Position numbers and translations under genes: made by a program. Shown here one piece after another: positions 1-64,000 of a stretch of DNA of 64,000 nt. Position 1 is the stretch's first letter; every line of letters starts with the position of its first letter. The notes beneath the pieces were generated by a model. The model was not told where the DNA came from and made no database searches. It saw only the letters and a program-made list of their open reading frames with translations. The stretch lies in the IMG/VR virus record IMGVR_UViG_3300031772_000002, positions 100,447-164,446 of that record. One strand, given 5' to 3'. The DNA is from a virus.

Positions 1-1
1 T

Positions 2-196
2 ATGTATGCATGCCCAGGAATGGATAACATAGTTTATGGTTTACTTAATAGATATTTATTAAATGAATCTCATCAAGGAGCAACTGCAAGTGGAGCAAGT
101 TTCATAAAAGATTGTGGACCTTCACAAATTAATATGACACCGGCAAATTCTCCTGAATATACAGGTAGTCGAATAAGAACAAGAAAATTTTTATAA
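2..196 (+). CDS. C-terminal end of a truncated upstream gene (unknown)
   Basis: The window opens inside this reading frame, so the listed first codon is probably not the true start. The visible 64 residues are Gly/Ala/Ser/Asn-rich with no recognisable motif, and end in a basic tail (RIRTRKF). The stop lies 15 nt before the next start, like the other tightly packed genes of this virion module. I infer the end of a structural protein from position only; no function can be read from the sequence. Confidence 0.55.
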   Translation: MYACPGMDNIVYGLLNRYLLNESHQGATASGASFIKDCGPSQINMTPANSPEYTGSRIRTRKFL

Positions 197-211
197 GAAA
201 AGGAATTAAAA

Positions 212-2044
212 ATGGCGACAGTATTGCATCGAACTAATAAAGAAGTTTTGTATAGTGTAAACACTCCTGATTATTCAGACGTTGATTGGATAATTAATCC
301 TGATTTAGTATATGTTTTAGGTGTTCCAAAAAAATATTGGAAAATCACAGGAGACGTTGTATCAGAAATGAACCAATCTGAAAAAGATATTGTCGATGCA
401 GCGTTGCTTCCACAAACAAAAATTGACAGGAAAAACTTTTTACGAACTTCAGCTGATAATTTAATTATTAATCAAGGTTATACAATTGAAAAACAATTAA
501 CATTAAATACTCTATATGCAAATAGTACTCAAATTAAAAGTAATAGATATAAGTATATTAATGATTGGGCACTCTGGATTGAACTAATTAATCAGGAAGT
601 TAAAACTAAACAGGATCTTGTTGATGCTCAAACAACAATTGATGATGTAAATTCAATAATACTTGATTCTTCAACATTAATAGCAGCAGATCCAGGGGTT
701 ACCTTAAAAGAAACTATTGAAACTACAGATGATATGGATTTAGCTTCATTCTTGGATTCCAATGCAATAGTTGAAGATACACCAACAGGTATTATTGGGC
801 CTTTTTATTTAATGCAAATTTTAATGAATAGAAGAGAATTATTCAATGATACAGAAAATCCCTTATATCACTCAAGTGTAACTCCTATACTTGGAGACGA
901 TGGTTACTTAGTAGACCATGCCAATAGAATAAATAATGTTGAAATAATACATGGAAAATTAGGTTGGCATAATCAACAACTGCAACAAGCATTATACAAA
1001 CAACCTAAAGATTTACTTATTTATTATGGATGGTTGAATTCATTTAATTCAGCCACAAATGGTTGGAATAACGAATTAGTTGCTCAGGAAATGGCTAAAT
1101 ATCAAATTATTGTTATGGGTGATGGTATAGAAAATCCTACTCACGGAGATTATGCAAATTCACAAATAATAATCGCAAGAATAAAAGTCCTAAATCCATC
1201 CACGCTAATTTTTGGTTATGTTGCTGCAGCTCAAACATTCGTGAGTTTTGAAGCAAAGGTAGATCAATGGAACACTCTTGCAGTTCATGGAATTTTTATT
1301 GATGAAGCAGGGTATGATTATGGTAAAACAAGAGCAGAATTTAATACAATGGTAGATTATGTTCATAGTAAAACAAATTCAAAAATATGTTTTGCCAATT
1401 CTTGGAATACTGATCACATACTAGGAATAGCTAATGATGTTAGTTTTCCAAACTCAACATTTAATAATCCTATAGTTGAATCAAAACTTAATAATACCGA
1501 TTGGATATTATTGGAAAGTTTTCCAATAAATACCACAGCTTATTCAGGAAATAATGGATATGAATCTAAAGGTGATTGGATTATTAGAGGAAATAAAGCT
1601 GTAGCTTTAAGATATACTTATGGCGTGAACTTCGCAGCCTGTGGAATTATTAATGATGGCAATGCCTCTGAAGTTAATCTTTTTAAATTTGGATTTATAT
1701 CATTGTTAATGTTTTCTTTGGAGTCGTTTGGAACATCAGATGTAGGGTATGGTGCAGGATCAGCTAAAACTAAATTAATAACCAGACCTGATGTTTCTAA
1801 TATTGGTATTGTATGGTATATATATCCATCAGTAGTTAATAATACAGCGGATACAGATAAATATTATAGGTATCTTGAAAGTGCAAGATTGGAATTGGAT
1901 TTTTCAACAGGAGCACAAACAAGTTTAATAAGAACAACAAGTAAATTAAGCACTATAGTGGATGCAGATGGAACATTGGCAGATGCTACTATTAAAATAA
2001 ATATTATTATAGATAAATTACAGGAATTAGGATTAATTGAATAA
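212..2044 (+). CDS. Tail protein with a glycosidase-like (GH114/spherulin-4-like) domain
   Basis: 610 aa, preceded by AAGGAATT. Residues 1-250 look like a tail-fibre stem, with short Asn/Thr-rich segments and 'QTTIDDVNSIILDSSTLI'. From about residue 268 the pattern changes to a probable TIM barrel: 'DLLIYYGWLNSFNS' (strand 1), 'YQIIVMGDGI', 'IFGYVAAAQT', then 'VHGIFIDEAGYDYG' and 'KICFANSW'. This resembles spherulation-specific family 4 / GH114-like barrels, where an acidic pair sits at the end of a strand, here Asp-Glu in FIDEAG. The likely role is binding or hydrolysing a host surface polysaccharide at the tail tip. Family assignment is by motif reading only; catalytic activity is inferred. 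Confidence 0.6.
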   Translation: MATVLHRTNKEVLYSVNTPDYSDVDWIINPDLVYVLGVPKKYWKITGDVVSEMNQSEKDIVDAALLPQTKIDRKNFLRTSADNLIINQGYTIEKQLTLNTLYANSTQIKSNRYKYINDWALWIELINQEVKTKQDLVDAQTTIDDVNSIILDSSTLIAADPGVTLKETIETTDDMDLASFLDSNAIVEDTPTGIIGPFYLMQILMNRRELFNDTENPLYHSSVTPILGDDGYLVDHANRINNVEIIHGKLGWHNQQLQQALYKQPKDLLIYYGWLNSFNSATNGWNNELVAQEMAKYQIIVMGDGIENPTHGDYANSQIIIARIKVLNPSTLIFGYVAAAQTFVSFEAKVDQWNTLAVHGIFIDEAGYDYGKTRAEFNTMVDYVHSKTNSKICFANSWNTDHILGIANDVSFPNSTFNNPIVESKLNNTDWILLESFPINTTAYSGNNGYESKGDWIIRGNKAVALRYTYGVNFAACGIINDGNASEVNLFKFGFISLLMFSLESFGTSDVGYGAGSAKTKLITRPDVSNIGIVWYIYPSVVNNTADTDKYYRYLESARLELDFSTGAQTSLIRTTSKLSTIVDADGTLADATIKINIIIDKLQELGLIE

Positions 2045-2053
2045 AGAATAATT

Positions 2054-2473
2054 ATGTCAACATTATATTCAAATTTTGTTTGGGAAGGATTATCAGCTGA
2101 AACAAAACCAACCTATGTACAAGGCGCAAGAGATGGTCATTTATTTAAAGAATTAGATAAAGGATTAACTTATATAAGACGATTGGGTATATGGGAATCA
2201 ATGGGTGTAGGTTTGTCTTTTATTATGGCTACTAAATCTGGAAAAATAACAACAAATTCAAGCGGATACTTTGATGTAATATTCAATACTCCATTTTCTG
2301 ATAATCAATATATAGTTAATCTTACTTGTGAATATTCTACAACTAAAACATCAATTACTACATTTGGTAGTATCACTGCAAATGGTTTTAGAATTTGGAC
2401 TAAAAAAACTAATGGAAGTATAGAATCAGGTGTAGTAGTTTCATGGCTTGTAACTAGAAATTATAATCCTTAA
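2054..2473 (+). CDS. Small tail protein with H-type-lectin-like C-terminus
   Basis: 139 aa. The N-terminal third ('LFKELDKGLTYIRRLGIW') looks like a helical anchor. Residues about 60-139 are beta-rich, with the order 'GYFDVIFNTPFSDNQYIVNL', 'ITANGFRIWTKK' and 'VVSWLVTRN'. That arrangement (F..PF....Y.V......GF.iw.......v.Wl) is the usual one for H-type lectin domains at the ends of phage tail proteins. It lies 9 nt downstream of the glycosidase-like gene, so a receptor-binding partner at the same tail tip is the natural inference. The ribosome binding site is weak (AAAGAATAATT). Confidence 0.6.
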   Translation: MSTLYSNFVWEGLSAETKPTYVQGARDGHLFKELDKGLTYIRRLGIWESMGVGLSFIMATKSGKITTNSSGYFDVIFNTPFSDNQYIVNLTCEYSTTKTSITTFGSITANGFRIWTKKTNGSIESGVVVSWLVTRNYNP

Positions 2474-2496
2474 TTAATTTACAGAATGGAGTATGA

Positions 2497-2886
2497 ATGG
2501 GTTGGATTAAAACTGGATGGATTGATGTAATAGGAACTGAACTTTTAAAAGTTATAGTAGGACCATCAAGTTCAGATTCAGAAGATGTATCAACATATAA
2601 CGAAATTACTATTAGAGCAAGCATTACTTTTGGTGGAAGTTCACCTAAAGGAAATGCTATAATTAATGTATACAATATAAATACATCAAGCGGTGGGTCG
2701 GATACTCCTGATACAGAGCCAATATTAAGTAGAATTATTAAAAAAGAATTATCATCAGAAGTAATAATTACTATTCCAAATATTAAAACAACAACATTAG
2801 ATAGTTTAAAAATTGAAATTGTTAATGAAGATGTTAATGACAATATATCCGTATGGATATCAATTATGCATTCTTATGCTGAATAA
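2497..2886 (+). CDS. Small structural protein, unknown
   Basis: 129 aa, start chosen behind TGGAG at 5 nt spacing. It is beta-rich and Ser/Thr/Ile-rich, with a C-terminus 'NDNISVWISIMHSYAE'. No family is recognised. It sits between the lectin-like gene and the LamG-like gene with 23 and 2 nt gaps, so it is most likely another small tail-tip component. The long opposite-strand ORF over the same bases is a composition shadow. Confidence 0.6.
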   Translation: MGWIKTGWIDVIGTELLKVIVGPSSSDSEDVSTYNEITIRASITFGGSSPKGNAIINVYNINTSSGGSDTPDTEPILSRIIKKELSSEVIITIPNIKTTTLDSLKIEIVNEDVNDNISVWISIMHSYAE

Positions 2887-2888
2887 TT

Positions 2889-3683
2889 ATGAAAATTAAT
2901 AGATCAAATGAAATTAATTTTGCTAAGTCAATTACACAATTTATAATTGGCGCCTGGGTATGTATTGAAAACTCTGGTAAAATTTTATTTGATTATTCTA
3001 AAAATTCAGTTGATGGAATTCTTGATGGAAATACATTATTTGATTCAGATATATTCGGTTCTGTTTTAAAATTTTCGGGAAACTCAAGTGTTATTATTGA
3101 TAGTTCTAAATTTGTATTTCCTCAAGAAGTTTTTTCATTATTAACAAGAGTTAAATTTAATAATATTGGAAATATAGAAACAATTTGGTCTGCTTATGAT
3201 GGCGCCGCTGATATTCATAGCCATTTATATAAAGACGATTTTGAAATTATTCACATATCTTTAGGAGACGGCGCATCGGTTGTTGATAAAACATTTTCTA
3301 CAATTGTTAATGCAAATGAATGGATTGATATAGGAATTGCATGGAATTCTGAATCTAATATAATTAAAGGTTATATTAATGGTATTGAAGATTTTTCAGA
3401 TACTATAAATTTAACATTAAAAAGTTCATTAATAGAAAATATATTAATTGGAAAAAAACCTGGATTAGTAGATAATCAATTTGATGGAAATATTACTTTT
3501 TTTTATGTATGGAATAGATGTGTTAATAATACTGAATTTAAAATATTAAATATTGATCCGTATTTTATATTTAAAAATGATCAATTAATTAATATTTTAC
3601 TTTCAGATTTAAAAGAAGAAATATTATTATCTCGTGCTATTTGTAGAGGCGTTGGAGAAGGTGTTATGGTTGGAATCGGATAA
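2889..3683 (+). CDS. LamG/concanavalin-A-like lectin-domain protein
   Basis: 264 aa. Residues about 15-225 follow the LamG/ConA-like jelly-roll order seen in phage and virion proteins: 'ILFDYSKNSVDGIL', 'SVLKFSGNSSVIID', 'FSLLTRVKFNN', 'WIDIGIAWNSESNIIKGYIN', 'NILIGKKPG', 'FDGNITFFYVWNR' and the terminal 'LNIDPYFIF', comparable to the LxxDPWxxF end of many phage LamG proteins. The start codon is 2 nt after the previous stop, so translation is probably coupled. The likely role is carbohydrate binding on the virion. Confidence 0.7.
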   Translation: MKINRSNEINFAKSITQFIIGAWVCIENSGKILFDYSKNSVDGILDGNTLFDSDIFGSVLKFSGNSSVIIDSSKFVFPQEVFSLLTRVKFNNIGNIETIWSAYDGAADIHSHLYKDDFEIIHISLGDGASVVDKTFSTIVNANEWIDIGIAWNSESNIIKGYINGIEDFSDTINLTLKSSLIENILIGKKPGLVDNQFDGNITFFYVWNRCVNNTEFKILNIDPYFIFKNDQLINILLSDLKEEILLSRAICRGVGEGVMVGIG

Positions 3684-3697
3684 TTTAAGGAGAAAAT

Positions 3698-5530
3698 ATG
3701 GAAATTTTTAGAGAATCTGAAGTTGCATCAATATTTACTGTTCCATTAATTGATGCATCAAAAAGACCTAGTTATAAAGCAAATCCAACTCTTGAAGCTG
3801 GTGATGTAAAAGTAATAAGACATACCGGTGGGGCATGGGATGTTTCAAATATTGCATCATTGCCATCAGCAATTGTTGGCGCGACATCAAATGTTTTAGT
3901 GTCTTTAACTGATACTGAATTAACATCTGATGATTTAAAATATCCAATTATTGTACAGTTTATAGATCAAACCGCCATAAACGAATGGGACAATCAAACT
4001 GTTATAATATGGACTCAAGTTTTAAATGTTGATCTTCTTAAAATTAATCATGAATCTATTAGTGGAAATGATGCAATATTAAATTTAAAACAATTAAATA
4101 TTGTATGCGATTCAGGAAAAGCGGTTAATATTGAATCTTTAGATAATATAGGAATTGATATTAAGGGCGGAGAAACGTATGAAGGAGTAAAAATAGAAGG
4201 TGGCGATGATGGGAATGGTTTAACAATATCAGCAGGTGAATCAGCTCATGGTATAGAAATAAATGCAGGTACTAACGGGGGCTATGCAGTTAAAATTCGT
4301 AATGATTATAGTGGGCCTGCTGTTTCAATACAAGCTATTGATGGGGCAGGGTTAGATTGTTCTGGTAAAACTGCTGGAATAAAAACAATAGCAACTGAAG
4401 GGGCTGGAATATTAATAGAAGGTGGTGGCGGACCTGGTATTGAAGTTATTGGTGATGATGGATTTTCTGGAATCTTAGCAAAAACTGTTGATAATGGATG
4501 CGGGATTGAAGTTATAGGCTCTTCTGACCAGCCAGGAATTAAAGTAACTGGTGGTCTTACTGGAGATGGTATGCGCATAGAAGCTGGTCCTAATGGCAAT
4601 GGAAACGGTTTAGCCGTACAAGGACAATCTGATGGAATATATGCGTATAGTCAGGACGGAGCTAATGGCATGTATTTACAAGGTGACGGGGAAGGGTCAG
4701 GTTTGTATATAGCAGGAGGAATTGAAGGAAATGGTATAGATGTTGATTCCGGTCCTACTACAGGAAATGGTATAAATATTTTAAGCGATGTTGGAATTGG
4801 AATAAATGTACAAGGTGGATTGGATAAGCCTGGAATTAAAGTGTCAGGAGGAATTACAGGAAATGCCATAGAAATTGTTGGTGGGGCTACATCTGGAAAT
4901 GGAATTGATATATCTACCATTGAAGGTTTAGGGATTAAAATTATTGCTGGTGGTACTGAAAAAGATGGAATATCAATTCAAGGATCTCCTGATGGCAATG
5001 GTATTAAAATTGATGGATTCGGAATAGGGCATGGTATTAAAATTGCTGCAGGAATTGAAGGGAGTGGTATTGTAGTGTATGGAGGATCTGATCTTGAACT
5101 TGGAGGACCTGCTATAGATTTAATTGGATCAAATACAAATACATATGCTGTTCAAATTCATGGAGGCATGTCAATGGTATCAAATACTGCTCTTCCTGGA
5201 TTGTTAATTACAGGAGATAGTGAATCTCCTGGAGTGTCTATTGCGGGTGGTTCATCTGGAAATGGCATTGATATTGTTGGGGCAGTTGGGCCTTCATTCT
5301 ATGATATTAACGCTAAAGAAGTAATAGGGCTTACACATTTAGATAGTGAAATTGATACTGTTCCTATATCTGAAGTTCTTGAACTTGTTATGGCTATGGT
5401 GAATGGTCGATTTGTAAAAGACGATCCTGAACCTGGACAAATTACATTTTATAAACGCGACGATGTGACTCCATTATTTACTGTAGCAGTAACTGAAACA
5501 GAACGTGAGCGTACTGATATTCCTGAGTAA
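3698..5530 (+). CDS. Glycine-rich repeat tail-fibre/spike protein
   Basis: 610 aa behind AAGGAG. Residues 1-110 form a beta-rich head ('VASIFTVPLIDAS', 'YPIIVQFIDQTAI') of the kind that attaches fibres to baseplates. Residues about 150-550 are a long run of short units of the type GNGI-x-I-x-GG (for example 'GNGIDIDS'-like and 'GHGIKIAAGIEGSGI'), spaced about 12-18 residues. The regular Gly plus aliphatic spacing predicts an extended beta-solenoid or intertwined trimeric fibre. The C-terminal 60 residues return to ordinary composition. Codons in the repeats use more GG dinucleotides than neighbouring genes, as the Gly content demands. Confidence 0.7.
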   Translation: MEIFRESEVASIFTVPLIDASKRPSYKANPTLEAGDVKVIRHTGGAWDVSNIASLPSAIVGATSNVLVSLTDTELTSDDLKYPIIVQFIDQTAINEWDNQTVIIWTQVLNVDLLKINHESISGNDAILNLKQLNIVCDSGKAVNIESLDNIGIDIKGGETYEGVKIEGGDDGNGLTISAGESAHGIEINAGTNGGYAVKIRNDYSGPAVSIQAIDGAGLDCSGKTAGIKTIATEGAGILIEGGGGPGIEVIGDDGFSGILAKTVDNGCGIEVIGSSDQPGIKVTGGLTGDGMRIEAGPNGNGNGLAVQGQSDGIYAYSQDGANGMYLQGDGEGSGLYIAGGIEGNGIDVDSGPTTGNGINILSDVGIGINVQGGLDKPGIKVSGGITGNAIEIVGGATSGNGIDISTIEGLGIKIIAGGTEKDGISIQGSPDGNGIKIDGFGIGHGIKIAAGIEGSGIVVYGGSDLELGGPAIDLIGSNTNTYAVQIHGGMSMVSNTALPGLLITGDSESPGVSIAGGSSGNGIDIVGAVGPSFYDINAKEVIGLTHLDSEIDTVPISEVLELVMAMVNGRFVKDDPEPGQITFYKRDDVTPLFTVAVTETERERTDIPE

Positions 5531-5544
5531 TACGAAAGATTGAA

Positions 5545-7596
5545 ATGGAAACAATTTTAACAACTGTAGATAATATATCCGTATATGGATTCAAATATCA
5601 AGGATCTAATATATTATTAGCAACATATGGATATCTTGATATTGATGATGCAAGACCTATTCCAAGTTTACCAGCAAGAATTGATGAATCTCCTTCTGAA
5701 TATGTTAATATTGAAGAAATGACAGGTCTTGTTTTTTGGAATTATATTTCTACTTTTTGGAATTATTTAACAGAAAAAGATCGTGATATTTTTGAAAATT
5801 TTTGGGATGGATTAACAAAAGCTAGTTATAGTTTATATGATAAATCTAAACGTTTTTTTAATTTAACAAATCCTGAAAATACAAATATTAACATTAGTGA
5901 ATATTATTATGATGTTTTAATCGGACCACTTAATTCTATACCTACTAATCTCGATCCAACTTCAAAAAATCCTAATTATATAATTCGTCCTATTAATAAA
6001 ATACTTATTGAACCTGAATATGATTCAAATGAAAATCCAATATATAATGATTTAATAGAAATAGAACGTAACGATTATTATAAAATAAGAGATATTGGAA
6101 TAGGGCAATATATTATTATTAAATTAAATGATGAAAATATTAATAATAAATATTTTAAAATTATAGACTTACTTTCATCAGAAGAAATTGACAATCGTTA
6201 CTATCCAGCATCAAGTAAAATTATAGTTAATGATGAATTGGTTGATGCCAAACCATCATTTAAATATATAATTAAAATAGATGGAGATTTATCATATATT
6301 AAAGACAACACATTTACTATATATTTAACTACTGGATTGTCTTATCAAATTGACAATTATATAACAGATCTTCCTGTATTGAAAAGTTTTATAAGTCAAC
6401 AATATGGAACTTCATTTTATGAAAATGTAGATTATTTATTTTATAATCATACTGTTGAATTTATTAATAATATTTTTAGTAATGGAAATCTTGAATTCGA
6501 TACTTATTTATATTGTCCTAATTCAAAATCAATTGAATACATGTTATATGAAACATATGGAACTCTTGTTGATTTGAGTGATTGGGAGTCTTATGGACAT
6601 GATGTTATTTCCGGCAAGGCGTCAATAAATTCACTATTATTATCTATCCAAAATTCTAACACTCTTTCATATTATAATAGGGCTTTAAATATCTATTATG
6701 GAATGCCTGTTGCTCCTGAAGATGCTACAGTAATAGGATTGTATGAATCGTATGCGTATGAAGTTTTATCAAAATCAGAATCTTATATTACTATTAAACT
6801 TAAATCAGGATCTTCAATGCATCCATTTATCCAGAATGGAACAGTTTTACTTGTTGAAGGAAAATCTGAAATAATGGTATATTCTGTTATTAACAGATTA
6901 ACTGGAGAATTAAGATTGTACGAAAGTAATAATGTAGCTGTTGGGGATTTTGTATATGTAAAACTTAATAATAAATATGGTATTAATGGTTTTAGAAAAG
7001 AAGTTGGTGAATTGCCAGGATCAATAGATATTCAAACTGAGTATGATGCAGATAAAATACAACATATTATTGATATTATTCAATATTTAACAGATAATAA
7101 ACAATATCCTGAAATTTTAGTATATGGAACAGAATTATTAGAGTATAATTATAATGGTATCTACCATATAACTAAATCTGAAAAAGTATTTTATGATACT
7201 AGATTAAAAATTTATCTTAAATCAAATAATGATAGTACTATATATAATGATTTTATTGTAAAAGGAGACTCTCGATTACATGGAGGATTTGTTCATATTC
7301 CATGGCCAACTCATAAATTTTTATATTTATATCTTAAATCAAAAAGATACTATAAGGTGTATATAGATACATCCCTTGATACTATATATGATACCGGAGA
7401 TGAAGTTAAAAAATATGACGTTATCACTCGAAACGTTTCTGCTGTTGATAATGAAATGTTTAAAGGTTGGGTTGAATTTGATCAATTTAGAAGATATAAT
7501 GGATTAAATATAGAATCTAATCATATTGAGTTAACAAGTACAATGCCAATGGCAAAATTTGGAGAATATTTTCCTGGAAGCGTTTTGTTAAAATAA
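5545..7596 (+). CDS. Large structural (baseplate/tail) protein, unknown family
   Basis: 683 aa, Tyr/Asn/Ile-rich. An aromatic helix pair near residues 65-110 ('FWNYISTFWNYLTEKDRD', then 'FENFWDGLTKASYSLYDKS') looks like an assembly motif, followed by beta-rich sequence and a region 'GSSMHPFIQNGTVLLVEGKS' around residue 425. No enzyme motif is visible. Gene order (between a fibre and small structural genes, 14-16 nt gaps) supports a baseplate or tail-attachment role. I do not recognise the family. Confidence 0.65.
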   Translation: METILTTVDNISVYGFKYQGSNILLATYGYLDIDDARPIPSLPARIDESPSEYVNIEEMTGLVFWNYISTFWNYLTEKDRDIFENFWDGLTKASYSLYDKSKRFFNLTNPENTNINISEYYYDVLIGPLNSIPTNLDPTSKNPNYIIRPINKILIEPEYDSNENPIYNDLIEIERNDYYKIRDIGIGQYIIIKLNDENINNKYFKIIDLLSSEEIDNRYYPASSKIIVNDELVDAKPSFKYIIKIDGDLSYIKDNTFTIYLTTGLSYQIDNYITDLPVLKSFISQQYGTSFYENVDYLFYNHTVEFINNIFSNGNLEFDTYLYCPNSKSIEYMLYETYGTLVDLSDWESYGHDVISGKASINSLLLSIQNSNTLSYYNRALNIYYGMPVAPEDATVIGLYESYAYEVLSKSESYITIKLKSGSSMHPFIQNGTVLLVEGKSEIMVYSVINRLTGELRLYESNNVAVGDFVYVKLNNKYGINGFRKEVGELPGSIDIQTEYDADKIQHIIDIIQYLTDNKQYPEILVYGTELLEYNYNGIYHITKSEKVFYDTRLKIYLKSNNDSTIYNDFIVKGDSRLHGGFVHIPWPTHKFLYLYLKSKRYYKVYIDTSLDTIYDTGDEVKKYDVITRNVSAVDNEMFKGWVEFDQFRRYNGLNIESNHIELTSTMPMAKFGEYFPGSVLLK

Positions 7597-7612
7597 TTTA
7601 AAAGGATTTTCA

Positions 7613-8017
7613 ATGAATATTATTCCATTAGTTAGAAATAAAATGCTTACTATTGCTAAAGATGCAATTCTTCATGAAGATATAATAATTAAACAAATTA
7701 CATTTTTAGATAATTCATCGCTTGTTTTAGCTAATATGCCATTTTATGATTTAGTATATCTTGGAAGTCAAACTCAATTAAAATTTTATTCTATAGGAGG
7801 AGGAACTGTACTGCGAACATCAATTATATTATCAGGAACTCCTGTAAGATTTGAAATTTTAGGAAAACCGGAAGGTGAAGACGATCCATTAATAGTATTA
7901 TCAGGAACTGTTGGATCTATTAATACTAAATCAGATATAAAGTTTAATAGAATAAATTGGATTAGTGGAGGAATATTAACTTTAAATAATCTTGTATTGA
8001 TTTTACCTAATTCTTAA
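7613..8017 (+). CDS. Small structural protein, unknown
   Basis: 134 aa behind AAAAGGATTTTC. Mostly predicted beta strands: 'IIIKQITFLDNSSLVLANMP', 'YLGSQTQLKFYSIGGGTVL' and 'NLVLILPNS'. No recognisable motif. Its size and position suggest an accessory tail-fibre or baseplate wedge component, but that is inference from context. Confidence 0.6.
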   Translation: MNIIPLVRNKMLTIAKDAILHEDIIIKQITFLDNSSLVLANMPFYDLVYLGSQTQLKFYSIGGGTVLRTSIILSGTPVRFEILGKPEGEDDPLIVLSGTVGSINTKSDIKFNRINWISGGILTLNNLVLILPNS

Positions 8018-8036
8018 TTTACAAAAGGTAATATTT

Positions 8037-9365
8037 ATGAATACGTATGTATATCGTGAAATTTTAGATAAGTCAATTGTCGGTGAAAAAATTTATCTTG
8101 GAACAATAGATTATATTTTAGGTTTATATACCGATAAATTAATTGTTCCTCACAATCCATTTGGTGACGATCCTCATGGGACAGGATCAATTGATGGATC
8201 AACATTTAAAATTGGACAAGTTGAAGCTATAGAATTAGTTAAATCTGAAGAAATTATTGCTAAAAAGAAATTCAGATTATTAGGAGATTCATTAAGTGAA
8301 ACAGTAATATTAACAGGAACTTCAACATTAAATGATGCTGGACAATTGGAATTATATAATAAAGTTAATTTAGAAAATAAATTAGTTATAAAATTAACTG
8401 CTCATGATAATGTTGCTCAATATAGTTATATTAATAAAAAACTAGTTATTGGTAGTGGTTATGAAAAAGCATCTAAATACATTTTTGAAATAGACTCTCC
8501 AAATTTATCGTATATTGATAACTGTTCAGGAGATAGTTTAAATTATGTTGATGCATTTATACAAAATATTTCTTTTTTAGATGGTTTAGGAGATACAAGA
8601 AGATTAATAGATATAACAGATACCGTTGATAATTTAACAGATTTATTTTTTGACCATCCAATAATGACTAAACATATGGCTGCTGAATTAATGAATATTG
8701 GAAGTTCTCATGTATCATCTTCAGCGTGGGGTTATCTTAATTCAATAAATCAATCTCTTGGAAAAACAAGTAATGTTGAATTTAATAATGTTACAATAGT
8801 AAATGATTTAATTGTTAATGGAAGTTTATCATTAGATAGTATATCAATAGCTAATGAATGTTTATCTGGATATTATAAAGAAAATCAATATAGTGTTTAC
8901 ATGGGATATCCAGAAGATGTTAAATTAAAATTTACAATTAAATTATGGAAAAGTTTAATATCTTCCAGAACATTGGTATACACCACAGATTATTCATTAT
9001 ATTGTAGAGCTGAATATAGTGGTATTAGAACAACTTTATTTGGACATTTAGATATAATACTTAAAGCTGGAGATACTCCTACTTTAAAAGTAACAATGGA
9101 AGTTACAGATCCTGGAAATGATAAAAGATTATGTCCTGATGGAAACGTTGCTGGAGAAATTGGATGTGGAACTGTATTTTTTGAAGGTTCAGGAAATAAA
9201 TATACAGGAATAGCATTATTAGCTTATAATACTGAAACTATTGAGTTTTATGCAAATGGTATAAATTCTCTTCCAGCATGGCCAAATACAAATATAAAAT
9301 TATATTTTAATGTAAGTTATTTTAATAATATTGAATTTTCAGCTCCGGCCCCAGGAGAGTCTTAA
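8037..9365 (+). CDS. Tail-fibre-like protein with beta-sandwich C-terminus
   Basis: 442 aa behind AAAAGGTAATATTT. Around residues 245-270 it has the sequence 'VEFNNVTIVNDLIVNGSLSL', the repeated-strand motif typical of phage fibre shafts just before a distal domain. Residues about 290-442 look like a compact beta-sandwich with Cys-containing loops ('RLCPDGNV', 'EIGCGTVF'), possibly a metal- or disulphide-stabilised tip. The N-terminal half ('KIYLGTIDYILGLYTDKLIV') is beta-rich and unassigned. Role: fibre or fibre-connecting protein, moderately likely. Confidence 0.6.
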   Translation: MNTYVYREILDKSIVGEKIYLGTIDYILGLYTDKLIVPHNPFGDDPHGTGSIDGSTFKIGQVEAIELVKSEEIIAKKKFRLLGDSLSETVILTGTSTLNDAGQLELYNKVNLENKLVIKLTAHDNVAQYSYINKKLVIGSGYEKASKYIFEIDSPNLSYIDNCSGDSLNYVDAFIQNISFLDGLGDTRRLIDITDTVDNLTDLFFDHPIMTKHMAAELMNIGSSHVSSSAWGYLNSINQSLGKTSNVEFNNVTIVNDLIVNGSLSLDSISIANECLSGYYKENQYSVYMGYPEDVKLKFTIKLWKSLISSRTLVYTTDYSLYCRAEYSGIRTTLFGHLDIILKAGDTPTLKVTMEVTDPGNDKRLCPDGNVAGEIGCGTVFFEGSGNKYTGIALLAYNTETIEFYANGINSLPAWPNTNIKLYFNVSYFNNIEFSAPAPGES

Positions 9366-9391
9366 TTAAAAATTTAACCTAAAGGTGTTTT

Positions 9392-9940
9392 ATGATTAGT
9401 CCTCAAGTAATAAATATGAATAGAGATAGCGTTATGGCTTTCATTGGATATGATGTTATTAATAATACTACACAAATTCCTATTAGTGAAGAGTCTGTAA
9501 TATCTTTATTTGTTGATATAAGATTGTATAACTTAATAACTGGTTCAAATGATGTTATAGAAAAAATTACTATGTCGTTTCAAGATGTGGGCTTTTGGAC
9601 TATTAATATTAACGATATTATTAGCATATTAAGTGATCGTAATAAATATGTTGGAAAAATTTCTAAAAATTCTGATGAAACCGTAGATCTAAGAACATTT
9701 TATATTCCAGAATTTGCCGTTGATAATGATTCGTTTGAAAATGTCCTTATGAGAATGCCTTATGAAATAATTATTGCAGAAGGAAGTGCATATTTTTATT
9801 GGTATGATATTGGACATCAAGGGGAGCCATCATATATAAGATATGTAGCTTCTGCATATGAAGGAGGATCAGGAACTAATTATGCTACGGATCCAAGTAG
9901 AGTAACTCACCGTGGTGAAATAACTGAATACTTAGTTTAA
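9392..9940 (+). CDS. Small structural protein, possible baseplate adaptor
   Basis: 182 aa behind AAAGGTGTTTT. Residues 1-90 ('MISPQVINMNRDSVMAFIGY', then 'ISLFVDIRLYNLITG') resemble N-terminal attachment domains that sit before fibres. The rest carries 'EIIIAEGSAYFYWYDIGHQG' and a Gly/Ser/Thr-rich tail. No family is certain. It lies directly before the giant repeat protein pair, so it may link that adhesin to the tail. Confidence 0.55.
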   Translation: MISPQVINMNRDSVMAFIGYDVINNTTQIPISEESVISLFVDIRLYNLITGSNDVIEKITMSFQDVGFWTININDIISILSDRNKYVGKISKNSDETVDLRTFYIPEFAVDNDSFENVLMRMPYEIIIAEGSAYFYWYDIGHQGEPSYIRYVASAYEGGSGTNYATDPSRVTHRGEITEYLV

Positions 9941-9961
9941 CTATAAGGATTGTGTTAAGCA

Positions 9962-10897
9962 ATGCATCCATTTACTTCAAGTCTTTTTGCGAATCCTAAT
10001 CTTAATTCTGCATTTTCAAGTTATGGATCCAAACCATATATTTCAAAAATTGTATTTTCTGTAGGAACTAAAGCTTTATCAGACGATCAATATGTTATTA
10101 AAAATAAAGATGGATCAATGCCATCCGCTTCAATTAATAATGGATTATTAACATTTTCTACACAACAATATCATCCTTATGTTGGAATTGGAGATGAGGT
10201 GTCTTTAAGTAATGACATAACAGTATATTTAAATGAAAAAATATCTTTATATCAATGGAGAGTACTTGATGCGTATGGAAATCTTCCTCTTAGTTTTACA
10301 AATGCTACTGTTGTAAAAATAGATAAAACATTTAATAGTTTATATGATGCAATATCAGGAAATACTCCTGAAATATATTCAAAACTTGGAAACAATTTCG
10401 ATCTTATATCAAAAAGAGCTCAGTTATGTATAGCATGTTATAAAATGACTGAGGATATGGCGGGAAATAGCATTACATTTAGTGAAAGTTGGATTCTTGA
10501 TGAAGAATGTAATATTAAAATATTTTCTCCTATAGATATAAGTCATGAATGCAATTCAATACAAAGAAGTAAAATAAGAGGATCATCAACAGATGGATTT
10601 GTATTATATTCATCAGATGGATCAGGCTCTGTTCCTACAATACATATGTCCCCTTATATTTCAGTAAGCGGATTAATAATAGGAGATGACGATGGTATTG
10701 TTGGAAATATGGCTAGATATGGCTTTTTATATGATTCAATTTATACAGAGGCAGAACTTACTATGGAAATATTTGATAATGTTATAGTAAACGTATACAA
10801 TGCAATAGATTTAAGAACACAACCTATAAATAGCAATATCTATAATAATATTATAAAAAGATGCGTTTTTGGAATAGTTGTTGAAAACCTTACTTAA
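9962..10897 (+). CDS. First part of a split multi-unit beta-helix adhesin
   Basis: 311 aa. Residues about 28-110 form a module ('KIVFSVGTKALSDDQ' to 'WRVLDAYGN') that recurs four more times in the next gene. It is followed by the beginning of a parallel beta-helix ('NVYNAIDLR', 'SNIYNNIIKRCVFGIVVEN'). The ORF ends at TAA 10895-10897 in the middle of a helix coil, and the next ORF continues the helix in the same frame 6 nt later. Read as one unit, module plus helix would be about 412 codons, matching later units of about 400. So this is either the N-terminal subunit of a split adhesin or one half of an interrupted gene. Confidence 0.7.
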   Translation: MHPFTSSLFANPNLNSAFSSYGSKPYISKIVFSVGTKALSDDQYVIKNKDGSMPSASINNGLLTFSTQQYHPYVGIGDEVSLSNDITVYLNEKISLYQWRVLDAYGNLPLSFTNATVVKIDKTFNSLYDAISGNTPEIYSKLGNNFDLISKRAQLCIACYKMTEDMAGNSITFSESWILDEECNIKIFSPIDISHECNSIQRSKIRGSSTDGFVLYSSDGSGSVPTIHMSPYISVSGLIIGDDDGIVGNMARYGFLYDSIYTEAELTMEIFDNVIVNVYNAIDLRTQPINSNIYNNIIKRCVFGIVVENLT

Positions 10898-10903
10898 AAA
10901 ATT

Positions 10904-13900
10904 ATGAATAACATTTTTAATAATCTAATAATTAACTGCTCAACTGTCGGAATTTATTACGGAAGTCCGATTGGTTTTGAGTATGATAATAATATTATTC
11001 AGGATTGTGGGTCAGGATGTGTAAATAGTAGTAGTTCAGAAACTAATTGTTTTCATAATTGTATTACTGATGATGCAACGATTCCTGGTGGAATAAATTG
11101 TCATCAAAATACAGAATTAATTTTTGAAGATAAAGTTAATGAAGATTATCGTTTGCATATAAGTGATATAGTTGCATATAGAAATAATGCAGGTATTGAC
11201 AAATCAGAATTATATAATTATGATATAAATGGAGATATCATTGATAACTCATGGTGCATAGGTCCATTTCATAAAACTCCTGAAATTACATTTAGTGTTG
11301 GAGACGATGTTAGTACAGATTTAAAAACAGGAAGTCCTACATATTCAATTACTAATTCAATTTTAACATTTAGTGTGCCACAAACTAATGAATTTTTATG
11401 TGCTGGATGCATTATAAACAGAGTTGGTCCTGATCCATATGTTTTACTTAAAAGAAAGATTGACAATAGTAATTGGGAAGTTGTCAATTCAGATGGAACA
11501 ATAGTTGCAAATAATTCAGGTCCTGTTACTATTAATACAATAAACTTTTTTACTAATGATGTAAATAATTTAGTATATAATGTTGCACATTCAGATCATA
11601 TCACTCAATATTTAGATTCAGACAATTTAACTTCCATGGATATTAAAATTAAAATAGCTTGTGCGAATGGAAGTTCTCCTGATGGATTTTATATAAGAGA
11701 TTTTACATGTGATAGATATAGAAATATTGAAATATTTGTTCCTGATATGTCTGATGATGATTATATTGAATCAAATTCAAATAGAAAGCATAATGGTGTT
11801 TGGGATTTACTTGATCATGTTCCAGATAAAGACAATTATCCAAATCAAACAGTTGGAGGAAATGTTAATTATACACCATATGTAGTATATGGAGGAGAAT
11901 TTGATGAGTCTAATTGTATTAATATAGCAGTTGATTGGTGTGTAATTAATGGATTACAAATAAGCGGTGGACAGTATGGAATATATGTTATAAATTCAAA
12001 TAATCCAGTTATTAAAAATAATATTATTAAAGATTGTATTGTTGATGCTGTTCATTTTGTCGATAAATGTTTAGATGGAATAGATTATTACGAATCCATA
12101 ATTACTAAAAATTTAATTTATAATTGTGGAGAAAATGGAATTAGATTAAATTATGGAAGATTTATTTCATATGATATAACAGCAGATTTTATTACTTTTT
12201 CTATTAACAATATAGAAAATTTTGATATTGACATTCATGAATTATTTAATAAATATACAGTTGAACTTAAACAATCAAGTTATGACACTATAATATGGTC
12301 TCCAGGAAAATTAACAATTAATTTTCAAGATGGAAATACAATGAGTGATGTATTATTATCTGATAAAATTTATGGAGAACCATGGGGAGTTATAACTGCA
12401 GGATCTGGAGTTTTAAGTGAACTAGAAACAACTAAAATGGATGAAGCTGATTCTTATGTAACAAATACTTCTGGAGATTTTAGAAAAAATCAAATTAAAA
12501 TTTATCATAACACAATTATTAAATGCAATCATGGAATTTATATAGAAACAGTTGACGATAGCAATACTAATGTTATAGCTTTGCTAAAAAATAATTTAAT
12601 AACTCAATGTATTAAAGAATGTTACTACACTTCTTTTGTAAATCCATCTTCAGTTTTAATAAATCATTGCGCGTCCGACGATTCATCTCTTGATAATTTT
12701 GTCGGAATGAATAATATTAACGATATAAATATTCAATTTGTAAATATATCAAATCATGATTATCGATTAACTTTAAATGATACTATTGATATGTATGGAT
12801 ACCATACATTATCAGACGAATGTTATCAAGTTGAATATGATAATGTATTTACTGAATATGAATCTATAAACAATTTAGTATTTGGATCAAATACATGGAA
12901 ATCAAGAAATAAAGAAATAAATTTTTCAATTGGAGCTAATACTGAAAATCTTGATGAAAATCCTGATGATAGAAAATTAACTATTACTAATGGAATTCTT
13001 ACTTTTACCGGAGATGGGATTAGTGATAATATAGGAATTGGAGATAAGATAACTTACGAAAACGGAGGAACAAAATATTGTTACCTAGCTGAACGAGGAA
13101 ATAATTATAATTGGCATGTTTTAGATGTTGATGGAAATGAAATATCCGATACATTAGAATCTGAAGTAACAAGTATTAAAAGAGTGTTTAACTCGTTAGC
13201 CTTTGCAATTTCAGATAGTGGTATAATAGTAGAATTTCCATATATAAGTGATAAAGATATTAATTCTAAAGAATTAAATCTATATGGTTGGTGTTATAAT
13301 GATAACGATACAGTAGATACTGGGGATATTATTATAAATGGATGGCTAACCCATCCTTTGTATAAATTTTATATTCAATCACCCGATAATATCAAAACCC
13401 AGTGCTCTACAATTCAATCTCATTCAGGAGTATGGGGAGGATATCGAATATCCTCATCTGATGCTGGAGGGTCTCCCAAGTGTCTTACAATTGATAACAA
13501 CTTCATTGTCATTAAAAGATTATCTTTAGAACGATACGATAATACCGGAGACGTTATTAATGCAGTTGGGAATGGTATTATTTTAGAAAATAATATTATT
13601 AGAAACGGAGATCGTGGAATTCTTTTAAATGGAAGTGATGTTGATAATTTAAATATTGCTTTTGGAAATATAGTGTATGATTCCGAATCTGTTGGCATTG
13701 ATTTAATATATACAAAATCTATTAATAATACAATAGTTAACTGTGGTATTGGAGTAAGATTAAATGATGTTGCCTGCAAAGCTATAAATAATATATCACA
13801 TGAAGATGACGGGGTTTGTTATAGCGGAAAACTTGATGGTGTAGAATCATGCTTAAGTAATGATGATACTGCAGGAACTTCTAATAATAATATGTCCAAT

Positions 13901-16900
13901 GTAACTATTGAGTTTAATGATAAAAATTTAAAAGATTTTCATATTAAAAGAAAAGATTGGTACGCAATAAACAATGGAGTTAATTTTGGATCTCTATGTT
14001 CACTTATTGTAAAAGATGGATACTTATATGAACAACCATTTTATTATAATATTGATGGTGAATTAATTAGTGATAATACGTGGTGCAGAGGGGCCGATAC
14101 AATTGAAGACATAGAAACTATTAATTTATATTTTTCTGCAAATAACGATACTTCTAATTTTATAACATTGGATCATGGAACAAATGGATATGTATCAATA
14201 GATCAAAGCATAGCAACATTTTCAACATCACAAATTGATGATCGTATTGGAGTTGGAGATAAATTAATATATACTGACGATGACGGTGAGCATATTTGCT
14301 ATTTATATGAAAAAATTTCAGATTTACAATGGATAGTAAAAGATTTATTTGGATTAGAAGTTACAAATTCCAGTAATGCAAATCTTAATAGTATAACAAG
14401 AGCATTTGTATCATCATGGTCAAATTTATTTTTAGCGTCATCAAATGAAAGTGTGCAGCAATTACTTGGAACAAGTGATAATCCTTTTATTTATTTAACA
14501 AAAGCAATGTATTGTATAAATATAGCTTTATATAAATATGACATAATTAATAGTTCAATTGTAATTTCTGGATTTATAACTGATATTAATCATTATATAA
14601 AATTATTTACTCCAGTTGATTTAAGAAAGCATTGTAATGCAAGTCAATCCCATCGAGGGTCAATAAAATACGAAAATCCTGCCAGAATACATTCAGAAGA
14701 TTCTAATGGAATATCCATTGAATGCAATTATACTATTATTGATGGAATAATTTGTTCAGCTATAGGATATGATGCGATATCTTTAATAGGTGTAACCGGA
14801 TGTGTTATTATAAATAATATATTATTCAATAGTAATAATGGCATAACATCTGATGAAAGTTGTATTCAAAATATTATTATTAATAACACTATATATAATA
14901 TTGTTTTTGATGGAATTAAAAGTGGAGTAAATGATATTATATTTAATAACACAGTAGATTCATGTGGATCTAAATGTTTTAATAATTATCCAAGAGATTT
15001 ATTAATTAATAATATAGGACAAAGGGCGGGAGATGTATGTTTTAATTATGGATATACTGAAAATTGTATAGCTTCAGATTTATCTTTAGTTAATTTTAAC
15101 AATAACATAAATGAACTTGAAGTATTATTTATTGGACGATATGGAGAAAGTGATCCTAATGAAGAAGATTATCATTTAACTCAAGATAATTATTTAGTAA
15201 AATGTGCCGGAAAAAGACTTGATGGCAATTCTTATTATAAATTTAATATAGATGGATCTTATAATTCAAGATCAACATGGTGGGACATAGGATCTCTTGA
15301 ATTTCAATCTAAACGTATTGTTTATTCGATTGGAATATCAACAGAAGATTTACAAACTAAATATTTAGGAAATAATACCCATTACACTATTACAGTAAAA
15401 AATGAAATAAGTTTTATAGAGTTTTCTAATCCACAAATAAATATTCATTTAGGTATAGGAGATAGAGTTTTTGACGATCATGGAACTTTTGAAAATGGAT
15501 GTTTCCTGATAGAAAAAATAACTGAATCAAAATGGATAGTGTATGATATTTTTGGAAATTCATTATCAGAATCATCAGGGATAATTGAAAAAATCAATAG
15601 AGTCTTTCCAACAATACGTGATGCATGTAATAATGAAACTGGATTTCCTTCAAACGAATTTTTAAATTCGTTAAGTTTATATGATTTGAATGTTAACGTT
15701 ACTCTCGCATGTTACAATGATGAAGGTGATTTCTTTTCATACCCTGGTGCATATATATACGATATAATTACTGAAGCGCACAATAACCTTAGAATAATTG
15801 TTCCTAATAATATAATAACTCAATGTAATAAAACACAAAGACATGATGGGGTATACGGGTATGGCAACAAAGGATTTAAAACTGAATTAACTATAATTGA
15901 TGGATCGTCAGATTCTGTTATACAAGCGTTCGGAATTAAATATTTAGAAATTGAAGGTTTACAAATAAAAGGACTTCATCAACTTTCTCATGGAATACAT
16001 ATTACTCAATGTAAACCATTTTATATTGGATACAATATAATACAAGGAATTTATGGAAATGGAATATTATGCCAAGATAGCGATAAAAAAAATATTATCG
16101 TCAACAATTTAATATATGATTGTAATGATGATGGAATAGGAATAGAATTTCTTAATACAGGTAATGGCTTAGACATTGATATTAATAACAATACAATAGT
16201 TAATTGCAGGCGAGGAGTTTACTTAAATAAAATAAATGATCCTTATATTACCGGATTGTCAGTTCGTCTAAAAAATAACTTATGTCAAGATTCAGAATAT
16301 AAAGATTATGTCGCTGAATATGAAAATCATTTTGGACATTTCTCTCTTAGTAAATGCATAAGCGGAGATGAAACAGCTTCAAATTTTGCCGGAACAATGA
16401 ATATAAGAAATAGATTTATTAATTTTATTGATCGAGATGGAAAAAATTTTAATCTTAATAATTTACTTGATGGTATAGCTGTTAATAATGCTCTGGATTT
16501 AAGCGGCGATAATGTTTTTCCATTCACAGACGATATTACCGGAACTATTAGAGATGTTGGAGAATATGATATAGGCGCGTTTGAAGTGGTTTTAATTTTT
16601 GGTTATGGAGAACTAATAGTAGGTCCAACTATTATTAGTGGAATAGGAATCATTGGAGAAGGATTTCCTGTTATTGATTTATACTTAAGAGGATTAGATG
16701 AATTTGATGAACCAGATTATATACCTTATATTGATCCAAAATATCAATTTATAAACATTGAAGGGTCAGACCCTGTATACGATTTAAATGCTTTTATTGA
16801 TAGGCTTGAATCGATTTATAGTTTAGTTATTCATGCCCAAGGCGGTGAAAAATTTCCAGGAATGTTTTCGTTTAATGTAAGGCCGGAAAATACTATTGTT

Positions 16901-17320
16901 GTTAAAACATATGAACCAGAATTAATACCACACGGACCAGCATCATTTGTTTATATTAATAATATAATTGATGATGAAAGTTCTCATTCTTTATTAACAT
17001 TTAAAAATTTAAAAATATACAGCAATGATAGTGGTGATACTTATAGTTTATTTAGTCCGTTTTGTCCAGTCACAGGAATTAGATTTGAAAACTGTATAAT
17101 TCAGGTAAATAATGATTGTATATCTCAGGCGCCTCATTCAACAATACAATCAATAAATAGTATTTTAATATTTAGAAATGATTCACAAGAAAATATATTT
17201 TGTTTAGTAAAAGATGGACCTGTAATACCAGTCGATGTTGAAAATTTAATAGCAAATTCAATTATATTAACAGGTTGTACTGATTTCGATGTAACGTTTG
17301 TAATAAACAAACTATCTTAA
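10904..17320 (+). CDS. Giant parallel beta-helix adhesin with repeated modules
   Basis: 2138 aa, the largest protein in the window. It begins inside a beta-helix ('NNIFNNLIINCSTVGIYYG') and then shows four further units. Each unit is a small beta module (pattern FSxG...L......ITF....GIGD......CYL.EK..xxWxVxDxxG) followed by right-handed beta-helix coils rich in 'NNIIxxC' and 'GIxL' motifs and a closing segment with 'DYRL' or 'DYHL'. The modules start near nt 11,283, 12,917, 14,121 and 15,316. The last 350 residues contain another beta-helix-like region and no enzyme motif. Right-handed beta-helices of this sort are typical of tailspikes that bind or cut polysaccharides. The start has no good ribosome binding site, consistent with a split ancestral gene. 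Confidence 0.75.
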   Translation: MNNIFNNLIINCSTVGIYYGSPIGFEYDNNIIQDCGSGCVNSSSSETNCFHNCITDDATIPGGINCHQNTELIFEDKVNEDYRLHISDIVAYRNNAGIDKSELYNYDINGDIIDNSWCIGPFHKTPEITFSVGDDVSTDLKTGSPTYSITNSILTFSVPQTNEFLCAGCIINRVGPDPYVLLKRKIDNSNWEVVNSDGTIVANNSGPVTINTINFFTNDVNNLVYNVAHSDHITQYLDSDNLTSMDIKIKIACANGSSPDGFYIRDFTCDRYRNIEIFVPDMSDDDYIESNSNRKHNGVWDLLDHVPDKDNYPNQTVGGNVNYTPYVVYGGEFDESNCINIAVDWCVINGLQISGGQYGIYVINSNNPVIKNNIIKDCIVDAVHFVDKCLDGIDYYESIITKNLIYNCGENGIRLNYGRFISYDITADFITFSINNIENFDIDIHELFNKYTVELKQSSYDTIIWSPGKLTINFQDGNTMSDVLLSDKIYGEPWGVITAGSGVLSELETTKMDEADSYVTNTSGDFRKNQIKIYHNTIIKCNHGIYIETVDDSNTNVIALLKNNLITQCIKECYYTSFVNPSSVLINHCASDDSSLDNFVGMNNINDINIQFVNISNHDYRLTLNDTIDMYGYHTLSDECYQVEYDNVFTEYESINNLVFGSNTWKSRNKEINFSIGANTENLDENPDDRKLTITNGILTFTGDGISDNIGIGDKITYENGGTKYCYLAERGNNYNWHVLDVDGNEISDTLESEVTSIKRVFNSLAFAISDSGIIVEFPYISDKDINSKELNLYGWCYNDNDTVDTGDIIINGWLTHPLYKFYIQSPDNIKTQCSTIQSHSGVWGGYRISSSDAGGSPKCLTIDNNFIVIKRLSLERYDNTGDVINAVGNGIILENNIIRNGDRGILLNGSDVDNLNIAFGNIVYDSESVGIDLIYTKSINNTIVNCGIGVRLNDVACKAINNISHEDDGVCYSGKLDGVESCLSNDDTAGTSNNNMSNVTIEFNDKNLKDFHIKRKDWYAINNGVNFGSLCSLIVKDGYLYEQPFYYNIDGELISDNTWCRGADTIEDIETINLYFSANNDTSNFITLDHGTNGYVSIDQSIATFSTSQIDDRIGVGDKLIYTDDDGEHICYLYEKISDLQWIVKDLFGLEVTNSSNANLNSITRAFVSSWSNLFLASSNESVQQLLGTSDNPFIYLTKAMYCINIALYKYDIINSSIVISGFITDINHYIKLFTPVDLRKHCNASQSHRGSIKYENPARIHSEDSNGISIECNYTIIDGIICSAIGYDAISLIGVTGCVIINNILFNSNNGITSDESCIQNIIINNTIYNIVFDGIKSGVNDIIFNNTVDSCGSKCFNNYPRDLLINNIGQRAGDVCFNYGYTENCIASDLSLVNFNNNINELEVLFIGRYGESDPNEEDYHLTQDNYLVKCAGKRLDGNSYYKFNIDGSYNSRSTWWDIGSLEFQSKRIVYSIGISTEDLQTKYLGNNTHYTITVKNEISFIEFSNPQINIHLGIGDRVFDDHGTFENGCFLIEKITESKWIVYDIFGNSLSESSGIIEKINRVFPTIRDACNNETGFPSNEFLNSLSLYDLNVNVTLACYNDEGDFFSYPGAYIYDIITEAHNNLRIIVPNNIITQCNKTQRHDGVYGYGNKGFKTELTIIDGSSDSVIQAFGIKYLEIEGLQIKGLHQLSHGIHITQCKPFYIGYNIIQGIYGNGILCQDSDKKNIIVNNLIYDCNDDGIGIEFLNTGNGLDIDINNNTIVNCRRGVYLNKINDPYITGLSVRLKNNLCQDSEYKDYVAEYENHFGHFSLSKCISGDETASNFAGTMNIRNRFINFIDRDGKNFNLNNLLDGIAVNNALDLSGDNVFPFTDDITGTIRDVGEYDIGAFEVVLIFGYGELIVGPTIISGIGIIGEGFPVIDLYLRGLDEFDEPDYIPYIDPKYQFINIEGSDPVYDLNAFIDRLESIYSLVIHAQGGEKFPGMFSFNVRPENTIVVKTYEPELIPHGPASFVYINNIIDDESSHSLLTFKNLKIYSNDSGDTYSLFSPFCPVTGIRFENCIIQVNNDCISQAPHSTIQSINSILIFRNDSQENIFCLVKDGPVIPVDVENLIANSIILTGCTDFDVTFVINKLS

Positions 17321-17336
17321 AATTAGGATACTTTAA

Positions 17337-20300
17337 ATGACTGCACGATGGGATTTATTAAATTCTGTTCCATACGCTTCAGATATATCAAATTTTTATT
17401 TTACATGTTATTGTGAATTTGAAGGTGAAATTTATTTTGGATCATATTTTTGGAATAATAATTTTGCTACTGGAGATTATGGAACATTATATAAATTTAA
17501 TATTGGTACAGAAATTATATCTGCAGTTTGTACTTTACCAATTGTAGAATTAAGTCCAGGAGATGGGGTTGGTCAATATTTAATAACATCATTAGTGGTT
17601 TTTAATAACAGATTATATTTAATGTCTGGAAGTGCAATTTATGGTAACGATCCTCAAGAATCAAAAATTCTTGGCACAAGATTATATATACTAAATTCAA
17701 CTAAAGATGGAATAACAGAAGTTACAGATACTCCTCATGAAGTAGGAGAAAGAAAATTAATAGTTTTTGATGGAAATCTTTATTCAATTGATGTTTGGAG
17801 AAATTTGCCTGGAATGATTCCAGCCCCAGGAAGATTATATAAACTTGATGGATTTATATGGAATGTTGTAGCAACTTGGCCAGATTCTATTTGCTGGCCT
17901 GAAGATATAATTGTATTTGAAGATGAATTATATGTAATTGATAGCGCTAATTTATATAAATGGAATGGAGTTGATGCTTTTATTTTTGTAGCAAACGCAC
18001 CGTCATTTACTCCATTTGACGACTCAACTATATCTTATTTTAATATCTTACATTATCCTAGAACAACTTTATCAATTAATAATTCAAGATTGTATGCCGG
18101 AGGAAATATACAAGATGAAGAAAATCCATTATATTTTTGGGGATCAATTGTAAAATTAAATCTTGCTAAAGATTCTTTTGATATTGTTGGAATATATCCA
18201 CTAACAAGTTCTTATAAAGAAGGATTTATATCAAGTGTTTTATATAGAAATGAATTATTATTAGCAGGAACAGGGCAAGTAGGAACATATCCAGTTCCTG
18301 GTATTATTTATAAAGTTAATAATTTAGAAACTGGAATAGATTTTTCTTGTGATTTTAATAAATATAAATATGGAAATGTATTTGATCCTAATGATGAATG
18401 TAGAGATTGTTTTCCATTTATAAGAATAAACAAACTTGAATTTTTATATAAAATAATATCTTCTCCAAGTGATGCAATTAAAAATATTCAATGTCTTAAT
18501 AATACTATTTACATTGTTAATTTATATTCAGGACTAATGGCATATAGTTTTACTGAAGGTGCTGTAACTCCATTTACATTATTATACAATTCAACTAAAC
18601 CAACCTATACTATAACTTATGATGGTAATGGCAATACTGGAGGAACTGTTCCAGTTGATTCAACCATTTATAAAGAAAAAGATATAGAAACTGTAACTGT
18701 TTTAGGAAATACAGGAAGTCTTGTTAAAGTTGGATATACTTTTATAGGTTGGAACACAGCAGCGAATGGAAGTGGTACAAGTTATACTGGAGGAACTTTT
18801 TTTATAATTAGTTCAGCAAGTATAATACTTTATGCTCAATGGACTCTCAATGCTACATATACTATAACTTACAACGGAAATCTTAATACAGGTGGATCTA
18901 TACCAGTAGATTCAAATAATTATATATCAGGGGCCACGGCAACTGTTTTAGATAATGTTAATGATTTAATCAGAACCGGTAGAAGTTTTGTTGGATGGAA
19001 TACTGCGGCAAATGGAAGTGGAACAAATTATGCTCCCAGATCAACGTTTACTATTTCAGCAAATTTATTACTTTACGCTAAATGGACATCCAGTACAACT
19101 TATACAGTAACCTATGTAGCTTATGTTCCAACCGGACCTATTACAGGATCAGTACCAGTTGACAAAGTAAAATACACTTCTGGATCTACTGTAACGGTAA
19201 TGAAAAATGTTGGAAATTTAGTTATATCAAATTCATCAATATTTATTGGATGGAGTAAAACTCCCACAGCATCTACTATTTATGCACCTGGAACAACTTT
19301 TGCTATAAGTTCCTCTAATGTTACACTTTATTCCCGTTTTATTACTAATGAAAATTGGAATTCCTGGAGTGATGGAACTTATGTTTATGTAGCTGCTGGT
19401 TATCAAGGGTTGTATGCATTTGATGCCATTACAGGTGTAATGGTTGGATACGTAAATGCTGGTTATCCTAAAATTTATACAGTTTTTCATACTAATAGAT
19501 GCACAGGAGTATGGAGTGATGGTGTAAATGTATTTACAGCAGATACTATATCAGGTGGATTTTCTGGAATAAGAGCTTGGTCAATAAATCCTCTTAACCC
19601 ACCTTCTACATTTTTCAGTGTAGCTGGAAGTATCAATATATTAACAGGAGGCGGTGCAAATAATATAAGACCTTATGGATCTTATATTATCGCTTGTTGC
19701 TATACCGGATTATATGCTTATTCGTACAGTGCTGGAGTCTTTACTCCATTAGGAAGTATTGATCCTGGTGGAGAATCTTTAGATATATTTATATCACATC
19801 CTTATATTTTTGTTGCTAACGGTGCTGATGGAACAAGAGTGTATACTTTTAATGGAACTACTTTTATTCAAGTTGGATATCAGGCAAATGAAATTGGAGG
19901 CAATGCTTATAAAATATATTCAGATGGAACTAATGTTTTTGTTGCTGAAGGAAATTCTTTAAGAGTATTTGAATTGGATTTTGTAGGCCCCAACTTAATC
20001 ACTCCTATTGAAAGAATTTCAAATCCAGTAACTTATTATTCAGTAGCAGGTGATGGAAATTGTATTTTTACAGGCAATGGAACTTTTTATATACCAGATC
20101 TATTAACTTATAAATTTATACCTGAAGAAAGAGTAATATTTCCTAATGTTGAATCAGATCCTGAAAATGCAATGGTTGGAAGTCCAACATTTTCAATTTT
20201 ATATAATCATCCATATTATTCTATTTTAACATTTAGTATACCTCAACCAATTTTAGAACCAAATTCATTAGTATTTGTACCTGAAGGAATTAATCCTGAA

Positions 20301-21389
20301 ATTTATGAAGATGGTATTATATTACTTATGAAAATAGATGATTCAAATTGGTATGTTAAGACTGAAAATATTACTTTTTTACCAACTGATATTGGGCCTG
20401 TTGAAATATATTCAATATGGCAATTTCCTACAAATCCTAAAAATAGAGCAGTAATTTCTGAATTATTTTTATCTTTAGGTATTGATTATATAGAAAATTA
20501 TTCTGGAAGAATTTTTAATGTTTATGGTACAGAATTTAGTACTATAGATTTAACTGCAACATATTTAGATTCTGATACTATTTTACATTCCTGTTCAATT
20601 GAAACAGGATATTCAAATGTTCTAGCAACAATAACAATTCCTCCTGAAGCTTCATTTGGAATTGGAACTTTAACATTAACAAATAGATTTAGTTCAAGTG
20701 ATAACATTGAATTAACACTTTCCCCACTTATTATTGATTTCGTATTTTTATATTATGATAGAATTTATGACATTTATGGATCTAAATTTGGAACTTCAGG
20801 ATTAGTAGCAACTTATTTAGATTCAAATTCAATTTTACATTCATGTCAAATAACTCCAGATTATTATGATTCTTATGCTCAAATAACTATTCCTCCTGAA
20901 GCATATATTGGAATTGGAACTTTAACATTAACAAATTCAGAAAACTCAAGCGATAGTGAACCATTAGAACTTCCTAAATTTTTACATATAGAATCTGCAG
21001 ATGTTGTTTCCGGTAGAACTTATGATATTGAAGGTGAATGGTTTGGAACTCACGATCTGGTAGCACTATTTACAGATTCAAACAATGATGAATATCCATG
21101 TAGTATAAAGTCTGGATATATTGAAACTTATGCACAAATTACCATTCCATTAGAAGCTAAACATGGAGTTGGTTCTCTTAAATTAATAAACTCAGATTTA
21201 AGTGAAGATTCAATAGAAATTGAAATTATACCAATAATTTCTGGTAAAACTGTTTATAATACATTAACATATAATTATGGAACTGGTAATTTAAATTTTC
21301 ATGAAACAGAAATTACTCAAGTTAATTGTAAAGAAAATACTAATCCAGAATTTAAAGATGAATCAATTGGAAGAAATCTTTTAGAATAG
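17337..21389 (+). CDS. Modular adhesin: beta-propeller, InlB-type B-repeats, IPT/TIG-like repeats
   Basis: 1350 aa. Residues 1-400 are propeller-like blades ('LYKFNIGTEI', 'NRLYLMSGSAIYG', 'LYKLDGFIWNVVATW'). Residues about 420-670 contain three B-repeats (Listeria-Bacteroides/InlB type: 'YTITYDGNGNTGG', 'GYTFIGWNTAANGSGT', 'ILYAQWT'). A second propeller follows ('DGTYVYVAAGYQGLYAFDA', 'DGTNVFVAEGNSLRVFELD'). Around residue 940 there is a copy of the beta module seen in the beta-helix proteins. Residues about 1040-1310 hold three tandem IPT/TIG-like repeats ('YDIYGSKFGTSGLVATYLDS', 'AQITIPPEA', 'GIGTLTLTN'). This is an adhesin-like virion protein; the ligand is unknown. Confidence 0.75.
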   Translation: MTARWDLLNSVPYASDISNFYFTCYCEFEGEIYFGSYFWNNNFATGDYGTLYKFNIGTEIISAVCTLPIVELSPGDGVGQYLITSLVVFNNRLYLMSGSAIYGNDPQESKILGTRLYILNSTKDGITEVTDTPHEVGERKLIVFDGNLYSIDVWRNLPGMIPAPGRLYKLDGFIWNVVATWPDSICWPEDIIVFEDELYVIDSANLYKWNGVDAFIFVANAPSFTPFDDSTISYFNILHYPRTTLSINNSRLYAGGNIQDEENPLYFWGSIVKLNLAKDSFDIVGIYPLTSSYKEGFISSVLYRNELLLAGTGQVGTYPVPGIIYKVNNLETGIDFSCDFNKYKYGNVFDPNDECRDCFPFIRINKLEFLYKIISSPSDAIKNIQCLNNTIYIVNLYSGLMAYSFTEGAVTPFTLLYNSTKPTYTITYDGNGNTGGTVPVDSTIYKEKDIETVTVLGNTGSLVKVGYTFIGWNTAANGSGTSYTGGTFFIISSASIILYAQWTLNATYTITYNGNLNTGGSIPVDSNNYISGATATVLDNVNDLIRTGRSFVGWNTAANGSGTNYAPRSTFTISANLLLYAKWTSSTTYTVTYVAYVPTGPITGSVPVDKVKYTSGSTVTVMKNVGNLVISNSSIFIGWSKTPTASTIYAPGTTFAISSSNVTLYSRFITNENWNSWSDGTYVYVAAGYQGLYAFDAITGVMVGYVNAGYPKIYTVFHTNRCTGVWSDGVNVFTADTISGGFSGIRAWSINPLNPPSTFFSVAGSINILTGGGANNIRPYGSYIIACCYTGLYAYSYSAGVFTPLGSIDPGGESLDIFISHPYIFVANGADGTRVYTFNGTTFIQVGYQANEIGGNAYKIYSDGTNVFVAEGNSLRVFELDFVGPNLITPIERISNPVTYYSVAGDGNCIFTGNGTFYIPDLLTYKFIPEERVIFPNVESDPENAMVGSPTFSILYNHPYYSILTFSIPQPILEPNSLVFVPEGINPEIYEDGIILLMKIDDSNWYVKTENITFLPTDIGPVEIYSIWQFPTNPKNRAVISELFLSLGIDYIENYSGRIFNVYGTEFSTIDLTATYLDSDTILHSCSIETGYSNVLATITIPPEASFGIGTLTLTNRFSSSDNIELTLSPLIIDFVFLYYDRIYDIYGSKFGTSGLVATYLDSNSILHSCQITPDYYDSYAQITIPPEAYIGIGTLTLTNSENSSDSEPLELPKFLHIESADVVSGRTYDIEGEWFGTHDLVALFTDSNNDEYPCSIKSGYIETYAQITIPLEAKHGVGSLKLINSDLSEDSIEIEIIPIISGKTVYNTLTYNYGTGNLNFHETEITQVNCKENTNPEFKDESIGRNLLE

Positions 21390-21400
21390 TAAACTAAATT

Positions 21401-21838
21401 ATGGCAAAATTAACAAAATTATATACAACAAAAGATCATCTTACTTTAGGTGTATGGGATGGTGCTGCTGAGTCATGCATGTGGTGTAATAATGATTTTT
21501 TAGTAATAGGTTGTGGTTGGAATATTGCTACTGAAAATTATGATTTAGGTATATCAGTTTTTGCTATAAATTCAAATGGCTCATTAACTCTTAAATATCA
21601 AGACACTTCTTTACTTAAGGTAACAGCTTTATGCCATGATGGAAGATTTCTTTATGTAGGTATTATAGATCCAAATTATTCTACATTCAATGAAGTTAAA
21701 ATTTATAAATTAGAAGTAGATGGCTCATTAACTCTTAAAGATACTATTTTAATAACTGATGGTTATGTTACAGGAATTAAAAGCGATGGAAGGTTTATTT
21801 ATATAAGTACTACTTATGGAACTCCATGGGAAACTTAA
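21401..21838 (+). CDS. Beta-propeller segment 1 of 3 (split lactonase-like propeller)
   Basis: 145 aa. Contains blades of the YncE/lactonase-like type: 'ISVFAINSNGSLTLKYQD', 'LCHDGRFLYVGI', 'KIYKLEVDGSLTLKDTI' and 'KSDGRFIYIS'. It stops (TAA 21836-21838) in the loop between two strands of a blade. The next ORF, in the same frame after 12 nt, supplies the following strand ('LFSYEVDVNG'). If Thr145 and the next Met were adjacent, the loop would be 15 residues, matching intact loops of 15-18. A complete propeller therefore needs this and the next two ORFs. Confidence 0.65.
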   Translation: MAKLTKLYTTKDHLTLGVWDGAAESCMWCNNDFLVIGCGWNIATENYDLGISVFAINSNGSLTLKYQDTSLLKVTALCHDGRFLYVGIIDPNYSTFNEVKIYKLEVDGSLTLKDTILITDGYVTGIKSDGRFIYISTTYGTPWET

Positions 21839-21850
21839 TATAGGATTTTT

Positions 21851-22303
21851 ATGTCATTATTTTCATATGAAGTAGACGTCAATGGTACTCCAACTTATAA
21901 AGATAGTTTTACAATTGGAGGGAATGAGATAGGAACACAAAGTAATATAGCTTGTGATGAAAATTTTGTATATTTCATAGACGATCCTGATTTTTATCAT
22001 AATGAAGGAACTCTTCGCGTTTTATCTGTAGATGAAAATGGATTGCCGACTCAAGTATATGAATTGTCAAGTATGTGGAATATTTGTTATAAAGTTTTTC
22101 GATTGGGAGATTTTCTTTATACATCTAACTATCTACAACATCCTACTTATAGAGAAGGTAGATTGTATAGATATAGTATATCAGTAGAAGGAGTATTAAC
22201 ATTACTTGACTATGTTGAAACTGGATTCGTTGTTAACGATATGTCTATTGATGATGAAGGTGTAATTTATACAGCTCTTGATGGCGCTGCATCTTTTACT
22301 TAA
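21851..22303 (+). CDS. Beta-propeller segment 2 of 3
   Basis: 150 aa behind TATAGGATTTTT. It opens directly with a strand ('LFSYEVDVNGTPTYKDSFTI') and continues with 'CDENFVYFIDDP', 'LRVLSVDENGLPTQ', 'RLYRYSISVEGVLTLLDY' and 'DDEGVIYTALDG'. The ORF ends TTT-ACT-TAA, again inside a blade loop, and the following ORF starts in another frame 16 nt later. It is either a subunit of a three-part propeller or the middle of a gene broken twice. Confidence 0.65.
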   Translation: MSLFSYEVDVNGTPTYKDSFTIGGNEIGTQSNIACDENFVYFIDDPDFYHNEGTLRVLSVDENGLPTQVYELSSMWNICYKVFRLGDFLYTSNYLQHPTYREGRLYRYSISVEGVLTLLDYVETGFVVNDMSIDDEGVIYTALDGAASFT

Positions 22304-22319
22304 TTATTGGTAATAAATT

Positions 22320-23174
22320 ATGTCAGCTGGAATGAACTCTTTTCATATAGTTGATGGTGTACTAACACTTCTTGATGAATATACAGAAGCCACTTCTCAA
22401 TGGGGAACTTCTATTTGCGGGAATTCTAATTATGTATTTTTATCAGAATACGGTTATCCAGCTTATGACCCTGCTTATTATACTCAAGGATTGATTACTT
22501 ATGGAGAATATAATATTTCATGCCTATGTTTTAATGAAGTTACTATGGAAAAATCATTTCTTCCTAAACTAACTTCACCATTAGTAAATAATGGAGATAA
22601 TAGTTTTGTTGAAAATATTGATTTGGATATAGTTGGTAATCCACGTATATTTATGGGAGAAACTGTAGATATAGGTCCTTATGAAGTTCCATTACATATT
22701 TTTACATTAACTTCAGATAAATTACAATCAGTACATCAAAATATTTTAACTTTAGATGAAACTAATGAATTATTTATTTCACAAAATCCTATTATTATTT
22801 ATAAAGATTTATGGAATCAATTCGACAATTTAACAGATAGAAAAGAATTTATTCGTGGAGCTAAAATAATATTAAAATTCAAAATTATAGATCCTCCTAT
22901 AAAATTATTTAATGATAAAGAAGATATTTATTTAACTGAATTTGAAGCATATTTAGATGCAAAGAATTTATCTATTATATTTACTAAAACACAACAAAAT
23001 TTAGGTTATTTTCTTAGTACAATATTTGATGACGGTCGTTATATTTTTAAGTTTGATGAATCAATACATAAATTGTATGTTTATATAAATTATACATATA
23101 ACAAAGGTAAGTCAGGAAAAAACAATATTGTAAATGAAGTAAGAATTGGTGGATCTTCAATTATTAATTGGTGA
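22320..23174 (+). CDS. Beta-propeller segment 3 of 3 plus C-terminal domain
   Basis: 284 aa. Residues 1-75 complete the propeller ('NSFHIVDGVLTLLDEYTEAT', 'CGNSNYVFLSEYG'). Residues about 80-125 ('SPLVNNGDNSFVENIDLDIV', 'GNPRIFMGETVDIGPYE') match the segment that ends polymorphic beta-helix/propeller surface proteins (choice-of-anchor type, xxDIGAxE). The rest ('LKFKIIDPPIKLF', 'LSIIFTKTQQNLGYF') is an unassigned beta-rich domain. The start lacks a strong ribosome binding site, as do several starts in this module. Confidence 0.6.
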   Translation: MSAGMNSFHIVDGVLTLLDEYTEATSQWGTSICGNSNYVFLSEYGYPAYDPAYYTQGLITYGEYNISCLCFNEVTMEKSFLPKLTSPLVNNGDNSFVENIDLDIVGNPRIFMGETVDIGPYEVPLHIFTLTSDKLQSVHQNILTLDETNELFISQNPIIIYKDLWNQFDNLTDRKEFIRGAKIILKFKIIDPPIKLFNDKEDIYLTEFEAYLDAKNLSIIFTKTQQNLGYFLSTIFDDGRYIFKFDESIHKLYVYINYTYNKGKSGKNNIVNEVRIGGSSIINW

Positions 23175-23178
23175 AAAA

Positions 23179-26100
23179 ATGAAAAGATTTATTAATCCAA
23201 AGCGTCAAACTATACATAATAAAGCAATTACTGACTTTACTAAAAATACTCATGTAATTACTTCTGGATTTGTCAAAGGATACTCATCAAATAAATTTTC
23301 ATGGATTGCCGATTATTTGTTCAAACATAAAGGCAATGTTTCTATAAAACCTCATACCTGTTATACGGGATTTTTTAGTGAACGTGATATCTTACAAAAC
23401 GAATATGGAAATGTATTTGATTTATATAATCGATATCCTTTTTTAAGTGATTATAATTATTCCATTTTTCCTAAAAATTATTTTGAATTATCTACAAAAC
23501 AATATTTTAAAATAGGTCAAAAACTATCAGAATATGATACTATTGAATTTATAAATTTTTCAAATATAGATGATCCAATTCCTGATGATTTAATTGTTGA
23601 CTATTTACCAACTTATAACATATCGCATAACTATTACAGAGTTCCGGCTTTTTATGCTCAAGGATATAAATTAGATCTCGATCAAGCTATTGAAGGAAAT
23701 GATTTTAAAGATTGGACTTACTATTATCGTTATGTATTTACAAATAAATCTTTTATAACTAATTACACCGTAAACGTTAATAATTTCATTATTACATTAC
23801 TTGAATCTGAAGAAGATATTTATAAAATTTATAATGGTATGATTAATGAAACAATGCAAGCAATATTTGAAGATCAAGATCCTGAAAGAATATTTAACTA
23901 TAATGGATCACTTGATTCTGAATTTTTTTATTTTAACGAATCTTTAATGCATTGGTCAATTAACAATAATAATATAATGGCTGGAACGGAAAAATATTAT
24001 CCATATTTTGGATTTGTACAAAAGTTTAATGAAAATATGGAATATATAATTGATCCTTATGAATCACCATCTTTAGATTTATTCTTTCCAGAAGTTTGTA
24101 AAAATGGAGCCATTGAACCTTCTAAAATTATAATAAATTGGAATAACGAACAAAAAGGATCTCTGGCATATAATCCATGCATACATATGGGATTATTTAA
24201 TGATCAATCTCGTATGGTATATAATGTATGTAAACATATGTTAAGAAGGATTGGCCCAGAAGATCCTGTAACATTAAAATCATTATTTGAACTTAAAAAG
24301 AATGGAGAATATACAACCGATATAATACTTTATGGCATTGACACTGAAACTGAAAGAAATAGAAGAAATTCTGCAGTTGTTACTACCGAACCTTATATGA
24401 TAGCAAAGCCAATAGCAGATGGGCAATTTGTAAATATATCATTTATAAATTATAACGGAACTCCTATTTGTAGAACTGAGGATATGGAATTTTTAAGAGA
24501 TCCAGCTATTTACTTAAAAATAAAAGCATCTTCATCATTTTTTAAAGATTTAAATTATTATTTATCTCTCAATGATTATAATACAGATATTATAAATACT
24601 ATTTTTATAAAAAATCCACGAGCACATAGTTCAAATTTTAACTCTGCAGATGAACATCATTCTTATGAAGACTTCGGATCTGATCCTTATTCACTCCTTA
24701 TGCGTCAAGAATATTGTCTTGATGATTTTGTTTATGGATATATAGGAACAGAATCTGAAGATAATGATAAAGGAATACATATTGAATTTTGGATTGATCC
24801 CGTTGGAAATCAAATATATAATTATAGCAATTCTAAAATAAAAGTAAATGGAGCAGGATTCTATTGCAATACAATTATTGATGGTGATAAAAAAATATTG
24901 CCTGAACATAACGAATATCTTGTTTTGTATTGTTCCAATTATTCTCCAACAAGTTCTCCTCATAAAAATGATAATACTCAAACTCCTATTCCAAATACAT
25001 TAATTAAATTATTTACAGATTCTGAAACATCAATAATTTCAAAAATTTCTGAAAATGAAAAATTTAAACCAATGATTAAACTTCCTGGAATCAACGGTTA
25101 TATTAAAATATTAGAACAAAATAATCATTTTAAAATATCAAGAGCGTCGGACGGGGACTATGAAATAATTTATAATGTAGAATTTCCATTTTGTCCAGGA
25201 TCGTATATTGAACGCCTTACTATGCGTTTCAATGATGATCATCCATATATACCATTACAAGTATTATATAAAGCAAATTATATTAATGCAGGATCATGCA
25301 AATCAACGGTAGAAGAGGGAAGCACATACGATTCAACAAATGAACGATATGCTCCAATTGCTGATGATTGTTTTGTTCCTCATCAAATTTTTAGAAACCA
25401 TCAATTTTCAATATACGGAAAAGATATTGATTTGGATAGTAATATAATAAGCAATTCTTATTTCCCAGATTTAAGCGATATTGAAACATTCATACATCAT
25501 GACGAAGATGCTTCTTATGTATTTCCATATGGAAAGCCCGAACCATCATATACAAATGATTCTATTGTATATATCAACGAAAAGGTATTATATCCCGAAC
25601 ATGCTATATTAAAATCTATTGATGAAGAATTAATGACAATAGTAAAACCTGATTATGAAAATTATAAACATCATGGAATGTATACATTAATTCTTTCTGA
25701 GAATGGAAATAATGAAAAATTTACTCTTCCATTCTTTTCAAGTGATATAAAAATATTATTACAAGTAAGTAATGCTGTATGGAAATTTAATAATAATTAT
25801 ATTTCTTATATTGGAAATGAATATCCAGCTAATATTTTTAAAATTAATGTTTCAACTATTTTTAAAGATTTCACTACATACCAAAAGGACCATGGAGCAA
25901 TCCCTGATGCCAAAAGGTGGCTATATTCCTATTTCAAAGGATTTGCTTACATGGCCTCTATTGTTGATAACCCTCAATCAAATCAAAATTATACCAATAT
26001 TAATAATGAAAATTTATTAGCAACATATGATTCAAATTCAAATATAGTTATTGAAATATGGGATTCAAAATCAAATATAGGCAATGATAAAAAAGGAAAT

Positions 26101-26877
26101 TGGAGACCATTATCTATTGTTATTACCGATAATAAGAAAAAATTTGGAGAATTAATTATTGACAATTTAATAATACTAAATAATATTACTCCTGCATTAG
26201 TTGAAGGGGCTTTAGATGTATGGAAGGTTTATGCAACATATTGTAACAATCCTATATGGTTTATACCATCGGATATTAATAACTATATAAATGGAAAAAA
26301 TAATTTAGTACTATATAATCCAATTTCTAATGTAAATGAAACTAATTTTCATATAGCTTATGTTGAAAGTAGCATTGTTTCAGATGTTAATACAATTACT
26401 TTATATGTACGATACGATGGAGATTTAATAACAGATTGGGCTGATGTAATTTATTCAATAGAAAATATTCCAAGCTATGGAAGTCTTTCTATTTATAAAC
26501 CATTAACAAATATTAGTAAAAATCCTGACTTTATTATAAAATCAAATAAAATGTTTAATGCTGAAAATGTTATTCGATATCTTGATATGAGATCATTAAT
26601 AGGATTAAATGGATTTTCAGATTTTGATAGATATGTTCAGGATGATTTTATATTTTTTAGAACTAGAATCCGTAGAACTAACGATTACCCAGCAAGTTAT
26701 ATTGATGAAGATTATAGTGAAATACAATATATTGGTAATCCCAATCCTCCAAATACAAGATATAGTCCATGGTATAAAGATGGTGATTTCGATAATGTTT
26801 TTACATGGAGTAAATTAAAATTTAGTGAATATATTAATAAATTTGGAATGTCTTATTTTAAATGTGCATCAAAATAG
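23179..26877 (+). CDS. Very large structural protein, unknown
   Basis: 1232 aa from ATG 23179, preferred over the in-frame TTG at 23146 because it lies just after the preceding stop (TGA 23172-23174) and avoids a 29-nt overlap. Tyr/Asn/Ile/Asp-rich, with a basic N-terminus ('MKRFINPKRQTIHNKAITDF'). No catalytic motif, repeat or membrane segment stands out. Aromatic-rich beta stretches such as 'DWTYYYRYVFTNKSF' and 'YPYFGFVQKFNENMEYIIDP' fit a baseplate or tail structural protein. It ends just before the IsrB insertion. Stop TAG is followed two codons later by a second in-frame stop. Confidence 0.65.
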   Translation: MKRFINPKRQTIHNKAITDFTKNTHVITSGFVKGYSSNKFSWIADYLFKHKGNVSIKPHTCYTGFFSERDILQNEYGNVFDLYNRYPFLSDYNYSIFPKNYFELSTKQYFKIGQKLSEYDTIEFINFSNIDDPIPDDLIVDYLPTYNISHNYYRVPAFYAQGYKLDLDQAIEGNDFKDWTYYYRYVFTNKSFITNYTVNVNNFIITLLESEEDIYKIYNGMINETMQAIFEDQDPERIFNYNGSLDSEFFYFNESLMHWSINNNNIMAGTEKYYPYFGFVQKFNENMEYIIDPYESPSLDLFFPEVCKNGAIEPSKIIINWNNEQKGSLAYNPCIHMGLFNDQSRMVYNVCKHMLRRIGPEDPVTLKSLFELKKNGEYTTDIILYGIDTETERNRRNSAVVTTEPYMIAKPIADGQFVNISFINYNGTPICRTEDMEFLRDPAIYLKIKASSSFFKDLNYYLSLNDYNTDIINTIFIKNPRAHSSNFNSADEHHSYEDFGSDPYSLLMRQEYCLDDFVYGYIGTESEDNDKGIHIEFWIDPVGNQIYNYSNSKIKVNGAGFYCNTIIDGDKKILPEHNEYLVLYCSNYSPTSSPHKNDNTQTPIPNTLIKLFTDSETSIISKISENEKFKPMIKLPGINGYIKILEQNNHFKISRASDGDYEIIYNVEFPFCPGSYIERLTMRFNDDHPYIPLQVLYKANYINAGSCKSTVEEGSTYDSTNERYAPIADDCFVPHQIFRNHQFSIYGKDIDLDSNIISNSYFPDLSDIETFIHHDEDASYVFPYGKPEPSYTNDSIVYINEKVLYPEHAILKSIDEELMTIVKPDYENYKHHGMYTLILSENGNNEKFTLPFFSSDIKILLQVSNAVWKFNNNYISYIGNEYPANIFKINVSTIFKDFTTYQKDHGAIPDAKRWLYSYFKGFAYMASIVDNPQSNQNYTNINNENLLATYDSNSNIVIEIWDSKSNIGNDKKGNWRPLSIVITDNKKKFGELIIDNLIILNNITPALVEGALDVWKVYATYCNNPIWFIPSDINNYINGKNNLVLYNPISNVNETNFHIAYVESSIVSDVNTITLYVRYDGDLITDWADVIYSIENIPSYGSLSIYKPLTNISKNPDFIIKSNKMFNAENVIRYLDMRSLIGLNGFSDFDRYVQDDFIFFRTRIRRTNDYPASYIDEDYSEIQYIGNPNPPNTRYSPWYKDGDFDNVFTWSKLKFSEYINKFGMSYFKCASK

Positions 26878-26939
26878 AATTGTTAAAATGAAATAAATAT
26901 TGTATATTTGTTAATGGAGCCTATATCAGATAGTTGACA

Positions 26940-27140
26940 AGCTATAAGAATTTATAAAATCTTTATAAGTTCAAGGCTTCGAGGATCAGTTGGCGAGTAA
27001 GCCCGTCTGCTTCGGGTGAAGTCCAACTACGTTAGCCAACACAAAGAACGTCAGGATGTGTTCAGTCCTGAATAATTCGTTGGCGACATTTCCGAGGACA
27101 CCAATGACAGGGAAACCTGTTTAAACCTTAAATGGGAGTT
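26940..27140 (+). ncRNA. Omega RNA (guide scaffold) of the IsrB element
   Basis: A GC-richer non-coding stretch directly upstream of the RRXRR-RuvC nuclease gene, in the position where IscB/IsrB elements encode their omega RNA. Visible helices include GGCGAGTAAGCC, CCCGTCTGCTTCGGG, CAGGATGTGTTCAGTCCTG and ACAGGGAAACCTGT, plus pairing between GTTAGCC and GTTGGCG-type segments. In this family the guide lies at the 5' end, contributed by sequence at or just outside the element's left edge (here about 26,880-26,935). The boundaries given are approximate. The association with the gene is strong evidence; the detailed fold was not computed. Confidence 0.75.
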
Positions 27141-27142
27141 TT

Positions 27143-28072
27143 ATGAAAGTATTTGTAATCGATCACGAAGGAAGTCCATGCCTTCCAACCAAGCCTCGAA
27201 GAGCAAGGCAGTTACTTGATCAGGGAAAGGCGAGAGTTAAGCAGGTAGTACCATTTGTTATTCAACTCACTCGAAAGATTGATAATCCTATTGGATCTTT
27301 TGAAATGGGTGTAGACGATGGATCTAAACATGTGGGAATTGCCATCAAGAATACAAAAACTGATGAAATTGTTTTCAGAGCACAACTTGACCATAGGCAA
27401 GATGTAAGTAGAAAAATTGAACAAAAGAAGAATTATCGCAAGGCTCGAAGATTCAGACTGAGGTGCAGAAAACCAAGATTTGATAATCGGACGGCAAAAG
27501 ACAAGTTGGCACCAAGTATAAGGCAGAAGAAAGAAACTGTTATTCGAGTTATTAAGGATATGCGTAAAAGATTGAATATTGTTAAGATTACTGTTGAAGA
27601 AATTTTTTTTAATCATGCTAAACATAATTATGGAAAGTTCTTTTCTTTGGTAGAAATAGGTAAAAAATATTTAAGAAAACAAATTGAGTCCATGGGTTTA
27701 GTTTATGAATACACTAAAGGTTTTATCACTAAAGAATCCCGTATTGTTTTGGGATTAAGCAAAAAACACAGCAATGATGCATGTGCTATTTTAAAAAGTA
27801 ATAAAATAAATTGTATAGAGTATTTTATTAAACCCAGAAGAACTAAGATTTGGGAATTAAATCCTACTAAAATTTGTATGGAAAAGAATGGATTCAGACA
27901 TTACGATCTTGTTAAAACTATCCACATAACAAGAGGTGTTGTTATAGGATCTGTAAGAAGTTTGAAAGCAAAATGTCTTACAGTAAGAACCAGATTTAAT
28001 GATAATTTTTCTGTTTCTTATAACAAGAGCAGTGTATTACAAAGGTTTTGTGGATTAATTTATACTTATTAG
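27143..28072 (+). CDS. isrB: IsrB-like RNA-guided nuclease (RRXRR + RuvC, no HNH)
   Basis: 309 aa behind GGGAGTTTT. The N-terminus is the IscB/IsrB PLMP-RRXRR region ('PTKPRRARQLLDQGKARV', residues 15-32). A split RuvC follows: Asp58 in 'GVDDGSKHVGIAI' (RuvC-I), Glu152/153 in 'ITVEEIFF' (RuvC-II) and His209/Asp212 in 'KKHSNDACAI' (RuvC-III). Between RuvC-II and III there are only about 55 residues and no HNH domain, so it is IsrB-like, not IscB-like. IsrB proteins nick DNA with an omega RNA guide and belong to IS200/IS605-type mobile elements. No transposase is beside it. Key RuvC residues look intact. Codon use is less AT-extreme than the flanking virion genes, consistent with transfer. Confidence 0.85.
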   Translation: MKVFVIDHEGSPCLPTKPRRARQLLDQGKARVKQVVPFVIQLTRKIDNPIGSFEMGVDDGSKHVGIAIKNTKTDEIVFRAQLDHRQDVSRKIEQKKNYRKARRFRLRCRKPRFDNRTAKDKLAPSIRQKKETVIRVIKDMRKRLNIVKITVEEIFFNHAKHNYGKFFSLVEIGKKYLRKQIESMGLVYEYTKGFITKESRIVLGLSKKHSNDACAILKSNKINCIEYFIKPRRTKIWELNPTKICMEKNGFRHYDLVKTIHITRGVVIGSVRSLKAKCLTVRTRFNDNFSVSYNKSSVLQRFCGLIYTY

Positions 28073-28089
28073 GAGCCAAAAGGACTCCT
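28071..28089 (+). repeat. Terminal hairpin of the IsrB element, overlapping the next gene's start
   Basis: AGGAGCC...GGaCTCCT forms a 7-bp stem with one bulged base and a 4-nt loop. It overlaps the isrB stop codon on the left. On the right it holds the ribosome binding site (AAGGA) and ends at the first base of the TTG start codon of the next gene. Its place at the end of the mobile ORF suggests the right end of the element. Whether the hairpin occludes translation of the downstream gene is inference. Confidence 0.5.
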
Positions 28090-29201
28090 TGATAAGTTTT
28101 TATAACTTATCTAAACAAAGTATTGTGTCAAATATTAGAGCAAAATCAATAGAAGGCCATATTACAGATAGTGCAGGTAATGTTTTAAGAAACGCTTCAA
28201 TAGTAATAAAACTTGCAACTCCTGTTACCGGTTCAATAGTTGTTGACACTATAATTTCTGATGAAGATGGTTATTTTAAATCAACCCCACTTCAAAATGG
28301 TGTATATGATATATACGAATCTGGAATTAATATATCAAAATTAATACATATAGCATGCCCAGGATCTATACCCTGTTTTAAACCTAATATTTATAATTAT
28401 ATTCAAACATTAATAAAAAATTTCACATTACTTGCTTCAGAACAAAAATTATATGAATTTAAATATTTTATTCAAATAGAACCTGAAGAAACTGATGTAG
28501 AAACTCTAGGAAATACTTATCCAATATATAACCATGATATTGTTGATGAAGTAACTGAAGATTTATATTCTTTATCAAAATTTTTTCAATTTACATCTGA
28601 AAGTAGAATTACAACTACACGATTTGATATTGAATATTTTTCACCAATAACTGCGTCTTCTAAATCATATAAAAGAATACGATGGGCAGGAGTTCCTGGA
28701 ATAAGATTTTTTAATGATTCAAAAATTGTTGTTCCTATTGATTACTTATCAATAGTTCCAAGCTTACCAAAATATTTTTTTAACTATGAGGATGAAATTA
28801 TAAATATAGATTATGAAGGTTTAGGATTAATTTTAGAACCTTCAGGAGAGATAACTCAATTTTCAGTCGATGTTCAAAATATATTTATCGGAGATATAAT
28901 TAAAGTAATAAATGATGACATTGATAATACATATGTATATTGTATTGTAGATGATGTTTTCAAAGGAGAAAGTGAACAATCTGTTATATTGGAAAAATTA
29001 AAATCATCTCGATTTACAAGTACATATACTCCTGAAATGAATGAAGTTAGAATTAAATCTATAGAAGTATTTGATGGAATATTTCAAGGAATTACAGAAA
29101 TTAACGATGGTGTAAACGAAAAATTTTGTGTTGTAGAAAATACTTACGCACAAAATAATAATACTGAATTATATAATTATAATGCAGTACCATTAATTTA
29201 A
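28089..29201 (+). CDS. Virion protein with carboxypeptidase-regulatory-like N-terminal domain
   Basis: 370 aa from a TTG start 4 nt after AAGGA. Residues about 19-80 are a CarboxypepD_reg-like/CNA-B-type beta-sandwich ('IEGHITDSAGNVLRNASIVI', 'ISDEDGYFKSTPLQNGVYDI'). The remainder is beta-rich and unassigned. Because the start region coincides with the right end of the IsrB element, the native start may have been replaced. An orphan ATG-AAA-TAA at 26,888 on the left side of the insertion may be a remnant of the old start region, but this is uncertain. The gene is otherwise intact. Confidence 0.6.
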   Translation: MISFYNLSKQSIVSNIRAKSIEGHITDSAGNVLRNASIVIKLATPVTGSIVVDTIISDEDGYFKSTPLQNGVYDIYESGINISKLIHIACPGSIPCFKPNIYNYIQTLIKNFTLLASEQKLYEFKYFIQIEPEETDVETLGNTYPIYNHDIVDEVTEDLYSLSKFFQFTSESRITTTRFDIEYFSPITASSKSYKRIRWAGVPGIRFFNDSKIVVPIDYLSIVPSLPKYFFNYEDEIINIDYEGLGLILEPSGEITQFSVDVQNIFIGDIIKVINDDIDNTYVYCIVDDVFKGESEQSVILEKLKSSRFTSTYTPEMNEVRIKSIEVFDGIFQGITEINDGVNEKFCVVENTYAQNNNTELYNYNAVPLI

Positions 29202-29228
29202 TCTCATAAATAATGAAGGGTGGATCTA

Positions 29229-29600
29229 ATGATACAAGAGCAGATTAGTAAAAATATGGCTATTTCCTATTTATTAAAACATAGTGAGTTACGGCCTGAT
29301 GCAACTAAAAAATTATTTGAACGTCTTGAGCAATGCGACAAAGTTGCTTCAAATATTAATCAAGCATACGAAAATGCTGAAAAAACAATAACTGAACTTG
29401 GAAATCAACTTTTAACTGTTAAAGGATCAATACAAGCAATCGTTGGAATAATTGGTGACACAATTGATAAAAATTTATTAACTGAATTATCAAAAAAATA
29501 TATTGAAGAAAAGAAATTAAATAACGATTCCATTCAACCAGAAGTAAATAATAAAAACGAAGTTCTGGACATTGCAGGCAGTACTTTAAAATCAAAATAA
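29229..29600 (+). CDS. Small helical protein, unknown
   Basis: 123 aa from ATG 29229, chosen because GAAGGG lies 8 nt upstream; the in-frame GTG at 29220 would put the ribosome binding site too close. Almost entirely helical, with heptad-like spacing ('TKKLFERLEQCDKVASNINQ', 'YENAEKTITELGNQLLTV'), so it is probably a coiled coil. It lies between structural genes; a chaperone, tail-assembly or minor capsid role is possible but not shown. Confidence 0.6.
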   Translation: MIQEQISKNMAISYLLKHSELRPDATKKLFERLEQCDKVASNINQAYENAEKTITELGNQLLTVKGSIQAIVGIIGDTIDKNLLTELSKKYIEEKKLNNDSIQPEVNNKNEVLDIAGSTLKSK

Positions 29601-29619
29601 TTTAAGAACTGGATTAATT

Positions 29620-30417
29620 ATGAAACGTGTTAACATACGTAATGGGCTTAATCAAAGAATGCATGAGATTCTTGGAACTGATTATGAAACTATAGAAAAT
29701 AGTCAAAATATTCCTAATATAACTCCATGGTCTATACAGGCCGCAATGATTTCCAATATGCGTAGAATAGTTTCTGCTATTGTTGGAAGTATTCCTGGGA
29801 GAGCAATGTATGGATTATTTATGACTAAAACAACATCAAATTCAATATTAATAAGTTCCGGTTATGGATTTACTCAAAATGGAAATATTATTGTTTTGGA
29901 AACTCCAATAAATTTTACTATTGATGAAAGTGTTAATACAAAACATGTTTACTTAAAACATATTATGTCTTTTATTGATGGAGATGTATATAATGATGGT
30001 AAAAAAACTGGTTTTTATAACAAACCAGGATTAGAAGATATTGTTTATGATGATTTGGCAGCTTCTAAAAAAAGTGATGTAAATAGTGTAGCTAATAGCA
30101 TAGTAGAAATAACAGACAGTAGCACTAATACAAACTATGATGTAGTATATCTTGGAAGTTTAACATTTACAGATAATGTAATTACAACAGTTTATAATTC
30201 AGAACTTAGGGGATTTGAACCAAATAATATTTATGGAGATCTTTTTCAAGTTAAAAAATTTAATTGTAATCAGGAAGCGTTCTTTAATGGGAACGCTTCA
30301 TTTTATGGAGGCATATCAATTTTAGACGCTACATCATGTGAATTAAAAGTCTTAGATATTGAAGAAAATGAAAAAACATTAACATTTGTAAATGGTATAT
30401 TAATGTCTATAGAATAA
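29620..30417 (+). CDS. Structural protein, likely tail/fibre attachment
   Basis: 265 aa. N-terminal 'MKRVNIRNGLNQRMHEIL' is basic and helical. Residues 60-200 are beta-rich ('AMYGLFMTKTTSNSILISSG', 'NGNIIVLETPINFTIDES', 'YDVVYLGSLTFTDN'), and the C-terminus 'FNGNASFYGGISILDA' resembles the fibre-shaft strand motif of other phage proteins. It contains a 9-bp perfect hairpin in the coding sequence (30274-30299). No certain family. Confidence 0.55.
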   Translation: MKRVNIRNGLNQRMHEILGTDYETIENSQNIPNITPWSIQAAMISNMRRIVSAIVGSIPGRAMYGLFMTKTTSNSILISSGYGFTQNGNIIVLETPINFTIDESVNTKHVYLKHIMSFIDGDVYNDGKKTGFYNKPGLEDIVYDDLAASKKSDVNSVANSIVEITDSSTNTNYDVVYLGSLTFTDNVITTVYNSELRGFEPNNIYGDLFQVKKFNCNQEAFFNGNASFYGGISILDATSCELKVLDIEENEKTLTFVNGILMSIE

Positions 30418-30435
30418 TTTTTACAGGAGATACTT

Positions 30436-31113
30436 ATGCATTTTGCATTACACGACAAATATCCAATTGAAACAAAAGAACATGTTAAAACTGCTATGGA
30501 TTATTTTAGCAAATACATGTCAAGATTTGATCACAATGATAGAGTTGAATTTTCTTGTAATATAGAAAAAAGAGCAAATGAATTAAATATTCCAGTTGAT
30601 AAAGATTGGATTAATAATTATACTCGTATATTAAATAAAAATGCAGCCCTATCTCCAGATTTTAAAAATAATATTAATAAAAGAAAAACAATTTGTAAAA
30701 GTAGTGGAAAGCATATAAAAACAGCTTCAGGAAAAATTGATGCATGTGAAATCCTTGATAAGATAGCTGAAATTGGAAATAAAGTTTCTCCAATAGCTTT
30801 AATTAAAACTATTGAAGAATTCGATAAAAAAGCAGGATTGCAATATGAATATGATAAAACCATTCTCGATCCTGTTATGACAGTGTGCGGAAGCCTTATT
30901 AATTCAGAATATGATGCAGTTAAAATTGCAGGAGATATTACAGATTATAAAATATTTAAACTATCAAAAAATTCAGAAGCTATACAAAAATTAGCAAGTG
31001 CATTTGGAGATAAGTTTATTAATGAATTTAAAAACAATCCAATTGAAACTATTATTAACTTAAATGATATTGAAAAAGAACATTTTGTTAATAATATTTC
31101 GAGATTTTTATGA
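30436..31113 (+). CDS. Phage protein of unknown function (head-region)
   Basis: 225 aa behind CAGGAGATACTT. Largely helical and Lys-rich ('KEHVKTAMDYFSKYMSRF', 'KIDACEILDKIAEIGNKV'), ending 'EKEHFVNNISRFL'. The stop overlaps the start of the next gene (ATGA at 31110-31113), so they are translationally coupled. Its place near the DUF1353-like and portal genes suggests a head or neck role, but no motif proves it. Confidence 0.6.
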   Translation: MHFALHDKYPIETKEHVKTAMDYFSKYMSRFDHNDRVEFSCNIEKRANELNIPVDKDWINNYTRILNKNAALSPDFKNNINKRKTICKSSGKHIKTASGKIDACEILDKIAEIGNKVSPIALIKTIEEFDKKAGLQYEYDKTILDPVMTVCGSLINSEYDAVKIAGDITDYKIFKLSKNSEAIQKLASAFGDKFINEFKNNPIETIINLNDIEKEHFVNNISRFL

Positions 31114-31595
31114 TTAAAATTTCTGAAATTACAGGTCTAAAGTTGATAAGTTGGAGTTGGCCGGATTCACAGCCACTTGTAAATAATTTATTTATTTTGG
31201 ATAAAATACACGAATATCAGATTAAATTAATTTTACAAGATAAAAGTTATATAGTTATTCTTACCATACCTGATAAATTTTTACATGATAAACGTTCAAC
31301 TCCTAAATTATTATGGTTTACTCGTCCACGTGATGGAAGATCGGAAGTTGCTGCATTAATACATGATTTATTATATCGAACAAAAGGAATGACAAAAAAT
31401 CTTGATATTGGAGGAAGTTGTACATGCGAAGGAGAGATTATAACTTTTAATCGTAAAGCTTGTGATCAAATATATAAGTATGTGTACCAAGAAACTGCTC
31501 CTGAAAAATCTAGCGAAGCAAGCAGAGATTACTTTTGGCTACGAGTATTTGGAGCACAGCATTTTGGGAGACGAACTCCTCCAGCAGCAAAATAA
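31110..31595 (+). CDS. DUF1353-like phage protein
   Basis: 161 aa. The core 'VAALIHDLLYRTKG' with a later 'FNRKACDQIYKYV' and 'YFWLRVFGAQHFG' follows the DUF1353 pattern (A..iHD.LY..........R..aD.if........a......v...G). These are small phage proteins often found near head-tail genes, with a conserved His-Asp and an unknown biochemical role. It starts inside the stop of the preceding gene. Confidence 0.7.
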   Translation: MIKISEITGLKLISWSWPDSQPLVNNLFILDKIHEYQIKLILQDKSYIVILTIPDKFLHDKRSTPKLLWFTRPRDGRSEVAALIHDLLYRTKGMTKNLDIGGSCTCEGEIITFNRKACDQIYKYVYQETAPEKSSEASRDYFWLRVFGAQHFGRRTPPAAK

Positions 31596-31632
31596 ATCGA
31601 TTATTAATAAGTTAAAAGTGATATAGCGCATT

Positions 31633-32379
31633 ATGACATGTAAACTATCAGAACAACTTCATACTGCTACCCTACTTAACGATCAAAAAACAATTGATCG
31701 TATACATGAAGAAATTAATTCAATAGAATGCTTAAAAAAAGAATCATCCGATATTTCCTCATGGAAAATAAATACTGTATTAAATAACGATAAATCTTCA
31801 GCTTTAAAAGTTTATGATTTTTTAAATAAATCATTAGGTAATGATTGGTGGGAATGGGAAATAGAAACTATAGATAGAATATTATTTATCAATTATGCGA
31901 CAGTCCTTGAAGATATTAACAGGGATAAAGTTCTCGCAATTAGACATTTATGCAGGAATGATGCAGCATTTTTTGATTGGTATGAATTTAATCAATTGGC
32001 TTTAGCTTTTTCAAGTTGTATTGCTGATTTTGATTTTTTAAGATATCCATCACCAGGCATGATAATTAATACCATATTTTGTATGAATGGTATTCGTCCT
32101 GATAGAAATGGAGATTTTGGAATAGATGTAAAAAAATATATATGTATTATATTAATAAATGATGGTATATATACCCCTCCACCATCTATTTTTAAATTAA
32201 TAAAAGATATAATGAAAAATATGGTATCAAATGAAGTATCAAATTTATGGATAAATATTCTCGAACAGTACAATAAATTTATTGATAAAGATTATGAAAA
32301 TATTAATGAAGATATTATTACAATTCAAGCTCAAAGAATTTTAAAAGCTGAATTATCAGCACGAGAATATGGCATTTAA
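31633..32379 (+). CDS. Phage protein of unknown function upstream of portal
   Basis: 248 aa. Helical, with Trp-rich segments ('GNDWWEWEIETIDRILF', 'FFDWYEFNQLALAFSS'). No recognised domain. It lies 17 nt before the portal gene. By position it could be a head-assembly factor, but this is only context. The start ATG 31633 has no clear purine tract (TATAGCGCATT), so translation may depend on local AT-rich sequence. Confidence 0.55.
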   Translation: MTCKLSEQLHTATLLNDQKTIDRIHEEINSIECLKKESSDISSWKINTVLNNDKSSALKVYDFLNKSLGNDWWEWEIETIDRILFINYATVLEDINRDKVLAIRHLCRNDAAFFDWYEFNQLALAFSSCIADFDFLRYPSPGMIINTIFCMNGIRPDRNGDFGIDVKKYICIILINDGIYTPPPSIFKLIKDIMKNMVSNEVSNLWINILEQYNKFIDKDYENINEDIITIQAQRILKAELSAREYGI

Positions 32380-32396
32380 TATAAGGAATAAAATTT

Positions 32397-34481
32397 ATGG
32401 CGAATGAAGGATTAGTTGGACCTGGAATAAAACCTCAAGGAGGCACAAGTCCGGCAGCATCTACATTTAATCGCGGATCTGTTCAATACGATACTCCATT
32501 TCTCGATATGACAAGTACATATATTCCAAAAACAATTAAAGGAATATTAAAATTTATTGCTGCATTTCTTTTTGGAGATAGTATAATATCTCAATGCGTA
32601 ATAAAATTATCAGAATATCCTATTACATCATTAATTTATAATGACGATAATGAACTAATACTTAAAAATGATAAAACTATTGAATTTTGGAAAGACTTTC
32701 TTGAAAATAAATTAAAAATTATTAACTCAATGAAACAGTCTGGAATGGATTTTTGGGGTTATGGAAATTCAATTATATCAATACACTATCCATTCAAAAG
32801 ATTTTTTGAATGTCCTAATTGTAAAGAAGATTTTCCATCAGATAGTGTAAAATATAAATTTGCAAATTATCAATTTGAAGGAAAATGCGTAAAATGCGAT
32901 AAAGAAGTTAAATTTAAAGCTTATGATAAAAACACTTCAGAAATTGAAAAATTTAATTTAATACATTGGGATTTATTATATATCGATATTAAATTTAATT
33001 GTATATCAGGAGATCATTTTTATTATTATACAATTCCTCAATATTTATCCAATGCTATTAAAAGTGGAGATATGGACATTGTTAAAACAACAAGACTCGA
33101 AATAATTAAATCAGTAGAAACAAACAAACCTTTAAAATTAATGAATGACAATGTCTTTCATATGAAAAGACTTGGCCCTCAATATATGTATCCATCAGAA
33201 CGAGGATGGGGAATTCCTGTTGTTATGCCTGTTATTAAAGACGCATTTCATAATAAAATATTAAAAAAAGCAAATGAAATGATAGCCTTCGATCATATAT
33301 TACCTTTAAGAATTTTATTTCCATTAGGTACTGGAGATATAAGTCCTCATGCAATAATAAATCTCTCTACATGGAAAAATAAAATAGAGCAAGAAATTGT
33401 TAAATGGAAAAGTGATAATAATTATATATCAATAGTTCCTTTACCAATTGGTATGGTTAATTTTAGTGGAGATGCTAAAGCATTGATGGTTACTCCTGAA
33501 ATTAAAGCTACTGAAGATACAATTATTACAGGAATTGGAGTTATTCCTGAAATAATAAAAGGAGGGGCTTCATGGTCAGGAAGTAATGTTTCTCTTAGAA
33601 TAGTTGAAAATACATTTATTAATCATAGAAAAGGTGAAGACGATTTATTACAATGGGTTATAAAAAAAATATCAACATATATTAATAAAGTTCCATGTAA
33701 AGTAAAAATGTCTGATTTTAAAATGGCAGATGATTTACAAAAAAAACAAATGTTATTACAATCAGCTATGGGATCACCATCGACTACATTAATATCAAAA
33801 TCAACAATGACAAAAGAGTTAGGGTATGAACCTCAAAAAGAATATGAATTAAAATTAAAAGAACTCGTTCAAAATATTGAATTACTTATTCGTGAAAGTG
33901 AAGGAAATGCTGAATCTCAGGGAGCAGCGACTGTTATTGGAGCTATGTATAATGCAAATGCTCAAATAGCTGAAAAAGAACGACTTGAATCAAAAGAAAG
34001 AGAAATGCAGACCAAACGTAATAAAGAAGACCAAATAAGAAATGCTGAGAGTGCCGATGTTGTTGCTCAAGAAATAGATACTATAGGTTATGAAAAAGGT
34101 TATCCGCCAGGAATAATAGAGTTGCCTCAATTAATAATGTTAATTACGCAACGTTTTGTTAATCTTATTAAAGCAGATATAAATGAATTTAAATTACGTA
34201 TGTTAACTATGAAAAATTCAATGCCTGCATTGTATGAAATAATTTATAATAATTTAAAAGAAATGAATCTTATAACTGCAGATTTAATTCCAGATTTAGG
34301 TGTAGCTCAAAAATATACTCCTGGAGAGATTCCTACGTATATACAGGGCGATACTTATGCATCAAGTGAACCAAACCCTGTTGAAATGGGATTGTCTCCT
34401 GGTGAAGCTAATACAAGCATTAAATACAATAAGCCACTTCCTGAAGCTAGACCTCCAGTTTCACCAAACGCTCCTATTTAA
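32397..34481 (+). CDS. Portal protein with a zinc-ribbon-like insertion
   Basis: 694 aa behind AAGGAATAAAATTT. The body matches large-phage portal proteins: helical stem and wing segments ('AFHNKILKKANEMIAFDHIL', 'INLSTWKNKIEQEIVKWKSD'), the loop 'VIPEIIKGGASWSGSNVSLR', and the helical crown. Portal rings form the DNA entry channel at the capsid vertex. An unusual feature is a four-cysteine site (Cys139, Cys142, Cys164, Cys167: CPNC...CVKC) inserted in the N-terminal third, likely a zinc ribbon. The C-terminus is Pro/Glu-rich. This is the last gene of the virion module in the window; terminase is not here. Confidence 0.85.
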   Translation: MANEGLVGPGIKPQGGTSPAASTFNRGSVQYDTPFLDMTSTYIPKTIKGILKFIAAFLFGDSIISQCVIKLSEYPITSLIYNDDNELILKNDKTIEFWKDFLENKLKIINSMKQSGMDFWGYGNSIISIHYPFKRFFECPNCKEDFPSDSVKYKFANYQFEGKCVKCDKEVKFKAYDKNTSEIEKFNLIHWDLLYIDIKFNCISGDHFYYYTIPQYLSNAIKSGDMDIVKTTRLEIIKSVETNKPLKLMNDNVFHMKRLGPQYMYPSERGWGIPVVMPVIKDAFHNKILKKANEMIAFDHILPLRILFPLGTGDISPHAIINLSTWKNKIEQEIVKWKSDNNYISIVPLPIGMVNFSGDAKALMVTPEIKATEDTIITGIGVIPEIIKGGASWSGSNVSLRIVENTFINHRKGEDDLLQWVIKKISTYINKVPCKVKMSDFKMADDLQKKQMLLQSAMGSPSTTLISKSTMTKELGYEPQKEYELKLKELVQNIELLIRESEGNAESQGAATVIGAMYNANAQIAEKERLESKEREMQTKRNKEDQIRNAESADVVAQEIDTIGYEKGYPPGIIELPQLIMLITQRFVNLIKADINEFKLRMLTMKNSMPALYEIIYNNLKEMNLITADLIPDLGVAQKYTPGEIPTYIQGDTYASSEPNPVEMGLSPGEANTSIKYNKPLPEARPPVSPNAPI

Positions 34482-34492
34482 TAAAATCTCTC

Positions 34493-34562
34493 TTTTTTTT
34501 AGTTATTAACCGTTATTATCTGGTATAACTATAATGTTAATGGAATTTACCATTAACAATTC
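34493..34562 (+). promoter_or_regulatory. Shared promoter/palindrome module, copy 1
   Basis: A T-run and AGTTATTAA, then TTATTATCTGGTATAAC, TATAAT at 34530-34535 with TTAACC 17 nt upstream, and a palindrome GTTAATGG-AATTTA-CCATTAAC at 34536-34557. The same arrangement, nearly base for base, occurs in reverse orientation at 62652-62718 and 63346-63412. The TATAAT with extended TGGTATAAC fits a sigma-70-like promoter; the palindrome just downstream fits an operator or a leader hairpin. The ribosome binding site follows immediately. Confidence 0.75.
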
Positions 34563-34574
34563 AAGGAGTAGATT

Positions 34575-34961
34575 ATGAGATATAGGGCATATCGCATATT
34601 GAATGGAAGTCAAGAGTCTGAGTCAATAATATTTGATTCTAAAGAGAAAATGGTAGAGTATTTTGATGGCGTTTCCACCGCGGCGTGGGATTATGAAAAA
34701 GTGGAAGAAAAGAACGGTTTTGAGAAATTCAAAATTGAACGAATCCCATACACGTTCAAATTCTCCCCATCACGGGGAGAAAAGTTATACCAGGATATAC
34801 CTCACATGGGGGAGTGGTGGCCTGTAGTGCCTAATAGTACATTTGAGGGAGCAGGTGGTAGCATTCTCTTTAGTCGGTGCCGGCACGCTGTCGTTGTGGA
34901 CAGTGATGGGCAATGGATTTACATTGCCACTGGTTTGTGCAACTTTATATCAGTTGCATAA
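34575..34961 (+). CDS. Separately promoted accessory protein, unknown
   Basis: 128 aa behind AAGGAGTAGATT, the same leader as the 90-aa gene at 62.4 kb. The sequence is beta-rich, with Trp/Gly loops ('PHMGEWWPVVPNSTFEGAGG', 'RCRHAVVVDSDGQWIYIATG'). Composition is clearly less AT-rich than its neighbours (for example Gly-Gly-Ser and Arg codons with G/C third positions). It has its own promoter module and terminator, the layout of a phage 'moron'. No homology recognised. Confidence 0.7.
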   Translation: MRYRAYRILNGSQESESIIFDSKEKMVEYFDGVSTAAWDYEKVEEKNGFEKFKIERIPYTFKFSPSRGEKLYQDIPHMGEWWPVVPNSTFEGAGGSILFSRCRHAVVVDSDGQWIYIATGLCNFISVA

Positions 34962-34964
34962 ACC

Positions 34965-34995
34965 AAAAGCGTATTAACAAATACGCTTTTTTTTT
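34965..34995 (+). terminator. Rho-independent terminator of the accessory gene
   Basis: Perfect 10-bp stem AAAAGCGTAT / ATACGCTTTT with a 6-nt loop, followed by a T-run to about 34995. It ends the 34575-34961 transcription unit. On the opposite strand the A-run also gives some terminator character. The rest of 34,996-35,040 is AT-rich with nothing recognisable. Confidence 0.85.
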
Positions 34996-35040
34996 ACCTA
35001 TCAAATCTTATAACTAAAAAAAATCTATTAGGTAAAAAAC

Positions 35041-35056
35041 AGCCCCAACAGGGGCT
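35041..35056 (-). terminator. Second terminator for the - strand operon
   Basis: AGCCCC-AACA-GGGGCT hairpin; read on the - strand it is followed by GTTTTTTACC. It would back up the stronger terminator at 35.22-35.26 kb. The 160 nt between the two holds only AT-rich sequence and a GCATTAAA.../...TTTAATGC inverted repeat near 35183-35211, with no convincing gene. Confidence 0.65.
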
Positions 35057-35220
35057 TCTACTAATTTGTATAAGTTATTTTTTTTTTTTAAATAAACGGA
35101 AAACTAACTTGAATATGATGGTATTTTTCACTTTTTACTCCTTTCATTTTTTTTAAAAGTAAAAAAATATGTTAGCTTTCCAGCATTAAAAATATTTAAA
35201 ATATTTTAATGCGGGCTTAA

Positions 35221-35257
35221 ACAAAAAAAAGAGTCAATCGTATTGATTGACTCTTTT
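35221..35257 (-). terminator. Main terminator of the ubiquitin-like operon
   Basis: 13-bp perfect stem AAAAGAGTCAATC / GATTGACTCTTTT with a 5-nt loop. On the - strand it is followed by a run of eight T. It lies about 20 nt past the stop of the ubiquitin-like gene, so it marks the 3' end of the 35.3-40.8 kb operon. It may work bidirectionally. Confidence 0.85.
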
Positions 35258-35276
35258 GTTATCAAATTATAAACTA

Positions 35277-35774
35277 TTATTTTTTATTTCTATTACCTTT
35301 CATTGACTGAGAAAGTATTAACCGAACCATACCTTCACCTTCATTTGGATAGATTATCTCATTACTGTTCATAGGATTTCCACCCGTTGATTTTCTATAT
35401 TCATACGCATCTTTTCCATCGGCTTTAAAATATTGACCTTTTTTTTCTTCTGGTAATAGATCAATAATTTGTTTGATTGACATGCCAACATTAGCATTTA
35501 CAGTATCAAAATTTGGAACTCCCAATCTGATTAACTGAACTTGAAAATCATTTCCATTACCCTTTACATTCTCACCAATGATAACTGTATCGCCATCTTT
35601 CAATTGGGTATTATTATTAATTCTTTCTCCGCTCCTTGTTATCGTTTCACTACTTTTAATTTTTTTATTTGCCACTTCAAGCAAGAATTCTACTTTAGGA
35701 TTAGACGAAACCTCATACGATTTAACATCAGCACCTAAAGAAACTAAAGTAACGATTATTGGACTACCATTCAT
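35277..35774 (-). CDS. Tandem beta-grasp ubiquitin-like protein (Ubl)
   Basis: 165 aa behind TAGGAGTTTTTT. Two consecutive segments have the beta-grasp order. Residues about 5-70: 'IIVTLVSLGADVKSYEV', a helix with 'LEVANKKI', then 'NTQLKDGDTVIIGE'. Residues about 76-155: 'FQVQLIRLGVPNFDTVNA', helix 'SIKQIIDLL', then 'GMVRLILSQ'. A tandem Ubl resembles ISG15 and the bacterial BilA proteins. The C-terminal tail is 'SQSMKGNRNKK': there is no Gly-Gly, only one Gly followed by a basic hexapeptide that a protease could remove. It is the last gene of a cassette with E1, JAB and E2-like genes. Role: the modifier that is conjugated. Fold assignment is by pattern and context. Confidence 0.7.
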   Translation of the reverse strand: MNGSPIIVTLVSLGADVKSYEVSSNPKVEFLLEVANKKIKSSETITRSGERINNNTQLKDGDTVIIGENVKGNGNDFQVQLIRLGVPNFDTVNANVGMSIKQIIDLLPEEKKGQYFKADGKDAYEYRKSTGGNPMNSNEIIYPNEGEGMVRLILSQSMKGNRNKK

Positions 35775-35784
35775 AAAAAAACTC

Positions 35785-36522
35785 CTATACTTTTAATAAT
35801 GTTTCACTGTCATTAAATCTTCTCATAAAAAAAGATTCAGGATATAAAGTAAAAATATATTCATTCCACATTTTTACTTCTGGTTGATCACAATACTTTT
35901 GAACAAAATGTTGAATCATTTTAGAACATGCAACACTGGCAATATATGTAGCTGTTATTATAATTGATTGGCTGGTTCCGCACAAGGACACATCAGCTTC
36001 CTCATCTGTACATAATGTTTTTTTCCACGCATCTACTTCTTCACCGATATGAGGATTAAACGCATAGATTCGACCTCCACGCAATCCCATTCTTGTTTCT
36101 ATTACCATATCGGTATTGAAGCTATATTTTATGCAGTTCTCAAATATTTCTTTACGACTCTTCATCGTATCTGTCAATAAGAAAACGTAAGTTGATTGAA
36201 CATCTTTGTCTTCAGTAACTATCATTCGATTGAATGTTTGTACTGAAAAATTACACTTACGTTTTATAATATCGTTCATAGCTTCTACTTTTGGCTTACC
36301 AACATCTTGTGGATAAAAAGATTGATTTGCCAAATTATGCTCTTCAACAATATCACCATCAAATAATTTAAGAACTCCTTGTTCATTATTACTATCTCCC
36401 CACCCTAATTGGGCAAGCATTAAAGCAATGGCACTTCCAGTAGCTCCGACCCCTACCAAAGAAATACTTTTATTTCTAATCATTTTTGGATTAATTAATT
36501 TTGATTGTCTACTATAATTCAT
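35785..36522 (-). CDS. ThiF/E1-like adenylating enzyme
   Basis: 245 aa. A Rossmann start 'SLVGVGATGSAIALMLAQLG' gives the ATP-binding GxGxxG (residues 24-29). Then come 'LFDGDIVEEHNLANQ' (Asp55/Asp57, Asn63, Gln67) and 'GKPKVEAM', the standard E1/MoeB/ThiF order. Cysteines at 171 and 181 ('CTDEEADVSLCGTSQS') are candidates for the catalytic thioester Cys, the second being in the CG.S context of PRTRC-type ThiF proteins. Role: adenylates the Ubl C-terminus and passes it to E2. Start ATG overlaps the JAB stop (ATGA); 10 nt separate it from the Ubl gene. Confidence 0.85.
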   Translation of the reverse strand: MNYSRQSKLINPKMIRNKSISLVGVGATGSAIALMLAQLGWGDSNNEQGVLKLFDGDIVEEHNLANQSFYPQDVGKPKVEAMNDIIKRKCNFSVQTFNRMIVTEDKDVQSTYVFLLTDTMKSRKEIFENCIKYSFNTDMVIETRMGLRGGRIYAFNPHIGEEVDAWKKTLCTDEEADVSLCGTSQSIIITATYIASVACSKMIQHFVQKYCDQPEVKMWNEYIFTLYPESFFMRRFNDSETLLKV

Positions 36523-37487
36523 AATAATTCCTTAAATTCATTATTATTATTATTATTAGATTTTAATTTATCTAATAATTCTATATATTCATTTAATTGA
36601 ATTATTTTATTATCTTCATAAAATACCACTTGTCTTTTTCCATCAACAAATTCAATTTTGCTACTTAAATTTTTTTTTTTATTATTGTTATATTTATGTC
36701 TCATATCAAAATTATCATATTCATGAAAATCATTATTATTATTTATATAACCATTTCTATTATCAAACAAAGACTGTTGCTTATTAAAATTTATATCAGT
36801 TTTAATATTAATTTCTTTTAATTTCAAAACCTTATTTACTATTTTATTATAAATAGATGAATCTGATATTGCTTTTGAAATTTTATCTACAACTTCGTTA
36901 ACTGATATTTCTTCTTGATCATATTTATTTATTATAATTTTTATTTCATTTATTTTTTTCAAATTAAGTTCTTCGTCTTCTTTTTCAATTTCCCATTTAA
37001 TATTATCAAATCTGATATTTTTAAATGGATCAAAAAAAGACACTGACATTTCTTTATCATCACATATTACTCTTATTAAATAAGAATTTGTACTTTTAAT
37101 TCGATCAATAGTCTGACTTTCATCCTGGTTGCTTGGACTAGTACCAGACATGTGTTTGTGTCCCCAAAGTTTTATTTTTCCTATTTCTTCCATTTTATTA
37201 TTATTAATCATGTACTGAATTAACTCAATTTCTCCATCGGAACTAATAGTACATGTTCCAGTATTAGCCTCTGAGTGTTTTGGATAATAGACATTTTTAA
37301 TATAAAATTTATAATCACCAATTTCTTCTACAGTTGCATAAAATCCAACTTCATGATTATGATTTTCAATAATAGCACCAATCCACATCATAGACTTTTT
37401 ACTGAAAATAATAATTGGAGAAATTTTATGTTCAGGAATTAACTGGCTATAAGTGGTATTTATATTTCTTTTGCTAAAACTTCTCAT
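36519..37487 (-). CDS. JAB/JAMM (MPN) metallopeptidase
   Basis: 322 aa from ATG 37487 with AAAGG 6 nt upstream. A longer reading from 37550 would translate an IS-like hairpin and was rejected. The JAMM zinc site is complete: Glu46 ('HEVGFY'), His110 and His112, Ser119, Asp122 ('GHKHMSGTSPSNQDE'). JAB enzymes of this kind process Ubl precursors or remove Ubl from targets (de-ubiquitinase-like). After about residue 150 there is a Lys/Asn-rich helical extension that may hold partner contacts ('VVDKISKAISDSSIYNKIVN'). It overlaps the E1 gene by 4 nt, indicating coupled expression. Confidence 0.85.
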   Translation of the reverse strand: MRSFSKRNINTTYSQLIPEHKISPIIIFSKKSMMWIGAIIENHNHEVGFYATVEEIGDYKFYIKNVYYPKHSEANTGTCTISSDGEIELIQYMINNNKMEEIGKIKLWGHKHMSGTSPSNQDESQTIDRIKSTNSYLIRVICDDKEMSVSFFDPFKNIRFDNIKWEIEKEDEELNLKKINEIKIIINKYDQEEISVNEVVDKISKAISDSSIYNKIVNKVLKLKEINIKTDINFNKQQSLFDNRNGYINNNNDFHEYDNFDMRHKYNNNKKKNLSSKIEFVDGKRQVVFYEDNKIIQLNEYIELLDKLKSNNNNNNEFKELL

Positions 37488-37509
37488 AGTTAACCTTTCA
37501 TGTTTTTTA

Positions 37510-37545
37510 CACAAGGATACCATGCCCCTTGTGGCCATGGTAGTT
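37510..37545. repeat. IS200/IS605-end-like hairpin between E2-like and JAB genes
   Basis: Imperfect 9-bp palindrome ACCATGCCC-CTTGT-GGCCATGGT at 37519-37541 followed by AGTTTGCAAAATC. A closely similar sequence stands at 48469-48505 (ACCACGACCCTTATGGCC..., then AGTTGACAATATC). Same loop class as the hairpin at 41800. Interpreted as a remnant or minimal unit of an IS200/IS605-type element that landed in the 69-nt intergenic gap. Confidence 0.5.
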
Positions 37546-37556
37546 TGCAAAATCTC

Positions 37557-38663
37557 TTATATTACATTAGGAAAAAACTTAATAAATACACCTAATTCAT
37601 CATTCATATTAGGTTGAGTAATAAACCTTATTATAATATCAAATATCATAGAGATATTTTTTAAAGCAAATGCTTTAATTAATGATTCCGTTACTACGTC
37701 CCCTAAACACATTGTTTCATTTCTAAAAACATGACCACACTCCAAAATTCTTCCTGAATAACTATCATAAAATCCTCTACTCATATTATGAATAGTTATA
37801 AAATTAGTAACTGTTCCTAATTCTCCAAAAAATAGTAAAATGTTGACTCCTATTCTCATTCTACCTATTTTTTTAAAAAATAACTCTCCATCATTTTCTT
37901 CTTTATAATCAAATACTTTTTCTTGTGTAATCAACTCTTTAGTAATGATTACAATTTCATCCTTAGTAAAACCTATTTCTTCTATATTATCATTAATTTT
38001 TAATTTATCAATATCATTGACAAATTTATCAATAAATTTATTATTATTAATACATACAAAACAATCATGAATTGATTGTTCTAACATAATTAATTCAGTA
38101 ATTAATCTTTTCTTTTTATTTTCCAAATCTTCAAGACGTTTTGAAGTATTAATTGTTTCTTTAAATATTTTTGAAATATAAGTTTTTAATTTATCATTAA
38201 AAAGAATGAATACTGAATTAGATCTAAACCAAAGATCAGATTTATCAGTATTTTCTTTATACCCTTCTTCATAATTAATTTCTTTATCTTCTTCTAAAAT
38301 TTCTAAAAATTTCTGATCTTCATTAGAAGTAATTTCTTCAACACAATCATCTTCAATATTAGAAATAATTTCATCAACACAATCTTCTTTATCTCCTACA
38401 GAATTAGCATTATTTGGAATTAAATTTTTTATACAAATTTCATCTGGATAATTATTATCAATAATATTAAGATTGTCAAATATCTTTTTTATTTCAGGAT
38501 TATAATTAATTAATAAATCTATAAATTCCTTCATTTTTTCTTTATCTACAGATACTAATGCTGCATCACTTGTATAACTTAAAATAGTAGAAATTTTAAA
38601 AATATCTTGAGATACTTTAAAAAAATCCACTATTTCATTTAATATAGTAACAATAATTTTCAT
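37557..38663 (-). CDS. E2-like protein, short version
   Basis: 368 aa behind AAAGGTTTTT. Residues 1-190 are helical and acidic ('DEIISNIEDDCVEEITSNED'). Residues about 225-360 look like an E2/UBC-type fold: 'VNILLFFGELGTVTNFITIH' strands, a motif 'CGHVFRNETMCLGD' (His311, candidate catalytic Cys319), then a long helix 'SMIFDIIIRFITQPNMNDE'. This resembles the (H)PHV....xCLG signature of prokaryotic E2 families, including the PRTRC type. It is paralogous in its last third to the larger upstream protein. Expected role: carries the Ubl thioester, or a regulatory E2 variant. Confidence 0.65.
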   Translation of the reverse strand: MKIIVTILNEIVDFFKVSQDIFKISTILSYTSDAALVSVDKEKMKEFIDLLINYNPEIKKIFDNLNIIDNNYPDEICIKNLIPNNANSVGDKEDCVDEIISNIEDDCVEEITSNEDQKFLEILEEDKEINYEEGYKENTDKSDLWFRSNSVFILFNDKLKTYISKIFKETINTSKRLEDLENKKKRLITELIMLEQSIHDCFVCINNNKFIDKFVNDIDKLKINDNIEEIGFTKDEIVIITKELITQEKVFDYKEENDGELFFKKIGRMRIGVNILLFFGELGTVTNFITIHNMSRGFYDSYSGRILECGHVFRNETMCLGDVVTESLIKAFALKNISMIFDIIIRFITQPNMNDELGVFIKFFPNVI

Positions 38664-38681
38664 AAAAAACCTTTCTTAAAT

Positions 38682-40787
38682 TTAAATTTTTATAGGTATA
38701 AAATCTCTTATTTTATCATCAAAAACTTTTTCCTTTTCAGAAATTTTGTACATAGTATTATAATCTAGCAAATCATCATCCTTTAATGCAATTTCTTTAG
38801 TAACTTCTGGCCAATTCACTACATGCTTACCAGCCGCATCACTTGTATTTACAGATTCAAGAAATATAATAATTTGATAAACTAGAGAATAAAGATCTCT
38901 ATTTCTATAAGAAGTTATCAATTGATTTCCAAGATTTCCATGGCAAATTCTACCATCACTAAAAACATGAGGGGCATTCATGTTATTCTCGTAACCATTA
39001 ATAGTATGTTTAGTATTGATAATCTTAATTGTATTATTTTCATCATATTTATTCGAATTAATTCCTATTGTTATTAGAAAAGTTCCAATATCATACCATT
39101 TATCACCAACATTAACATATAAATTTTTAGTATTAACATTAACAGTATCGTTTTTCAGTGATATAGATAAAACTTTTTTTAAATTTAAACATTCATCGTA
39201 TGATGATAAAGCTTTTTCTTTTTGTTTAACTATAAAGTCATTAAAATCAAAATGACTTATTTTTTCCATAGTTCTATCCATAAGTTTTGAATATTCCAAT
39301 ACTTCATTATAACTTTTTAAATATTTTGATCTATATTCATTATAAATTTCTTTTAAATCTGAAATATATTTTGTACTATTATCTATAACGTACTCAACAT
39401 ATTTTTCTCTATCTATAATATTTTTAGACAATATATAATTTTTATCAATTTCAAAAATTTCTTTTAATGTATATTTTTTTAAATATCTATTTGAAAATTC
39501 TTTAAAAATTAATTTCATACATAAATTATGATTTTCTTTTAACAATTTATCACTTTGTAAAATAGCTACATTACTAACAATTGGTATCATAAAAAATACC
39601 ATATTTTCTTTTTGAATTCCCCATATTAGGTTGGAAATATGATCCTTATAAACCATATTAAAATTATTAAATGATGAAGTTTCTTTTGATTTATTTTTTA
39701 ATACGAATATACTATATAATTCGTAACCAAAACAATTTATATTAACATTTCTACGTTCAACACAGTCAAATCCAATAGTATTATAATTAAATGCATATAA
39801 AGGATAGTTCATTCTTTCAATAAAAAAAAATAAAATATTTTTTTTTATTTCTTGAACTATATTTATATCAAAATTATTATTTAAATATGTTGCTATATCA
39901 TGTATAAATCTAAATTCAATAATAATAATATGTTTTTTAATATTTTCAGCAATAGATTTTATTTCATAAAAAAAATCTTTTAAATATTCAGAATCTACTT
40001 TAGTTAAAAAATATGTAACTAAATATGAAGAATCTTCATAATTTCCAATATTTTTTTCATCAACAGAGTATTGTTTTTTATATAAATGAATAAGTAAATA
40101 GTTATTTATATATTTTAATACTTCAGATTTAAAATTTATTATTTTAATTTCTTCATCATCAACTGGAAGTATTGATGAATTTTCATCTTTAGCAATTATA
40201 TTTTCATTTATAGATGAAGCCTCAATACTATCAAAATGCTGTGCGCTAACTAATTTACTTTTATCTAAAACACTATCTAATTCATCTAAAATTTGATCTA
40301 ACTGTTCATTATGTATAACTTCAGTTTGATGTTCTTGTTCAGACGCTATATTTGGTAAACTTTGCTCTATTGGAGTTATTAATCTCTTGATTTCCAGTAC
40401 AACATCATCAAATATAAATCTATTACCACTATTATTTAAGCATATAAAATTATATAACTCTTCATTTAAATTTGAAGGAGTTAATTCAAATAATATATTA
40501 TCATTAATCCAAAATGGATGTAATATTATTTTCACACCACTTATATTTGAATTGACTGTTTGTATTTTAATATCGTATACTTTTTCATAATCCTTACATG
40601 ATGAAAGTTTATCCTTTATTTTATTACAATTAAAAATTTCTTTAATAATATTTATAATTTTTAATGTATCAGTTCTACTAACTATCGCTATTTCTTCATT
40701 TGAATTAAGTGTATATGGAACATAGTCAACACCAATATTTTGAGCTAGCCATTTTTCACAAAAAGCAAACATATTATCACATTCCAT
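38682..40787 (-). CDS. Large E2-like protein, first gene of the Ubl operon
   Basis: 701 aa behind AAGGAG (11-nt spacing; an in-frame ATG a few codons later is also possible). The N-terminal 130 residues form an alpha/beta domain. Residues 140-220 are an acidic, probably disordered linker, and 220-540 are helical with no known motif. The C-terminal E2-like region begins near residue 560: 'WYDIGTFLITIGIN', then 'NAPHVFSDGRICHGN' (His607, candidate catalytic Cys615), then helix 'DLYSLVYQIIIFLESVNTSD'. This is the PHV...G.iC order of UBC proteins and prokaryotic E2s. The extra N-terminal 500 residues may select the target. Expression is probably driven from the AT-rich gap at 40.79-40.88 kb. Confidence 0.7.
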   Translation of the reverse strand: MECDNMFAFCEKWLAQNIGVDYVPYTLNSNEEIAIVSRTDTLKIINIIKEIFNCNKIKDKLSSCKDYEKVYDIKIQTVNSNISGVKIILHPFWINDNILFELTPSNLNEELYNFICLNNSGNRFIFDDVVLEIKRLITPIEQSLPNIASEQEHQTEVIHNEQLDQILDELDSVLDKSKLVSAQHFDSIEASSINENIIAKDENSSILPVDDEEIKIINFKSEVLKYINNYLLIHLYKKQYSVDEKNIGNYEDSSYLVTYFLTKVDSEYLKDFFYEIKSIAENIKKHIIIIEFRFIHDIATYLNNNFDINIVQEIKKNILFFFIERMNYPLYAFNYNTIGFDCVERRNVNINCFGYELYSIFVLKNKSKETSSFNNFNMVYKDHISNLIWGIQKENMVFFMIPIVSNVAILQSDKLLKENHNLCMKLIFKEFSNRYLKKYTLKEIFEIDKNYILSKNIIDREKYVEYVIDNSTKYISDLKEIYNEYRSKYLKSYNEVLEYSKLMDRTMEKISHFDFNDFIVKQKEKALSSYDECLNLKKVLSISLKNDTVNVNTKNLYVNVGDKWYDIGTFLITIGINSNKYDENNTIKIINTKHTINGYENNMNAPHVFSDGRICHGNLGNQLITSYRNRDLYSLVYQIIIFLESVNTSDAAGKHVVNWPEVTKEIALKDDDLLDYNTMYKISEKEKVFDDKIRDFIPIKI

Positions 40788-40886
40788 ACTAATACTATCT
40801 CCTTATTTAAAAAAAAATAAATTTTCATTACATTATTATTACATAAAATTATAATAAATCACACGTTATAATGAATTTTTATTAAT

Positions 40887-41192
40887 TTACTTTAGAGAAT
40901 TTAAAAAATTAAGCCCAAGAGAGATTTTAATATTATTCCACCTATCGATGGAATCACATGAAAAAGCTTTAGATCCGCAATCATTTAACTTTTTTATTTT
41001 ATATTCCTGTAATTTACTTGGAACCTTTCCTGGCTTTTTTACTTCAATAAATACCGCCCCGGTAATTTTTGTAGTAAAGAAAATATCCAATTCACCGGAA
41101 TCACTTGACTTTATTAATTTAAAACATTCACAATATTTTCCATAAGATCGTAAATCTTTTAAAATAATATCCTGAATTTTTTTTTCTTTCAT
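40887..41192 (-). CDS. VRR-NUC domain nuclease
   Basis: 101 aa. Short PD-(D/E)XK nuclease of the VRR-NUC family: N-terminal 'KIQDIILKDLRSYG' (Glu/Lys helix), core 'SGELDIFFTTKITGAVFIEV' followed by 'KKPGKVPSKLQEYKIKKL', giving the D...EVK catalytic triad and the Q in the following helix. Stand-alone VRR-NUC proteins are common in phages and cut Holliday junctions or flap-like structures. Complete length for the family. No good ribosome binding site; translation may be coupled to the gene 6 nt upstream. Confidence 0.85.
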   Translation of the reverse strand: MKEKKIQDIILKDLRSYGKYCECFKLIKSSDSGELDIFFTTKITGAVFIEVKKPGKVPSKLQEYKIKKLNDCGSKAFSCDSIDRWNNIKISLGLNFLNSLK

Positions 41193-41198
41193 AGTTTT

Positions 41199-41519
41199 TT
41201 AACTTGGAACAAAAACCATTGAATGACTATTACCTTTACTGGATATTATATAACCTTTATTAACACAGGTTATATTAAAATATCTATTAAAACGAATTGT
41301 TTCTCCAATTTTCATTTTAGAAATTTTTTTTTCAATATCTATTGGATCCATATTAAATTTTTCATTTTTTTTTCTGGAAATTTCAATATAATTATTTATT
41401 TTATTTTCTATCAAGCTGGATCTATCTATTACATGTAAATTTCCAGTTTTTTCATTTTCTAAATCAACCAAATCCGTTACTGCATATATAAGAGCACAAT
41501 TCAATTCTTCATTTGTCAT
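41199..41519 (-). CDS. Hypothetical protein
   Basis: 106 aa from ATG 41519 behind AAGGAAAAATTT; a longer GTG/ATG reading to 41555 overlaps the neighbour and was rejected. N-terminal helical half ('LNCALIYAVTDLVDLENEKT') and a beta-rich C-terminus ('GETIRFNRYFNITCVNKGYI'). Unknown function. Part of a run of small genes transcribed with the VRR-NUC gene. Confidence 0.6.
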   Translation of the reverse strand: MTNEELNCALIYAVTDLVDLENEKTGNLHVIDRSSLIENKINNYIEISRKKNEKFNMDPIDIEKKISKMKIGETIRFNRYFNITCVNKGYIISSKGNSHSMVFVPS

Positions 41520-41539
41520 AAATTTTTCCTTATTAATAA

Positions 41540-41776
41540 TTATAATAAATCCCAAAAATTATCATTTAAAATGCTAATATATTTTTTAGGTATATCTATT
41601 TGATTTTCAATAAACTGATTAAATTTTTCTTTAATATCTTTTTCTATATTTGTATCATTTAAAATATTGCGACTTCTAATTTCAGAAAATAAACTATCTC
41701 TATATTTGCTTTTAGAAATTGAAATAGCCCTTTCTATCAGGGCTAATTCTTCTTCAGAAATTAAATAATATTTCAT
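41540..41776 (-). CDS. Hypothetical helical protein
   Basis: 78 aa behind AAGGATTATAAA. Helical and charged ('SEEELALIERAISISKSKYR', ending 'ISILNDNFWDLL'). Its last codons lie 20 nt before the next gene. No motif recognised; possibly a small regulatory or DNA-binding phage protein. Confidence 0.6.
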   Translation of the reverse strand: MKYYLISEEELALIERAISISKSKYRDSLFSEIRSRNILNDTNIEKDIKEKFNQFIENQIDIPKKYISILNDNFWDLL

Positions 41777-41799
41777 TTTATAATCCTTGCGAGAGAAAA

Positions 41800-41820
41800 C
41801 CCCGACCCTTGTGGTCGGGG
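41800..41820. repeat. IS200/IS605-end-like hairpin
   Basis: Perfect 8-bp stem CCCCGACC / GGTCGGGG with loop CTTGT, followed by ATGAATCG. GC-rich in an AT-rich gap, and the loop and arm design match the hairpins at 37.5 and 48.5 kb. It could double as a terminator, but there is no T-run after it on either strand, so a transposon-end origin is preferred. Confidence 0.5.
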
Positions 41821-41836
41821 ATGAATCGAGCCATTA

Positions 41837-41958
41837 TTATGTTAAATAAATTGATCCTGTGTGAAACACTTTATCCACCTTCTTAATATTAAAATTCTTT
41901 CCCACACATAATACCCACATACCTAAATTAAAACACCCTTTAACTGTATATCTCTTAT
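41837..41958 (-). pseudogene. Gene remnant cut off by the mini IS element
   Basis: On the - strand an open frame ends at TAA 41837 with 'YKRYTVKGCFNLGMWVLCVG' followed by 'KNFNIKKVDKVFHTGSIYLT'. Upstream it runs straight into the 46-nt IS-derived insert. Removing the insert joins it in frame to codons reading 'NIDANESKL', so the insertion probably broke a short gene. No start with a ribosome binding site remains. It could also be a fortuitous frame; length is only about 40 codons. Confidence 0.4.
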
Positions 41959-42004
41959 CCAATAGCCCGTAAAACCTCGTCCTTCAGGGCGGGGAGGATG
42001 TCAA
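41959..42004. mobile_element. Minimal 46-nt IS200/IS605 derivative (fused left and right ends)
   Basis: Starts CCAATAGCCCGTAAAACC, identical to the left end of the complete IS at 45302, and finishes GGCGGGGAGGATGTCAA, identical to the right end at 47088. Only one hairpin (CCTCGTCCTTCAGGGCGGGG) remains between them. TTAT precedes both elements. It looks like a recombination product between the two end hairpins with the genes lost, or a PATE-like minimal element. Confidence 0.75.
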
Positions 42005-42024
42005 ATAATTTGCTTTCATTTGCA

Positions 42025-42192
42025 TCAATATTCTTCAGCGCAATCAAATGCCTGACCATAATATGCATCACGTTCCTCTGGTGAAAGATCAAAAAAAATA
42101 TCGGCACCAACCCAATCATATTCCTCTTCCATCTTATAAGCTGCAGCGAGATCTTCTGCTGATAAATCAAAAAAATTACCATCACTACTCAT
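42025..42192 (-). CDS. Small acidic protein
   Basis: 55 aa behind AAGGAGATGAAAAT, so the start is well supported. Sequence runs 'MSSDGNFFDLSAEDLAAAYK' then 'WVGADIFFDLSPEERDAYYG' and 'AFDCAEEY': two copies of an acidic FFDLS(A/P)E motif. Highly negative charge suggests a nucleic-acid mimic or a protein-interaction peptide, but that is inference. An out-of-frame 76-codon reading over the same bases lacks a ribosome binding site and is not a gene. Confidence 0.65.
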   Translation of the reverse strand: MSSDGNFFDLSAEDLAAAYKMEEEYDWVGADIFFDLSPEERDAYYGQAFDCAEEY

Positions 42193-42241
42193 ATTTTCAT
42201 CTCCTTATGCCAATTATAAATATCAACACGATTTATTTCTG

Positions 42242-42451
42242 TCAACGTTTCACTAACAATATTTTTTTTCTATCAAAACCTAAACTTTTTGAAATTTCAG
42301 GAGTAAACCAGCCCTTTTCTTTAAATACTTTTTCAAAATAATCACCAGTATCACCTTGTAAAAGTGGATCACCACATTTCGAAAATCTCCATCTATATGC
42401 CATATCATATTGGGACATGGCATCTATTTGTTTTTTCTGTTCATCTGTCAT
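42242..42451 (-). CDS. Small hypothetical protein downstream of helicase
   Basis: 69 aa from ATG 42451 with AAGGAG 7 nt upstream. 'MTDEQKKQIDAMSQYDMAYR' then 'WRFSKCGDPLLQGDTGDYF'. The pattern of an N-terminal helix with M/Y/W-rich contact surface is common in small phage proteins of unknown role. It begins 10 nt after the helicase stop and is probably co-transcribed. Confidence 0.65.
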   Translation of the reverse strand: MTDEQKKQIDAMSQYDMAYRWRFSKCGDPLLQGDTGDYFEKVFKEKGWFTPEISKSLGFDRKKILLVKR

Positions 42452-42461
42452 TAAATTCTCC

Positions 42462-44219
42462 TTATAAAACATTCGCCCATTTAGATAAAGTAAAAGATAA
42501 ATCAATTTTATTTTTTATAGCTTTTAAAATTATTTCATCTATTGTTCCAGATACAGTCAAATCAATAACTGTAACATTATTCTTTTGACCTTGCCTATAT
42601 TGCCTTCCTTCGGCTTGATCCCTTTCAATATATGAATAAGAGTTAGTTACAAATACAGAATAATTTGAAAATTGAATATTATGACCGGCTCCCATTTTTT
42701 TCTGATTTGCTATCAAAAATCTATATTTATTATCTTTAAACTTTTGAATAGTATCAAAAACATCTTGATCTTGATAACATGTTAATAATTTTTCTACACC
42801 AAAAGCTTGTGAAAGTTTTTCAACAATAATTTCAATACCATATGTATAGTTACACCAAATAATAACTTTACAATCTTTATTGATATTATTAAGTATTTGA
42901 ACCAATAATTCCAATTTTGGATTCTCTTTAATTTTAATAATATTTCTTTTTTCTATTTTCTTTCCATTACTATCTATTTCAATACGTGTATTAATATAAA
43001 ATCCAAATGATATCTGCTGCAATTTTCTTAATAAAACTAATGCATTCTTTGCAATTAATGAATTTTCACAAGAATTATTGCAATTATTTTTACATGTACA
43101 ACTTTCGCACATATTATTAATAGTTACTATTAATTCTTTTTTTAACTCATTGTAAATTCTTTCTTGTTCAGTTCCCATTGAGCAAGAATATGTTTCATAT
43201 ATTAATTCAGGAAGATCTATGCATTCTTCTTTTTTAAATCTAACAGCCAGATCACCAATTATTTTTGATACCTTATCAACAGATCCTTTGTTAGGAACCA
43301 ATATATATTGATTAATATCCACCGGATGCATAAAATTTCCACGAAATTCACTATACTTGGCAAAAGGAACAGTATCAGGGCCAAGAAATCTATATGGCAT
43401 AAAAAATGACATAAGATTATTAGCTGTAAGTGTTGCGGTAATAATATATTTATATTTACATGATTCAAAAAAATCTACGATAGCCCTGGTTTGATGTGAA
43501 GAAGGACTTCCTATTCTATGTGCTTCATCAAGTATTACCATATTAAAAAATTCTTTTGGAATTATTTCTATTAATGAATTCATTGATTCATAATTTGCTA
43601 TATAAATATCATAATCCACATTCTTTTTATTATCTTTATATTTTTTATTAATTATAGAATCAGATTTACTTTTATTAGAAAGAATTACCCCTTTTAAATG
43701 AGGAACTTGAATTTTCATCTCTTCAAAAACATTTTTCTTTAAATTTGAAAGAGTAATTATAATAGCTCTTTTAATTTTTTTTAGTTGTATTTTTTTATCT
43801 ATAGCCCATAAATAAGGACCCGTTTTACACGTCCCCGTGTCCGCTAAAATGGCCGAAGCGTCAGGATATACTATCATATTAAAAATTATTTTTTGATGCT
43901 TCATGACGCTATAACAGCCCCTATATTCATAATCAAATTTGATATCTTCACTATTATATTGAGATTTTATTTTTTTAATAACTTCTTTACGCTTTTGAAT
44001 ATTTAATTCAACTAATCTAATAATTGATCTAACCTCATCTGAACACTCTATTTTATAATCAGTAAAATAATTTAACTTAGTACTTGATTTATTAGGAATA
44101 ATAATTTTATTTACATTTCTAACTTTACGTCCATCCATTGTTGCCTGCATTTGCTCAAGAAGAACTTTATCATTGCATCCTACAATTAACTGGTTCTTAT
44201 TATATATTTCAACTTTCAA
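42462..44219 (-). CDS. SNF2-type superfamily 2 helicase
   Basis: 585 aa from TTG 44219 behind AGGCGG. Motif I 'ADTGTCKTGPYL' (Lys132), motif II 'VILDEAHRIG' (DEAH 231-234), motif III 'ITATLTANN', and in the C-terminal lobe 'CKVIIWCNYTYGIEIIVEKL' and motif VI 'DQAEGRQYRQGQKNNV'. The R-Q-Y-R-Q-G-Q form is typical of SNF2-like ATPases. An unusual five-cysteine cluster (Cys371, 374, 376, 380, 384) lies between the lobes, perhaps a metal site. Phage SNF2 proteins remodel or unwind DNA during replication or recombination. Ends in 'KWANVL'. Full-length for the class. Confidence 0.85.
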   Translation of the reverse strand: MKVEIYNKNQLIVGCNDKVLLEQMQATMDGRKVRNVNKIIIPNKSSTKLNYFTDYKIECSDEVRSIIRLVELNIQKRKEVIKKIKSQYNSEDIKFDYEYRGCYSVMKHQKIIFNMIVYPDASAILADTGTCKTGPYLWAIDKKIQLKKIKRAIIITLSNLKKNVFEEMKIQVPHLKGVILSNKSKSDSIINKKYKDNKKNVDYDIYIANYESMNSLIEIIPKEFFNMVILDEAHRIGSPSSHQTRAIVDFFESCKYKYIITATLTANNLMSFFMPYRFLGPDTVPFAKYSEFRGNFMHPVDINQYILVPNKGSVDKVSKIIGDLAVRFKKEECIDLPELIYETYSCSMGTEQERIYNELKKELIVTINNMCESCTCKNNCNNSCENSLIAKNALVLLRKLQQISFGFYINTRIEIDSNGKKIEKRNIIKIKENPKLELLVQILNNINKDCKVIIWCNYTYGIEIIVEKLSQAFGVEKLLTCYQDQDVFDTIQKFKDNKYRFLIANQKKMGAGHNIQFSNYSVFVTNSYSYIERDQAEGRQYRQGQKNNVTVIDLTVSGTIDEIILKAIKNKIDLSFTLSKWANVL

Positions 44220-44232
44220 TTGATCCGCCTTT

Positions 44233-44712
44233 CTATATCCAGTTAAAGTAACCAGTCTTAATCACATTATTTTCTACTATACAAACAAATTGTAAACTTC
44301 TTTTATCATCACTCCACTTTTTAACATCAACAGTAAATTTAAATTCACTACCTCCACTTTTTGAAGGAGCCTTTATAAATTTATTATCCTTTCTAGCTTT
44401 TGCTATAGTTGTGATAATAAATGATTTAATATTCGAAGCTAGAAGTAGTGAATCGTTAAGAGAATCTGGAGAAAATATATCTTTAAATATAATATCACTT
44501 TCAAAAGCCAACACCTCCAATCGTTCCAGTATTTGTTTGAAAGCATGATCGGACATATCGATACCAAATCCTCCATCCCCTTCAACTATTTGAGATCTTA
44601 ATTCCTCAAGATCTCTTTTTTTTTTAAATAAATCTTTTTCTTCATTTATAATTTCATTTAATAATTCTGAATAGCATATATACGTATTCACATCTTCATC
44701 TAAATTTTCCAT
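44233..44712 (-). CDS. Hypothetical protein upstream of helicase
   Basis: 159 aa behind AAAGGAATTGGA. Helical N-terminus ('LLNEIINEEKDLFKKKRDLE'), Gly/Asp loop 'GDGGFGIDMSDHAFKQIL', and a beta-rich end 'LQFVCIVENNVIKTGYFNWI'. No family recognised. 13 nt separate it from the helicase, so the two are probably expressed together. Confidence 0.6.
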   Translation of the reverse strand: MENLDEDVNTYICYSELLNEIINEEKDLFKKKRDLEELRSQIVEGDGGFGIDMSDHAFKQILERLEVLAFESDIIFKDIFSPDSLNDSLLLASNIKSFIITTIAKARKDNKFIKAPSKSGGSEFKFTVDVKKWSDDKRSLQFVCIVENNVIKTGYFNWI

Positions 44713-44770
44713 TCCAATTCCTTTAATTAGTAAACTTAAATATTCAAAAAAATATATCTATTTAAATAGA

Positions 44771-45175
44771 TTATAAACAACATCTATTTTTAAGAATTGT
44801 AATTGCATTAATTAAATAATTAATATCTTTTATTTGATTATTAAGAAATAATTCAATCATAGACAATTCTCCATTAGTTGCAACTTCTATCTTTGTATTT
44901 TGTTTTTGTACTTCACAATAACTGTTATCAACTACCAATTGTCTAAGAACTGGTTTAAAAATTGTATCCAAATTGTCAATATCACTTTTTAATCTATTAG
45001 TATTAGATTTAATTTCATCAAGTAAAAATTCAAAATTACTTTTTTTCATCGTTTTAGAATCCGAACTAATAACTTCAAATTCATTAATACCCTCTTTAGA
45101 AAGCATAACCAATACCCTTTCATTATTAATAACTTCAAAAACTATTCCATCTTTATTATATAAAATCTTAGACAT
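44771..45175 (-). CDS. Small protein, member of a local paralogous family (full-length)
   Basis: 134 aa from ATG 45175 (GAGG 6 nt upstream). Starts 'MSKILYNKDGIVFEVINNER' and ends 'INAITILKNRCCL'. The N-terminus matches the 68-aa gene at 47225 (LYxxDGxVFEV); the middle and end match the 110-aa gene at 48536 (xxxLxxxFxxVLR, xxxxRCxL end). The three are therefore relatives, with this one spanning both halves. Helical, Cys-containing C-terminus. Function unknown. Confidence 0.6.
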   Translation of the reverse strand: MSKILYNKDGIVFEVINNERVLVMLSKEGINEFEVISSDSKTMKKSNFEFLLDEIKSNTNRLKSDIDNLDTIFKPVLRQLVVDNSYCEVQKQNTKIEVATNGELSMIELFLNNQIKDINYLINAITILKNRCCL

Positions 45176-45301
45176 CGCCAACCTCATTTTTTACTTTATT
45201 AACAAATTCCATAGATTCCTTAGTGTCCAGCGCAGATTGATCCATAAATGTCTCGTGCTCATCAGCCCAAAACTGGTCAGATACCTGCAACAACTTTTTA
45301 T
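45168..45301 (-). pseudogene. 3' part of a gene split by the IS200/IS605 element
   Basis: Reads 'KKLLQVSDQFWADEHETFMD' then 'QSALDTKESMEFVNKVKNEV' and stops at TAA 45168-45170, overlapping the start of the next gene. There is no start codon with a ribosome binding site; the frame runs into the left end of the IS. The matching 5' part is on the other side of the IS (47089-47197). Codon use is less AT-biased than the neighbours. Confidence 0.6.
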
Positions 45302-45346
45302 CCAATAGCCCGTAAAACCTCGTCCTTCAGGTCGGGGATATAAGGG

Positions 45347-45760
45347 CTAATCTGGTTTATTCTGATTCTGTATGTATGCTTTAATGATCTCTAACGCAGC
45401 TCCTCCACAGGATACTGCACAATAACTTGGTGACCATAATACATCTTTAAAATAATTTTTTACAATTGAAGGATATTGTTTTCTAAGTTTTCGAGATGAT
45501 GCACCTTTTAAACTGTTTACTAATTTTGCTACAGCTACCTTGGGAGGATATTTTACCAGGCAATGAATATGCTCTTTTTCTCCGTTAAACTCTAGTAATT
45601 CAGATTCGAAGTCTAAGCATACTTTTTTGAAATATTCCTTTAGTAGTTTTAATGCCTTTTCATTAAATATATCTTTACGGTATTTGGGAACAAAGACTAA
45701 ATGAACATAAAGTTCAAAAACGCAATGTCTGCCTGTTCTAATATTTCTTCTTGTACTCAT
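45347..45760 (-). CDS. tnpA: TnpA, IS200/IS605 Y1 (HUH) transposase
   Basis: 137 aa, standard length. HUH motif 'EKEHIHCLVKYPP' (His64, His66), upstream strand 'YVHLVFVPKYRKDIF', and catalytic Tyr129 in 'AALEIIKAYIQNQ'. Acts on single-stranded DNA, cutting at the hairpin ends and joining them through 5'-phosphotyrosine links. No frameshift, so probably active. The only copy in the window; it could also mobilise the hairpin-only elements and the IsrB unit in trans (inference). Confidence 0.95.
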   Translation of the reverse strand: MSTRRNIRTGRHCVFELYVHLVFVPKYRKDIFNEKALKLLKEYFKKVCLDFESELLEFNGEKEHIHCLVKYPPKVAVAKLVNSLKGASSRKLRKQYPSIVKNYFKDVLWSPSYCAVSCGGAALEIIKAYIQNQNKPD

Positions 45761-45835
45761 AGACCAAATATAATTAATTAATTTTATTATGTCAAATATC
45801 TTGACAGAATAATTGCAATATTATATATTTAATAC

Positions 45836-47047
45836 ATGCTATTTAAAAAGTCATTTAAGTTTCAATTAAAGCTCAATCACGAACAACTTCAGCACTGCTC
45901 CCGTTTTGCAGGATGCTGCAGATTTGTCTGGAATAAGAGTCTTGCTCTTAAAAAAACTCTTTGGGAAAATACTAAATCTTCTATTTCTCAGTTTGAACTT
46001 AATAATCTACTCGTTCAATGGAAAAAAGAGTTTCCCTGGCTTAATGATGCTCCATCTCAGGCTCTTCAACAGGTTAATAAAGATTTAGACCAGGCATATA
46101 AAAATTTCTTTCGGCATGGAGGATTTCCTCAATTCAAGAAAAAAGGAAAGCATGATTCTTTCAGGCTACCTCAGGGAATTAATATTCTTTCTGATTTAAA
46201 TCATAAAACTGGTGTTGTCCAGCTTCCTAAAATCGGAAATGTTCAGTTCATTAAAACCAGAGCTATTGAAGGCACTGTTAAGAATGCTACAATATCCAGG
46301 AATGCAGGTAAATGGTATATAAGCTTTAATTGTGATGCCGTTGATATTCAGCACGATAATAAAGGTCGTGAACCTGTTGGAATAGATCGGGGTGTATCTG
46401 TATTTGCAATGATCTCAAATGGTGATAAAATTGAAGCTAAAAATCCTTTAAAAAGTAATATAAAAAAGCTTAAAAAGATTCAAAGAAAGCTTTCACGGAA
46501 AAAGAAATTTTCAAAAAACTGGAATAAGCAGCGTTTAAAGATTTCACGTTTTCATAATCACATTTCTAATATTCGAAAGGATGTTTTGCATAAATCATCC
46601 ACTTCAATTGCCAAAAACCACGGTACAATTGTGATGGAAGATTTGAAAACATCAAATATGATACGCTCAGCTAAGGGAACTACTGAGAATCCCGGAAAAA
46701 ATGTTAAGGCAAAATCCGGGTTAAACAGAGCAATTCTTGACCAGGGCTGGCATATGTTCAAAGTCATGCTTGAGTATAAATCTAAATGGTATGGCAGCAT
46801 ATTAATTTTAGTTAACCCACAGTACACAAGTCAGAAGTGTTTTGCTTGCGGCTATACTGATTCAGAGAATAGAAAGACTCAAGAACTTTTTGAATGTATT
46901 AAATGTGGTCACAGTGAAAACGCTGATATAAATGCTGCAAAGAATATATTGGCTGCGGGACTCGCAGTGTCCGCCTGTGGAGAAGCTCCGTTAGGGGCTC
47001 CTGTGAAGCAGGAACCTGAAGTACGAAAAGTAGCACTCGCTGCATAA
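45836..47047 (+). CDS. tnpB: TnpB, RNA-guided nuclease of the IS200/IS605 element
   Basis: 403 aa, a full-length TnpB. N-terminal 'KSFKFQLKLNHEQLQHCSRF', RuvC-I Asp184 ('VGIDRGVSVFA'), RuvC-II Glu268 ('IVMEDLKTSNM'), zinc finger Cys335/338/354/357 ('CFACGY', 'CIKCGH'), RuvC-III Asp364 ('NADINAAKNIL'). Catalytic residues are all present. The guide RNA of such elements overlaps the 3' end of tnpB and the right end hairpin, so the guide would be copied from sequence just beyond 47088. Codon use is less AT-rich than the phage genes. Confidence 0.95.
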   Translation: MLFKKSFKFQLKLNHEQLQHCSRFAGCCRFVWNKSLALKKTLWENTKSSISQFELNNLLVQWKKEFPWLNDAPSQALQQVNKDLDQAYKNFFRHGGFPQFKKKGKHDSFRLPQGINILSDLNHKTGVVQLPKIGNVQFIKTRAIEGTVKNATISRNAGKWYISFNCDAVDIQHDNKGREPVGIDRGVSVFAMISNGDKIEAKNPLKSNIKKLKKIQRKLSRKKKFSKNWNKQRLKISRFHNHISNIRKDVLHKSSTSIAKNHGTIVMEDLKTSNMIRSAKGTTENPGKNVKAKSGLNRAILDQGWHMFKVMLEYKSKWYGSILILVNPQYTSQKCFACGYTDSENRKTQELFECIKCGHSENADINAAKNILAAGLAVSACGEAPLGAPVKQEPEVRKVALAA

Positions 47048-47088
47048 GTATCAGGAATCCTCGTCCTTCAGGGCGGGGAGGATGTCAA

Positions 47089-47197
47089 CAGCAGGCTTTC
47101 GTTCGTAACCACAAGCTTTTGCCATGCCATCAAGCTATTCTTCAGACTTTGCTACAACCACACACTTTACAAGATCACCCAACCATATTAAAGACAT
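47089..47197 (-). pseudogene. 5' part of the gene split by the IS, with an in-frame TAG
   Basis: Starts ATG 47197 behind GGAGGATAAAA: 'MSLIWLGDLVKCVVVAKSEE', then TAG, then 'LDGMAKACGYERKPAVD' into the IS right end. The other half lies at 45168-45301. So the gene has both a nonsense codon and an IS insertion and is very likely dead. The TAG falls where Gln would fit, but other genes in the window end at TAG, so code reassignment is not supported. Confidence 0.6.
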
Positions 47198-47224
47198 TTT
47201 TATCCTCCATTTTTTATAATAATC

Positions 47225-47431
47225 CTAACATCTCTGTAAAAACCATACATTAGTACCAAAAGATTTTCGTCTCTTTTGACATTCAAAAATATATCCAACT
47301 TTTGCAACTTTACACAATGATTCATTGGAAATACTTTTAATAACTTTCAATGTATATCTTTCAAAATATTCGTTACTATTATTTTTTAATACTTCAACTT
47401 CAAAAACCATTCCATCTTCATGATATAACAT
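47225..47431 (-). CDS. Small protein, N-terminal-half paralogue
   Basis: 68 aa behind AGGAGACACA. 'MLYHEDGMVFEVEVLKNNSN' aligns with residues 4-20 of the 44771-45175 protein (LYxxDGxVFEV). The second half ('CKVAKVGYIFECQKRRKSFG') is different and basic with two Cys. It is a complete small gene rather than a truncated one, judging by its own start and stop. Function unknown. Confidence 0.55.
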   Translation of the reverse strand: MLYHEDGMVFEVEVLKNNSNEYFERYTLKVIKSISNESLCKVAKVGYIFECQKRRKSFGTNVWFLQRC

Positions 47432-47483
47432 TGTGTCTCCTATTTATTTCTTTTTTTTCTTCTATTATTATTAATTATTTAAA

Positions 47484-47810
47484 TTACCAATTAAAAAATT
47501 CTAAATCTTCATATTGAATAGCGTCACGATCAAGAAGAATATAAATACAATTATTTTTTCTTCCTATTTCTAAAATATTTAAAAAATTATTAGAATAACC
47601 GTACGCTAAAATAGTCTGATCTTGATATATATCAGGAATAAAAATTAGATAACCTTCCTGAAATTTATGGGCAATAATAGGACAATCATCATCACTAAAT
47701 TCTCCACTATAACAAGTTCCATTTTGAAGTAAATTTATATCTTCACCTGTTATGTGTCCTATATTTATATCAAGACATTTAACTATTACAGGATTATCAA
47801 AAACTTTCAT
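47484..47810 (-). CDS. Hypothetical protein
   Basis: 108 aa behind AAAAAGGAATATTTT. Beta-rich, acidic: 'MKVFDNPVIVKCLDINIGHI', 'SGEFSDDDCPIIAHKFQEGY', 'NCIYILLDRDAIQYEDLEFF'. No motif. It is one of a run of three small genes (47484-48335) with 16-17 nt gaps, transcribed together. Confidence 0.6.
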   Translation of the reverse strand: MKVFDNPVIVKCLDINIGHITGEDINLLQNGTCYSGEFSDDDCPIIAHKFQEGYLIFIPDIYQDQTILAYGYSNNFLNILEIGRKNNCIYILLDRDAIQYEDLEFFNW

Positions 47811-47826
47811 AAAATATTCCTTTTTG

Positions 47827-48069
47827 TTAATTTCGATTTATTTCGTAATTAATTTCTTTTCCATCATTATCAGCATAATTTATAATAATTTTTTTAATAT
47901 ATCTAGGTATTGAATTAACGGCATCATCTACTGTTTTAAATTTTCCATAAAAAGTTCTTGAAACGGAATCTGCCCACCTAAAATTATAATTCCAATCTTT
48001 GTCGTAACATCCATCCACAACAGCATAGGTATCTTTTTTAAATTTTCTTATTTTTTTTATTTTATTCAC
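47827..48069 (-). CDS. Hypothetical basic protein
   Basis: 80 aa from GTG 48069 behind GAGGTGTTATT. Strongly basic start ('NKIKKIRKFKKDTYAVVDG') then 'WADSVSRTFYGKFKTVDDAV', a short alpha/beta arrangement. Could bind nucleic acid, but no family is recognised. Confidence 0.55.
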   Translation of the reverse strand: MNKIKKIRKFKKDTYAVVDGCYDKDWNYNFRWADSVSRTFYGKFKTVDDAVNSIPRYIKKIIINYADNDGKEINYEINRN

Positions 48070-48086
48070 AATAACACCTCTAACTT

Positions 48087-48335
48087 TTATTTATTCTTTA
48101 TTACAATGTACATATTTTCCCAAGGAAAGTATTGTATATTTTTTGGTTTTGACCATATAGAAATTGCACAAGCATAATCACCAATTCCAATAATAGAATA
48201 GCAATTATCACATTTAAAATCTGAAAGTGCATTGCCAACAACAAACTTTATATTTTCTCCAGGATAAGGTGATTCTACCGGAAAAAGTTTACGTTGTTCA
48301 GTTTCACAATTTTTACAAACAATTAATCGTTTCAT
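48087..48335 (-). CDS. Small zinc-ribbon-like protein
   Basis: 82 aa behind AAGGGATCAAA. Two CxxC pairs: 'VCKNCE' near residue 7 and 'FKCDNCYS' near residue 42, the usual spacing of a zinc ribbon. The rest ('ISIWSKPKNIQYFPWENMYI') is beta-rich. Such proteins often bind nucleic acid or other proteins; no specific role can be read. Confidence 0.6.
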   Translation of the reverse strand: MKRLIVCKNCETEQRKLFPVESPYPGENIKFVVGNALSDFKCDNCYSIIGIGDYACAISIWSKPKNIQYFPWENMYIVIKNK

Positions 48336-48377
48336 TTTGATCCCTTATTATTATTTACATAAATAGAATTTTGTAAT

Positions 48378-48427
48378 GAATTTTGTAGGAATAGTATAAA
48401 TCAAGTTTTATTTTTCCTACAAAATTC
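48378..48427. repeat. 14-bp perfect inverted repeat
   Basis: GAATTTTGTAGGAA at 48378-48391 and its exact reverse complement at 48414-48427, separated by 22 nt of AT-rich sequence. It lies in the 200-nt gap between two small genes. Possible roles are an operator, a transcript-stabilising hairpin or one end of a decayed mobile unit together with the hairpin at 48469. Confidence 0.6.
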
Positions 48428-48468
48428 AATACCAAATTTTGTTTCAATTTCATAATTCTTGTTAAAGG

Positions 48469-48505
48469 AAACCACGACCCTTATGGCCGGGGTAGTTGAC
48501 AATAT
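48469..48505. repeat. IS200/IS605-end-like hairpin
   Basis: ACCACGACCC-TTAT-GGCCGGGGT imperfect palindrome (two mismatches) followed by AGTTGACAATATC. It matches the 37.5-kb hairpin in arms, loop (CCCTTRTGG) and 3' flank. Mismatched GC-rich hairpins with a GTTGACAA-type flank are typical of IS200/IS605 right ends. Confidence 0.5.
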
Positions 48506-48535
48506 CACCGTTTTTTTAACAACATAAAACCTCCG

Positions 48536-48868
48536 TTAGAGTACACATCGATCTTTATAACTTTGAATACGTTTAATACATGATTTAACAGCTGATATCT
48601 GTTCAATAACCCACACTTCAAGGGCAGCCCGCGTTGGTTGCAGCTGTTCGCATTCTTCACAAGATTTAACATCTTCATCACGAAGAACAAGAGCAAAAAT
48701 GACGTTCAAATTCGCAATTTCCTCTACAAGCTGGACAATTGCACTTTCAAAATCATCGGACAGAATTTTAAATCTTCTCTCCTTTTGACAATTCTCAATC
48801 GTTCCATCTTCTAAAATTGGCAACTTAGTTTTGGGAAATTTTGTGACTAAAACTTCTTTTCTGTACAT
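48536..48868 (-). CDS. Small protein, C-terminal-half paralogue
   Basis: 110 aa behind AAAGGGTGTT. Residues about 45-110 ('FESAIVQLVEEIANLNVIFA' then 'LVLRDEDVKSCEECEQ' to 'IKRIQSYKDRCVL') parallel the 44771-45175 protein in length, helix pattern and the RCxL end. The N-terminal 40 residues are unrelated. More GC-rich codons than its paralogue. Function unknown. Confidence 0.55.
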   Translation of the reverse strand: MYRKEVLVTKFPKTKLPILEDGTIENCQKERRFKILSDDFESAIVQLVEEIANLNVIFALVLRDEDVKSCEECEQLQPTRAALEVWVIEQISAVKSCIKRIQSYKDRCVL

Positions 48869-48925
48869 AACACCCTTTCTTTATAGTAATTTAAATTATA
48901 TTTCATCTACAAACCATATAAAATA

Positions 48926-48956
48926 AAGTAAAACGCCCGGTCTATAATGCCGAGTG
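48926..48956 (-). terminator. Terminator after the DUF551-like gene
   Basis: On the - strand ACACTCGG-CATTATAGA-CCGGGCG with G.T wobbles forms a stem of about 7-8 bp, followed by TTTTACTTTATTTT. It lies 42 nt after the stop of the 48998-49324 gene, separating it from the 48536-48868 gene. Confidence 0.6.
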
Positions 48957-48997
48957 TCATTTATTTTGAAAACTATTTTCTGTTTATTTTTTTTCTT

Positions 48998-49324
48998 CTA
49001 TTCTGTTGACAATTCTGGAGATTCTGGTAATGACATCCAATACACAATACCATCTGTAGGAGCGGGCTTTCCACCTGCATCATACCATACCACCCCACGT
49101 CTCATACCATAAAAAGATCCAGCGCTACATGTTTCAGTTTCCTTTGTAGAAACAAATACCCATTTATCATTATCTGGAAGCCTATCTTTTATATTTACCC
49201 ACGGATAATAAATCTTTTTTAAAATTTCATTTCTTGCATCCCATGCTTCTCTCGCTATACTTTTACCATAAACTTTATTTTTACCATATTTATTTAAAAA
49301 CCATTTATCAAAATCATCCATCAT
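48998..49324 (-). CDS. DUF551-like phage protein
   Basis: 108 aa from ATG 49324 with GGAGG 6 nt upstream (an upstream in-frame TTG is less likely). The C-terminal domain has the DUF551 signature 'WVNIKDRLPDNDKWVFVST' then 'GIVYWMSLPESP' (W.......P.....Vl......YW..lP.pP). DUF551 is a small domain widespread in phage genomes with no known reaction. The N-terminus 'MMDDFDKWFLNKYGKNKVYG' is a common phage leader helix. Confidence 0.8.
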   Translation of the reverse strand: MMDDFDKWFLNKYGKNKVYGKSIAREAWDARNEILKKIYYPWVNIKDRLPDNDKWVFVSTKETETCSAGSFYGMRRGVVWYDAGGKPAPTDGIVYWMSLPESPELSTE

Positions 49325-49351
49325 ATACAACCTCCAAATTTTTATAAATAA

Positions 49352-49501
49352 TTAATTGCCTTTTTTTTTATTATTTTTAATTTCATTTTTAAATTTTTCT
49401 ATTAATTTCTCAAAAACACTTTCAACTTGAGAAATTATAATTGTTTTTGCAAGTAAGTAAACATTAGTTGATAAAAAAAAAATAAATATAAACGTTCCCA
49501 C
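49352..49501 (-). CDS. Small single-span membrane protein
   Basis: 49 aa from GTG 49501 behind AAAGGGTGACTT. Residues 3-24 ('TFIFIFFLSTNVYLLAKTII') form one hydrophobic segment. The rest is a charged amphipathic helix with a Lys-rich tail ('EKLIEKFKNEIKNNKKKG'). Topology by positive-inside would leave the tail cytoplasmic. Could be a holin-like or superinfection-type small phage membrane protein, but nothing in the sequence decides it. Confidence 0.55.
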   Translation of the reverse strand: MGTFIFIFFLSTNVYLLAKTIIISQVESVFEKLIEKFKNEIKNNKKKGN

Positions 49502-49581
49502 AAGTCACCCTTTCTTTTAAAAGTTTCGGGTAGGACTAATAAAAGAATTAACATTATTTGAACGTTTATATTTTTTTTAAA

Positions 49582-51624
49582 TTATTCTTCAATATTATCA
49601 TTTTTATCGATACGAGCATCAAACTTAGTAACAGTTTTTTCATCTGAAATATTTTTAATTTCTTCTTCAGTAAATTTTATATTTTTATTATTACATATCT
49701 TTTCAAATGAATCTTCTGTTATACTATAATATGGTATTATCTCATTAAGAGTTATATCTTTTTCTCTTAATGCAATAACTGTTTTAAGAGGATCGTAAGA
49801 TCGAGAATTTATAGTATAAAAATCCAATACTGCTTTTTCGTCAATAAATATTGTTGAATCACATTGATTTACAAATGATTTACACATTTTTAATAATTTA
49901 GTATTTTCTGATTTATTGCATTCTATTTTTTTCCATGCCTTAATACATGTATCAATATTGGTTATAGAATTAATATTAATATCTTCAGAATTTTGTTTAT
50001 TAAATAATGGACATATTCCATCTTCTCCCAAATAACATGTATGACAATATTCATTTCGAATAGGTTCAAAAGATTTGTTTTCTTCTTTATTTACTTCTAA
50101 TTTAAGATCTTTAATTGCATCGTTAACCCATTCAAGTGCCTCATCGACAATTTGTTTTACATTATCAATTTGATATTCAATTGATTTATTAAAACGTATA
50201 TATTCTATTCTAAAAATAATACTTTGATAAGAATCTTTTGGAAGAAAATAATATACAAGCAAAACATACATTTTCATTTGCATATCATTCTTTAATTGAT
50301 CAACAGTCATCATTTTTCGAGAAGTTTTGTAATCTGTAATAATAACAAATGGACATAAATATGATAAAATATCAATAATACCTCTAATAAAAACTTTATT
50401 AGAATAAAAATCACTTAATATTGATAAATTTTTATCTAATGCTATTTTTAATTCAGTTAATATTATTTCATCATCTAATAAATTAAAACTTTTTTGTTCA
50501 TAGTATTTCCACATAATATAATTAACATCTTTTATAATATTAAAATCAGTACATTTATAAAACATAATAGCTTTTTTTATAATATTAGAAAATGTTAAAT
50601 TATCAGGAATTGAAGGTCTTTCATATGAATCTTTATCAACAGTTTCATTTACTGATTTTATTAATGAAGTCATATCTTTGATATTATCAAATATTGAATC
50701 GATTATATTATTATACTTATATATATAATATGCAAAAAATTTATAATCAACATTAAAAGGTTCTACCCTAAATTCTTTAGATATTTTTTCACGATATAAA
50801 TCAGTTATTATTATATTTTTTAATTCACAATATTTAATAAACTTATTAGCAAACAATTCTCTATATACCCATTCCCCAGACCATTCGGCAATCTTATGAC
50901 AAATATTACCGCAAGTTAAATAATCCCTTTGCGGCTCTTTTATATTCTTTATATAAGTCATAAACCATTTAAATCCACATTGTCTAAATAAATTTATTCG
51001 GCTAAACGAGTACGACTGAGTTTCTATAATATCAATTAAATTTTTATCTATCTTTTTATCTATCTTTTTGTCAACTTGTTTTTTTTCAGAACTTGACTCA
51101 AATAATGTAATTTCTAAATTTTTATTTTCTTTATCGTCAAGATCTTTTAACTTGACAAATAATTCAATTGTTTTTTCAACGTCATAACCAGATCTATGGC
51201 CTAAATTTTCTTCCCATTTAATTCCCATTCTCGTACACGCTAACTTAAGCCTATTTCCTCCGGTATATCTTTTTCTACAAATTTTTAAAGTATCGTAAGT
51301 TGACTTAGGTGTTATTTTTAAAAAACCTAAATCAAAATCATCTATATTATGACCTACCAACACTCTATCTCCAACAAATTTAGCAATTAATTCCCGTACA
51401 CTTTCCAGGTAAATAGGTTTGTCTTTAACCATATCGTATGTTATTTTATTTATTTTTGAGACCTCGATAGGAATAAAGCCAGCCATAGGTTTACATAGAG
51501 TACTTATTGAATTTCCTTTTATTCCTAATCTATTGAATTCTATAGCTGTTACCTCAACAACTTCATCGTTTTGAGGATTAAGTCCGGTTGTCTCTACATC
51601 AATGCATACATAATTATATTCCAT
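49582..51624 (-). CDS. DnaQ-like 3'-5' exonuclease fused to a Cas4/RecB-type nuclease
   Basis: 680 aa behind AGGAGAAGAAA. Residues 1-165 are a DEDDh exonuclease: Asp9/Glu11 ('CIDVETTGLNP'), Asp95/96 ('GHNIDDFDLGF'), His143/Asp148 ('HRSGYDVEKT'). Residues about 205-545 are a PD-(D/E)XK nuclease of the Cas4/AddB/RecB type: 'CGNICHKIAEW' (His243), 'VFIRGIIDIL' (Asp418), 'VIITDYKTSRKM' (Asp431, Lys433), 'DMQMKMYVLL' (Gln449). Cys216, Cys527, Cys530 and Cys538 sit where the Fe-S cluster cysteines lie in Cas4/AddB. The last 140 residues are unassigned. Likely role: processing DNA ends in replication or recombination. The start overlaps the previous gene by 11 nt. Confidence 0.85.
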   Translation of the reverse strand: MEYNYVCIDVETTGLNPQNDEVVEVTAIEFNRLGIKGNSISTLCKPMAGFIPIEVSKINKITYDMVKDKPIYLESVRELIAKFVGDRVLVGHNIDDFDLGFLKITPKSTYDTLKICRKRYTGGNRLKLACTRMGIKWEENLGHRSGYDVEKTIELFVKLKDLDDKENKNLEITLFESSSEKKQVDKKIDKKIDKNLIDIIETQSYSFSRINLFRQCGFKWFMTYIKNIKEPQRDYLTCGNICHKIAEWSGEWVYRELFANKFIKYCELKNIIITDLYREKISKEFRVEPFNVDYKFFAYYIYKYNNIIDSIFDNIKDMTSLIKSVNETVDKDSYERPSIPDNLTFSNIIKKAIMFYKCTDFNIIKDVNYIMWKYYEQKSFNLLDDEIILTELKIALDKNLSILSDFYSNKVFIRGIIDILSYLCPFVIITDYKTSRKMMTVDQLKNDMQMKMYVLLVYYFLPKDSYQSIIFRIEYIRFNKSIEYQIDNVKQIVDEALEWVNDAIKDLKLEVNKEENKSFEPIRNEYCHTCYLGEDGICPLFNKQNSEDININSITNIDTCIKAWKKIECNKSENTKLLKMCKSFVNQCDSTIFIDEKAVLDFYTINSRSYDPLKTVIALREKDITLNEIIPYYSITEDSFEKICNNKNIKFTEEEIKNISDEKTVTKFDARIDKNDNIEE

Positions 51625-52000
51625 TTTCTTCTCCTAAAGAATCTATTGTATTAGAAATTTTTTTTATTAAATCAAGAAAAAATTGTATATCAAAATTATT
51701 TTTTGTATTAGGAATTAATTTTTCAATACCACTAAGTATACAAATTAATTCCAACTTTGTAAAATTCACATTTGTAATATTATTAATTTCTCTTACCTTG
51801 ACTCCAAACGAAGTCTCTATGCCATTTTCTAATTCTTCAATCCTGGTCAATAAATTTTTATTTTCACCAGCTATACAGTTTAATTCATTAACTGTTTTTT
51901 CATTTTTTAAATATAATTTCTTATATTTTTTTTTATTATTAATTGTAAATAATATTAATAAACATAACAATAAAAAATTAATTGTTATTATAGTTATCAT
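51614..52000 (-). CDS. Membrane-anchored coiled-coil protein
   Basis: 128 aa behind GGGAGGACCGTT. Residues 2-22 ('ITIITINFLLLCLLILFTIN') form a transmembrane segment, followed by 'KKKYKKL' (cytoplasmic side by positive-inside) and a coiled coil ('KTVNELNCIAGENKNLLTRI'). The C-terminal 60 residues are helical. Overlap with the exonuclease gene suggests coupled expression; a membrane-tethered partner of the nuclease is possible but unproven. Confidence 0.65.
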   Translation of the reverse strand: MITIITINFLLLCLLILFTINNKKKYKKLYLKNEKTVNELNCIAGENKNLLTRIEELENGIETSFGVKVREINNITNVNFTKLELICILSGIEKLIPNTKNNFDIQFFLDLIKKISNTIDSLGEENGI

Positions 52001-52089
52001 AACGGTCCTCCCATTTTATTATAAGTTAAAAAAAATAATTTATTTATTATATGAAATCTTTTTGAGTATTTTAAAAAATAATAACATTA

Positions 52090-52235
52090 TAACTTAATTT
52101 AGAATCGTTCATTAGAACGACTTATTAAATTTTCTGGGGGGTAGAAATTTTGTACTCAGGACACAAATTTCTACCGCAAAAGAAAATTTAATATCTACCT
52201 ATAAAGGGTTGAGGAGAAACTCCTCATAGTTTTTC
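52090..52235. ncRNA. Structured element, copy A of a four-copy family
   Basis: Four hairpins in series (+ strand view). P1 TCGTT/AACGA (52105-52120). P2, a long two-part stem: outer TTAAATTTTCT/AGAAAATTTAA (52125-52135 / 52181-52191), inner GGTAGAAATTTTGT with ACACAAATTTCTACC (52140-52175). P3 ACC/GGT (52197-52209). P4 TGAGGAG-AAA-CTCCTCA (52210-52226), then TAGTTTTTCTC. The leader is ATAACTTAATTTAGAA. The architecture repeats at 52963, 53521 and 53693. Strand cannot be decided; only P4 here has a T-run after it on +. Confidence 0.7.
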
Positions 52236-52272
52236 TCTTATAATGTATTTTTTCTCAATATAATAATTTTTT

Positions 52273-52431
52273 TTATCCCTTTTCTTTTTTACAAATTGTA
52301 CATCTGAGTTTTCCAGCCTTTGTATAATTATGAAGTCTTATACCCTTTCCATAAGTTAAATCTTGAAAATCAGAAAAACAATCACACTTAATTTTTGATG
52401 TTCCCGATTTCATAACAACGTTCTGTTTCAA
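52273..52431 (-). CDS. Small four-cysteine zinc-binding-like protein
   Basis: 52 aa from TTG 52431, chosen because GGAGG is 5-6 nt upstream; an ATG lies six codons in. Cysteines 'KCDCFSD' and 'LRCTICKKEKG' form a CxC...CxxC pattern with a basic tail. Stand-alone mini zinc ribbon, perhaps nucleic-acid binding. First of three tiny genes packed between RNA copies A and D. Confidence 0.6.
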   Translation of the reverse strand: MKQNVVMKSGTSKIKCDCFSDFQDLTYGKGIRLHNYTKAGKLRCTICKKEKG

Positions 52432-52452
52432 AATATCCTCCAAACATTAAGT

Positions 52453-52644
52453 TTATTGCAATGAATAATAACATCCAATATGAACTTTGTTATAATAAAG
52501 TACTTGTTGATGTTCAGTCAAAGAATCCTCCCCAAGTCTATCCACTCGACAAAGCATATCTTCATATATTTCTTTTATTTTTATCCAATTTTTTTTTTTA
52601 TTAATAATTTTTCCGCAAACTACACAAATATTTTTATTCACCAT
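52453..52644 (-). CDS. Small CxxC protein
   Basis: 63 aa from ATG 52644 with GGAG 5 nt upstream. 'MVNKNICVVCGKIINKKKNW' holds a CxxC knuckle; a further Cys pair ('MLCRVDRLGE', 'VHIGCYYSLQ') could complete a metal site. The preceding gene's stop (TGA 52647-52649) sits inside its ribosome binding region, so translation is coupled. Confidence 0.6.
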   Translation of the reverse strand: MVNKNICVVCGKIINKKKNWIKIKEIYEDMLCRVDRLGEDSLTEHQQVLYYNKVHIGCYYSLQ

Positions 52645-52646
52645 TA

Positions 52647-52811
52647 TCACTCCAATTGCAAATAGTGAGAAGCTTCATTTTCTGAATTTTTAATTCGTTT
52701 TTGTTCTGCATTATATAGTATATTATAAGATATTATAATAGCTTCTTTTCTTGAGATTTTCTTTCCAATATTTATTTTATTTTTTCTTTTAATACATTCT
52801 TTTGTTTTCAC
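52647..52811 (-). CDS. Small basic helical protein
   Basis: 54 aa from GTG 52811 with AGGAG 6 nt upstream. 'KTKECIKRKNKINIGKKISR' then 'KEAIIISYNILYNAEQKRIK': a basic N-terminus and an amphipathic helix, plausibly nucleic-acid binding. No family recognised. It leads directly into the CxxC gene. Confidence 0.55.
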   Translation of the reverse strand: MKTKECIKRKNKINIGKKISRKEAIIISYNILYNAEQKRIKNSENEASHYLQLE

Positions 52812-52962
52812 TTATAACTCCTAAAATTAGTCACAACTAAAATTGAACAGTGCTTAAACTAAGGAAACTACTACTCCCTACTGGGTATATTTTAAATAAA
52901 CAAAATATACCCATATTAAAAATTTAAATTTAAATTTATTGCGAATCGCAATAACATTTCTT

Positions 52963-53122
52963 GTAACTAAAATTAGAAATAGTTCATAAACATGAACTAT
53001 TGATTTTTCCAATAGTTCACTACAATATTCTTCAGCTTCGTAGAACGAGCTGAAGAATATTGCATGAACATTTGGAAAAAAACCTTTTTTTTAAAAGGCT
53101 CAAGGAGAAACTCCTTGATTAT
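52963..53122. ncRNA. Structured element, copy D
   Basis: Leader GTAACTAAAATTAGAA. P1 AATAGTTC/GAACTATT (52978-53001). P2 outer TTTTTCCAATAGTTCA with TGAACATTTGGAAAAA (53004-53019 / 53065-53080), inner CAATATTCTTCAGCT with AGCTGAAGAATATTG (53023-53062). P3 CCTTTT/AAAAGG (53083-53098). P4 TCAAGGAG-AAA-CTCCTTGA (53100-53118). P1, P2 and P3 sequences differ from the other copies but pair fully. P4 keeps the GGAG-AAA-CTCC core with new paired bases below it. Confidence 0.7.
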
Positions 53123-53150
53123 AACTTACATAATAAATACTTTTAATCTA

Positions 53151-53471
53151 TTAATTTTTTTTTTTTTTAAATCTTTTCTTGTCAATTTTAAATTTATTCA
53201 TATCCACCTTAAATCTTTCTTTGTTCCACTCACTTTTTTCTTCTTCTCTTAAATTTTTGAGTTCAATATTCCAACCCTGTGTGTGAGAAATAGGCCCATT
53301 AGATAAACATATAGGAGAAGAAGAACCTTTTGGCTCGGCTCTAGTAATATCCGAACTCAATAAAATACTGGCATCACAAGGACATATAGTTTGAGAAGAT
53401 TCCATTGGAGTAGACAAAGTATATATCTTATTTTTACAATCTTCATTAAATTGTAATTTTTTCTTTATCAT
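53151..53471 (-). CDS. Hypothetical protein between RNA copies
   Basis: 106 aa behind AGGAGTGGT. N-terminal half Ser/Pro/Cys-rich ('STPMESSQTICPCDASILLS'), C-terminal half strongly basic and helical ('ERFKVDMNKFKIDKKRFKKK'). The basic tail suggests RNA or DNA binding, interesting because the gene is flanked by copies D and B of the structured element. No homology recognised. Confidence 0.55.
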   Translation of the reverse strand: MIKKKLQFNEDCKNKIYTLSTPMESSQTICPCDASILLSSDITRAEPKGSSSPICLSNGPISHTQGWNIELKNLREEEKSEWNKERFKVDMNKFKIDKKRFKKKKN

Positions 53472-53520
53472 ACCACTCCTAAATCATAAGTGTCTAAGTA
53501 ACTGATAATAAATATTTTCT

Positions 53521-53670
53521 ATAACTAAATTTAGAATCGTTGATAACAACGATATAAATACAATTCTGGTACAATAAACTTTGTAGCCTTTCCCAAAGGC
53601 ATAAAAGTTTATTGCGAAAAGAATTGTTTATACTTACCTATAAAAGGTTGAGGAGAAACTCCTCATAGTA
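53521..53670. ncRNA. Structured element, copy B
   Basis: Leader ATAACTAAATTTAGA. P1 ATCGTT/AACGAT (53536-53553). P2 outer ACAATTCT/AGAATTGT (53560-53567 / 53620-53628, one residue offset), inner CAATAAACTTT/AAAGTTTATTG (53572-53582 / 53604-53614) with an apical GCCTTT/AAAGGC stem. P3 ACCT/AGGT (53636-53648). P4 TGAGGAG-AAA-CTCCTCA (53649-53665). P4 is identical to copy A, while P2 is different in sequence and still paired. Confidence 0.7.
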
Positions 53671-53692
53671 TATTCGCTTAAAGAAAATTATT

Positions 53693-53860
53693 TATAACTA
53701 ATTAGAATCGTTTTTATATAACGATTTTAAAATTTTCGTTGTGCAAAAATTTTGGATGCCATTCGTGATGTAACCAGAATGGCTACAAAATTTTTGCGAC
53801 TGAGAAAATTTTTGACTTATCTTTAAAAAAGATTGTGGAGAAACTCCACACAGTCAATCT
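53693..53860. ncRNA. Structured element, copy C
   Basis: Leader ATAACTAATTAGAATCG. P1 AATCGTT/AACGATT (53706-53726). P2 outer AAAATTTTC/GAAAATTTT (53729-53737 / 53804-53812), inner GCAAAAATTTTG/CAAAATTTTTGC (53743-53754 / 53786-53797) with apical GCCATTC/GAATGGC. P3 ATCTTT/AAAGAT (53819-53833). P4 TGTGGAG-AAA-CTCCACA (53834-53850): relative to copies A and B an A-T pair in the stem is changed on both sides, a compensatory change. Confidence 0.7.
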
Positions 53861-53868
53861 CTTATAAA

Positions 53869-54960
53869 TTATATATTTTTCTTTTCCAATTCTCCTGATA
53901 GTAATTTTACAGCTTCATCAATCGATGATTTGTTTTCTTTTTTTATTTTATTTACCGGCAACTCATCATCACCAATTATTTTATCTGCATCAATACCAAA
54001 TTCTATTGCAGAATTTTTTCCCATTTCAATATCATCATCGCTTCCATCTATATCAGTAATATTGGTTAAACCTAACAATTCCTCTTCAACATTACCAATT
54101 AAAGAAAAAGATTCGGATGAATTTATTACATTTGAATTTTTTGCATTGAATTCTATACCCCTTTTAATAGGGTCCATTATCATAGTTATACACTCAGGAG
54201 TAGGAGAAATTTCTGTTATAAAAACATCTTTACCTCCTGATTTTATTTTTTTATGTACCATAAATAATTTTATTCCAAAAAATCCTTCAAATGGAAATTC
54301 TTTTTGTGCTTCTCTTTTTTTTACAATATAAGCTACTTTTAATAATTCAAACAATTGAAGAAGACTTGACTCTATCCCCATAATAGAATTTATAGATCTT
54401 GTTTCAAATCTATAAGGATTTGGACTAAAATCTATTGTAGGAAAACACTTAAACATTCCTTGTTGTTTACATGCCTTTGATTTAAAATCAGGACATTCTT
54501 TATATAAACATCCCTTTTTACCATCAAACTCCCTACTGATCCATTTTCTATTTCCACCACTATCAAACGTTAAGTATTTAGCTTCAGTTCCTTTTCCATG
54601 GCTCTTACATATTAAACCATCTGATGAAGAAAACATAGATAAAGAACTATCCCACATTTCATCTATACTCTTATATAGACATACAATTTCTATTCTCCTT
54701 GGAGTCTTACTATTATTATTAATTTTCTCCAAAGCTTCCTGCACTTCTTTATTAAGAATCCAATCTCTTGTTACAATCGTATTCGATCCAACTCTTTTTG
54801 TATTTGTAACTTCTTTTAGCATTCTAAAATATCCTGCAGGTTTTGGATAATTATTATTATTTGGCGGTTCGTTAGGCATGAACCCAGTAGAAATTTTTCC
54901 ACCATATTTTATTATCATGTTAGGAATTTTTTCATCCATATGAGTTAATCCAATTATCAT
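53869..54960 (-). CDS. Recombination-directionality-factor-like / metal-binding phage protein
   Basis: 363 aa behind AAAGGAAAATA. Central cysteine set Cys151, Cys156, Cys164, Cys172 ('GCLYKECPDFKSKACKQQG') followed by 'NPYRFETRSINSIMGIESSL' is the pattern of phage proteins annotated 'recombination directionality factor-like' or 'hydrolase/metal-binding', usually encoded near SSB and recombination genes. The N-terminus 'IIGLTHMDEKIPNMIIKYGG' also fits (family members start with a short beta segment and a KGG/YGG motif). Acidic C-terminal 80 residues. Lies one gene from the SSB-like protein, supporting a replication/recombination role. Confidence 0.6.
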   Translation of the reverse strand: MIIGLTHMDEKIPNMIIKYGGKISTGFMPNEPPNNNNYPKPAGYFRMLKEVTNTKRVGSNTIVTRDWILNKEVQEALEKINNNSKTPRRIEIVCLYKSIDEMWDSSLSMFSSSDGLICKSHGKGTEAKYLTFDSGGNRKWISREFDGKKGCLYKECPDFKSKACKQQGMFKCFPTIDFSPNPYRFETRSINSIMGIESSLLQLFELLKVAYIVKKREAQKEFPFEGFFGIKLFMVHKKIKSGGKDVFITEISPTPECITMIMDPIKRGIEFNAKNSNVINSSESFSLIGNVEEELLGLTNITDIDGSDDDIEMGKNSAIEFGIDADKIIGDDELPVNKIKKENKSSIDEAVKLLSGELEKKNI

Positions 54961-54986
54961 TATTTTCCTTTCTTAATTAAAAAACT

Positions 54987-55005
54987 CCCCACCGTTAAAG
55001 TGGGG
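54987..55005. repeat. IS200/IS605-end-like hairpin
   Basis: CCCCAC-CGTTAAA-GTGGGG followed by AAGTCAAACACTTTC. GC-rich, in the short gap between two genes. The 3' flank GAAGTCAA parallels GATGTCAA of the complete IS right end. Could also act as a weak terminator, though no T-run follows on the - strand. Confidence 0.5.
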
Positions 55006-55026
55006 AAGTCAAACACTTTCAAAAAT

Positions 55027-55752
55027 TTAAAAAGGTTCTGTTGCTATAACATCATCATCAACAACCCCTGAAGGCCCAATCCCTATAACTGGATCGATAT
55101 CAGATTCCTGAAAATCCATACCTTTATCAACAACACTAATAGGAACAGTATTAGACTGAGATTTATCATTCGCTAATGCCATTCTAATAGAACCTCCATT
55201 AACTTGTACCTTTGGTGAATTGTTATACCATCCATCAATAATATCTACCATTACTTCATTTTTCATAATGTGATCTTTAGTAATGGTAAATTTTCCATTT
55301 TCATTTATATATGAAAATGTTAATTCTTTAATAGTTTTTTGAGGATTAGATAAATCCAAATCCTTACATCCAGTTAAAGCAAACAGTTGAGGCTTTACCA
55401 TTTTTGCAGTATTTAAATACAATTCATTTGACGAACCTTCTCTTGGAACTAAAGCAAGATTATGTAAAATTGTAGATCCCTGCGAAACTGTATCTGTAGA
55501 ATCAACAGTTTCTAACATTATAGTTAAAATAAGTGAACCTTTCTTGGGTGACACGTATAACTTTGGATAAATAATCAATTGCTCATTTTTTAGAGCAATA
55601 AAGTTTTTAACCCTCATTCTGTACTTACCTGAAATTGTAAGACGAACATTTTGTGTCGAGCTGGCGATACTAAAAGATGTACTTATTTTTTCAACATCTT
55701 CTTTAGTCTGCCTTCCGTAGAAATCCTGAATTAACCTATCATTCTCTTGCAT
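55027..55752 (-). CDS. Single-stranded-DNA-binding-like protein
   Basis: 241 aa behind GAAGGGGTTTGT. Residues about 35-185 are beta-rich ('VRLTISGKYRMRVKNFIAL', 'GSLILTIMLETVDSTD', 'IKELTFSYINENGKFTI'), an OB-fold-compatible layout. The C-terminus is 'GVVDDDVIATEPF': an acidic stretch ending in Pro-Phe, the hallmark tip by which SSB proteins dock partners. Neighbouring RDF-like, nuclease and primase genes fit. The fold is inferred, not demonstrated; DUF669-type proteins are an alternative. Confidence 0.6.
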   Translation of the reverse strand: MQENDRLIQDFYGRQTKEDVEKISTSFSIASSTQNVRLTISGKYRMRVKNFIALKNEQLIIYPKLYVSPKKGSLILTIMLETVDSTDTVSQGSTILHNLALVPREGSSNELYLNTAKMVKPQLFALTGCKDLDLSNPQKTIKELTFSYINENGKFTITKDHIMKNEVMVDIIDGWYNNSPKVQVNGGSIRMALANDKSQSNTVPISVVDKGMDFQESDIDPVIGIGPSGVVDDDVIATEPF

Positions 55753-55823
55753 ACAAACCCCTTCTTTGATTAAATGATTAAACTACACACTATTATTATT
55801 CCAATAAAATTCAATCAATAACA

Positions 55824-56111
55824 TTACACATAAATGTGTCTTTCAAAAAATTCAATCGGATTTATCTCTTTTATACTATCAACTTTTATCAAAATACCAG
55901 ATTCATATTCAATATAATCACTATCTGTTTGTTGATAATACGTATCCTCTTCAAACCATTCATGAGAAATTTTATCTGCTTTTTTTTCAGCATCATTAAT
56001 ATCATCAGCTTGAACAATAACATCAATATATGTTTCCTGTTCTCCATATATTTCTTTAATAACAATAAGAAAATATTTTAATTCTGGATTGTAGATATTT
56101 ATTTTTTCCAT
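55824..56111 (-). CDS. Hypothetical acidic protein
   Basis: 95 aa behind AAAGGAAATTC. 'PELKYFLIVIKEIYGEQETY' then 'VIVQADDINDAEKKADKISH': beta strand, beta strand, helix, i.e. a small alpha/beta domain, with acidic loops. No assigned function. Possibly part of the replication operon running from 61.7 kb down to 53.9 kb. Confidence 0.6.
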   Translation of the reverse strand: MEKINIYNPELKYFLIVIKEIYGEQETYIDVIVQADDINDAEKKADKISHEWFEEDTYYQQTDSDYIEYESGILIKVDSIKEINPIEFFERHIYV

Positions 56112-56127
56112 GAATTTCCTTTCTAAA

Positions 56128-56502
56128 TTAACTATAAATTTTTTTAAAATTCAATTCATTAAGTTTTTTATTAAATTTTTCTTTAAAAATTTTAAAACAA
56201 AAAATATTTCCTAAACAAATTTTTGAATTTTCCAATTCATCTTTATCCATTTTAAGTATTTTTTCAATTAAAATTATTGTTTTTTTCATAAAGAATATAT
56301 TTTTTTCAATATCATTGTTAAAATTAGAAATTATTATATTATTTTTACTTTTTTCTTCACTTTCTTCAATAAAATTTATTAATTTTTCTACACTAAAATC
56401 TACTAAATTAGAAAGATTTTCCATATTTAAATCCATAGCGCATACTAAACAAAAACTATAATTAATTTTTTCATGATTATAAATACATTTTAATTCATTC
56501 AT
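56128..56502 (-). CDS. Hypothetical protein with N-terminal Cys/His cluster
   Basis: 124 aa from ATG 56502 (AAAGGAAATAAAAAA upstream); a longer start at 56550 would overlap the neighbour. 'MNELKCIYNHEKINYSFCLV' followed by 'CAMDLN' gives a C...H...CxxC arrangement that could hold zinc. The remainder is helical and Lys/Asn/Ile-rich. Function unknown. Confidence 0.5.
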   Translation of the reverse strand: MNELKCIYNHEKINYSFCLVCAMDLNMENLSNLVDFSVEKLINFIEESEEKSKNNIIISNFNNDIEKNIFFMKKTIILIEKILKMDKDELENSKICLGNIFCFKIFKEKFNKKLNELNFKKIYS

Positions 56503-56534
56503 TTTTTTTATTTCCTTTATTTTTGAATTATTTT

Positions 56535-57080
56535 TTATAATAAATACCAAAAATTATCAATATAATTTATTTGTCTTTTTTTTGGATAATCTAATATTTT
56601 TTTTAAAAACTCAACATCTTCCTTTTCTTTATTAATCGAATCTGTGATAAGATTTTTAATTATATCACCAAACTCTTCCTTTATATTTATATAAGAACAA
56701 CAATTTGTTTTGTAAGATATACTAACTATAGTATAAAAATTAAACAAAAATTCTTTTTTTTTCTCAAGTTCAAATATATATATAGGTATATTAATTCCAT
56801 GCAATTTTGGAGCAAGTTGTTCAATCTTAGTATAAATATCCTGAATACACTGACCTTCTATAAAAACCTCATGTATCTTTGGATATAATTTGCCAATTTT
56901 ATGTATTTTCCCCGGTTCATATTTCACTACAGTAGGCAGTATTGGCTTCCTTTTAATTATTAATCGAATCAATTCTGTGATAGTATTTTTGATTATATCA
57001 CCAAATTTTTTCTTTGTATTGATATATGTTAATTCTAATTGTTTAGGTACAAAATCAATTCCACATTTCCATATTTTCAT
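56535..57080 (-). CDS. Hypothetical protein with internal duplication
   Basis: 181 aa behind TTAGGAGATTTTA. A motif is present twice: 'KKFGDIIKNTITELIR' (residues about 24-39) and 'EEFGDIIKNLITDSIN' (about 132-147), each preceded by a Tyr-Ile-Asn strand ('LTYINTKK', 'CSYINIKE'). So the protein looks like two diverged copies of a roughly 70-residue beta-helix unit. No function recognised. Confidence 0.55.
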   Translation of the reverse strand: MKIWKCGIDFVPKQLELTYINTKKKFGDIIKNTITELIRLIIKRKPILPTVVKYEPGKIHKIGKLYPKIHEVFIEGQCIQDIYTKIEQLAPKLHGINIPIYIFELEKKKEFLFNFYTIVSISYKTNCCSYINIKEEFGDIIKNLITDSINKEKEDVEFLKKILDYPKKRQINYIDNFWYLL

Positions 57081-57104
57081 TAAAATCTCCTAACAAGAAT
57101 AAAA

Positions 57105-57830
57105 TTAAAAAGGAACTTCATCATCTTCAAAATTAGTTGAACATTCAATAGTTTCAAATTTATTAATATATTCAGATACATTAATTTTTTTTAAAACTGG
57201 AAAATTCCATAACTCATATTCAACTACAATTGGATCTAATCTTCTTTGATAAGAAATTTCATCTCCAAATTCATTAATAAAAACAGAATCAATATAATTA
57301 TCAAATCCGTATAATACTTTGATTGGATATTTATCAAATCCTAATTGTTTAGGATTAAATATTTTTAATTTATTCATAAGTTCTAAAGGAATGGCTTTAA
57401 CATTATACAAATTTAAAAGTTCATCTTTTGATAGTCTTAATTTTTTAATCATATACATTTTAAACCAATCAACATTTATAATATTTATTTCTTTAATTGG
57501 TAACGAATGTATAATCAAAAATTTTAACATGTCTTTATTATTATCAAAAAAATTATTGAGATAATCGATTTTATTATTTTCAATAGATTTAAATCTTTCT
57601 AAAAATAAAGAATATTGATCCTTTAAATTATTAATTTTTGTACATTCATTTAAACTTATTAAAGCGTTTAAATGATTTTCTACAATTTTAGTAATTCTAT
57701 TATTCCAATCAATTTTTTCATCTTTTTTAATTTTATTTGATATTAAATATATCATTTTAAAATCCCTTAAAGCTTTAACAATAAGATTTAAAGATTGAAT
57801 TTTCATAAGAATTGAAAAAATTTCACGCAT
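57105..57830 (-). CDS. Hypothetical protein, first gene after the AT-rich region
   Basis: 241 aa behind CAGGACAATTT. Helical N-terminal half ('LMKIQSLNLIVKALRDFKMI', 'WNNRITKIVENHLNALISLN') and an alpha/beta C-terminal part ('KYPIKVLYGFDNYIDSVFIN'). Ends 'NFEDDEVPF', an acidic tail with terminal Pro-Phe reminiscent of SSB tips and of proteins that bind the same partners. It sits directly downstream of the 28-bp repeat motif in the non-coding region. Confidence 0.55.
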   Translation of the reverse strand: MREIFSILMKIQSLNLIVKALRDFKMIYLISNKIKKDEKIDWNNRITKIVENHLNALISLNECTKINNLKDQYSLFLERFKSIENNKIDYLNNFFDNNKDMLKFLIIHSLPIKEINIINVDWFKMYMIKKLRLSKDELLNLYNVKAIPLELMNKLKIFNPKQLGFDKYPIKVLYGFDNYIDSVFINEFGDEISYQRRLDPIVVEYELWNFPVLKKINVSEYINKFETIECSTNFEDDEVPF

Positions 57831-58598
57831 AAATTGTCCTGATAATAATTGTTTATATTGTTTGTGAACAAAGTTATCTTTTTTTAAAAAATATAACTAC
57901 AAAAAAATATTACTAATATCACTTAATATAACTAATTATATGAATAATTTATCAATAATATAACTTATTATATAACTAATTTATTCAATATTTTCCTGAT
58001 TTAAAAAGATAACAATGTTTATAAACAATATTGACTTTACAAAATGTTGTTCTAAAAAATACTAGAAATTTTATAAAAAAGTATTGTTTATAAACATTGT
58101 TATCTTTTTTTATTTTTATCACAAATTATAGTAATATCAAGAATATTACAGGTATATAACTACTTTTAGTTATAAAAAATGAATTATTTTTTTTTTTTAA
58201 GGTTATAAAATTTTGTAACCTGTATATATATACGTCCCAATATATTTTTTTTTTTACTTATAAGTTATTAATTTAATTATATTTATAATTTAAATGTTGA
58301 AAATATACTTTTTTTTCAATTTCACTATATATATACACACTTCATCTCATCTATCTCATCTTAAACTTTTATGTTATTATAGAGAGTAAGAATTAATGAT
58401 TTTTAATAGATGAATAAGATGAGATAGATATATATATATATATATAAATAAATAATATATATATATATATAATATGTAAGTCATCTATGAAAATCAATGA
58501 GTTACGAATTTATTTTTTCTATAATTATTCTATACTTATTATTAATAAATTATAACTATATAAATATCAATAAGTTACATTATAATACATATTTTTTT
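57831..58598. promoter_or_regulatory. AT-rich non-coding region, candidate origin or regulatory hub
   Basis: 768 nt without a credible gene. It contains a 28-bp perfect inverted repeat (58003-58030 / 58082-58109) whose core TGTTTATAAACA is itself palindromic. A diverged third copy lies at 57853-57883, 23 nt before a start codon. There is also a 15-bp inverted repeat (ATCTATCTCATCTTA, 58349-58363 / 58415-58429), repeated TATAACTWATT blocks near 57,935-57,985, and AT dinucleotide runs at 58430-58475. Repeated palindromes plus very AT-rich sequence beside a primase-helicase gene fit a replication origin or an early control region. Confidence 0.5.
58003..58109. repeat. 28-bp perfect inverted repeat
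   Basis: Left arm 58003-58030 begins AAAAAGATAACAATG; right arm 58082-58109 ends CATTGTTATCTTTTT. Arms are exact reverse complements, separated by 51 nt. The arm core TGTTTATAAACA is a 12-bp palindrome, so each arm could bind a dimeric protein. The related sequence at 57853-57883 has TGTTTGTGAACA in the same frame of flanking bases (GTTATCTTTTTT). Confidence 0.9.
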
Positions 58599-61500
58599 TT
58601 AATCAATATCCTCATCATCATTTTGTTCTTTGTTTGAAACAATTGTATCAATTGGAATTGTTATTGCCTTTTCTGCATTAGATTTTTTTATAAATATTAT
58701 TAATTTATCTTCTGCTCCAGGCAATCTTTTTAAAATATGTTTCCAATTTCGTGACCATGGAGTATTTGATAATATTTTAGCTAGTTGTATATTAGAATTA
58801 GAAATTGCCAATTTTATTATTCCTTCATAAAGTCTTATTCCATTTCTACGTAAAATATTATCATATTCACATTCATGGGTTCCTTTAGAGTTTAAAGATT
58901 CTAACATTATACTTGAACCTTTTGATTTATTCTCATTTATAGATTTATAAAAATCAATATTTTTAATAATAATTTCTCCGATTGAAAGATTTTTATTATC
59001 TAAATATTCATGAACTGGTAACAAGGTATGCAAAATATGATTTAATAATTTAAATTCATCTTTGCTTTCATTTTCATTTTCATTTTCATTTTCATATTCA
59101 TTAAATTTTAAACTTTTAATCCATGATTTTGCATGATCATACGAAATATAGTCATAATATTTTAAAATATAATAACTCACAAGAAGTGTTCCTAATTGAT
59201 CTCCACCTCTTTTGCTTCCATATAATTCTGCAATGATATCGCTTAAAATCTTTTGATATTTTAAAATTAATGGTATTAACTGTTTCATTGTTTTTTCTAA
59301 TCCAATAATAAATTCATCAGTTAAAGTTTCTTTAACTTCTTTTATAAGTTTTTCAAAATTGGATTTGCTTTTCTTTTCTTCAATCAAACTTAAAATACTG
59401 AATCTTGATACATCAGCTTTAAGTAATTGCATAACCCCAATACTCGCAAAGCAGAATGATGATTTTATAGAAAAAGAAGAAGCAATCCCTCCTTTTGTTC
59501 CTTTAACAATGCTAGATTCATCATCAGAACTTGCCTGACGAGCTAACTCTATAATTCTTTGAATATTATTTTGTGAACTATAACTTTCCCCTTCAGCTTC
59601 ATCAAATAAAACGGGTCTAGCATCATGTTTTAATGTTTGACGAATACCAGCTTCAGTACTATTTGAAGTAACATGAAGGCACGTATTGCCTACTATTTTT
59701 TTAATGATATTATCTATTATCCAGGTTTTTCCTACACCAGAAGATCCTGTAATTTGAATATGAGCTCTCCATGGAAGTATTCCACATAAGTTTGCCGTAA
59801 TTGTCCATCCAAAACATAGTATTGCATCTATAGAACTTTCCCATGGCAACAACTCAAATATTTCTATTAATTTTTTACATTCATCTATTGGTAAAGGATC
59901 TATTCTTTTAGTTAATTCATTCAATTTTTTATTATAATTTGTTGATGCTTCGTATATATATTCTGATTTAAAATCATCAGATAAAAATATTTCTTCTTTA
60001 TAAATTTTTTCTTCTTCATCAAATTCAAGGCATATAATATTTTTTACACCATCAAATGTTACAATCCTTTTATTATCAAAATATGTTCCAACTCCACGGA
60101 TCCTGTTAAGTGTAAAATATCCTTTACTATGACATCTTTTAATTAATTCATTTACAATGAATTTCCAGCATGGGCCATCTTCGTTTCCACAATATTCCTG
60201 AAACCATTCAAGTGGGGCTAATTGTAAAAGATGTAATGCTTTATGTTTCTCAGGAGTTAGATCAACGACTTGTTTTTTTATTTTAGAATAATAAAAATAC
60301 ACATCATTATTAAATCCCAAACAATTAAATGGAAACTCTAATCCTGATTTTGGTTTTAAATTATGATCTAAGTTAGAATCTGAATAAGTAAATAGTTCTA
60401 ATTTTTTCTGTTCAGATTCTTGTTTTATAGTTTCATAATTTTTAATAACGTATACCGGGGTATCATCTATTAATTTTTTAAATCTTTCTCCTGCAGTTTC
60501 ATTAAATCCATTTTTAAATAAAAAATCAGTTAGATCTTTTTCTGATCTTTTGGTCTTTCTTACCAAATTAACTTCAAATTCTTTAATTAACGACGGATCA
60601 AGACCGTAAGGATTGGTATCTGATTTATCCAAGTTTATTATCTTTATGTCTTTTGTATATTTATAAATATTAAAAGCAAGTTCTTTTGAACTTTCGTATC
60701 CTGTTTTATCTGAATCAGATACAATAACAATAGTTTTATCTTTAAAAATTTTAGAAACATTTGGTCCAAAAATCTTATCGATATCAGTATTTTTTTCAGA
60801 ACCTAACGAAACAGCATTCTTAAACCCATGTGCTATAGCACAATACATGTCAGGTTCACCTGAACATATCATCAAAGGATTATTATAAAAATTTTTGTAT
60901 AATGAAAAACATCTTCCCTTTCCTTTATGAAGAACTGACCATTTATATGCCAGATTGCCACTTAAAGGGTTGTAGACCTTAAAATTTACCAGATCGTCTT
61001 TTTCATTAGTCATAGGGAAGATAAACTGTTGCTTGCCTTTAAGCCCTATCCTAAGCTCTTTAATCATGTCTACAGTAATTCTTCTGGTTTCATATAAATA
61101 ATTAATCATTTCATCAGAGTTAAGAAGATTTTTAACATAAACATTTAATTCATTTATAATAAATTCTTGAGATTCATTATTTACTATTGCCTCTACATCT
61201 GGCGGCAATATATATTCTTCATTACCATTTTCTGAATTTAAACGTTTAACTGTAGCATGAAGTTCTTTTAATTGATCGCAGTACTTATCCATGTTAGGAT
61301 CTTCTGCGTTAGTAGAAAAATTAACATAATTTGAAACGTTTAATTTAAGAAAATCGATTATAAAATCTGAATAATGTTCGCCAAAAGATCTATTTTTTAA
61401 GTACTCTTTCCAGTAAGACTGAAAATTTCCTTTAATTCCACAAGCGTGACAATAAAACATTCCGGTTTTATTGTCTACAGTCAGGGAGGCGTTTGAATCA

Positions 61501-61667
61501 GCACCGTCAGAATGTCCTCCCGGATTTATACAAAAGAAATTTTTGTTAGCTTTAGATTGTTTCCAACCTAAATTTTTATATATTTCATGATACCGATTTT
61601 CCATTTGCATTCCAGCCAATGAAAAAAGAATTTTTAACTGAGGTTTACCCAGTATATATTTATGCAT
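58599..61667 (-). CDS. Primase-helicase (zinc finger, TOPRIM, SF3-like ATPase)
   Basis: 1022 aa behind TAGGATTTTT. CHC2-type zinc site Cys46, His52, Cys73, Cys76 ('CINPGGHSDG', 'FYCHACGIKG'). TOPRIM: Glu271 ('ICSGEPDMYCAIAHG') and Asp318/Asp320 ('IVIVSDSDKTGYES'). ATPase: Walker A 'ITGSSGVGKTWI' (Lys647), Walker B 'PVLFDEAEGES' (686-695), a D5/DUF927-like organisation. An acidic Asn-Glu repeat ('NENENENESKDEF') sits near residue 870. Role: primer synthesis coupled to unwinding at the phage fork. No DNA polymerase is in the window. Confidence 0.9.
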   Translation of the reverse strand: MHKYILGKPQLKILFSLAGMQMENRYHEIYKNLGWKQSKANKNFFCINPGGHSDGADSNASLTVDNKTGMFYCHACGIKGNFQSYWKEYLKNRSFGEHYSDFIIDFLKLNVSNYVNFSTNAEDPNMDKYCDQLKELHATVKRLNSENGNEEYILPPDVEAIVNNESQEFIINELNVYVKNLLNSDEMINYLYETRRITVDMIKELRIGLKGKQQFIFPMTNEKDDLVNFKVYNPLSGNLAYKWSVLHKGKGRCFSLYKNFYNNPLMICSGEPDMYCAIAHGFKNAVSLGSEKNTDIDKIFGPNVSKIFKDKTIVIVSDSDKTGYESSKELAFNIYKYTKDIKIINLDKSDTNPYGLDPSLIKEFEVNLVRKTKRSEKDLTDFLFKNGFNETAGERFKKLIDDTPVYVIKNYETIKQESEQKKLELFTYSDSNLDHNLKPKSGLEFPFNCLGFNNDVYFYYSKIKKQVVDLTPEKHKALHLLQLAPLEWFQEYCGNEDGPCWKFIVNELIKRCHSKGYFTLNRIRGVGTYFDNKRIVTFDGVKNIICLEFDEEEKIYKEEIFLSDDFKSEYIYEASTNYNKKLNELTKRIDPLPIDECKKLIEIFELLPWESSIDAILCFGWTITANLCGILPWRAHIQITGSSGVGKTWIIDNIIKKIVGNTCLHVTSNSTEAGIRQTLKHDARPVLFDEAEGESYSSQNNIQRIIELARQASSDDESSIVKGTKGGIASSFSIKSSFCFASIGVMQLLKADVSRFSILSLIEEKKSKSNFEKLIKEVKETLTDEFIIGLEKTMKQLIPLILKYQKILSDIIAELYGSKRGGDQLGTLLVSYYILKYYDYISYDHAKSWIKSLKFNEYENENENENESKDEFKLLNHILHTLLPVHEYLDNKNLSIGEIIIKNIDFYKSINENKSKGSSIMLESLNSKGTHECEYDNILRRNGIRLYEGIIKLAISNSNIQLAKILSNTPWSRNWKHILKRLPGAEDKLIIFIKKSNAEKAITIPIDTIVSNKEQNDDEDID

Positions 61668-61697
61668 AAAAATCCTATCTGTAAAATTTTTTTTAAT

Positions 61698-61721
61698 TAT
61701 CCACGGATTAATCCGTGGATA
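61698..61721. promoter_or_regulatory. 24-bp perfect palindrome before the primase gene
   Basis: TATCCACGGATT followed at once by AATCCGTGGATA: fully self-complementary with no spacer, 30 nt before the primase start and 20 nt after the stop of the 61742-61999 gene. As RNA it would be a strong hairpin; on the - strand AATTAAAAAAAATTTTAC follows, giving a short T-run that could make it a weak terminator/attenuator. Alternatively an operator. Confidence 0.7.
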
Positions 61722-61741
61722 TTTACAATTGGTTATTTTTT

Positions 61742-61999
61742 TTATTGCACAATATCTGCAAGGGTGGGGGCAGATTTTTCTTGAGGATTTTTAGTGATAA
61801 TTTTTGTCATTTTGTTAGTTAATGATGGTTTTATGCAAATAATATTTTCTTTTCTTTTGTCAACCATATAACTTGCTATAAGTTGATCGTTTGTAAACAA
61901 TGCGAATTCAGAAGTCTTTGCAAATCCGGGATTTTCCCTGATTTCAATCTGAATTCCGCTTGTCAAGTTAATTTTTGCTAACGACTGATCGTTTGACAT
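61742..61999 (-). CDS. Hypothetical protein upstream of primase
   Basis: 85 aa behind AAGGAGCCTTT. Beta-rich ('KINLTSGIQIEIRENPG', 'FALFTNDQLIASYMVDKR') with a flexible Pro/Ala/Thr tail. First gene of the replication operon, so an early regulator or small replication factor is possible; no motif supports one. Confidence 0.65.
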   Translation of the reverse strand: MSNDQSLAKINLTSGIQIEIRENPGFAKTSEFALFTNDQLIASYMVDKRKENIICIKPSLTNKMTKIITKNPQEKSAPTLADIVQ

Positions 62000-62328
62000 A
62001 AAGGCTCCTTCTGAAAAAAAAAAGATTAATGGAAAAGAACATCTATTAAGATAACATCTTTAAATATATAAATCAATCCATAGATGTAGTATATAAATAA
62101 AAAAATTAAAATTTATTTTATTAATTAATACAATATTTAAACGATTAAAATCTATATAGTGTATTATTTTTAATTTTATATCTATATATTCCATACTATA
62201 AGTTGTGCATATATAAAAAAGAGTATTTTTTTTAAAATGAATGTTGTTATCGTTGTTAATATTTTTAATCTATAATAGTTATTTCATATTTTATCTTTAA
62301 ATAACTAAAAAATAAATGGTAGGTAGGT
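62000..62328. promoter_or_regulatory. AT-rich gap, probable promoter of the replication operon
   Basis: 329 nt with no credible ORF on either strand. Contains AAGATAACATCTT at about 62050 (similar to the AAGATAAC motif of the 58.0-kb repeats), several TATAAA/TATATT hexamers and a long A/T stretch. It lies directly before the 61742-61999 gene that heads the - strand replication genes, so promoter function is likely. No exact -35/-10 pair is claimed. Confidence 0.4.
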
Positions 62329-62356
62329 GGATACAACCTTTGTTAAGATTGTATCC
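62329..62356 (-). terminator. Hairpin after the 90-aa accessory gene
   Basis: GGATACAA / TTGTATCC with a 12-nt loop, beginning 6 nt after the stop of the 62363-62635 gene on the - strand. No T-run follows, so it is either a Rho-dependent/processing hairpin or a weak terminator. Confidence 0.45.
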
Positions 62357-62362
62357 AGAAAC

Positions 62363-62635
62363 TTATGAAATACGATTATATTTTACACATGGACGATCCA
62401 ATCTTCCGTTTGGGTATTCAATTAATTTAATTGGTTCATTGCCCTTATCATTTAATATAATTTCGTATTCCACTTTTTGATTTAGTTCAATTCCAAAATC
62501 CTTTTTGGCAAGAATCTCTGCTTCAGGAAGTTTCCTAACTTTACTTGCCATATCAGTTCTATCATTTTCATTAAACGTCCCAATTATCCATGTTTGGGCT
62601 CCAATATCAAACCCTAAAAAATTTCTTTCTATCAT
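62363..62635 (-). CDS. Accessory protein under the shared promoter, unknown
   Basis: 90 aa behind AGAGGAGTAGATT, almost the same leader as the 34575 gene. 'NFLGFDIGAQTWIIGTFNEN' starts like an actin/ASKHA phosphate-1 loop, but the protein is far too short for that fold; the likeness is probably chance. 'EIILNDKGNEPIKLIEYPNG' and a basic end follow. Own promoter module and hairpin, the arrangement of a phage moron. Function unknown. Confidence 0.6.
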   Translation of the reverse strand: MIERNFLGFDIGAQTWIIGTFNENDRTDMASKVRKLPEAEILAKKDFGIELNQKVEYEIILNDKGNEPIKLIEYPNGRLDRPCVKYNRIS

Positions 62636-62651
62636 AATCTACTCCTCTAAA

Positions 62652-62718
62652 TTGTTAATGGTGAATTCCATTAACATCATAGTTATACCAGATAATAAGG
62701 ATTAATAACTAAAAAAAA
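62652..62718 (-). promoter_or_regulatory. Shared promoter/palindrome module, copy 2
   Basis: Reverse complement of copy 1 with few changes: TTAGTTATTAATCC, TTATTATCTGGTATAAC, TATGAT, then palindrome GTTAATGG-AATTCA-CCATTAAC (62654-62675). Drives the 90-aa gene. It directly abuts the terminator hairpin of the upstream FISUMP gene, so the whole terminator-promoter block seems to have moved or been copied as a unit. Confidence 0.75.
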
Positions 62719-62739
62719 TGAGCACAATTAAGTGCTCAT
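62711..62739 (-). terminator. Terminator of FISUMP-like gene 1
   Basis: ATGAGCAC-AATTAA-GTGCTCAT, 8-bp perfect stem, followed on the - strand by a run of eight T. It ends the 62751-63329 gene 12 nt after its stop. An identical hairpin stands at 63412-63433. Confidence 0.85.
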
Positions 62740-62750
62740 TAATCAAATAG

Positions 62751-63329
62751 TCAATTTAAATCCCTAACCAACCTCACTGAAAAACCACAACTCTCGTAGT
62801 AGTTGTACCTGCCAAGGTAGTCGTTGCCGTCGTTGCCGCAGTAGAGGTAACGGTACCAGCAGTAGAGGTGACGGTACCATGCGTAGGCCGCACCGTTCTC
62901 CGTAGCACTCCACCAGTAACCGTTGTTACTCTGGTAGTTGAAATTACCATCGTTGCTACGATAACCGCCCGGAAGGGCAGAAAAATCACCTTTATATAAA
63001 CATACCTTATTTATTCTATTGGCATGGTCTACTAATATACTAGCCAAGGTATTCCATTCCTCATCGGTTGGAACATGCCATCCTATTGGTGCTAGTTTTT
63101 TAGTATCTACTGCATACCAATTATACAATGCACCATACTTTTCTTTATTGGCAATATCATTATTATACCAACAATATGCTGGTGTTTTAATATTTTTCCA
63201 CTTATTATTACCTTCTACTAAAGGTATATTTAAGCCATCATTATATTTCGTTACCTTTAGATTCTCCACCATCCATTCCTGAGTGCCAATTTTAACTGTA
63301 TTATAAACATTTCCTTCAATGTCTTCCAT
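62751..63329 (-). CDS. FISUMP / C-type-lectin-fold protein with DGR-like variable region (1)
   Basis: 192 aa behind AAGGAAATTTT. N-terminal 'DIEGNVYNTVKIGTQEWMVE' and 'NLKVTKYNDGLNIP' is the opening of FISUMP (Fib_succ_major) domains, followed by 'YGALYNWYAVDTKKLAPIG', 'WHVPTDEEWN', 'ALPGGYRSNDGNF', 'WWSATE' and the end 'CGFSVRLVRD'. The fold class is formylglycine-enzyme/C-type lectin, the usual scaffold of DGR target proteins. Residues about 134-183 are Tyr/Cys/Asn-rich and encoded almost entirely by NNC codons. Likely a ligand-binding or surface display protein. Transcribed from module copy 3. Confidence 0.85.
   Translation of the reverse strand: MEDIEGNVYNTVKIGTQEWMVENLKVTKYNDGLNIPLVEGNNKWKNIKTPAYCWYNNDIANKEKYGALYNWYAVDTKKLAPIGWHVPTDEEWNTLASILVDHANRINKVCLYKGDFSALPGGYRSNDGNFNYQSNNGYWWSATENGAAYAWYRHLYCWYRYLYCGNDGNDYLGRYNYYESCGFSVRLVRDLN
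62770..62975 (-). repeat. Variable region 1 of the FISUMP gene (DGR-type)
   Basis: Aligned with the second gene, constant blocks (AACTACCAGAGTAACAACGG, TGGTGGAGTGCTACGGAG, TACCTTGGCAGG, AGTTGTGGTTTTTCAGTGAG) alternate with codons that differ, mostly TAC, AAC, CAC, TGC, GAC here against AAC, ATC, TCC, TTC, AGC, GAC there. It contains a 21-nt tandem duplication (62838-62858 / 62859-62879, one base different) and a 9-nt duplication (62820-62837). Confidence 0.75.
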
Positions 63330-63345
63330 AAAATTTCCTTAAGAA

Positions 63346-63412
63346 TTGTTAATGGTGAATTCCATTAACATTATAATTATACCAGATAATAAGGATTAAT
63401 AACTAAAAAAAA
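63346..63412 (-). promoter_or_regulatory. Shared promoter/palindrome module, copy 3
   Basis: TTAGTTATTAATCC, TTATTATCTGGTATAAT, TATAAT, then palindrome GTTAATGG-AATTCA-CCATTAAC (63348-63369), immediately before the AAGGA of FISUMP-like gene 1. Best -10 match of the three copies. Spacing from palindrome to start codon is nearly constant between copies. Confidence 0.75.
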
Positions 63413-63433
63413 TGAGCACAATTAAGTGCTCAT
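63405..63433 (-). terminator. Terminator of FISUMP-like gene 2
   Basis: Same ATGAGCAC-AATTAA-GTGCTCAT hairpin as at 62718, followed on the - strand by eight T. It lies 35 nt after the stop of the second FISUMP gene and abuts promoter module copy 3. Confidence 0.85.
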
Positions 63434-63467
63434 TAACAAATAGTCAAATAGACAAATTGTCAAAAAA

Positions 63468-64000
63468 TCAATCCCTCAACAACCTCACTGAAAAACCACA
63501 ACTCTTGTAGTCGTAGCTCCTGCCAAGGTAGTCGAGGTCGTAGCTGAGGAAACGGGAGTATGCGATTGCTGCATCGTACTCCGTAGCACTCCACCAGTTA
63601 CCGTTGTTACTCTGGTAGTTGAAATTACCACCGACGCTACGATAACCGCCCGGAAGGGCCAAAAAACCACTTTTGTTGTTCTTTGTCAAATCATTGCCGA
63701 TTGTACCTGGAATTGTTGATGAACGCCAATCCGTCTTCGATGAAAGTGATTTTGCTATCTTATTATCTTTTATTGTTCCATCATAATTATACTCATTAGC
63801 AATCAAAAAGTTTTTTAAAATTTCCCATTTATCATTGGTTGGAATATGCCAGCCTATCGGTGCTAGTTTTTTAGTATCTACTGCATACCAATTATACAAT
63901 GCACCATACTTTTCTTTATTGGCAATATCATTATTATACCAACAATATGCTGGTGTTTTAATATTTTTCCACTTATTATTACCTTCTACTAAAGGTATAT
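63468..64000 (-). CDS. FISUMP / C-type-lectin-fold protein with DGR-like variable region (2), 5' end outside window
   Basis: At least 177 codons; the frame runs open to the window edge, and 63900-64000 is nearly identical to the matching part of gene 1 ('KYGALYNWY' and upstream), so the true start lies beyond 64000. Shares 'KKLAPIGWH', 'ALPGGYRS', 'WWSATE' and 'CGFSVRLLRD' with gene 1 but has a different central segment ('SKTDWRSSTIPGTIG', 'TKNNKSGFLALPGG'). The variable region is shorter than in gene 1. Expected role as for gene 1. Confidence 0.85.
   Translation of the reverse strand, partial: IPLVEGNNKWKNIKTPAYCWYNNDIANKEKYGALYNWYAVDTKKLAPIGWHIPTNDKWEILKNFLIANEYNYDGTIKDNKIAKSLSSKTDWRSSTIPGTIGNDLTKNNKSGFLALPGGYRSVGGNFNYQSNNGNWWSATEYDAAIAYSRFLSYDLDYLGRSYDYKSCGFSVRLLRD
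63482..63660 (-). repeat. Variable region 2 of the FISUMP gene (DGR-type)
   Basis: Codons between constant blocks are TAC, GAT, ATC, TCC, TTC, AGC, GAC and CTC, i.e. mostly third-position C in a genome that otherwise prefers T/A there. Compared with variable region 1 nearly all differences fall at positions where a template AAC codon would have adenines. No tandem duplication is present in this copy. Confidence 0.75.

Follow-up and report, generated by a model that had tools for sequence, protein, structure and literature searches.

Do the five genes that lie together on the minus strand of this genome, from a large uncultured phage, encode the phage's own ubiquitin-like (Ubl) conjugation pathway and, if so, which proteins would it tag? 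The window, that is, the whole stretch of 64,000 nucleotides analysed, contains five minus-strand ORFs (40787-38682, 38663-37557, 37550-36519, 36522-35785 and 35774-35277), which encode, in this order, an E2-like protein of 701 aa (E2a), a second E2-like protein of 368 aa (E2b), a JAB protease of 343 aa, a ThiF-type E1 of 245 aa and a tandem Ubl of 165 aa. A preliminary description of this DNA had claimed that the genes are co-directional, that the JAB and E1 genes overlap by 4 nt and that the cassette ends at a terminator, and all three points were borne out: the overlap lies at 36519-36522, and a hairpin search placed an intrinsic terminator, a 13-bp hairpin followed by a U run (folding z = -4.25), at 35227..35257 on the minus strand. 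A terminator-like hairpin found by hairpin search on the same strand (41800..41820) is the probable upstream boundary of the transcription unit. A VRR-NUC-type nuclease gene (40887..41192, minus strand; phrog_93, 6.8e-13) adjoins E2a on its upstream side, as in nearly all window-type relatives in a synteny comparison. Most relatives also have a gene of 120 aa downstream of the cassette, which is absent from the window. Bacterial DNA contamination was rejected, as the record carries phage terminase and replication genes and the cassette occurs in many viral contigs. The presence of a ubiquitin-like cassette in this phage genome is real and is confirmed.

The exact five-gene order is common to at least 11 distinct viral contigs, and the same order in 11 distinct loci is more than chance. 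We compared 155 distinct E1 loci, most of them from phages: a JAB gene goes with the E1 in 135, more constantly than any other partner, and 72 have all four parts. Absence of the cassette from relatives had been named beforehand as a reason to abandon the proposal; the order is instead conserved, and the beta-grasp fold of the Ubl is likewise present. The wider claim of a complete Ubl-E2-JAB-E1 set with a tandem Ubl within a phage genome is supported, and the set is kept in relatives. The constancy of JAB would also suit counter-defence, in which a host Ubl-defence system meets competition from, or is stripped by, the phage's Ubl, E1 or JAB. This is quite unlikely, since a protease or a decoy alone would suffice for an antagonist, whereas all full window-type loci keep complete sets with intact predicted catalytic residues and predicted self-processing Ubls. 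We found no account of a phage-encoded complete Ubl cassette in the open-licence literature, and an earlier description elsewhere is possible.

Direct recognition by Pfam among the five cassette proteins was limited to E1. This E1-like adenylating enzyme of ThiF fold (35785..36522, minus strand) matches PF00899 at 4.5e-21 (75.5 bits, against a cut-off of 28.1), and its PDB matches include UBA5, UBA6, MccB and ThiF. It contains GVGATG, the GxGxxG of a Rossmann-type adenylating domain, and a predicted catalytic Cys181 (35980..35982, minus strand). In alignments of its relatives, all adenylation residues and Cys181 are invariant, which agrees with the initial reading of the gene as a ThiF/E1 enzyme with GxGxxG and candidate catalytic cysteines. 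The paired CxxC is missing from 154 of 160 phage E1s, and in the E1 tree the phage enzymes stand apart from a metabolic ThiF. Relatives were scanned with two narrower alignments, the eight-sequence alignment having no conserved block for scanning. One candidate relative from a single-sequence scan, L001, was rejected as a chance match, as the shared EEVDAWKK falls in a terminase-like ORF.

The identity of the JAB/JAMM metalloprotease (36519..37550, minus strand) is well supported by relatives and profiles: alignment, weak Prok-JAB matches in three of seven family members (best 0.011) and an hhalign probability of 90 between the window-type and the crAss-type JAB. Its length of 343 aa counts from a TTG; a start at ATG 37538 or near 37484 is equally likely. 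The family alignment places the JAMM motif, H131-x-H133-x6-S140-x2-D143 with Glu67 upstream, at 37122..37160 (minus strand). The site had been described as intact, and all its residues are indeed present, but the loop is one residue shorter than in most relatives (HxH-x6-S-x2-D versus x7 in almost all). Since HxHx6SxxD occurs in the window alone among about 150 JABs compared, and the downstream 120-aa gene is missing, the cassette of this phage could be decaying, inactive through the shortened JAMM loop. We consider this very unlikely: the other catalytic residues, the reading frames, the KGN sites of the Ubl and the terminator are all intact, and L172 and L175, near relatives of the window, have an x8 spacing, so that loop length drifts within the window sublineage.

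The tandem Ubl (35277..35774, minus strand) was also called correctly in the preliminary description, and its identity is well supported by relatives, profiles and the structure model. The model consists of two beta-grasp domains (pLDDT 85.8), at residues 6-69 (35568..35759, minus strand) and 76-156 (35307..35549, minus strand), and its top neighbours in a fold search are linear di-ubiquitin, ISG15 and polyubiquitin. The nearest match of the window-type Ubl profile is the archaeal protein modifier SAMP2, which is itself single-domain; a three-repeat relative, L189, matches SAMP2 above the Pfam cut-off. SAMP2 ends in Gly-Gly and functions without a classical E2. In the Ubl alignment, repeat 1 ends in K71-G72-N73 (35556..35564, minus strand), the proposed JAB cleavage site lying after G72, and repeat 2 ends in K159-G160-N161, a proposed maturation site followed by an RNKK tail (35292..35300, minus strand). 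KG(N/S) closes both repeats in all 13 distinct two-domain Ubls and, with one extra residue, all three repeats of L189, compared with 10 of 4018 background proteins showing the repeat-end pattern; single-domain Ubls stop exactly at this position. The K and G of the repeat-1 end are invariant in the 12 Ubls aligned, and the following residue varies: L020 has KGS at both sites and the tails of L188 are QGA. A constant Gly with a variable neighbour is expected if the cut falls after Gly, and we infer from these alignments that JAB cuts the Ubl after the Gly of each KG(N/S). The presence of KG(N/S) at every beta-grasp repeat end is a new observation here, and it makes the tandem Ubl resemble a polyubiquitin precursor. 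A Ubl whose two or three KG(N/S)-ended units are joined in one chain, like those of polyubiquitin, suggests that these phages probably tag proteins in infection. The C-terminus lacks Gly-Gly, which is a point against the conjugation reading.

We examined whether the first two genes encode E2-like proteins, as had been claimed, and the evidence for this identity is positive though weak, with moderate support overall from relatives, profiles and the model. E2a (38682..40787, minus strand; alignments, AlphaFold model, fold and profile searches) has an N-terminal alpha/beta domain (residues about 5-135), a disordered middle, a long helix and a C-terminal UBC-like domain (residues 515-670; 38778..39245, minus strand; model, alignment, PDB profile). 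In the model this domain runs helix, beta-meander, active-site loop and helices, which is the E2 topology. The predicted catalytic Cys615 (38943..38945, minus strand) is invariant in alignments and lies within APHVFSDGRICHG, a stretch that a PDB profile search aligned with the active-site stretch HPHVYSNGHICL of E2 W. E2b (37557..38663, minus strand; motif ECGHVFRNETMCLGD), recognised by alignment and its homology to E2a (hhalign probability 98.5), has a predicted catalytic Cys319 (37707..37709, minus strand) accompanied by His311, and H311, C319 and G321 are invariant in its relatives. Both proteins thus carry GH/PH...C.G motifs, and H, C, G and D are invariant in 18 diverse UBC-like domains. 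The motif is constant, but the UBC fold has weak support, both from the E2a model and from the fold and profile matches. Five of the seven PDB profile matches of the E2a domain at E<=5 are E2 enzymes, none individually significant; the fold search put UbcH7 on top, with several RWD/Atg10 matches, at a non-significant best E-value of 0.15; the whole-protein E2a model is poor (pLDDT 60); and one E2-like family member matches UQ_con at 0.006. The Prok-E2 Pfam families matched neither E2a nor E2b, a Pfam scan of E2b relatives gave no match, and nor did the full-length E2a profile against the PDB.

The invariant Cys in both E2-like proteins bears on whether the module is biosynthetic. Ubl relatives match ThiS (3.9e-6) and the E1 matches ThiF families, as a sulfur carrier of the ThiS-ThiF-like or JAB-dependent CysO-like kind would. 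We find this highly improbable, given the two E2-like proteins with their Cys, the separation of phage E1s from a metabolic ThiF in the tree, and annotated neighbours that include no rhodanese, thiamine or molybdopterin genes.

We then compared the cassette with known systems. The bacterial antiphage system Bil has the same gene set, and Bil and CBASS Cap2 have the E1/E2/JAB conjugation logic in common with the window, where the E1 matches are sub-threshold and the genes unfused and phage-borne. The BilA, BilB and BilC profiles found no match, and BilD matched E1 at 1.1e-4 with a score of 19 bits, which many CBASS E1-E2 models exceeded. The E2-E1 fusion of CBASS Cap2 is not found, as the genes are separate and the matches of the PADLOC E1-E2 model cover the E1 part only. 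The PRTRC plasmid set (Iyer 2006 class 6d; proteins A, B, C and ThiF) shows the E2-JAB-E1 order of the window, and its Ubl is small, with GAKG at the end in two of four. Unlike PRTRC, the window cassette has no ParB, protein E or protein F genes, and its E1, which scores 43.8 bits with PRTRC_ThiF against a cut-off of 144.75, belongs to a separate clade. Full-length E2 profiles had no significant match to PRTRC-B, PRTRC-F or the crAss-type E2; with the E2 domains only, the match probabilities were 6% for PRTRC-B and 52%, with the Cys aligned, for the crAss-type E2. The Ubl profile matched neither the crAss Ubl nor PRTRC-C. By the tests made, the cassette is neither Bil nor PRTRC, and the kinship suggested earlier is not supported. 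The polyUbl operons (Iyer 2006 class 6e) likewise have an E1, a JAB and a Ubl of two or three repeats in tandem, but their JAB is fused to E1 and their E2 fold lacks the Cys, whereas the window has a separate JAB and a Cys in both E2s.

With the gene set of Bil and a weak BilD match of E1, the cassette might be a Bil-like weapon against competing phages, excluding superinfection by tagging rival tail proteins. This is doubtful: besides the unmatched BilA, BilB and BilC profiles, a cargo defence gene would not be expected to lie in the core replication block or to be vertically conserved along with VRR-NUC and helicase, and bacterial genomes contain no closely identical copy. A search of 85,000 bacterial and archaeal genomes yielded no close relative (no match with the single sequence and 18 with the family alignment, best 36%).

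The location of the cassette speaks to the targets. It had been taken to follow the virion module, and a service to the virion had been drawn from that position, but it is not part of that module: it is the last unit of a minus-strand replication block, points the same way as the helicase, VRR-NUC, DNA polymerase exonuclease and primase genes, converges on the virion block and is parted from the virion genes by terminators on both strands. Since a PHROG search of the large virion-block proteins in the window gave no match, this block was assigned by position and by the genes for terminase and head protease at other places in the record. In four other phage lineages (crAss-like, Flavobacterium, Xanthomonas and DNA-polymerase-linked) the cassette again has replication genes around it. 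In crAss-like phages (Steigviridae, for example crAss001 gp79-gp76) and Flavobacterium phages Fpv/FpV4, Ubl-like, E2-like, JAB and ThiF genes form a replication-module operon, which differs from the window in its separate E1 clade, single E2, Ubl-E2-JAB-E1 order and a Ubl that continues far beyond its (K/R/A)SG motif in a C-terminal extension. The genes of these blocks are annotated mostly as hypothetical or thiamine biosynthesis.

The contrary case is the cultured Salmonella phage Arash, whose E2-JAB-E1 block (gp246c-gp248c; E1 PF00899 7.8e-15, JAB PF14464 1.4e-7, E2-like PF14460 0.024) lies between tail genes and terminase. Proteins from the Gp246-Gp251 block are reported from mass spectrometry of its particles (PMC10585845), and the GenBank record labels the E1-like and E2-like genes structural, which speaks for expression of a phage cassette distantly related to that of the window. 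Together with the adjacency of the window cassette to the virion block, this would fit the same chemistry with the virion of the phage itself as its target, the portal, tail or capsid being marked for maturation or protection. Arash, however, is another cassette subtype, with another E2 family, a 346-aa E1, no recognised Ubl and its site beside tail genes, and the preparation also contained DNA ligase and primase, so a virion location does not follow. Given the convergent orientation, the terminators and the replication-module location in the four lineages, we regard a virion target as rather improbable.

In summary, it is likely that the five genes encode the phage's own ubiquitin-like conjugation pathway, with targets most probably among replication, recombination or early-takeover proteins, a choice suggested by the replication-block position of the cassette, which other phage lineages share. 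Conjugation by the cassette is well supported by inference, and proteins in DNA replication as the target are a guess. The Ubl would be translated as a head-to-tail precursor, and JAB would cleave after the Gly in each KG|N, giving Ubl units with a C-terminal Gly. The ThiF-type E1 would adenylate this Gly and take the Ubl onto Cys181, and E2a and/or E2b would accept it on Cys615/Cys319 and hand it on to target lysines, the large N-terminal parts of the E2s possibly providing specificity without an E3; we know of no E3 or proteasome partner of the cassette. The targets would be phage or host proteins of phage DNA replication, recombination or early takeover, and JAB may also take the Ubl off them, a step that is, like the target, among the least certain.

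We give an even chance to the broader view that unrelated tailed-phage lineages have a Ubl pathway of their own that belongs to the core of the replication module, in at least three E1 clades (one reverse-transcriptase-tied), with multi-repeat precursors that JAB would cut at the new KG|N. Bacterial defence and plasmid biology have been the main settings in which prokaryotic Ubl conjugation is discussed, and here it looks like phage equipment. Such cassettes are found widely in phages, crAss-like phages with cultured members among them, where labels like 'thiamine biosynthesis protein' mask them. The KG(N/S) repeat ends offer a simple handle for JAB cleavage and a distinct mass-spectrometry signature in infected cells. 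If true, post-translational modification driven by phages would form a class to be explored, and polyubiquitin precursor logic would have a second origin-like example.

Between 40787 and 35277, the minus strand carries five closely spaced ORFs that encode, in order, two E2-like proteins (E2a, 701 aa; E2b, 368 aa), a JAB peptidase (343 aa), a ThiF-type E1 (245 aa) and a tandem Ubl (165 aa). The JAB and E1 genes share a 4-nt overlap and a terminator (35257-35227, minus) closes the unit, confirming the co-directional gene set of the preliminary description. Direct family searches recognised only the E1 (PF00899, 4.5e-21) among the five proteins. On the source virus record (164,446 bases, the window covering 100447-164446), genes for helicases, a primase and a DNA polymerase exonuclease subunit accompany those for a large terminase (phrog_675) and a head maturation protease, which identifies a tailed phage; the nearest terminases among named phages are only 26-27% identical. 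This phage is very divergent, with a GC content of 27.5%.

Plus-strand genes span 0.2-35.0 kb of the window and are treated as its virion block; nine proteins from this block (window 212-34481) had no PHROG match, whereas the terminase and head protease, encoded elsewhere in the record, did. Beyond 35.3 kb, genes lie mostly on the minus strand, including those for a helicase (42462-44219), the DNA polymerase exonuclease (49582-51624) and the primase (58599-61667). The cassette, previously placed beside the virion module, does adjoin the virion block, but it is convergent with it, separated from it by terminators on both strands, and forms the final unit of the replication block. The gene immediately upstream (40887-41192) encodes a VRR-NUC protein, as in nearly all relatives with a similar double-E2 cassette (window-type).

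An AlphaFold model of the Ubl (pLDDT 85.8) contains two beta-grasp domains with a flexible KGN segment between them, and a fold search ranks linear di-ubiquitin and ISG15 closest (E about 1e-7), in agreement with the tandem beta-grasp assignment made earlier. KGN or KGS closes each domain in 13/13 distinct two-domain Ubls, against a background of 10/4018 other proteins of the same loci with a KG(N/S) tail. Single-domain Ubls (71-73 aa) stop at a KGN that matches, in the alignment, the first of the two tandem-Ubl sites, and the residues beyond KGN vary from none to 21. Two phage contigs encode three-repeat precursors, a polyubiquitin-like arrangement: in L189 (2264-2896), QIKGN closes each of three ~69-aa repeats and one extra Asn comes last, and L188 (13222-13887) has QGA tails, at both ends of the last two repeats. 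The L189 protein matches SAMP2, an archaeal protein modifier, above the Pfam cut-off, and three other Ubl relatives match ThiS. As L188 and another Ubl with KGS at both sites (L020) illustrate, the Gly is constant and the following residue variable, the pattern expected of a protease site after Gly. Given this predicted site, JAB, and not E1 alone, should be needed in every cassette.

The nucleotide-binding residues of E1 do not vary among aligned relatives, nor does Cys181; paired CxxC motifs are absent from 154/160 phage E1s. The JAB site had been called intact, and all five motif residues (E67, H131, H133, S140, D143) align with relatives, but the spacing from second His to Ser is six residues instead of seven (eight in the near relatives L172 and L175). 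We take this as loop drift and regard the activity, judged from sequence, as putative. E2a and E2b are homologous to each other, and H, C, G and D are invariant across 18 diverse E2-like domains. The E2a model has an E2-like topology (helix, beta-meander, active-site loop, helices), but its fold search was not significant; UbcH7 was the best match, with RWD-fold proteins and Atg10 recurring in the top 40. Searched against the PDB, the E2 domain profile had seven matches (E up to 5), which include E2 W, E2 N, E2 8 and a further UBC protein, and one family member matches UQ_con at 0.006. Together with the operon partners, these results make it quite likely that the E2-like proteins are E2 enzymes. 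E2a also has a well-modelled N-terminal alpha/beta domain (residues 5-135; gene 38682-40787), a possible substrate-recognition part.

Alignment-based scans of viral contigs gave overlapping sets of 73, 61 and 52 loci. The order E2-E2-JAB-E1-Ubl was repeated at 11 distinct loci, on contigs with 53-61% identical E1, so the cassette is conserved in relatives. Among 155 loci, counted as distinct E1 sequences and nearly all phage, JAB occurs in 135 (adjacent to E1 in 124), E2 in 93 and all four parts in 72; these are lower bounds, since contig ends cut some loci and E2 and Ubl diverge fast. Only 18 E1 relatives (best 36-37% identity) were found in 84,980 bacterial/archaeal genomes, several of them on short contigs of possible phage origin. 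An E1 tree, built by a quick method with no bootstrap, groups the window with the double-E2 type in a supported clade (99), next to single-E2 phage types. The crAss/Flavobacterium types (98), PRTRC plasmids (100) and a type linked to a reverse transcriptase (100) stand apart from it. Several window-type cassettes carry a ~110-135-aa gene after the Ubl, missing from the window and possibly an extra component (L018:9389-9724, L016:9356-9703, L176:8740-9069, L181:11330-11704, L022:9325-9732).

Other phage types were also seen. In one phage E1 clade, 36/42 tree rows (L012, L043, L045 and 33 other loci) have a TRYADD-motif reverse transcriptase, 1-4 genes downstream of small beta-grasp-like, E2-like, JAB and E1 genes that form a conserved block in this order. 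Ubl-E2-JAB-E1 blocks are also present in crAss-like and Flavobacterium phages, some of them cultured (L002, L004, L010, L011, L013), where the products are labelled hypothetical or thiamine biosynthesis proteins. Xanthomonas phage PhiXhv-15 encodes an 892-aa protein with an E2-like PH...CLG motif beside E1 (L003:4238-6916) and a small beta-grasp-like protein with a GG end (L003:3733-4158); no JAB was recognised beside this E1.

Comparable gene sets are already known from bacteria and plasmids (Iyer et al. 2006, PMC1779556). By the tests applied, the window cassette belongs to none of Bil, PRTRC, polyUbl class 6e and CBASS, and the suggested kinship with PRTRC or Bil is not supported. Database entries for phage E1 genes already exist, most of them labelled 'thiamine biosynthesis protein' and one 'E1 enzyme family protein'. 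A limited search of open-access literature found no description of complete phage Ubl cassettes; new here are the KG(N/S) multi-repeat Ubl precursor and the phage-wide distribution of the cassette.

The most likely mechanism is JAB maturation, E1 activation and E2 transfer: the tandem Ubl would be cut by JAB between the Gly and Asn of KGN, the exposed Gly would be activated by E1, and the E2s would pass the activated Ubl to targets. The block in cultured Salmonella phage Arash (L224 176281-179301) comprises genes for E1 (PF00899), JAB (PF14464, scoring above the cut-off) and a Prok-E2_D-like protein, and it has tail genes on one side and terminase on the other, counter to a replication-module location. 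The E1-like and E2-like genes are marked structural in GenBank, and proteins numbered Gp246-Gp249 and Gp251, a numbering that may be shifted by one between the published table and the GenBank record, were detected in purified particles (PMC10585845). As DNA ligase and primase were detected in the same preparation (PMC10585845), the proteomics indicates expression in infection, not virion location. Elsewhere, the genes next to the cassette are for primase, uracil-DNA glycosylase and nuclease in crAss-like phages and for toprim and UDG in Flavobacterium phages. In Xanthomonas phages they encode DNA ligase and topoisomerases, while L027/L028 have a DNA polymerase gene there and L039 one for a UvsX-like recombinase. 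This placement among replication and recombination genes, here and in other phages, points to replication or recombination proteins as candidate Ubl targets.
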